A stretch of 32,252 nt of DNA from Roseibium sp. (GTDB taxonomy: Bacteria; Pseudomonadota; Alphaproteobacteria; Rhizobiales; Stappiaceae). The stretch lies in NCBI RefSeq assembly GCF_025698965.1, contig NZ_JAILWL010000013.1, positions 1 through 32,252 of the forward strand, read 5' to 3'. The position numbers and the translations under genes were made by a program. The notes beneath the pieces were generated by a model, which made no database searches, was not told the origin of the DNA, and was given only the letters and a program-made list of their open reading frames with translations. Positions 1-32,252 of the stretch are shown in pieces; the first letter of the stretch is position 1; the number at the start of each line of letters is the position of its first letter.

Positions 1-1
1 C

Positions 2-289
2 CGGCCGGTGCCCTTCGGCCATATCGGTGACGGCAACATTCACTTCAACGTCAGCCAGCCGGTCGGTGCAGACAAGGAAGACTATCTCGCCAAATGGGAT
101 GAAATGAACGCAATCGTTCACGGTATCGTTCATGATTTCGGCGGCAGTATTTCAGCCGAACACGGCATCGGCCGTCTCAAGCGTGAGCTGCTCAAGGATG
201 TCAAATCCAGGATCGAACTGGACCTTATGCAGCGAATCAAAACTGCCTTTGATCCCAAGGATCTGCTTAATCCCGGGCGCATTCTCTGA
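2..289 (+). CDS. FAD-binding oxidase / FAD-linked oxidase (GlcD/D2HGDH-like), C-terminal fragment; 5' end outside window
   Basis: Open frame from window start; C-terminal motif PFGHIGDGNIHFN...GGSISAEHGIGRLKRELL...DPKDLLNPGRIL typical of FAD-linked oxidase C-terminal domains. Confidence 0.9.
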   Translation, partial: RPVPFGHIGDGNIHFNVSQPVGADKEDYLAKWDEMNAIVHGIVHDFGGSISAEHGIGRLKRELLKDVKSRIELDLMQRIKTAFDPKDLLNPGRIL

Positions 290-318
290 CACGGGCTTCA
301 GATTTGCACATTGAAAAG

Positions 319-351
319 CAGCCGCCAAATCAACCAGGCGGCTGTTTTTTT
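319..351 (+). terminator. Rho-independent terminator downstream of the FAD oxidase
   Basis: Perfect 8-bp stem CAGCCGCC...GGCGGCTG followed by TTTTTTT. Confidence 0.85.
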
Positions 352-761
352 GCGCGCCCGAACATGTATTGAAACCAAATTCCAATCAGTGCTTTTTTCG
401 AAGCTTTTTGCCGTTTTAAAACCGCAAAAAACCAAGGAAAGACAACTCTTTCGCGAGTTTTTCGAGTTCTCGCCGACAGTGCGCCACCGGTACCATTCAG
501 CGCAATGATACCCAGGCAAATTCCGTTGATTACAAGCAACGAAACGTCGTTCGTCTATCGGCTTATAAAAACAAGCCATTTGAAAACATGGTTAGCAAAA
601 GGTTAATCTTGTTGCACAGGCGTTAATAAGCCATCCGGTCAGGAGGTCTTGCGGAAAACTTCGAACCGGCAAAGCAGGCAGCGACACAGGCGGCAAGTCG
701 CAGCTGAATGATAGTGCACAGGAGGGAACGCGCTGATCGCGCATTCTCTCAAATGGAGGCC

Positions 762-2228
762 ATGATGGAGATTCAGAACCTGACCAGTTCGGATCAATGG
801 GAGCGTGTAAAAGAAGAGTTATGCAAGGAGTTGGGGGAAGATGCTTTCTCCAACTGGTTCGGAAGGGTTGAGCACGAAGAGACAGCCGGTGGTGCGGTCC
901 GCCTATCAGTGCCTACCGTGTTCCTGAAAAACTGGATCCAACGCAATTATACCGAACAACTCATCGGTCTTTGGAAACGTGAGCAGAAGGACATCGACCG
1001 TATTGAGGTTACGGTTCGCAGCGTCCTGCGCCCGCGGATGCCACAGCCGACGCAACCACCGCAACCTATCACGCCACGCCGCATACGCGGCCGCAAGCAG
1101 GCAGTCAACAGGTCGATCCATTTCGGACTCTCGCCCACAGCAGTGGACATTCCGTGCCTTGCCGACATCAGCGACGAGGCAGCCGTGGATTTTCTCAACG
1201 GTGCGGCGTTGAGCTCCAAAATGACATTCGACACCTTTTGTGACGGCAACTCGAACAACCATGCTTTCCGTGTTGTTCGTCAATTTGCGACAGGTCATGA
1301 ACACCGGTTGGAATCGCTGTACGTCCACGCGTCGGCCGGCATCGGGAAAACTCATCTGCTTCAGGCCGCCGCATCCGAAGCCCGCAGGTCCGGACGGCGC
1401 GCTGCCTACATGTCGGCCGAGTTCTTCATGTATCACTTGGTGCCGGCGTTGCGCACAGCAGCTTTTCCCCTGTTGCACCAGTCGCTGAAGTCAATCGACT
1501 TGCTACTGATTGACGACCTTCAGTTTCTCCACGGCAAACAAGGTCACGAAGAATTCTGCAAAACGCTGGATATGGTGATGGAGTGTCCTTCTCAAGTGAT
1601 CATCGCCGCGGATCGTCCACCTGAAGACCTCACGACGCTGCCTCAGCAGATACAGCAGCGCCTGCGGAGTTCACAGGTCGTCTCCATTCAAAAGGCTGAT
1701 TTTGCGCTCCGGCACGAAATCCTGAAGCAGGCCGTTTTGCGGGCGCGCCAACGATATGCCGACTTTGACGTACCTAACGACGTCGCCGACTATATCGCTC
1801 GCCATGTCACGTCCTCTATCCGGGATCTTGAAGGCGCTCTTAACCGCCTGTTCGCCCACAATCAGCTGACCAGACAACCCGTCACACCGGAATTTGCAAA
1901 GAAGACTCTGCGCGACCTGGTGCAGAATGAAGAGCCGCGCGCCGTCAAGGTTGAAGAGATTCAGCAGATCGTGTGCAAGCACTTCAGCGTATCCAAGGCG
2001 GACCTCTTGTCGTCCTGCCGGGCGCGCACGCTTGTCCGGCCGCGCCAGATAGCAATGTATATCGCAAAGGCGGTGACCGGTCGGTCGCTGCCGGAGATCG
2101 GCCGTCGCTTTGGCAACCGGGACCACACAACTGTTCTGCATGCCATTCGCAAGATCGAAGCCCTGCTGACACGGGACGCGGACCTTGCCCAGGAAATCGA
2201 TCTGCTCAAGCGGCTGGTTCATTCCTGA
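762..2228 (+). CDS. dnaA: Chromosomal replication initiator protein DnaA
   Basis: Domain I WERVKEELCKELGEDAFSNWF; Walker A ASAGIGKTHLLQA; Walker B LLLIDDLQF; C-terminal RPRQIAMYIAKAVTGRSLPEIGRRFGNRDHTTVLHAIRKIE. Exact start uncertain (ATG at 753, 762 or 765). Confidence 0.93.
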   Translation: MMEIQNLTSSDQWERVKEELCKELGEDAFSNWFGRVEHEETAGGAVRLSVPTVFLKNWIQRNYTEQLIGLWKREQKDIDRIEVTVRSVLRPRMPQPTQPPQPITPRRIRGRKQAVNRSIHFGLSPTAVDIPCLADISDEAAVDFLNGAALSSKMTFDTFCDGNSNNHAFRVVRQFATGHEHRLESLYVHASAGIGKTHLLQAAASEARRSGRRAAYMSAEFFMYHLVPALRTAAFPLLHQSLKSIDLLLIDDLQFLHGKQGHEEFCKTLDMVMECPSQVIIAADRPPEDLTTLPQQIQQRLRSSQVVSIQKADFALRHEILKQAVLRARQRYADFDVPNDVADYIARHVTSSIRDLEGALNRLFAHNQLTRQPVTPEFAKKTLRDLVQNEEPRAVKVEEIQQIVCKHFSVSKADLLSSCRARTLVRPRQIAMYIAKAVTGRSLPEIGRRFGNRDHTTVLHAIRKIEALLTRDADLAQEIDLLKRLVHS

Positions 2229-2477
2229 AGCACTTTCGACCAAAACTGTTGCATCTGGCCGGCGCCAGCCGCTTATTCGTGTGCGTTGACAAGAAGATCC
2301 CATCCACCTATTTCTGATTCCGGTTCGCGGGAGCCGGCCGTCCGCAGGCATGAGCCAAGGTGAATTCCCGTACGCAAGATATTTCTTGCGATTCTGATCT
2401 ACCTTCACAAGCAAGTGCAGGCAGATGGCAATGCGGACCCCATTCATAATCGCCTGCCTTTCTTGAAAGGTAAATCC

Positions 2478-2918
2478 ATGACGCTACCAAGCGTTTCCGA
2501 CCTCAAGGCGCAGGCCCGACGATTGCGGACCGCGCTGGCAAGCAACGGACAGACCGTTTCCCATAGTCAGGCGCTTGAACTTCTGTCGGCGCAATACGGA
2601 TACCGCGACTGGAACACAGTCTGTGCTGCAGCCGTTTCCGAAACAAGGCAGCCCTTCGCAATCGGTGACAGGGTTACCGGGACCTACATGCGGCAGCCAT
2701 TTTCCGGCGAAGTCAGAGGTCTTTCCAAGCTTGCACAAAGCGGCCATTTCCGCGTGACATTGCAATTCGACCAACCGGTCGATGTGGTGAGTTTCGACAG
2801 CTTTTCCGCGCATCGCAGTCGGGTGACCTCGGTCATTCGTCGTGACGGCGTTTCTGTCAGCAAGACTTCAGACGGAGAACCGCATCTGAACTTGAAGCTC
2901 CCTAGACCGGAGCAGTGA
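2478..2918 (+). CDS. Glyoxalase superfamily (N-terminal domain)-like protein
   Basis: N-terminal motif SDLKAQARRLRTALASNGQTVSHSQALELLSAQYGYRDWNTVCAAA matches a domain recalled from proteins annotated 'glyoxalase superfamily protein'. Confidence 0.65.
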   Translation: MTLPSVSDLKAQARRLRTALASNGQTVSHSQALELLSAQYGYRDWNTVCAAAVSETRQPFAIGDRVTGTYMRQPFSGEVRGLSKLAQSGHFRVTLQFDQPVDVVSFDSFSAHRSRVTSVIRRDGVSVSKTSDGEPHLNLKLPRPEQ

Positions 2919-2939
2919 GCGCAATAAAAGGAATGTATG

Positions 2940-3047
2940 CTAGGCCGTGTGGACGAATTGGTTTCGGGCGCGGCGCGTGTTGCATTTGAGTTGCGAGCAG
3001 GAGGGATGCGAAGCCCGTATTGATGTACGGCGAGCCTTCCGACGCCC
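2940..3047 (+). repeat. Interspersed structured repeat, copy A
   Basis: ctaggccgtgtggacgaattggtttcgggcgcggcgcgtgttgcatttgagttgcgagcaggaggga... aligns to the reverse complement of 15050-15154; contains nested inverted repeats. Confidence 0.75.
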
Positions 3048-3175
3048 TCAAGACTCAAATGCGCCGCGTTCTATAGGCCGCGATTGCGCTGAAAACGGTG
3101 ATGAGTTGTGAGGAAAAGTGCAAAATGTGGACCTTGCCCGATTGAACGCTGTTGCGCAGCAGCAGATCGCCGTTT

Positions 3176-4036
3176 TCAGCGCAACTGAGCCATCACAAGA
3201 TGACCAGGAACCGGGTCTCCAGCTTCCAGCCTGACCGTTATCGGGTCCATCGTCAGAATATCAAATCCGGCGGCATCCAATGCCGAACGAATATACGATT
3301 CTGCTTGGGCGAAACGATTGTTCGGGCCGACCATGTAGTCTTTGCCCTGAAAAACAGACTTGCCGAGTGTTTCAGTTGAAAAAGCCAGATAACCTCTTGC
3401 GTTGAGACGACCGACTGCACCCGCCAGAAAAGGCTCGACCGCTCCGAGATACGGAAAGACATCGGTGGCTGCAATCAGATCCCAATTGGGGCGCGAACCG
3501 TCCTCTTCCTCAAAATCCTGTAGGAACTCCACCGCTTCGCCGACATAAAGGTCCTCATAGACTTCCCGGTCATAGGCAAGTTCCACAATACGCTCGGACA
3601 AGTCGACACCGGTTCGATGTGTGGTGCAATCCGCCAGTGCCATACCGGTGAGCCCGGTACCACACCCGAGATCGAGCACACGAAAAAATGGCCCGATTTC
3701 TAGGCGCTGGATCATGTCCCTCAACAAAAGCGGGACGCAATAGCCAAGTTCATCGACCAGAATTTCATCAAAGACATCGGCGTGCTGGTCGAACAAGGTG
3801 GAGACGTAAGCATCCGGCATTTTTTCAGGGGCGTTTTCAGCACCGATGGCCGCCAGACGAATGCTGACACCGCCCGAGTCCAATGGATCCAGAACCAACG
3901 CTTCACGAAAAGCCTGCTCGGCGCCTTTAAAATCTCCGGCTTTCTGCAGCTCAAGTCCACGGTTATAAGCTTCCGCCAAAGCTTCGTTTTCTGGCGTATC
4001 TTCAACATCGGGTGAGTGGTTATCGTGTTCGCTCAT
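3176..4036 (-). CDS. TPR-containing class I SAM-dependent methyltransferase
   Basis: TPR-like AEAYNRGLELQKAGDFKGAEQAFREALVLDP followed by FRVLDLGCGTGLTGMAL (SAM motif I). Confidence 0.85.
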   Translation of the reverse strand: MSEHDNHSPDVEDTPENEALAEAYNRGLELQKAGDFKGAEQAFREALVLDPLDSGGVSIRLAAIGAENAPEKMPDAYVSTLFDQHADVFDEILVDELGYCVPLLLRDMIQRLEIGPFFRVLDLGCGTGLTGMALADCTTHRTGVDLSERIVELAYDREVYEDLYVGEAVEFLQDFEEEDGSRPNWDLIAATDVFPYLGAVEPFLAGAVGRLNARGYLAFSTETLGKSVFQGKDYMVGPNNRFAQAESYIRSALDAAGFDILTMDPITVRLEAGDPVPGHLVMAQLR

Positions 4037-4124
4037 GTCATAATCCTGGCCGAGATCCCTCCCCCTACAGCGATGCTGCCGCAAATGCACGGTAAATCTG
4101 AAAGACGCCGGGCCGGCCAACAGG

Positions 4125-4880
4125 TCAGAACAGATCGAGTTGACTGTCATCTTTGGTCTTTGGCTCAGCGGCCTCGCGTTTGACACCCGGTCGCGGCGAT
4201 ATTGTCATTTCATCCACGCTGATTGACCTTTGAACATCCTCATCATCATTGACGACCTTGTTCACCCTGCTGGAAATCGGGGATGCCACGAGAAAGTCAT
4301 CTTCAACCGGTTGAAGCATCTTCTTGGCTTCACGCGTATCCACATTGGCAGTGTCCAGCCATGCTTCAAACGAATCCGGCTTCAAGATCACCGGCATCCG
4401 GTGATGGATTTCAGACATCATGCGGTTCGACTGGATCGTGAGAATAGCCCCGCTATCCATATCGCCACCATCGGGATCCGACCAGGTGTCCCACAGACCG
4501 CCAAAGGCCATGATGTTCCCGTCGGCCGGGCGTATCCAGAATGGTTGCTTTCCTTCGGAGGTTCGACGCCATTCGTAAAATCCGGATGCCGGTATCAGGC
4601 AACGGTGATGGCGCATGGCTGCACGAAATGACGGCTTTTCGGCTGCCGTCTCCGCCCGCGCGTTGATCAATAGCGTGAAGCTTGCTGGGTCCTTGACCCA
4701 GGACGGTATCAGCCCCCAACGGACAAGATGAAAACGACGCTTGCCATATTCGTATCGAACCGTCGCAATCGGTTGCGTCGGTGCAATGTTGTATCGAGGT
4801 GGAAAATTAGGTTGGTCCAGATAGGCAAAGAAATCCCGAACCGCATCGGGTGGTGTTGTGAGAGCAAGGCGACCACACAT
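4125..4880 (-). CDS. SOS response-associated peptidase (SRAP; HMCES/YedK family)
   Basis: MCGRLALTTPP start (catalytic Cys2), YNIAPTQP, RWGLIPSW, INARAETAAEKPSFRAA, CLIPASGFYEW. Confidence 0.95.
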   Translation of the reverse strand: MCGRLALTTPPDAVRDFFAYLDQPNFPPRYNIAPTQPIATVRYEYGKRRFHLVRWGLIPSWVKDPASFTLLINARAETAAEKPSFRAAMRHHRCLIPASGFYEWRRTSEGKQPFWIRPADGNIMAFGGLWDTWSDPDGGDMDSGAILTIQSNRMMSEIHHRMPVILKPDSFEAWLDTANVDTREAKKMLQPVEDDFLVASPISSRVNKVVNDDEDVQRSISVDEMTISPRPGVKREAAEPKTKDDSQLDLF

Positions 4881-5002
4881 TACTTCAACTCCGTTTCGGA
4901 TCTCGACTGCCAACACGCGGTACGCAACAAGTGCCCCCAAGTTAGGCAATTGGAAACAAAAAAGAAGTAGCTTAGCACTCAAGCGAATAACAGGGGGCCG
5001 AT

Positions 5003-5515
5003 ATGGAATGTGTGAATCCAGTTCTGGGTGCCGGAGATCTGGCAGCTGAAAGGCTGGAGCAGGCCAATATCAATGCCCAGACCGGACTTGCGACCGATTA
5101 CCTGAATCATTTCAATGAAGTAATGATGCTTCTCGAGATGCTTCCGGACATGCCTGACTGCGCAGAAGACGTTCTGGAGTGGGGACCGCTCGATTACGAG
5201 GGGCACTTTGAGAACTCGACTTTCAAGGACAAGCAACTCGCCATTCTCGCCTATTTCGCTGCACCATCACACCTGCGTGAACACCTGGAAACCCAGGTTG
5301 CCGAAATCAACGCACTTGTTGGCCAGATACAGGATCAGTTGCGCGCCGCTACCGACCCGGCCATGATCGCCGCGGAAATTGCGGATAAGGCGACGCATGA
5401 GATCAAGCCGCTGATTGCTGCTGCCGGTGCCGTAATTCACGGCCATGTTGAGCCGGAAGCAACCCAGCATGAAGGTGATGGTGCACAGGCGGAAATCGAC
5501 GCTCTGTTCGCTTAG
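5003..5515 (+). CDS. Conserved hypothetical protein
   Basis: 171-codon ORF, alphaproteobacterial codon usage, directly upstream of the NUDIX gene. Confidence 0.7.
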   Translation: MECVNPVLGAGDLAAERLEQANINAQTGLATDYLNHFNEVMMLLEMLPDMPDCAEDVLEWGPLDYEGHFENSTFKDKQLAILAYFAAPSHLREHLETQVAEINALVGQIQDQLRAATDPAMIAAEIADKATHEIKPLIAAAGAVIHGHVEPEATQHEGDGAQAEIDALFA

Positions 5516-5543
5516 AACTCCATCTTTTGTCAGGTGGCTGCTG

Positions 5544-5966
5544 ATGTCGCGATTTTATCCAACAGTCCCTCGTGCCAGCGTAAGTGTCCTGTGCCATAAG
5601 GACGGACGCGCGCTGATGGTCAAGCGCGGCAGAGCTCCTTTCAAGGATCATTGGAGTTTGCCGGGCGGCGTGATCGAAATTGGCGAGACCCTGATCGAGG
5701 CCGCTGAGCGAGAACTCTTCGAAGAAACCGGCATAACGGCTACGCTCGGTGCTCCGGTCGAGATTTTCGATTCCATTCAGCGCGATGAAAACGGCAAGGT
5801 TGTCACACATTTCATCCTGACTGTTTTCACCGGGACGCACTCCTCGGGTGTGGCACAGGCCGGTGACGATGCTGCAGAAATCGAGTGGGTTCACCCGGAC
5901 GAGCTCGACAAACTGCTGACGACACCCGGGACGCCTGCACGCATCCGCCGCCACATGCCGAAATAG
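5544..5966 (+). CDS. NUDIX hydrolase
   Basis: Nudix box GGVIEIGETLIEAAERELFEETGI. Confidence 0.93.
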   Translation: MSRFYPTVPRASVSVLCHKDGRALMVKRGRAPFKDHWSLPGGVIEIGETLIEAAERELFEETGITATLGAPVEIFDSIQRDENGKVVTHFILTVFTGTHSSGVAQAGDDAAEIEWVHPDELDKLLTTPGTPARIRRHMPK

Positions 5967-6069
5967 TTCATAGGCAAACCGGTTCACACAGGTTTGCAGT
6001 AGTTTGATTCCCAATCCAACTGAATGTGGAGGACGATGCCTCGGTTCCTGACTGGATGGGAAGCAGGCC

Positions 6070-7098
6070 ATGCGCAAATCACACTCAGCCTTACCGACAG
6101 TGTTTCACTGTCTCGCGATTTTTGTTCTTGTGGTATTGGTGCCCACACCTCCAGCGGTCGCCGATCCTGAGCAATGGAAACGCGGAGGCTTCACAACCGA
6201 TTTCTCCAAGACCACGGTCAGCCTGGATTCGATTTTTTCAGGTGGCCCGCCGAAAGACGGCATTCCCTCCATTGATGATCCTGGATTCGAAACCGCCGAA
6301 AGCGTGTCCTGGCTGGAGGACCGTGAACCTGTGATCCGGCTGGAACTGGATGGCGTCGTCAAGGCTTACCCTTTGCAGATCCTGATCTGGCACGAGATCG
6401 TCAACGACACCATCGGCCAAGTTCCTGTCTCTGTCACCTATTGCCCCTTGTGCAATTCTTCCATCGTGTTCGACCGCCGGCTTGACGGAGACATTCTCGA
6501 TTTCGGCACGACAGGTCTTCTGAGAAATTCCGATCTTGTGATGTATGACCGTCAAAGCGAGAGCTGGTGGCAACAATTCACCGGTAAGGGAATTGTCGGA
6601 ATCCATGCGGGGCGTGATCTGAAAATGATCCCGTCCACAGTTGTCGCATTCGGTGACTTCAAGAAGAACTCTCCCAATGCAGACGTGCTCGCCCGCCCGG
6701 ATCCGCCCCGCCGCAACTACGGTTCCAATCCATATGCGGGATATGACAGCCGGACGGCGCCCTACCCGCTTTTTCAAGGCGAGCTGCCGGAGGACATCAA
6801 CCCCATGGCAAGAGTTGTTGTCGTGCGGGACGACGACCAAACCTTTGCGGTGACCCTGGAGCATGTTCGCCGTGAAAACTCTGTTCCGCTCTCCGACAAT
6901 GTCCAACTGCGCTGGACCGGTGAACAGGCGTCAATACTGGATAAACGCGAAACCCGGAAAGGACGGATCATCGGCTCGGTTGAAGCAATCAGGACCGGTG
7001 AAGGAGATGAAAGGCCTCTTGTCCACGATGTCACTTTCGCCTTTGTGGTTCATGCATTTCATCCAGAGCTTCCAATTCTTGGGATCAAGACACCATAG
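6070..7098 (+). CDS. DUF3179 domain-containing exported protein
   Basis: Signal peptide plus VIRLELDGVVKAYPLQILIWHEIVNDTIGQVPVSVTYCPLCNSSIVFDRR, characteristic of DUF3179. Confidence 0.93.
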   Translation: MRKSHSALPTVFHCLAIFVLVVLVPTPPAVADPEQWKRGGFTTDFSKTTVSLDSIFSGGPPKDGIPSIDDPGFETAESVSWLEDREPVIRLELDGVVKAYPLQILIWHEIVNDTIGQVPVSVTYCPLCNSSIVFDRRLDGDILDFGTTGLLRNSDLVMYDRQSESWWQQFTGKGIVGIHAGRDLKMIPSTVVAFGDFKKNSPNADVLARPDPPRRNYGSNPYAGYDSRTAPYPLFQGELPEDINPMARVVVVRDDDQTFAVTLEHVRRENSVPLSDNVQLRWTGEQASILDKRETRKGRIIGSVEAIRTGEGDERPLVHDVTFAFVVHAFHPELPILGIKTP

Positions 7099-7136
7099 CG
7101 CTTGCGACGCGCTCGGCGAATGCGCATGATCCGCTC

Positions 7137-7547
7137 ATGAAACTGAAGTGCATGCAATCTGTCGTTTATCCGGCCACGTTACTCGCCGCTATTTTTCTTG
7201 GCTGGCCGGGACGGGTTGTATCCGCACAGGAGGTTGGCATTGAAGCGCCACCTTACGAACAGCAGCTGATGCGCCTTTCTGAAATATTCGGTGCCCTTCA
7301 TTTCCTGCGTCCGTTATGCAACGAAATCGACAGTCCCAGCTGGCGCGACCAAATGGAAGATTTTCTGGACGCTGAAACCATCGATGAAAACCGCCGACGT
7401 CGCTTCATTGAACGATTTAACCAAGGTTATCGTGGTTTCTCAGTTGCTTACAGGGAGTGTACTGACGCTGCCCGTATCGCTATGGGACAGTATCTCACTG
7501 AAGGTGAGACCATTATCAGCGACGTTACCAGCCGATATGGCCGTTAG
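7137..7547 (+). CDS. TIGR02301 family protein (exported)
   Basis: Signal peptide and YEQQLMRLSEIFGALHFLRPLC...FNQGYRGFSVAYRECTDAAR. Confidence 0.8.
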   Translation: MKLKCMQSVVYPATLLAAIFLGWPGRVVSAQEVGIEAPPYEQQLMRLSEIFGALHFLRPLCNEIDSPSWRDQMEDFLDAETIDENRRRRFIERFNQGYRGFSVAYRECTDAARIAMGQYLTEGETIISDVTSRYGR

Positions 7548-7737
7548 TTTCGGCAAAATTCTTCAAATTGTTACGAGTTGGTTAACCTTTTGAATCAAAT
7601 TTGTGGGTGGCCGTTAAGTTTGCGTTCACGGTTACTTATCAGCGCGGTTTACCGTGCTAGGATCAAGTCATGAGATTCGGGGCAGGAACACGTTGGGGTT
7701 GTTTCCAAGTGTTCGGGAAGGACCGGTAAGGGAACGA

Positions 7738-8010
7738 ATGATTAACGACGATTACGCTGAAGCGGCAATGGAAGCTGAATTTGCCGAAGACGAAGATATC
7801 AGACGTGCCGCTCTCGGCTTCATCTCAGACGCATGGGCTGAGGCGATAGCCAACGGTGTCGATGCTGATGCAGTGGCACACGCTGCAATGTTCACCGCGC
7901 TAGCCGATCTGGTGGCAGCCTATGGTGAAGATGCTGTTGCGAAGCTGGCCGAAGGCCTGCCAAACCGCATTTTGCAGGGTGATTACACGGTGAACCGCGT
8001 TCTTCAGTAA
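7738..8010 (+). CDS. Conserved hypothetical protein
   Basis: MINDDYAEAAMEAEFAEDEDIRRAALGFISDAWAEAIANGVDADAVAHAAMFTALADLV; ribosome-binding-like gggaacga upstream. Confidence 0.65.
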   Translation: MINDDYAEAAMEAEFAEDEDIRRAALGFISDAWAEAIANGVDADAVAHAAMFTALADLVAAYGEDAVAKLAEGLPNRILQGDYTVNRVLQ

Positions 8011-8032
8011 TACGCGCGGCCTCATATGACAA

Positions 8033-8055
8033 AAAGGCCGGCTCGTCCGGCCTTT
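8033..8055. terminator. Bidirectional rho-independent terminator between convergent genes
   Basis: AAAGGCCGG-ctcgt-CCGGCCTTT with flanking A/T tract, between CDS 7738-8010 (+) and 8171-8806 (-). Confidence 0.8.
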
Positions 8056-8170
8056 GTGATTCATTGCCTGATGATATCTTGTGACCGGTGATCGCACGAT
8101 CTGACCGGTCCCGACCGTACACTTCCCTCAATAATTGTTGCAAACCATATCCGGCTGTCCGCAGGAACCG

Positions 8171-8806
8171 TCAAACCTTGTCCAGTGCCAGCTTCAGATA
8201 GATCAACGCCCCGAAGGCAACCAGTATGAAACCGGCAATGTGGTTTGCTCTGTCCAGCCACTGATCGTCAATCCGCGATCTGAAATGCGAAACCGTTGCT
8301 GATATCAAGATCCACCATGACGTTGCCCCGGCAGCCACACCTACGATCATGACCAGCGCACCTGCGTGATCTCCATGCGGTGGGCGAAACTCGCCAAGCG
8401 CACCAAAAATAGCGATGAAAGCCAGAATTGCGCCTGGGTTGGTGATCGCCATGAAAAAGGCCGCAGTTGCATCACCGATAAACCGGTATTCGGTGCCGTT
8501 GCCGTTCTTTTCCAGATGCGGATGGGTGTTCCAGATTTTTATGCCGAATATGATCAGCAACGCGCCACCGACGATCTCGATAAGGCTGAACTGGTCCTGG
8601 ATGAATGTTGTTATGGCGGAAACGCCGAAAATTGCGGCCGTTGCATAAATCGTATCTGCCAGAACCGCGCCAAGTCCAACAAAGACGCCGTGGCGAAAAC
8701 CGCCGCGGACAGCATGCTGGATAGCCATGACATTCACCGGCCCGACTGGTGCTGTTGTGAGGATCCCGACAAAATAGCCGATCAACACATATTCCAAAAA
8801 AGTCAC
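8171..8806 (-). CDS. LysE family translocator
   Basis: GILTTAPVGPVNVMAIQHAVRGGFRHGVFVGLGAVLADTIYA...AITNPGAILAFIAIF typical of LysE/RhtB transporters. Confidence 0.9.
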   Translation of the reverse strand: MTFLEYVLIGYFVGILTTAPVGPVNVMAIQHAVRGGFRHGVFVGLGAVLADTIYATAAIFGVSAITTFIQDQFSLIEIVGGALLIIFGIKIWNTHPHLEKNGNGTEYRFIGDATAAFFMAITNPGAILAFIAIFGALGEFRPPHGDHAGALVMIVGVAAGATSWWILISATVSHFRSRIDDQWLDRANHIAGFILVAFGALIYLKLALDKV

Positions 8807-8996
8807 AGCCGGTCCTTCTCTGTAGACCCTCAGAATCGTTTATTGCCCAATGCGATACTCGATAGCGGGCCGGTCACTTTGTGACAAGAATGAGATTTTC
8901 CCCTCGTCCCTGTTTCCAGCATCGCACGAATTGTTTAAGGAAAGGCGCAAGGGGCAAGCCCCTGGGGCAGTCGGGCAGAACCAGAAGGAATTCGCC

Positions 8997-9677
8997 ATGG
9001 GACGGACAATTTCGGCGGCAATCCTGTTCGCTTGCCTAATTTCTGCACCGGGTCAGGCAAAATCGGTCCAGACCGAAACGATCCCGATCTCTCCGGAAGA
9101 AACGCCGCAATCCGCACCGATTCCTGAAAACGAATTGAAGGTGCCGGCAAGCGAGACCCCGCTCCGGGAGCCTTCGTCCGACGCAACAGCATCCGATACA
9201 GATGACGCATCTCCGCCGCAGGTGCTCTACAACACGTCCGTCTTACCGAAACCCGTAGCCCGCATGCATTCCCAACTGAGGGAAGCAGCTCTCGCGGGGG
9301 ACCTTGAACGGATCCGAATGGTGCTGGAAAGCAACGAGTTGCCACCAACGCTTTCCTTCGGTGAAATAGGTGATCCGATCGAGTTTTTGAAAGACAGTTC
9401 CGGCGACGGTGAAGGGTTCGAAATTCTGGCCATTCTGGCCGACACGCTGGAAGCAGGTTTTTTGCATGTGGATGCCGGAACAGCTCAGGAAATGTATGTC
9501 TGGCCTTATTTCGCGCGCTATCCGCTGGATGCCCTGACCCCGGATCAGAAAGTGGAGATGTTTCGCATCGTGACGGCGGGTGACTTTGCAGAAATGCAGG
9601 AGTTTGGCGCATGGACATTCTATCGGGTCGGCATTGGCCCCGACGGAACGCTTCATTATTTCGTCGCCGGCGACTGA
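8997..9677 (+). CDS. Exported conserved hypothetical protein
   Basis: Signal peptide MGRTISAAILFACLISAPGQAK, low-complexity P/E/T linker, globular C-terminal domain. Confidence 0.7.
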   Translation: MGRTISAAILFACLISAPGQAKSVQTETIPISPEETPQSAPIPENELKVPASETPLREPSSDATASDTDDASPPQVLYNTSVLPKPVARMHSQLREAALAGDLERIRMVLESNELPPTLSFGEIGDPIEFLKDSSGDGEGFEILAILADTLEAGFLHVDAGTAQEMYVWPYFARYPLDALTPDQKVEMFRIVTAGDFAEMQEFGAWTFYRVGIGPDGTLHYFVAGD

Positions 9678-9800
9678 TCGGCATCGAAGGCAGTGCTCGA
9701 TTTCTTTCTTGCGTTCAATCGACCCAGCACGTCAGTCCTTCCGCGAAATTCCTTCAATTGCAAGTGACAGAAAATCTGCCTCATCCAGGAAGCTCTTTGA

Positions 9801-10415
9801 ATGAACCCCAATATTGAAAAAATTGACGCAGCGCGTCGAGCCTGCGGTTTTCTGACGATTGCTGAAACCCTCGACCTGCTGAAGGACAATCTGCTGATCG
9901 ATCCCTTTTCAACCCTGATATCGAGCGGAATTTCCGTCGGCCAGAACAACATCTTCTACCCTGGTGTCACTCTGCAAGCCACGCAGGGCATGCAGATCGT
10001 ACTCGGCAACAACAACACCTTCCATTCAGGAACCAGCATGTCTGCATCGGAGGGAAACGTCACGGTTGGCAACGGCAATCAATTCGGAGATGGCGGTTTC
10101 ACCGCCAAGGCGAACAGATCCGGAGCTGAGATCCGCATCGGCGATTGCGGTCGGTTTCTCAATAATCCAAGCATATTTGGCCAGACGACCCTCGGCGACG
10201 GGACCCAGCTTTTGGGCAACATAATTGTCGACAGCTGCATTCTCGGTGACGGTGGCTCCTTTGAGGAACCAGACCCGGATCTCAGAGGAGGCCTCTTGAA
10301 AGGCTTCGGCACTGCAAGAAACCTGACGGTGCCACGGGGGAACGTTATTGCCGGTCAGGGACACTTTGACGAAACGAACCTGCTGCCTCAATCGCACTTC
10401 CACCCTAAAGACTGA
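9801..10415 (+). CDS. Hypothetical protein with predicted parallel beta-solenoid repeats
   Basis: Imperfect repeats [IV]xVGxxNxFxxGxxxxA: ISVGQNNIFYPGVTLQA / IVLGNNNTFHSGTSMSA / VTVGNGNQFGDGGFTAKA. Confidence 0.7.
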   Translation: MNPNIEKIDAARRACGFLTIAETLDLLKDNLLIDPFSTLISSGISVGQNNIFYPGVTLQATQGMQIVLGNNNTFHSGTSMSASEGNVTVGNGNQFGDGGFTAKANRSGAEIRIGDCGRFLNNPSIFGQTTLGDGTQLLGNIIVDSCILGDGGSFEEPDPDLRGGLLKGFGTARNLTVPRGNVIAGQGHFDETNLLPQSHFHPKD

Positions 10416-10697
10416 GTGCTTGCGCGCATCATTAATTGCTCGACCAAAATGCTGTAGACTTATCCTGCTTCCGCCGAACAGGCACTGCATTCTTCAAGAC
10501 TTACCTTCCCAAACCACCCAATTCCGATGCTTCGTTAAACATCCATTTACCATAATTGTGTTGCCTTTATTTCCGGAAAAGGTGTTTCATTCGGCTATTA
10601 TTTAAATCTGTCGGATTTTCCATACTGCTTCACGCAAGGTTATCCGAACAGAATTTTTAAATTGACGTTTCGAATGCTCCGATGAAAGGACTCGAAT

Positions 10698-11360
10698 ATG
10701 GCGTTGGGTTTGAGCCGCCGCAGTTTGATTGCCGGACTTCCATTTCTCGTGGCTGCGTGCCAAAGCCAAAAGAATTCGACGATACAGGCAGGCCTCAGTC
10801 CCCTGTCTGATGGAACACCCGATTACACTCTTGCCTATGCTCCCACCGTTGATGGTGGATTTTCGCTTCCGGCAATTGAATATCAAAGTTTTGATCCGCA
10901 ATATCTTCGTCAGACCGTTTATTATCCGACGTCATATCCTGAAGGCACGATTGTCGTCGACCCGAACAACAAGTTCCTCTACCTGATCCAGCCCGGCGGA
11001 TACGCCATACGCTATGGCATCGGTGTCGGCCGGGCGGGATTTGCCTGGAACGGCGAAGCGGTTATCCGCTTCAAACGGGAATGGCCGAAATGGTTCCCAC
11101 CCGACGAAATGATCGAACGCGACCCCAGTCTGGAAAAGTACCGGGAAGGCCAGGAAGGCGGTCCGAGCAACCCGATCGGTGCACGCGGACTTTATCTCTG
11201 GCAAGGCAACAAGGACACGCTCTACCGCATTCACAGCACCAACCAGCCAAGCAGCATCGGCACGAATGCTTCCAGCGGCTGCATTCGCATGTGGCACCAG
11301 GACATCATAGATCTCTATGATCGCGTCAATGTGGGCGCCAATGTCGTTGTTCTGGCTTAA
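10698..11360 (+). CDS. L,D-transpeptidase (YkuD), predicted Tat-type lipoprotein
   Basis: SRRSLIAGLPFLVAAC (twin Arg plus lipobox); catalytic motif HSTNQPSSIGTNASSGCIRM. Confidence 0.93.
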   Translation: MALGLSRRSLIAGLPFLVAACQSQKNSTIQAGLSPLSDGTPDYTLAYAPTVDGGFSLPAIEYQSFDPQYLRQTVYYPTSYPEGTIVVDPNNKFLYLIQPGGYAIRYGIGVGRAGFAWNGEAVIRFKREWPKWFPPDEMIERDPSLEKYREGQEGGPSNPIGARGLYLWQGNKDTLYRIHSTNQPSSIGTNASSGCIRMWHQDIIDLYDRVNVGANVVVLA

Positions 11361-12049
11361 GATGCGCGGTGATCGGAACTAGCTTTGTTTTCAAACTGCA
11401 TCTTCCGTAGTTCGGCATAATCCGAATAGCCGCGATAAAGGCGATGAAACCTCAGCTCAGCACCACAGTTCTGTGCCAGGTTGCTGAGTTCCGCTTCCAG
11501 GCCGGCACGCGGTGTCACGTGAAAGGACTTCAGCCACGAAAACAGAAGTCGCTTGAACCAGCCGGGCAGACTGCCCTGCTGGCCGAAATCGACGACATGG
11601 ATGCGCCCACCTTCCGCGAGACGGGAACAGCCCGCCGCCAGAGCCTCGCGCCAGACCGGGATCATTGAGAGCGTATAGGAATAAAACACCCGATCGAATG
11701 CCGAAACTTCCAGGGCGTTTGTTGCCGATGGACTGCCGGCATCGCCTTCGATCAGCTGAATTTGAGAACTCAATCCCGCCTTTTCGATATTCCTGTCTGC
11801 TGTCTCTAGCATATGCCGGGAAATGTCGAGGCCGTAGAAGCGGGCTTCGGGATAGTGTCTGGCAGCAACGATCAGATTGCGCCCAGTGCCACATCCCAGC
11901 TCCAGTACGGTTCCGCCACGTGGAGGCTTGAGCTCTTTGACAAGATGATCCCGACCCAGCAGGTAGTATTTACGTGTCAGATCGTAGACGTGACGCTGGT
12001 GGCGATAGACGGTGTCCATCAGCCGGGCGGTTTCAACGGCTTCGTTCAT
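11357..12049 (-). CDS. btaB: SAM-dependent methyltransferase, BtaB-like (betaine lipid DGTS synthesis)
   Basis: VLELGCGTGRNLIVAARHYP; directly downstream of the BtaA/DUF3419 gene; typical BtaB N-terminus YRHQRHVYDLTRKYYLLGRD. Confidence 0.85.
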   Translation of the reverse strand: MNEAVETARLMDTVYRHQRHVYDLTRKYYLLGRDHLVKELKPPRGGTVLELGCGTGRNLIVAARHYPEARFYGLDISRHMLETADRNIEKAGLSSQIQLIEGDAGSPSATNALEVSAFDRVFYSYTLSMIPVWREALAAGCSRLAEGGRIHVVDFGQQGSLPGWFKRLLFSWLKSFHVTPRAGLEAELSNLAQNCGAELRFHRLYRGYSDYAELRKMQFENKASSDHRAS

Positions 12050-12070
12050 CTGAGTGTCCTCCGCCTTCAC

Positions 12071-13333
12071 TTAACCGTTGAAGACGTAAAGGTGGAAGCC
12101 ACCGTAAATTGAGGACCGGTCCTGACGTCCGAGTTCGAGGCTTTCCTCTTCCCTGTAGCTCCAGCGGTTCAAAATCTGGTTCGCCACCCGGCCCGGCAAC
12201 AGTGTCGGCTCTGCAGCCGTTCGGAATACAACGCGGGCTCCTGGACGTGCTGTCCGTGTAATCTCGCTCCACAAAGCGTTGAGCTGGTGATCAGTCATCC
12301 AATCCTGAGCGTCGAGCAGGACATAGGCATCCAGTGTCTCCTCGGCGACGCTCTGAAGATGTTCGGTGAAATTTCGATTGAGAACACGAACACGTCCGGC
12401 TCGTGCACGGATTTGCTCGAAATGATTGCGTTTCAGGTAAGGTGGCAATGGACCGGACTCGCCGGTGGAACCGTCTGCAGCAGGTGCGTAGCCACGGCCA
12501 AAAGCCTGCCAGGCAAAATAGTTGTCCTGCATGGAAAAATCACACGCGAGCTTTTCCAGACGCTGCCTCAAGACAGAAGACATATCGCCTTCGGCACTTG
12601 CCGATACCAGAGCGTCATATTGTGCAGGCGGAATGCCCAGACCATAGAGAGACATCTTCTTCGATGTTGCCCAGCGAACCAGACGCTTGTCGAAAAGCGG
12701 CGCCAGCGCCGTGTCGAAAAACGAGCGCTGCTCTTCCAGTGTCCTTGTCTTCACCATATGTTTCGGATCAATGCCGTAGAGCCGCGCAACCAGGTGTCCG
12801 GCTCCGATGCAATAGCCGAGCAGACCATGTTGATAGAGGTCGCGCGAAAACAGAGTAATGCGCTTACGGCCCCAATTGGCGAAATCGCGGCCTTCCCAAT
12901 AAGCACTCGTTTCTGCATCAAGATTGTCTTTCAGGAAGCGGTTGTAGGCCGCAATATTTGCCTTTTCGTCAGCCTCGCCAAAGAAACGATAGAACGTCTG
13001 GTAATTGGGAAAGTGCCTGGCCGCTGCGAGCTTCAGCCGGCCAAGCGCCACATGGGCCCGGTTCAGATCAACCGCCGTGATCTCTGCCGGATTGGCAGTC
13101 AGATAGGACATGACGTTGCAGCCACCGGACGCGATAGCAATCATGCGGGACTGCGGCGTCAACTGTAATGCCTTCATGTCGACGTCCGGATCTTCCCAGA
13201 TCTGCGGATAGACGAGCCCCTTGAATGCGAATGTGAACAGCCGCTCCAGAACACCTTCCCGCGATGTCGCATCCGAACGGTGAACAGCATTCCTGAGCCG
13301 TTTTTTAGAAGCTGTGAGCGTGCTCTTTGTCAT
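12071..13333 (-). CDS. btaA: S-adenosylmethionine:diacylglycerol 3-amino-3-carboxypropyl transferase BtaA (DUF3419)
   Basis: FTFAFKGLVYPQIWEDPDVDMKALQL...IASGGCNVMSYLTANPAEITAVDLNRAHVALGRLKLAA; ATG at 13333 preceded by GGGAGA. Confidence 0.9.
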   Translation of the reverse strand: MTKSTLTASKKRLRNAVHRSDATSREGVLERLFTFAFKGLVYPQIWEDPDVDMKALQLTPQSRMIAIASGGCNVMSYLTANPAEITAVDLNRAHVALGRLKLAAARHFPNYQTFYRFFGEADEKANIAAYNRFLKDNLDAETSAYWEGRDFANWGRKRITLFSRDLYQHGLLGYCIGAGHLVARLYGIDPKHMVKTRTLEEQRSFFDTALAPLFDKRLVRWATSKKMSLYGLGIPPAQYDALVSASAEGDMSSVLRQRLEKLACDFSMQDNYFAWQAFGRGYAPAADGSTGESGPLPPYLKRNHFEQIRARAGRVRVLNRNFTEHLQSVAEETLDAYVLLDAQDWMTDHQLNALWSEITRTARPGARVVFRTAAEPTLLPGRVANQILNRWSYREEESLELGRQDRSSIYGGFHLYVFNG

Positions 13334-13376
13334 TATCGTCTCCCGAGTCACCCGCGCGATGTAACAGTCTTCCGAT

Positions 13377-13394
13377 ACGTCAGAGAGACGACAG
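13377..13394 (-). promoter_or_regulatory. Candidate Pho box upstream of btaA
   Basis: Minus strand CTGTCGT-ctct-CTGACGT: two 7-mers spaced 4 nt, 6/7 and 5/7 to the alphaproteobacterial Pho-box half-site CTGTCAT. Confidence 0.5.
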
Positions 13395-13435
13395 TTTGGT
13401 GACGCTCCAGGAGTTTTGTGAGCTTACCCGGACAA

Positions 13436-13466
13436 TAAAAAATGCCCCCGCTGAAGCGGGAGCATT
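13436..13466 (-). terminator. Rho-independent terminator of the 13493-14737 L,D-transpeptidase
   Basis: Minus strand AATGCtCCCGC-ttca-GCGGGgGCATT followed by TTTTAT. Confidence 0.8.
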
Positions 13467-13492
13467 CTGGATCGTTTTCTGTACGGGCCGCG

Positions 13493-14737
13493 TTATCGCG
13501 TGATTACGACAAAGTCGGTACCCAGACCGGTGTTGCGTTTGAAGCTCCGGTCGGTGACCGTCAGCGAGGTGCCCGGCGTCAGCATTTTGGAAAGTTCTTT
13601 CGCCGCCTTTTCGGGAATTTCGATGCGGTCCAGCAGGTCGATCGACGCGCCTCCGCGTTCCCCTTCAGCCGACACTGCCATCCAGTCAACCGCTCCGTCT
13701 CCCTGCTCAAAATCGAGAGCAGTAAAGACATGGGTGCCGATTTCCTGCTCGATATCCTTGACGGTGACCTGAGCGGAATAAATGTCATGGAATTTCCGGC
13801 GAACACGCAAAATTGCATTTCGTGGTTTCACATAGCCGGCATCGGCCTGAACCCTGGCAACAAGGGCGTCGGTAACGCGGCCTGTGACCGGCAGCTCAGC
13901 TCCTTCCTGGTAAAGACGGATGGCAGCACGGGTTTTGCGGCCGACGACACCATCAACCGGTCCGGCATCAAAGCCCATCCGGTTCAGCAGTCGCTGCATC
14001 ACCTTCATCGGATTCGGTGCCCGTTGAGGCGTGATGATCATCCGCAAGGGGCGATCGAAATGCGGATTGTCCGGCTGTGTAACCGGCAGCGCGGCCCGAA
14101 TGGCTGCCGGCTGGATAGCTCCGCGCAGAACCGGGTCTGCTTCAATCGTCTTGCCGGAAAGGCTCGCAACAGCTGTCTCGGGCACGAAGGGCTGTGGCAG
14201 AACATCGTGACGCACTGATCGCGGTTCCGCCGGATCGCGGGTCACGACCACATGCATTCCACGGTTGGTCATGCTGTAGAGAGACTTGGCGAAGGGGCGC
14301 GGCAGCCGGATGCAACCATGTGAAGCAGGATAGCCCGGGAGCCTGCCCACATGCAGTGCAATGCCGGACCAGGTCAGTCGCTGCATGAAAGGCATGGGCG
14401 CGTTGTCATAAAGGTTGGAAAAATGTTTGCGCCGTTTTTCCAGAATGGAGAATACACCCGTGGGCGTGCTGTGACCTCGCATTCCTGAAGAGATTGGCGA
14501 AGTTTCGATCAGATCGAGACCGCGATAGACCTTGATGTTCTGCTCGTTGAGCGACACCAGCATGTGCAATGGCGGTTCCGTAGCAGGCTCTGCCCCTACT
14601 TCAGCCGCAGTATCCCGTGCAACTGCACCAGACAAAGTGGAAGCGGTAAAAAGCATGGCTCCCGCAATTCCGGCAAGTATTCCAACGCTTTTATTCCGAT
14701 TTTGAAACTTATTTGACAACATTCCGGAGCTCCCCAA
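13493..14737 (-). CDS. L,D-transpeptidase with peptidoglycan-binding domain
   Basis: YkuD motif HVGRLPGYPASHGCIRLP; PG-binding repeat VMQRLLNRMGFDAGPVDGVVGRKTRAAIRLYQ. Confidence 0.93.
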   Translation of the reverse strand: MGSSGMLSNKFQNRNKSVGILAGIAGAMLFTASTLSGAVARDTAAEVGAEPATEPPLHMLVSLNEQNIKVYRGLDLIETSPISSGMRGHSTPTGVFSILEKRRKHFSNLYDNAPMPFMQRLTWSGIALHVGRLPGYPASHGCIRLPRPFAKSLYSMTNRGMHVVVTRDPAEPRSVRHDVLPQPFVPETAVASLSGKTIEADPVLRGAIQPAAIRAALPVTQPDNPHFDRPLRMIITPQRAPNPMKVMQRLLNRMGFDAGPVDGVVGRKTRAAIRLYQEGAELPVTGRVTDALVARVQADAGYVKPRNAILRVRRKFHDIYSAQVTVKDIEQEIGTHVFTALDFEQGDGAVDWMAVSAEGERGGASIDLLDRIEIPEKAAKELSKMLTPGTSLTVTDRSFKRNTGLGTDFVVITR

Positions 14738-15049
14738 CGCAATACTCTTAAAGCTCGACTTAAACTCTATCAGCGACCTGTGTAGATCGGGTTAGGAAAC
14801 ACGGTTACCCATTGGTTTCCTTTTACCATTCCTTGAAACACTCACACTTTACCCAGTCAGGTGCTGTTACTCACATCACAAATTGTTTGGATCCTTTTCA
14901 CAGTTAACGCCACTGCGGACGCGTGTCCGCGGTGTCTTTAAAGACATCTCATCCGCCGCCGCCGCATGTGAACGACAGCGAAATGGAATTCGTTAAGGGA
15001 GGTTTCGGACCCGAGGTCATACCAACGCCGAAACGGGCACTCTTTTCTC

Positions 15050-15154
15050 AAATCCCGGAAGGTCGCGGCACAATTGAGTCCCGCGAGCTTCCTTCCTGCT
15101 CACGGCCCAAATGCAACACGCGCTCGTCTGAAACCAATCCGCTCACACGACCTA
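15050..15154 (-). repeat. Interspersed structured repeat, copy B (abuts/overlaps the dihydroorotase stop codon)
   Basis: Minus strand ctaggtcgtgtgagcggattggtttcagacgagcgcgtgttgcatttgggccgtgagcaggaagga... aligns with 2940-3047 (+); contains hairpin GGAAGGTCGCGG...CCGCGAgcttCCTTCC. Confidence 0.75.
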
Positions 15155-16483
15155 GTTCTTCAGGCCATCTTGAAAGAGGACAGCTTCACCAAGAGATGGT
15201 GTCGCGAGCTCGCCTTCCCACATCACACGCCGCCCTCTGACAACTGTTCCCACCGGCCAGCCGGTAACCTTTTTGCCGTCATAAGGCGTCCAGCCGCATT
15301 TGGAAGCGATCCAGTCATTGGAGATCGTTTCGATGTGCTTGAGGTCGACGACAGTGAAATCGGCATCGTAGCCGACGGCAATCCGCCCCTTGCGCGCGGT
15401 CTGGAACAGGCGTGCCGGTCCGGCGCTGGTCATATCTACGAAACGCGCCAGACTCAGGCGACCGGCATTGACATGATCCAGCATGATCGGCACCAGGGTC
15501 TGAACACCGGTCATCCCGGAGGGCGAGGCCGGATAAGGCTTCTGCTTTTCCTCCAGCAGATGCGGTGCATGGTCAGATCCGAAAATATCCAGAATGCCTT
15601 GCTGCAGACCCCACCACAAACGTTCCGAATGGCGAGGCGCACGTACAGGCGGGTTCATCTGAACCAGTGTCCCGAGACGGTGATAGGCTTCGTCCGTCAG
15701 GGTCAGGTGATGAGGGGTCACCTCGATCGATGCGACGTCCTTGTAGTCGATCAGGAAGTCGACTTCTTCTGCGGTCGAAAGATGCAGAATGTGGATCTTG
15801 GCACCGGTTTCACGAGCAATGCCGACAAGGCGCTGTGTGCATTGCAGGGCTGCAATTTCATCGCGCCAGACCGGATGCGAACTCGGGTCGCCCTCCACAC
15901 GTTCGCCTTGACGCTCGCGCAGACGGAACTCGTCTTCGGAATGAAAGGCCGCACGGCGGCGCGTTGCGGAGAGGATCTCACGCACGCCCTGATCGTCCTC
16001 AACCAGAAGGTCACCGGTTGAAGACCCCATGAAAACCTTGATGCCGGCCGCCGCCGGAAGCCGCTCCAATTCAGGGATGTCCTTGACATTGTCACGCGTG
16101 CCACCGACCCAGAACGCAAAGTCGCAGTGCATGCGATGATGCCCACGCTTCACCTTGTCTGCGAGTGCCGATTCAGACGTTGTCAGTGGATTGGTGTTCG
16201 GCATTTCAAAGACCGCCGTGACCCCGCCCATGACCGCAGCGCGCGAACCTGATTCCAGATCCTCCTTGTGATCGAGGCCAGGCTCGCGAAAGTGCACCTG
16301 AGTGTCCATGACACCAGGGAGAACATGCAATCCCGTGCAGTTGATCACTTGACCGGCTTGAGACGCATCAAAAGAGCCGATCCCGGCAACGCGCCCGTCT
16401 TTCACCGCCACATCACGAAGTCCCTCGCCATCCTGGTTGACTACGGTTCCGCCTTTCAGGATCAGGTCATAGGTCGCGCTCAT
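15152..16483 (-). CDS. pyrC: Dihydroorotase
   Basis: GVMDTQVHFREPGLDHKEDLESGSRAAVMGGVTAVFEMPNTNP...FGSDHAPH...PSGMTGVQTLVP. Confidence 0.92.
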   Translation of the reverse strand: MSATYDLILKGGTVVNQDGEGLRDVAVKDGRVAGIGSFDASQAGQVINCTGLHVLPGVMDTQVHFREPGLDHKEDLESGSRAAVMGGVTAVFEMPNTNPLTTSESALADKVKRGHHRMHCDFAFWVGGTRDNVKDIPELERLPAAAGIKVFMGSSTGDLLVEDDQGVREILSATRRRAAFHSEDEFRLRERQGERVEGDPSSHPVWRDEIAALQCTQRLVGIARETGAKIHILHLSTAEEVDFLIDYKDVASIEVTPHHLTLTDEAYHRLGTLVQMNPPVRAPRHSERLWWGLQQGILDIFGSDHAPHLLEEKQKPYPASPSGMTGVQTLVPIMLDHVNAGRLSLARFVDMTSAGPARLFQTARKGRIAVGYDADFTVVDLKHIETISNDWIASKCGWTPYDGKKVTGWPVGTVVRGRRVMWEGELATPSLGEAVLFQDGLKN

Positions 16484-16502
16484 GGGGCTCCTCCGGCAAT
16501 GG

Positions 16503-16555
16503 TTTGGTCAGTGGCAGGTCAATCTCACCGGGCTTATACGCGGCCACTGACCAAA
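16503..16555. promoter_or_regulatory. Perfect 13-bp inverted repeat between divergent pyrC and ygfZ
   Basis: TTTGGTCAGTGGC (16503-16515) and GCCACTGACCAAA (16543-16555), 27-nt spacer, 20 nt upstream of the dihydroorotase start codon. Confidence 0.6.
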
Positions 16556-16643
16556 GGGCCAGACACGGCTTAAATTTTCCCGCCCTTGCCCACACGGGAC
16601 AAAGAACCTATTTGGCGACTATCATATTCGTCCCCTCTCCAAC

Positions 16644-17546
16644 GTGGAGCTTTTCGTGCCGTCTTTCTCCTTTGCGCCTTTGGCAGACCGTTCGCTGATC
16701 CGCGTTTCCGGCGACGAGGCTCATCATTTTCTGCAAAACCTCGTGACGGCAGACGTAGAGGACATCGACAAGTCCGGAGCGGGATCTGCAGCACTGCTGA
16801 CACCACAAGGCAAAATCCTGTTTGACTTTCTGATCTACAAACAGAGTGACGCCTATATTCTGGATTCACCGGCACAGGCCGCGGCAGATCTCCTCAAACG
16901 GCTGACCTTTTACCGGCTTCGGTCGAAAGTCGATCTGGAACTGATGCCGGACGACGTTGGTGTCGTTGCGCTTTGGAATGGGACGGCCGACGTCGACAAC
17001 GCCATTGTTGCCGTCACGGATCCGCGCCTGCCTGCCCTCGGTCAACGGTTTGTCGGTCCAATTTCTGCACTGTTGACGGAACTTGGCGTTTCGGCCGCGG
17101 ATTTGGCTGACTACGATCAGCACCGGATCGAATTGGGCGTGCCGGAAGGTCTGAAGGATTACGACTATTCCGACATTTTTCCGCACGACGCGGTTCTTGA
17201 CCAGTTGGGCGGGGTGTCATTCAGCAAGGGCTGTTATGTCGGGCAGGAAGTCGTTTCGCGCGTGCATCACAGAGGCACCGCACGAAAGCGCTTCGTGAAG
17301 GTTGAAAGCTCAGGTCAGCTGCCTCCAAAGGGAACGACGGTTACTGCCGACGGCAAGTCCGTCGGCATTCTTGGCTCCTCCACACTTGTCAACGGAAAGG
17401 CGTTCGGCCTTGCCCTCCTTCGTCTTGACAAGGTGCGCCAAGCCAAGGACAACGGCATCCCACTTCAATGCGGTGATGCGGAACTCCAGGCCACCCTGCC
17501 TGATTGGGTGGAGTTTACCTGGCCGGAGCCGAACACCGCCGACTGA
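16644..17546 (+). CDS. ygfZ: Folate-binding protein YgfZ (GcvT-like)
   Basis: GDEAHHFLQNLVTADV, LLTPQGKILFDFLI, KGCYVGQEVVSRVHHRG signature; GTG start. Confidence 0.92.
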   Translation: MELFVPSFSFAPLADRSLIRVSGDEAHHFLQNLVTADVEDIDKSGAGSAALLTPQGKILFDFLIYKQSDAYILDSPAQAAADLLKRLTFYRLRSKVDLELMPDDVGVVALWNGTADVDNAIVAVTDPRLPALGQRFVGPISALLTELGVSAADLADYDQHRIELGVPEGLKDYDYSDIFPHDAVLDQLGGVSFSKGCYVGQEVVSRVHHRGTARKRFVKVESSGQLPPKGTTVTADGKSVGILGSSTLVNGKAFGLALLRLDKVRQAKDNGIPLQCGDAELQATLPDWVEFTWPEPNTAD

Positions 17547-17580
17547 AACCGCGTCAGATTTCAAGGTCGAACCAAAACAG

Positions 17581-18243
17581 ATGCCGTCAGCCCGCACCGA
17601 TCAACCACCCCGCGCCTGGCAGCGCATGCTATCCGGCAGACGCCTGAACCTGCTGGACCCTTCCCCCCTGGATGTCGAGCTCTCCGACATTGCGCACGGT
17701 CTTGCGCGCGTCGCCCGCTGGAACGGACAGACCCATGGCAACCATGCGTTCTCTGTCGCGGAACATTCGCTGATCGTGGAAGAAGTAGCCTTGAAGCTGA
17801 AGCCCGATCTGCCTGCGCACTGGCGCCTGGCGATATTGCTCCACGATGCGCCGGAATATGTCATCGGCGACATGATATCGCCCTTCAAGGCGGTGATCGG
17901 TGAAGCCTACAAGGCTGTTGAGGCGCGTTTGCAGGGAGCGATACATGTACGCTTCGGTCTGCCCGCCGAATTGCCTCAGAATGTAAAGAAACTGGCTAAG
18001 CGTGCAGACATCATCTGCGCTTATTTCGAAGCGGTTGAGCTGGCCGGTTTCGAAGAAGAGGAAGCGGCCAAAATCTTCGGTCGTCCACGCGGCTTTCCCA
18101 CCAACAATGCGGGCAAACTGCGTTATGGACTGGAACCTTTGCCCGTTGCGAAGGCACAGGAAATGTTCATGAAACGGTTCGACGAAATCGAACGGCTGCG
18201 CGAAGCTGGGAACAAACAAAAAAGCCGACGTGCAAACGGGTGA
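17581..18243 (+). CDS. HD-domain (YfbR-like) hydrolase
   Basis: RWNGQTHGNHAFSVAEHSLIVEE...LAILLHDAPEYVIGDMISPFK. Confidence 0.88.
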   Translation: MPSARTDQPPRAWQRMLSGRRLNLLDPSPLDVELSDIAHGLARVARWNGQTHGNHAFSVAEHSLIVEEVALKLKPDLPAHWRLAILLHDAPEYVIGDMISPFKAVIGEAYKAVEARLQGAIHVRFGLPAELPQNVKKLAKRADIICAYFEAVELAGFEEEEAAKIFGRPRGFPTNNAGKLRYGLEPLPVAKAQEMFMKRFDEIERLREAGNKQKSRRANG

Positions 18244-18297
18244 CGTTGCGAGCGAATAGCCCTAGTTTACTTGCAGATACGAATGATATGGTCTGCC

Positions 18298-18804
18298 ATG
18301 CTGCACGTGTGTTCACTCTCGAAACTGCCTGAAACGGTTACCGAAACCGGAGCAAGATCTCTGGTTACGCTCATCAATGCGGAAATGACTGTTCCGACGC
18401 CTGACGGCATCGACCCGGAGCATCATCTTTTCCTTGCCTTCAACGACATCGTCGACCCGGTGGACGGTCTGACACCCGCCAGCGAACAGCACATTGTCGA
18501 GTTACTCGAATTCATCAATGCGTGGGACCGGAAGGCGCCGCTGATCATCCACTGCTGGGCAGGCATCAGCCGGTCTACAGCCGGGGCTTATGTCGCGGCC
18601 TGTTCCCTGACCCCGGACATGGACGAATACAGGCTCGCGGCGATCTTGAGAGAGAGATCGCCCTCGGCAACTCCCAATGCCCGCATCGTGGCCATGGCAG
18701 ACAAACTGCTTGGCCGCGACGGACGTATGATTGATGCGATCCGCGGTATCGGGCGTGGCGCCAATGCTTTTGAAGGCACGCCTTTCGTCATGCCGATTGA
18801 GTGA
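18298..18804 (+). CDS. Tyrosine phosphatase family protein
   Basis: CX5R motif IIHCWAGISRSTAGAYVAAC. Confidence 0.85.
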   Translation: MLHVCSLSKLPETVTETGARSLVTLINAEMTVPTPDGIDPEHHLFLAFNDIVDPVDGLTPASEQHIVELLEFINAWDRKAPLIIHCWAGISRSTAGAYVAACSLTPDMDEYRLAAILRERSPSATPNARIVAMADKLLGRDGRMIDAIRGIGRGANAFEGTPFVMPIE

Positions 18805-18823
18805 GTTTCAAACGGGAGGCCCC

Positions 18824-19807
18824 ATGCCGCACAGGCACGCAAGTATCGAGATTGGACTGAACGCGGTGATTGTCTCCGTTGACGATGGCATGCCTCAGAT
18901 CGTTCATGTCAGTGACCCGCAGGACGTCACTCTCGATAGCTTGCCATTCGGCCCTTTCGACCCGCTGCACCACAGAACTTTCGAAATCGGCCTGAGGGCC
19001 TGGGTGGAAAACCAGACGGCCCTTCGGCTTGGCTATATTGAACAGCTTTATACATTCGGCGACCGGGGCCGCCACAGGGTTACCGGAGATGAAGGGCCGC
19101 ATGTGGTTTCGGTCGGATATCTGGCTTTGACGCGGCAGACGTCGGATTCTGAAAATACGCTCGCCCGGCATAACTCTGCCTGGCGATCCTGGTACGATTA
19201 TTTTCCCTGGGAAGACTGGCGCAACGGGCGCCCTGCCCTGCTGGATGATGAAATCCTGCCGGCGCTGGAAACCTGGGCCCAGGAAACACCATCACCGGAA
19301 GAGGCACCGAAGCCACTCAGCCGCCAGGAACGCGTTCGCCTTGCCTTTGGAACGGAGGCCACAAGCTGGGACGAAGAACGCGCGCTTGAGCGCTTCGAGC
19401 TGCTTTATGAAGCAGGACTGGTATTTGAGGCCAAGCGGGACGGCAGACCCGCAGCACTTGCACGAGATACGCTTCCCTATCTTGGTGCCTCCATGCGGTT
19501 TGACCATCGCCGTGTCCTGGCAACAGCGATCACCCGTCTGCGCGGAAAGCTGAAATACAGGCCGGTGATTTTCGAATTGATGCCGGAGGCCTTTACCCTG
19601 ACGGAGCTGCAAACTTCCGTAGAAGCGATTTCGGGGCGGCACCTGCACAAACAGAATTTCCGCCGTCTGGTGGAAAACGCCGATCTTGTCGAGCCGACCG
19701 GCGCGACATCCACGGCCACCGGGGGACGCCCGGCGGCCCTGTTCCGCTTCCGGCACCAGCTGATGAACGAACGCCCGACACCCGGATTGCGGGTCGGCGG
19801 ACGCTGA
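18824..19807 (+). CDS. nadQ: NadQ-like transcriptional regulator of NAD synthesis (catalytically degenerate NUDIX + winged helix)
   Basis: FEIGLRAWVENQTALRLGYIEQLYTFGDRGRH...PHVVSVGYLALTR plus C-terminal wHTH FELMPEAFTLTELQTSVEAISGRHLHKQNFRRLV; no canonical Nudix box. Confidence 0.8.
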   Translation: MPHRHASIEIGLNAVIVSVDDGMPQIVHVSDPQDVTLDSLPFGPFDPLHHRTFEIGLRAWVENQTALRLGYIEQLYTFGDRGRHRVTGDEGPHVVSVGYLALTRQTSDSENTLARHNSAWRSWYDYFPWEDWRNGRPALLDDEILPALETWAQETPSPEEAPKPLSRQERVRLAFGTEATSWDEERALERFELLYEAGLVFEAKRDGRPAALARDTLPYLGASMRFDHRRVLATAITRLRGKLKYRPVIFELMPEAFTLTELQTSVEAISGRHLHKQNFRRLVENADLVEPTGATSTATGGRPAALFRFRHQLMNERPTPGLRVGGR

Positions 19808-20087
19808 CGACAGACTCGCGCGCCGTTTTTGTTAATCCCGATCAGGTCTGTCTTTAACCAGAACGACACCGTACCGTCGCGGCAACTTCACCTAACTACT
19901 TCGCATTATTAACCATACTTGGCCCCGCAATAGAGAATTTACCGCCAAATTCGGTGAATTCTGAGCTTATTAACGCTCTTTCAAGGTTAAGCGGACATCT
20001 TCAATTTTAGCGTTGCTGTTTACACAGCCAAAGCGCAGGTCGTCTGGCGTGATGGGACGATGTGTAACGAGTTGGAGTCGGCTGCGT

Positions 20088-21332
20088 ATGTTTGGCCTTA
20101 TGTCCCGCGATGGAACGCGGTTTTCATTTTCAGTGACACCGGACTTTCGCCCGATCCGGACGCGTTTGCGCCGGCTTACCTATGTGCTGGCTACTGGTCC
20201 GTTGATCTATTTGGGCCTCGGAGGCTCGATCGGCGAACAGGACATTTTCGCGCTTATCAATTCACGCCACGAGACGCCACGCTGGATGATGACGCTCGAG
20301 CCTGCCAGTTACACCTCAAAGATCGCACCCCAGCTCGCCCTTGGCGCAATTGCGGTTCCTGATCCGAACCAAGGCCCTGTCCTGACACTGACCTCTGCCG
20401 ACAAGGGCTTTAAAGCCGTGCCGCTGGTTGGACTAGAAGATGTCGTGCAGAGCGTCCGACCGACCGAGATACCGAATACGATTGTCACGAATAAATCCGC
20501 CAAGGGGGATCGCAAGATCACGATGGCTCCGGATCGTCAGATGGTCGATATGGCGGCGGGCAATGTCTATGCCATGTCCAGCATGATCTCCAACGGCAAG
20601 AAGCACAATGACTTGCCGCGTGTCGCCTTCGTCAAGCCTCATCCGCTCAATTCCAAGGAAACCACACGTCTGGCCAAGGCCGGTAAGGACGGGCTCCTGG
20701 AGGACGGACCGCTCGATTTGCAGAAAGTGATGATGGCGCGCAATGCCGCTGCCGCGAGTTTCTCGCTTGTTTCCGCTTATGCCCCGGACAGCGTCAAGGA
20801 GACCAAGGAACCTTTCGACGCACTTTTCGGAGCGGCGAAATATGAACAGGAACTGCCGCCGCCGGAAGACCCGGACAATCCACACTGGTGGGCTCTAAAA
20901 CCACTCCCTCTTTCTGTCGGCCAAAAGAAAGAACAGCGCTGCCTGGCAGAGGCCATTTATTTCGAAGCCCGTGGCGAGAGCGAAGACGGCCAGGTTGCCG
21001 TTGCGCAGGTTGTTCTCAACCGGGTGAAAAACCCGGCTTATCCGAATTCCATCTGCGGCGTGGTCTATCAGAACCGCCACAAGCGCAACCGTTGCCAGTT
21101 TTCCTTTGCATGTGACGGCATCAAGGACCGCATTTCGAGCAAAGGCGCGTGGAAAACAGCACAACGCCTGGTCAGGGATGTTCTGGATGGCAAGCAGTAT
21201 TCGAAAATGGTGGATGCCTCGACCCACTACCACGCCACCTATGTGAACCCGCGTTGGGCAAAATCCATGGCCAAGCGGGGCCAGGTCGGTCTGCACATCT
21301 TCTACAAGACCTATGCAGGCGGCTGGAACTGA
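20088..21332 (+). CDS. Cell wall hydrolase, SleB family
   Basis: C-terminal CLAEAIYFEARGESEDGQVAVAQVVLNRVKNPAYPNSICGVVYQ...CQFSFACDG; N-terminal membrane segment. Confidence 0.9.
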   Translation: MFGLMSRDGTRFSFSVTPDFRPIRTRLRRLTYVLATGPLIYLGLGGSIGEQDIFALINSRHETPRWMMTLEPASYTSKIAPQLALGAIAVPDPNQGPVLTLTSADKGFKAVPLVGLEDVVQSVRPTEIPNTIVTNKSAKGDRKITMAPDRQMVDMAAGNVYAMSSMISNGKKHNDLPRVAFVKPHPLNSKETTRLAKAGKDGLLEDGPLDLQKVMMARNAAAASFSLVSAYAPDSVKETKEPFDALFGAAKYEQELPPPEDPDNPHWWALKPLPLSVGQKKEQRCLAEAIYFEARGESEDGQVAVAQVVLNRVKNPAYPNSICGVVYQNRHKRNRCQFSFACDGIKDRISSKGAWKTAQRLVRDVLDGKQYSKMVDASTHYHATYVNPRWAKSMAKRGQVGLHIFYKTYAGGWN

Positions 21333-21350
21333 TCCAGCCGCGGCCAGAAT

Positions 21351-21854
21351 TCAGTCGCTTGATCGGAAGACATTCGTAACAACATAGGTTGCCAGCAGGA
21401 TAAGGTGAAAACCGAAAAGGGCGACGACCTGCAAAGTGGTCAGCTGGGAAAATTCCAGTAACTCGCTCAAGACGTGGATCGAGGAGATGATGATGATCGT
21501 CGACACGATCCGGTGCTTCATACGCCGGTAAGCCCGCTCGCTTTCCTTGATATACCCTTCTCCCTGCGCCGAGGCTTTCAGCCGGTAGGTGTTGTAGGTG
21601 TTGTTTGCGACCATCACCACCAGATTCGCGATGAACACCATGTCCAGCAGGTTCAGGATCAAGAGGATCGTCTTTTTGCGGTCGAGAAACTCGTAGGTCG
21701 AGATTGCATCGTAAAGATCGACAAAGAATGTGATCAGGAACAGGACCATTCCGATCGTCAGACCGATCAGCATCGGGATCTGTGCCAATCGGGTCAATCG
21801 ATTGGCGAGATCAAACTCATCCGAGGTTTCGGTCTCATGTTTCTGTTCGCCCAT
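21351..21854 (-). CDS. YqhA/UPF0114 family membrane protein
   Basis: Hydrophobic segments and LNLLDMVFIANLVVMVANNTYNTY...STIIIISSIHVLSELLE. Confidence 0.8.
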   Translation of the reverse strand: MGEQKHETETSDEFDLANRLTRLAQIPMLIGLTIGMVLFLITFFVDLYDAISTYEFLDRKKTILLILNLLDMVFIANLVVMVANNTYNTYRLKASAQGEGYIKESERAYRRMKHRIVSTIIIISSIHVLSELLEFSQLTTLQVVALFGFHLILLATYVVTNVFRSSD

Positions 21855-22053
21855 GGCGTTGTCCCACAGCTCCGTTTCCAGGTTGCGTTCTCAGACGCTA
21901 GGGCAAAAATCCGTCAGACGAAACCGTTCAAGATTTCTTCAATCAGGTTTTTCCCAATCGCCAGAATTTGCATTCACAAAATAGACGACAATGGCATTCC
22001 GGTGCCGTGGCAGAACTTGTCCTTGAACCGAAACCCTCAACCAGTGGAATGTG

Positions 22054-23052
22054 TCAGCGTTCCCAGGTCCTGCCATTGAGTTCCCGGTCCTGTGCCGGGC
22101 TGACTCCATGCGCCGATCGGTAGCGTTTTGAAAAATGCGACCCACTGGAATAACCACAGGCAGCGCCGATATCGATTATGCGCATGGAAGTGCGGCAGAC
22201 CAGTTGACGCGCAATGTCAATGCGGATCCTGTTGTAGTAGTCGTGAGGTGAGCAATTCAGGTACTTCTGGAAATCGCGCTGCAACTGACGGGGACTTGCA
22301 CCCAACCGGTCCGCAATTTCCTGGAGAGACAACGTTTCACTGATGTGTTCGGTCATCAGCTCGATACACGTTCGCAGCTTTTTCGGCACCATCTGCAGGT
22401 CGTCACGCATCAGCGTATGTTGTGATTCGTTGCCGGAACGCATGTCGTGGTGCAGGGCGATTTCCGCTACACCGCCTGCCACCTCCCCACCGTGAACGTC
22501 CGCGATGAACCCGATCATGAGGTCAAGTGCAGCCGTGCCGCCGGCACAGGTCAGGAAACGGCCATCAGCCTGGATGAGATTGTCAACAAGTTCGGTTCTG
22601 GGGAACAGTTCCCTGAATAGATCAGCGTATTCCCAATGGATGGTGCAACTGCGATCGTCCAGAAGTCCAAGATCGGCAAGTACGTAAGCTCCGGTGCAAA
22701 TACCTGCGACGCGGCTGACCCGCTGAGAGAACTGACGGATCAGAGCTTTCTGTCCCGGCGCCAGTTCGATACGCTCAACGTCATCACTGCTGCAGACAGC
22801 CAAAAGATCGGTTCGCTCCACATCGCCAAGGGCGCAGTCTGCGCGCATGAAACTGCCGTTGCTGGCGACCGCGTCCTGTCCGTCAAGCGTGCAACACCGG
22901 TAGTGAAAGGCCTTTCGCTTCAACACCTTGTTCGCGATACGCAGCGGTTCGATTGCTGACGCAAAGGAAAGCAGGGAAAAGTTATTCAGGAGCAGAAAGC
23001 AGACGTCGACCGTATCCGGGTCCCAGCTCGTCTTCGGTTCGGAACAATCCAT
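22054..23052 (-). CDS. GlxA family AraC-type transcriptional regulator (DJ-1/PfpI-like domain + HTH)
   Basis: VCFLLLNNFSLLSFASAIEPLRIAN; GICTGAYVLADLGLLDDRSCTIHWEY; HTH IADRLGASPRQLQRDFQKYLNCSPHDYYNRIRI. Start uncertain; ORF extends to 23136. Confidence 0.9.
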   Translation of the reverse strand: MDCSEPKTSWDPDTVDVCFLLLNNFSLLSFASAIEPLRIANKVLKRKAFHYRCCTLDGQDAVASNGSFMRADCALGDVERTDLLAVCSSDDVERIELAPGQKALIRQFSQRVSRVAGICTGAYVLADLGLLDDRSCTIHWEYADLFRELFPRTELVDNLIQADGRFLTCAGGTAALDLMIGFIADVHGGEVAGGVAEIALHHDMRSGNESQHTLMRDDLQMVPKKLRTCIELMTEHISETLSLQEIADRLGASPRQLQRDFQKYLNCSPHDYYNRIRIDIARQLVCRTSMRIIDIGAACGYSSGSHFSKRYRSAHGVSPAQDRELNGRTWER

Positions 23053-23142
23053 TCCTTTGCGTGAAGCGTCCGTCACTACATGCAAACCTTTCTTGCTACC
23101 CGGCAAATCCCGTCTGATCCGAGGTGACCGGGACAACTTTTT

Positions 23143-23161
23143 CTACACTGAACCAGTGTAG
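23143..23161. promoter_or_regulatory. Perfect 19-bp dyad between glxA-type regulator and hupE
   Basis: CTACACTG-aac-CAGTGTAG. Confidence 0.55.
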
Positions 23162-23342
23162 TCAACGGCAGGGATCGTCACGTTCTTCGGCCCACCTGTA
23201 ACACTCCGCGGCGATGTTGTTGATAATCATACGCACAATTTACAGGATGTTGGATAAGGTGATAGGTGATTCTCGTCCCAACCCGACGGGATCGGTGCGA
23301 CCCAATCCGGGGCACTGGAAAGACCAATTGAAGGATCATCTC

Positions 23343-23936
23343 ATGCCATTTCGCCTTGGCCTTGCTGCCATAGTACTCTCCTTTGCTTCTTCTCCCGCAC
23401 TTGCTCACCTGGATCCGGCGGAGCACGGTTCATTTGCCGCCGGTTTTAGCCATCCCCTGTTCGGCACTGACCACGTGCTTGCGATGATTGCCGTTGGTCT
23501 TTGGGCAGCGCTTCTGGGTGGACGGGCGGTCTGGATGCTGCCAACTGCCTTTGTCAGCGCAATGGTAGCCGGCTTTTTCCTTTCACTTGCCGGTATGCCA
23601 TTGCCTTATGTCGAGCCGTTTATTCTTCTGTCAGTGGTGGTTCTGGGCGTGGTTGTGGCGCTGGCGCTGCGGTTACCTCTCGGTCTGTGTGCAGCCCTGG
23701 TCGCAGCATTTGGCATTTGCCATGGCCATGCCCATGGCGGTGAAATCGGAACAGCAGGGGAGATAGCCTATGCAGGCGGTTTCGTGCTGGCGACAGCATT
23801 GCTTCACGCGGCGGGCCTGCTGATCGGCCATGGCGCCAATATCGCTGCGCATAACAATCCGGGCTGGGCGAGCCGGATTATCCGCGCATTGGGCGTCGCT
23901 ACTGCCTCCGGTGGGATCTATCTGGCGGTTGGCTAG
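23343..23936 (+). CDS. HupE/UreJ family protein (predicted Ni/Co permease-like)
   Basis: Signal peptide, HPLFGTDHVLAMIAVGLWAALLGGRAVWMLPTAFVSAM, GICHGHAHGGE. Confidence 0.9.
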   Translation: MPFRLGLAAIVLSFASSPALAHLDPAEHGSFAAGFSHPLFGTDHVLAMIAVGLWAALLGGRAVWMLPTAFVSAMVAGFFLSLAGMPLPYVEPFILLSVVVLGVVVALALRLPLGLCAALVAAFGICHGHAHGGEIGTAGEIAYAGGFVLATALLHAAGLLIGHGANIAAHNNPGWASRIIRALGVATASGGIYLAVG

Positions 23937-23970
23937 GCGCGCGCCTTGCTTCATCTCAAAAGATAATCTT

Positions 23971-24022
23971 GTCTCGGAGGAACGGTTCTATTTTCCAGAG
24001 AAAATGGACCTTCCTTCGAGAC
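23971..24022. repeat. Long near-perfect hairpin between convergent hupE and nadC
   Basis: GTCTCGGAGGAACGGTTCTATTTTC-caga-GAAAATGGACCTTCCTTCGAGAC; about 20 paired positions with two small bulges. Confidence 0.6.
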
Positions 24023-24091
24023 GGATCCGAGTGGTCTTTTCGGCATGGATTCGATGCGTGTTGCAATGTCACGGCAACAGCTTGAGAGGCT

Positions 24092-24973
24092 TCAGTGCAT
24101 CTCGATATCGAGACCAAGATCCAGGACGGGGGCCGAATGCGTGATCCAGCCGGAAGAGATCAGATCGACGCCTGCTTCGGCCACAGCCTTGACGGTGTCG
24201 AGCTCAATCCCGCCTGAAGCCTCCAGCAACACCTTGCCGCCCGCAATCTCGACAGCCATTTCCAGCATCTCAGGCGGCATATTGTCGAGCATGACCACAT
24301 CGGGCCCGGCCGTCAGCGCTTCCCTGAGCTGATCGAGGGTGTCGACTTCCACTTCGATTTTCACAAGATGTCCCGCAAAAGCCTTTGCCGCCTCGATGGC
24401 CGGAACGACGCCGCCAGCGACTGCAATGTGGTTGTCCTTGATCAGGATTGCGTCATCGAGACCGAACCGGTGGTTGGCACCACCGCCGCATTTGACGGCG
24501 TATTTCTCAAAAGCCCTCAATCCCGGGGTCGTCTTGCGAGTGCAGACGATATCTGCCGAGGTATGCGCGATCAGGTCGGCGAAACGCGAGGTTGCCGTAG
24601 CGATCCCGGACAAATGACCGATAAAATTCAGGGCGACACGCTCGGCGGAAAGGAGCGCCCGTGCCGGGCCTTCAATGCGAGCAACGACATCGCCCGGTGA
24701 AAGCCGGTCGCCATCCTTCATCAACGGGTCAAACCGAAGGGAAGCATCGGTCAGTCGGAAAGCACTTTCTGCAAACCCTGTTCCCGACAAGACACCGGGC
24801 TTGCGTGCGGCAATCACGGCATTGGCTCTTGCGTCAGCGGGCAATGTTGCCTGGCTGGTCACGTCGCCTGCACGGCCCCAGTCTTCAAGCAGGGCTGCCC
24901 CGACCGCCTCATCAATCATCAGCTGCGGTAATTCGGGTAAGTTTTTCTGGGTCATATAGGGTACTCCGCTCAC
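24092..24973 (-). CDS. nadC: Nicotinate-nucleotide pyrophosphorylase (carboxylating)
   Basis: [78 protein letters not shown]. Confidence 0.96.
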
Positions 24974-26571
24974 GCGGTCTCCAAGGCCTCGGCCGTGATC
25001 GCCTCAACCTCTTTCAAGGTGGTGTAGGAGCGTTTGGCCTTGTCCGGGTTCGCGTTCGGAAAGTCGCTGCGGAAATGGCCGCCACGGCTTTCCTGTCGCT
25101 TCAATGCCGCCGCGGTGATGATCTTGCCCGCTGTCATCATGTTTCGGATAGACTGACGGATGCAGATTGTTTCCGCTTTCGTGATTTCGGCGAGCGCGCT
25201 CTTCAGGCCATCCGCATCGCGTTCGACACCAACATTTTTTGCAAGTGTGTCGCGCAGAACGGAAATCGCTTCCCGCTCTTCCACATTGCGCTGGCTCGGA
25301 AGACCAGGTTCGTCATCCATCGCATTCCAGAAGGCGCTGCGCGGTGTCGGCATCAACCCTTGAATGTCCTCAGCAATCCTGGCTGCAAAAACCACCGCTT
25401 CCAAAAGCGAATTGGAGGCAAGCCGGTTGGCGCCATGAGCACCGGTGGAGGCAACCTCTCCTGCGGCCCACAGGCCATCGAGAGATGTCCTGCCGTTGGC
25501 ATCCGTCAAAACACCGCCCATGTGATAGTGCTCGGCCGGCGCGACCGGCAGCAGGTCCTTCACCGGATCAATTCCCGCCGAATTTGCTGCTGCAAAAACC
25601 GTTGGAAATTCGTCCTTGAACTTTGCGCCGACCGCCTCCCGGCAATCCAGATATGCACCGCGCCCTTCAGCGATTTCACGATGAATGGCTCTTGCCACGA
25701 TATCGCGCGGGGCCAGCTCCAGATCCGGATGAATACCCTCCATAAACCGCTCTCCGGCCTTGTTGACCAGGGTCGCGCCTTCTCCGCGCAATGCTTCCGT
25801 CGCGAGTGGTGCGGGATCCTTGCCAACATCAAGTGCGGTCGGATGAAACTGCACGAATTCGGCATCGGCAATTACCGCTCCGGCACGCGCCGCCATGGCA
25901 AGGCCATGGCCGTTGGCTTCATGCGGATTGGTTGTCATGCCATAGAGATGCCCAATTCCCCCGGAAGCCAATACAACCGCCTTTGCCGGGAAGGCCAGGC
26001 GCTCGATGCCACCTCGGCGGCGTGCAAGGACGCCGGTGACGTACCGTCCGCCACCCAGAAAGCTCTCGCCGATGTAACCTTCAAGAACACGGATTGACGG
26101 CGTATTGCGAACAGCGACGATCAGGGCATCCATGATCGCTCTGCCGGCCATATCCCCGCGCACGCGTACAACGCGGCTTTGAGAATGGGCTGCTTCGCGC
26201 GATAGCTGCAGGCGACCTTCAAGATCCTGGTCGAACGGGACACCATAGGACAGAAGATCATGAACACGATCGCTGCCTTCCCGGGTCATCTGATCGACGA
26301 TATTTTCCTCGCAGATACCACATCCGGCAACAAGCGTGTCGTCCCTGTGTTTTTCGACCGAATCCTGTTCCGAAATAGCTGCGGCGATCCCGCCCTGAGC
26401 CCAGGCAGACGACGCGCCTTGTCCGATCGGCGCATTTGTAATCACCGTTACCGGCCTTGGACTGAGTTTCAGGGCACAGAAAAGGCCTGCGAGACCTCCA
26501 CCCAGAATGACGACATCATCCACATCCTTGCCAATATAGGCAGGTGCAAAATCCTCAACCGACACGGCCAT
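24970..26571 (-). CDS. nadB: L-aspartate oxidase
   Basis: [64 protein letters not shown]. Stop overlaps the nadC GTG start (GTGA). Confidence 0.96.
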
Positions 26572-26674
26572 GGGAAACTTCCTGGAACAGTTTGGGCATC
26601 GCCCGAAAATGCTTCCGGGCCAATTTGACCCTGGCCCGGAAGAAACGCGTTTTCGCGGTTTAGACCAAAGACGG

Positions 26675-27757
26675 TCAGATTTTCAAGTTGATCATCCGCT
26701 CGACCGCGGTTCTGGCCTTGTCCGCAATGACAGGATCTACAATAACTTCGTCCTTCATCTCGACAAGTGTGTCGAGGATCTTGTCTAGCGTGATCCGCTT
26801 CATGTGCGGACATAAATTGCAGGGGCGGATGAAGTTCACGTCCGGCGTTTCACTGGCAACGTTGTCAGCCATCGAGCATTCGGTGATCATCATCACCTTT
26901 TCGGGCTGCTTCGTTTTGACCCAATTGATCATGTGAGCAGTGGAACCGGCAAAGTCGGCCTCAGCCACGACTTCCGGCGGACATTCCGGATGCGCGATGA
27001 TTTTTACATCGGGCTCAATCTTGCGGTAGTCACGCAGTTCTTGTGCAGTGAAACGCTCATGAACCTCACAGGCCCCATCCCACACGAGAACCTCGACATC
27101 GGTCTTGTTGCCGACATTGGCTGCCAGATATTTGTCCGGGATCAGGAACACCTTGTCGACACCGAAGCTTTCGACCACCTGAAGGGCGTTTGATGACGTG
27201 CAGCAGATATCGCATTCAGCCTTCACATCCGCCGAGGTGTTGACATAGGTGATGATCGGAACGCCTGGATTGCGCTCGCGCAAGGCGCGGACATCGGCTC
27301 CGGTAATGGATTCGGCCAGCGAACAGCCCGCCCTCATATCCGGGATCAGTACCGTTTTCTCCGGGCTGAGGATCTTGGAGGTTTCCGCCATGAAATGCAC
27401 ACCGCACTGGACGATCACATCCGCTTCGGTACGGGTTGCCTCGATGGCGAGCTGCAGGCTGTCGCCAACAATGTCCGCCACACCATGATAGATGTCCGGC
27501 GTCATGTAGTTATGAGCCAGAATGACCGCATTGCGCTGTTTCTTGAGCTCGTTGATCGCATGGATCGTCGGTGCCAGCGCAGCCCATTCGATGGCCGGAA
27601 TGATGTGCTTGACCTTCTCGTAGATCGGCGCAGTCGCCTCGGCGATCTCCGGCGTATATGTCAGATCCGGACGCTCCAGCTTGCCGTAGCGCTCCAAAGC
27701 AGTCAGTCCGTTTGCAATCGGTTCACCGATCGGTGCAGTTGCCTGGGCAATGGTCAT
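26675..27757 (-). CDS. nadA: Quinolinate synthase A
   Basis: [77 protein letters not shown]. Confidence 0.96.
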
Positions 27758-27812
27758 TGCGACCTCCCTTCGATAAGCGGACTGAAACGGGAATTTCAGC
27801 CCGATACCCCAT

Positions 27813-27831
27813 TATACTCAACTTGAGCATA
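27813..27831. promoter_or_regulatory. Candidate NadQ operator in the nadA promoter
   Basis: TATaCTCAAcTTGAGcATA: 19-bp dyad, one mismatched pair, 56 bp upstream of nadA ATG. Confidence 0.6.
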
Positions 27832-28111
27832 TTCAACACAAAAGAAAACGGGCGCAGTGGCCCTGACACTTTTGCTCGTTCGGAGTTTATATAAGAGGAA
27901 TGTGGCCAAAAATCCATCACTTTCGCGCAGATTTCGCTATACTTTCAATTCCTCTTTTATTCTCAACACCTTGCGTCAAAAATTTTCTGAAATCACTAGC
28001 CAGCTAACCAACAGGGCCGGACACAAATGGCCAATACCGGTCATTCATTCCAATTCTTGATCCATTGATCAAAAGAACGCGTTTGGCCAATCGAAGTGCA
28101 TATTTTATTTT

Positions 28112-28127
28112 ATCGTAAAGTTACGAT
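28112..28127. promoter_or_regulatory. Perfect 16-bp palindromic operator-like site upstream of MFS transporter
   Basis: ATCGTAA-ag-TTACGAT ending 12 nt before the ATG at 28140. Confidence 0.55.
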
Positions 28128-28139
28128 TTGAGGTTCTTA

Positions 28140-29375
28140 ATGAACATTGCATCCACGTCGACCCGCACCGGTCCCAACATTCCACTTGTCATCGCCTGTG
28201 GCTGTCTGATTGCGCTGATTTCGTTCGGGCCCCGCTCGGCGATGGGCCTGTTCTTTCAGCCGATGACGGAAGCGCGCGACTGGAGCCGTGAAATTTTTGC
28301 GCTGGCCATTGCCATACAGAACCTGATGTGGGGCCTCGGCCAACCGGTCGCCGGCATGATGGCGGATCGTTTCGGCACCTGGAAAACGATGACGCTCGGT
28401 GCGGCTCTCTACGTCTCCGGACTTCTATTGATGATTGACGCGGAAAGCGCGGTGGCCCTGCACGTCTCGGCCGGCGTGCTCATCGGGCTCGGCATCGCCT
28501 TTTCTTCCTTTTCCCTCGTTCTGGCAGCGTTTGGACGCGCAGTGTCCGCGGAACAGAGGTCGCTCGCCTTTGGTATCGGCACGGCGTCCGGTTCGCTGGG
28601 ACAGTTCCTGTTTGCCCCCATGGGAGGCGCCCTTCTTGCCAATGTCGGCTGGCAAGACACCTTGCTTGTTTTTGCCGGACTTGTTGCGCTCGTGCCGTTG
28701 TTTGCCATCGCGCTCAGGGGCAAATCCGAAAACCCGACGGCAGGCGCGCCTGCCAGCAACCAGAAACTCTCTTCTGCCATTTCGGAAGCCTTCGGGACAC
28801 GCGGCTTCATTCTTCTGACAATCGGCTTCTTTGTATGCGGCTTTCACGTGGCGTTCATCACGGTTCACCTGCCCCCTTACATTGCCGATCTGGGCCTGGA
28901 CCCTACCTGGGGGGCGACCGCCATTGCCCTCATCGGGCTTTGCAACATTGTCGGCTCGCTGGCGTCAGGTTACATCGGAGGGCGTTTTTCCAAACCGATC
29001 TTCCTGTCGCTGATCTATCTCGGCCGGTCGGTGGCGATCTTTGCCTTTATCATGCTGCCGATATCACCGACTTCAGTGCTGGTATTTTCCGGTGTCATGG
29101 GCTTGCTTTGGCTTTCAACCATTCCGCCGACTTCAGGACTTGTTGCCGTCATGTTCGGCCCTCGCTACATGGCCACCCTGTTCGGGTTCGTCTTCCTGTC
29201 CCACCAGATCGGGTCCTTCCTGGGTGTCTGGCTGGGCGGCAAGCTCTATGACGAAACAGGTTCCTATGACGCGATCTGGTGGAGCGGAATTGTGCTCGGC
29301 ATCATGGCGGCTGTCATTCACTGGCCGATCGAGGAAAAACCGGTACCGAGGCTGGCAACGGAAGCTGCGGAATAA
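28140..29375 (+). CDS. MFS transporter
   Basis: 12-TM-like hydrophobic pattern; RSAMGLFFQPMTEARDWSREIFALAIAIQNLMWGLGQPVAGMMADRFG. Confidence 0.92.
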   Translation: MNIASTSTRTGPNIPLVIACGCLIALISFGPRSAMGLFFQPMTEARDWSREIFALAIAIQNLMWGLGQPVAGMMADRFGTWKTMTLGAALYVSGLLLMIDAESAVALHVSAGVLIGLGIAFSSFSLVLAAFGRAVSAEQRSLAFGIGTASGSLGQFLFAPMGGALLANVGWQDTLLVFAGLVALVPLFAIALRGKSENPTAGAPASNQKLSSAISEAFGTRGFILLTIGFFVCGFHVAFITVHLPPYIADLGLDPTWGATAIALIGLCNIVGSLASGYIGGRFSKPIFLSLIYLGRSVAIFAFIMLPISPTSVLVFSGVMGLLWLSTIPPTSGLVAVMFGPRYMATLFGFVFLSHQIGSFLGVWLGGKLYDETGSYDAIWWSGIVLGIMAAVIHWPIEEKPVPRLATEAAE

Positions 29376-29511
29376 TCGGGCAGGCTGATCCCGGAGACCC
29401 TGCGATTTCTGTCACTTGCACCAACAAGTTCCGTGAGGTCAAATCGATTGCGCGAAGAGCTGGTTCACGCCACTCTTCCGCGTCGATTTTCATTCAAAAG
29501 GGATCAGTTTC

Positions 29512-30231
29512 ATGTACCGGATTGCCTTGAATTTTGCGGCAGCGACGATGGCGTGCCTGTGTTTTGCAAACGCAGAAACGATGCCTTTATCCGAAGACTT
29601 GATCGACCTCACAAGTACGGAAGGGCAGTCTCTTCTCCTGGGTGCCGAGGCGAGCAATGATTATTTTCCCTTAAGTATCCATTTCACGACACAGGATAAC
29701 CCTGCCTATTGCGGTCCGGCGACGATCGCCATTGTGCTAAATGCCCTGAATGTGCCGCGCCCGGCTTCAAAGATGACACTCGGGCTGGGGATGTTCGATC
29801 AGAAAAACATCTTCACTCCAGCAGCTTCAGCCGTGAAACCGGCGGAGTCGATTGTGAACCCGCCTTATGGCATGACGCTTGACGAGCTTGGAGGTGTTCT
29901 TGCGGCGCATGACCTTGATGTCCAAGTCGTTCACGCAGCCGATACAGATCTCGACACGTTTCGAAATACCGCTATCGACCTGCTTCAGAAAGAGAACACT
30001 TTCATACTCGTAAACTATCTTCGAAAGTCCATGGGGCAGGAAAAAGGCGGGCATATTTCGCCGCTTGCCGCTTATGACGAAGATACCGACCGGTTTCTTA
30101 TTCTGGATGTCGCTCGCTACAAGTATCCGCCGGTCTGGGTCGATGCGGCAACCTTGTTCGACGCAATGAACACCATCGATTCCGACAATAACGACAGGAC
30201 ACGAGGCTATGTCAGCGTCGGTCGCTCATAA
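29512..30231 (+). CDS. Phytochelatin synthase family protein, predicted exported
   Basis: Signal peptide; catalytic Cys region NPAYCGPATIAIVLNAL; His/Asp region GGHISPLAAYDEDTDRFLILDVARYKYPPVWV. Confidence 0.88.
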   Translation: MYRIALNFAAATMACLCFANAETMPLSEDLIDLTSTEGQSLLLGAEASNDYFPLSIHFTTQDNPAYCGPATIAIVLNALNVPRPASKMTLGLGMFDQKNIFTPAASAVKPAESIVNPPYGMTLDELGGVLAAHDLDVQVVHAADTDLDTFRNTAIDLLQKENTFILVNYLRKSMGQEKGGHISPLAAYDEDTDRFLILDVARYKYPPVWVDAATLFDAMNTIDSDNNDRTRGYVSVGRS

Positions 30232-30310
30232 CGGTCATTCGCGTACCCGGTAAGTGGCATTGGCTAAGAAACTGCTGCGCCAAGCAACGACGGACACCGG
30301 CATGTTTTTT

Positions 30311-32252
30311 TTAAAAATCCGCGACCACATGTGTCGCGTCCCGGATCTCACCCAGCAACTGCAAACGGTTCATGCGCAACGTCTGATCGTCTGCGTTCAC
30401 CAGAATGTCTTCGAAGAACCTGTCGACCGGAGCGCGCAGCCTAGACAGCGCCTCCATGGTTCCCTCAAAGTTCTCGGCATGAACCGTATCTGCCGCCTCG
30501 GCGCGGGCTGTGTCGATTGCCGCGGCCAGATCGATCTCCGCCTGCTCCTGAAAATGATCCGGATGCGGTTTGCCGGTTACCGGTGTGCCGTCTTTCTTCT
30601 CTTCGGCTTTCAGAATGTTGACTGCGCGCTTATAGCCCGCCAGCAGGTTCACGCCGTCGTCGGACGAAACGAACTTGCCGAGTGCCTCAACCCGTTTGAC
30701 CACCATCAGGAGATCGTCCTGGCCTTCCAGTGCAAAAACCGCATCGATCAGGTCATGACGGGCGCCCTCATCCTTGAGATGTACCTTGAGACGGTCCCCG
30801 AAGAAGGAAAGCAAATCACTGACGAGGGCATCCGGATCAGCCACGTCGACTTTGTGCAGGTCAAGCGCCGAGCGGATAGCCTTTCCAAGCCTGATCCGCA
30901 GGCCGTTTTCCAGTACAATCCGAATGACGCCCAGAGCGGCGCGGCGCAGCGCATAGGGATCTTTCGAGCCGGTCGGCTTTTCGTCAATCGCCCAAAATCC
31001 TGCCAGCAGGTCAAGTTTCTCCGCCAGCGCCACACTGACGGCAACCGGATCGGTTGGAACGCTGTCGGAAGGTCCCTGAGGCTTGTAGTGCTCTTCAACC
31101 GCAGTTGCGACAGAAGCGTCTTCCCCCTGAGCGGTTGCGTAGTACCGGCCCATCAATCCCTGTAATTCGGGAAACTCGAAGACCATGTTCGAAACAAGAT
31201 CGGCTTTAGCCAGTTCTGCTGCACGCTCAGCCTTTGCCTTGTCGGCGCCGACAACCGGAGCCAGTTCGGCAGACAGGGAAACCAGACGCTTCACACGTTC
31301 GCCGACGCTGCCCAGCTTTTCGTGAAACTTGACGACATCCAGCTTCGGCAGATTCTCCGACAGGCTGGTTTTCAGATCCGCCTCCCAGAAGAAGCGGGCA
31401 TCGGACAGTCTCGCCCGAATGACTTTCTCGTTGCCGGCAACAATCATCTTGCCACCATCGTCAGCAATGATGTTGGAAATCAGAACGAATTTGTTGGCAA
31501 GGCGTCCGGTTTTCGGATCCTTCAGTACAAAACACTTCTGATTGACGCGGATCGTGAGCTGGATGCACTCGTCCGGAATCTCAAGGAAGTCCTTATCGAA
31601 GCTTCCAGTCATGACAACCGGCCATTCCACAAGTCCGGCAACTTCTTCCAGAAGCCCCGGGTCTTCCACAAGCTCCAGCCCCAGGGCCAGAGCCTGATCC
31701 TTGGCGTCGTTCAGAATGATTTCCTTGCGCCTGTCGGCATCCAGCACGACCTTGTGCTTTTCCAGGCCTGTCGCGTAATCGTCGAACCGGCGCACGTCAA
31801 ACGCCTCATCAGCCAGAAAGCGGTGACCGCGGGTCGACTGACCCGAGGGCAAACCGTCAAACTCAAACGGCACCACTTCCGGTTCCTCTGTTTCCGGTCC
31901 GAATGTGGCAACAATGGAGTGAAGCGGACGCACCCAGCGTGTTGACGTCGACCCCCAACGCATGGATTTCGGCCACGGGAAATTCCGCAGGATCCCCGGC
32001 ATGAATTCCGCGATGATATCGATGGCCGTTCGTCCCGGTTTTTCGATGACGGCCACATAAAAATCACCCTTTTTCGGGTCATTCTGAATCGTAGCGTCTT
32101 CGATAGAAGCAAGGCCTGCACCGCGCAGGAAACCCTCTACTGCCTTTTCCGGAGCACCAACGCGCGGCCCTTTGCGCTCTTCCCGCGTTGCCGCGGAGCC
32201 AACCGGAACGCCAGCAACATGAAGCGCCAGGCGTCGCGGTGTCGCAAATGCT
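30311..32252 (-). CDS. glyS: Glycine--tRNA ligase beta subunit (5' part outside window)
   Basis: [16 protein letters not shown] at the window edge, [65 protein letters not shown]; frame open through the window end. Confidence 0.96.

Follow-up and report, generated by a model that had tools for sequence, protein, structure and literature searches.

Two partial copies of a folded repeat

The window analysed here (the whole 32,252-nucleotide stretch from Roseibium sp.) carries two partial copies, A and B, of a folded repeat, together with dnaA (708-2228) and an amidohydrolase gene that borders copy B (Table 1). Upstream of dnaA lies an imperfect palindrome of about 60 bp (388-447, 74%), which is perhaps part of the origin region.

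Table 1. Coordinates of the repeat features in the window (TIR, inverted end of the element).
Feature	Position	Strand	Basis or remark
Copy A, left half-unit of the element (TIR and hairpin 1)	2940-3073	+	Aligned to the full-length copies L087 and L074; ends just past hairpin 1, right half absent
CTAG target/terminal sequence, copy A	2940-2943	.	Full-length copies have CTAG on either end, and the empty site has one CTAG
Left TIR of copy A, CTAGGCCGTGTGGACGAATTGGTTTCGGG	2940-2968	+	27 genome matches, 0 for the control
Hairpin 1 of copy A	2969-3068	+	Coordinates verified; homologous columns covary across the family
Hairpin 1, outer stem, CGCGGCG with CGCCGCG	2969-2975/3062-3068		
Hairpin 1, outer stem, CATTTGAGT with ACTCAAATG	2983-2991/3053-3061		
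Hairpin 1, inner stem, GGAGGG with CCTTCC	3000-3005/3035-3040		
Hairpin 1, inner stem, CCGTA with TACGG	3015-3019/3026-3030		
Copy B, without its right end: left TIR, hairpin 1 (37 nt deleted internally), linker and beginning of hairpin 2	15022-15155	-	Alignment and BLAST
CTAG at the left end of copy B	15152-15155	-	The amidohydrolase gene (15152-16483, -; Amidohydro_1) has this TAG as its stop codon, its open reading frame ending exactly there

A preliminary description, made from the letters of the window, had presented the copies as a two-copy interspersed repeat with a hairpin conserved in both and compensatory changes between their stems. The similarity itself holds (an inverted pair at 2973-3009 and 15087-15123, 84%; BLAST E value of 5e-10), and for copy A, which had been placed at 2940-3047, the start and all the inner and outer stems were exact, but the copy extends to about 3073 and forms the left half of an element of ~270 bp. 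Its fold is better than that of shuffled sequences (z = -3.5; 0 of 200). The hairpin is not conserved in copy B, however: aligned to full-length relatives, the copy lacks 37 nt of the hairpin tip, the CCTTCC that pairs with GGAAGG in its supposed inner stem belongs, in the rest of the family, to the linker after the hairpin, and the whole copy folds no better than shuffles (z = -0.75). The compensatory change between A and B is therefore an artefact of this deletion, in which non-homologous bases pair. That the repeat is interspersed and has a conserved fold was thus the right conclusion drawn from invalid evidence, since real covariation needs many full-length relatives. No named family had been recognized, and we likewise found none: Rfam gave no match at gathering scores for either the window or a full-length copy (only chance matches, E ≥ 0.17), and searches of the open literature found no description of the repeat, of MITEs in Roseibium/Labrenzia or of IS5-MITEs with a covarying fold.

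A dispersed element with a history of movement

In the draft genome to which the window belongs (6.36 Mb, 678 contigs), copy A gave 36 BLAST matches, about 30 of them at E < 0.01, and is 88-93% identical to copies on C57, C9, C191, C463 and elsewhere; the genome search that had been proposed thus returned many copies rather than two. Allowing up to three mismatches, we counted 27 occurrences of the 22-nt terminal sequence and none of the reversed pattern. Contigs C9 and C463 carry full-length copies of about 270 bp, which start with CTAGGCCGTGTGGACGAATTGGTTT and end with its reverse complement, and have TIRs of ~25-34 bp and CTAG at both ends. Shorter copies that retain both ends (about 142, 172 and 194 bp) are also present, as are half copies like copy A. 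Two remnants of about 32-38 bp (L092 819, G000:C156; L093 130, G000:C83) look like two joined ends with almost no interior, possibly the product of deletion across the palindrome. The genes neighbouring the copies are ordinary, and we rejected a protein-coding remnant as the source of the repeat, which proved not to be a degenerate protein gene or a fragment from inside an IS.

Within Roseibium genomes, the element falls into subfamilies. An exact TIR match was obtained in R. sediminicola CAU 1639, which has a full-length copy (L087 5548-5820). In G060, six copies show 98-100% identity over 272 bp, and five copies in G021 are 97-98.5% identical to each other over ~272 bp, in both cases between unrelated flanks; searches with the TIR pattern gave 46 occurrences in G021 and 33 in G050 (reversed control, 0). 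The orthologue in G013 of one G060 site reads ...GAGAAG CTAG GTTGAT..., with a single CTAG and flanks that are 95% identical, so the element was inserted at the G060 site, where CTAG now stands on both sides. Near-identical dispersed copies and this one clean empty site demonstrate, at the level of sequence, past mobility of the element, which has the properties of a MITE: a length of ~270 bp (below ~600 bp), TIRs, transposase genes found in separate IS elements only, and dispersed copies with target duplication and an empty orthologous site.

Several variants were seen. One 272-bp element (L127 1499-1770; G003:C2:576580) has the same TIR (GGCCGTGTGGACGAATTGG) and CTAG ends with a quite different interior, which also folds strongly (z = -8.2) and amounts to a second core on the same ends. 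A 591-bp copy (L170 471-1061; G017:C1) has an apparent insert of ~320 bp in hairpin 2 that is rich in inverted repeats. A lone end of the window's subfamily occurs in another Roseibium species (L101; G017:C1:99684), with no second end nearby.

Insertion sequences with the same ends

A mobile element, with ends matching insertion sequences of the IS5 family, was not among the proposals of the preliminary description. Around single TIRs in sister genomes, we found 846-bp elements with the same ends (TIR CTAGGGTCTGTGGACAT) whose two frames encode DUF4096 (PF13340) and DDE_Tnp_1, which identifies them as IS5/IS427-type insertion sequences. In G050, an IS5-type remnant of ~800 bp ends in CTAGGCCGTGTGGACGAATTG, with which the subfamily of the window also terminates, and the first ~20 nt of the copy A TIR are identical to the end of an IS5-type element in that genome. 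Relative to the IS5-family elements L165 and L194, the MITE shares 20-24 terminal nt at 92-100% identity. Further IS5 elements, co-resident with the MITE in some genomes, have TIRs resembling the classes of other subfamilies, and both broad classes are represented. Because the terminal ~20 bp of the MITE recur in such insertion sequences of sister genomes, IS5/IS427-type elements are the likely movers of the MITE in trans. The draft genome itself holds one DUF4096 gene only, whose flanks are without this TIR; we rejected this gene as the source on that ground, and the element may be stranded in this genome. Elsewhere, about 550 bp separate a MITE copy from a DUF4096 gene of IS5 type (G165:C1:2427272, L285).

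MITEs are usually treated as deletion leftovers with an unconstrained interior. An origin of this kind, as an ordinary internal-deletion derivative of one IS5 element in which the palindromes are incidental, would agree with the TIRs and the CTAG target and has a parallel in MITEPsy1 of Pseudomonas syringae, which probably derives from ISPsy2 (PMC3189936). We nevertheless consider it very unlikely, as the TIR changes across the order around a conserved interior, and as comparison with 11 IS5 elements revealed no similarity beyond words of chance size, with only the terminal ~20 bp shared; derivation of the interior from an IS by deletion was accordingly not borne out in this comparison.

A common folded core with differing ends across Hyphomicrobiales

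A covariance model of hairpin 2 (the right hairpin) matched in 44 of 398 Hyphomicrobiales genomes, spanning 23 of 141 genera and about 19 families (the scan scored about 8 candidates per genome, so that copy numbers are lower bounds); in a class-wide sample, matches outside the order came from three genomes only. Clear inverted ends, mostly 264-273 bp apart and next to CTAG or a variant of it, accompany 53 of the 65 matches examined. The ends belong to different TIR classes among elements (GGGTCTGTGGACA..., GGCCGTAAACTCATAAATTAAC, GGGTGCGGACCCTTTATGGG, GGGTCAGGACTCATTCATA and GGTCGTGGTGAGGATTTAACG), sometimes with several classes within one genome (G065, G066). Since these classes surround the same folded core, the core is common and the ends vary. 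Terrarubrum flagellatum, a member of another family, has a full-length element on a plasmid; elements in the plasmid records found had no annotation of their own, and no match was obtained among phages and viral contigs.

The full-length fold is three-way (Y-shaped), with the TIRs as its base and, in order from there, hairpin 1, a small hairpin in the linker and hairpin 2; folded as DNA, the R. sediminicola copy has z = -15.9. A profile of the left half matches 45 of 75 right halves when these are read from their own end (0 in the opposite polarity; 2 for the reversed control), so the element is an inverted dimer of a half-unit, of which copy A is roughly one. Unpaired motifs are also conserved (AGGA, GAC, CTTGAAA, CTGCG and GCTCCT). 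No IHF sites were found.

Covariation, and whether the fold acts as RNA or DNA

Among 29 Roseibium elements, changes on both sides with pairing kept were observed at 38 of 84 pairs, and, mapped on a tree, the inner hairpins of the Roseibium set showed 28 double changes (26 still paired) vs a null expectation of 6.4 (2.5), but no column pair from Roseibium alone was significant in a stricter tree-aware test against all column pairs. A set of 43 elements from many families had double changes at 74 of 82 pairs, with 92% of cells pairing (43-46% when the partner was slid by one base); 51 of the 82 pairs (inner, 32 of 53) were significant against a tree-aware null, for which we used our own, home-made implementation modelled on R-scape. 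A structure-blind analysis of this set gave 20 significant column pairs, all of which fall inside the structure. The covariation proposed in the preliminary description is thus significant in the wide set of elements.

Pairing of this kind could in principle be kept by mutation alone, given that template switching during replication perfects inverted repeats (PMC8794818, PMC7202029), with one arm repeatedly copied onto the other and the fold itself free of selection. Intermediates with a single-sided change or a wobble were few, as this would predict, and adjacent pairs in A3 change in concert above the chance level (43, vs a mean of 25.5 and a maximum of 44 in 1000), whereas the clustering in Roseibium alone is not above chance (6 vs 2.6, maximum 10), and arm correction offers no explanation for the conserved unpaired motifs or for a length that stays near 264-273 bp over many families. 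We therefore regard mutation as a doubtful sole cause; template switching may contribute to the pairing, the expected clustering of double changes being weak.

Selection on the fold as RNA, in the form of a mobile non-coding RNA or of a 3'-UTR stabilizer or terminator spread by transposition, seems unlikely. It would fit the strong covariation, the conserved unpaired motifs and the many copies directly behind stop codons, and hairpin 1 is G-U rich and, in 64 of 75 elements, folds more stably on the + strand. Hairpin 2, by contrast, almost always folds more stably on the opposite strand (the + strand is lower in 3 of 75), an opposition that is expected of inverted half-units; with the two hairpins pointing opposite ways, we rejected strand-specific stability as a test for RNA. 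Insertions behind genes occur in both orientations, and, as noted above, Rfam has no match. Selection on RNA also predicts that G-U exceeds A-C among imperfect pairs, but G-U is no commoner than A-C in the TIR stem (34 vs 37) or hairpin 2 (38 vs 42); hairpin 1 has 57 vs 19 before removal of its two wobble-consensus columns, and the totals without four columns that have a wobble consensus or are poorly aligned are 73 G-U vs 92 A-C. Because of these wobble counts, the opposite strand stabilities of the hairpins and the insertion behind stop codons both ways round, we hold with moderate confidence that the fold acts at the DNA level, with the G-U excess leaving room for an RNA role of the hairpin 1 half.

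Target sites at stop codons

Of 76 elements, 38 have a target TAG that terminates an open frame of 80 codons or more, compared with 19 of 102 other CTAG sites. The stop codon lies on the left of the element only in 14 cases, on the right only in 21 and on both sides in 3, with no clear orientation bias. Copy B sits at such a stop codon, as does a copy in G060 (L117), where a frame of 140 codons ends next to a gcvP-like start, from which we take the frame to be gcvH. The gene stays whole because CTAG is kept at insertion, and the excess may reflect a safe-site effect, in which CTAG inside genes is unavailable, rather than a preference.

A MITE family with a conserved fold

Taken together, copies A and B are probably decayed members of a non-autonomous MITE mobilized in trans by IS5/IS427-type DDE transposases, an attribution that draws on comparison of sequences, and this MITE is a ~270-bp inverted dimer of half-units of ~134 nt. 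Intact elements would be laid out as CTAG, a TIR of ~30 bp, hairpin 1, a short linker, hairpin 2, TIR and CTAG, so that both ends present the same TIR and subterminal hairpin. The transposase would bind the TIR and insert the element at CTAG, and, as both ends have CTAG, a gene would survive insertion at its ...C TAG stop codon intact. The fold would work as DNA, either as a hairpin on single-stranded DNA or as a cruciform, and may draw the two ends together or bind a host factor, and template switching during replication would help by re-perfecting the arms. Over time, lineages would keep the folded core while the TIRs come to fit different IS5 groups.

The element is a new order-wide MITE family in which the folded core is conserved and the ends are exchanged. 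More tentatively, it is possible that it represents a class of passengers with folded DNA as the conserved functional part, a hairpin dimer of ~270 bp that swaps TIRs across IS5 transposases throughout the order and in which selection sees structure and not sequence. The interior of this MITE is better preserved across the order, in shape and length, than the ends used to move it, and the shape of the fold has been kept while almost every stem base has changed. This makes testable whether DNA folding aids the movement of DDE-type MITEs and whether one passenger is passed between transposase lineages, and it cautions against taking RNA-style covariation in a bacterial repeat as proof of a functional RNA.

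Relation to known elements

The nearest described element is MITEPsy1, which is likewise gene-less, has IS5-like TIRs, duplicates CTAG (or YTAA) and has been shown to transpose, but which at 100 nt, with an 18-nt TIR, has a restricted distribution and no reported conserved double-hairpin core (PMC3189936). IS427-type members of the IS5 family share the TIR ends and the CTAG target but are ~840-890 bp long, encode DUF4096 and a DDE transposase, and do not share the MITE interior. Br-REP1 and Br-REP2 of Bradyrhizobium, from the same order, are also intergenic palindromic repeats near gene ends; their consensus sequences differ, and the parts of the source consulted describe no TIR or CTAG for them (PMC5082802). 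CGTC-tagged REPs (20-40 bp, with a CGTC tag, an 8-9-bp stem starting AT and a CCA tail, and without a known transposase) are palindromes common in Alphaproteobacteria, are often arranged as head-to-head dimers and share the CGTC/GACG tag (PMC3733652), whereas the stems of the MITE are longer and do not start AT, and IS5-type TIRs enclose the pair. We rejected membership of this class, as the unit is ~100 nt and the stem continues GCAAAG rather than AT, though the tag is often present, standing at the same place in many elements (44 of 75 and 51 of 75).
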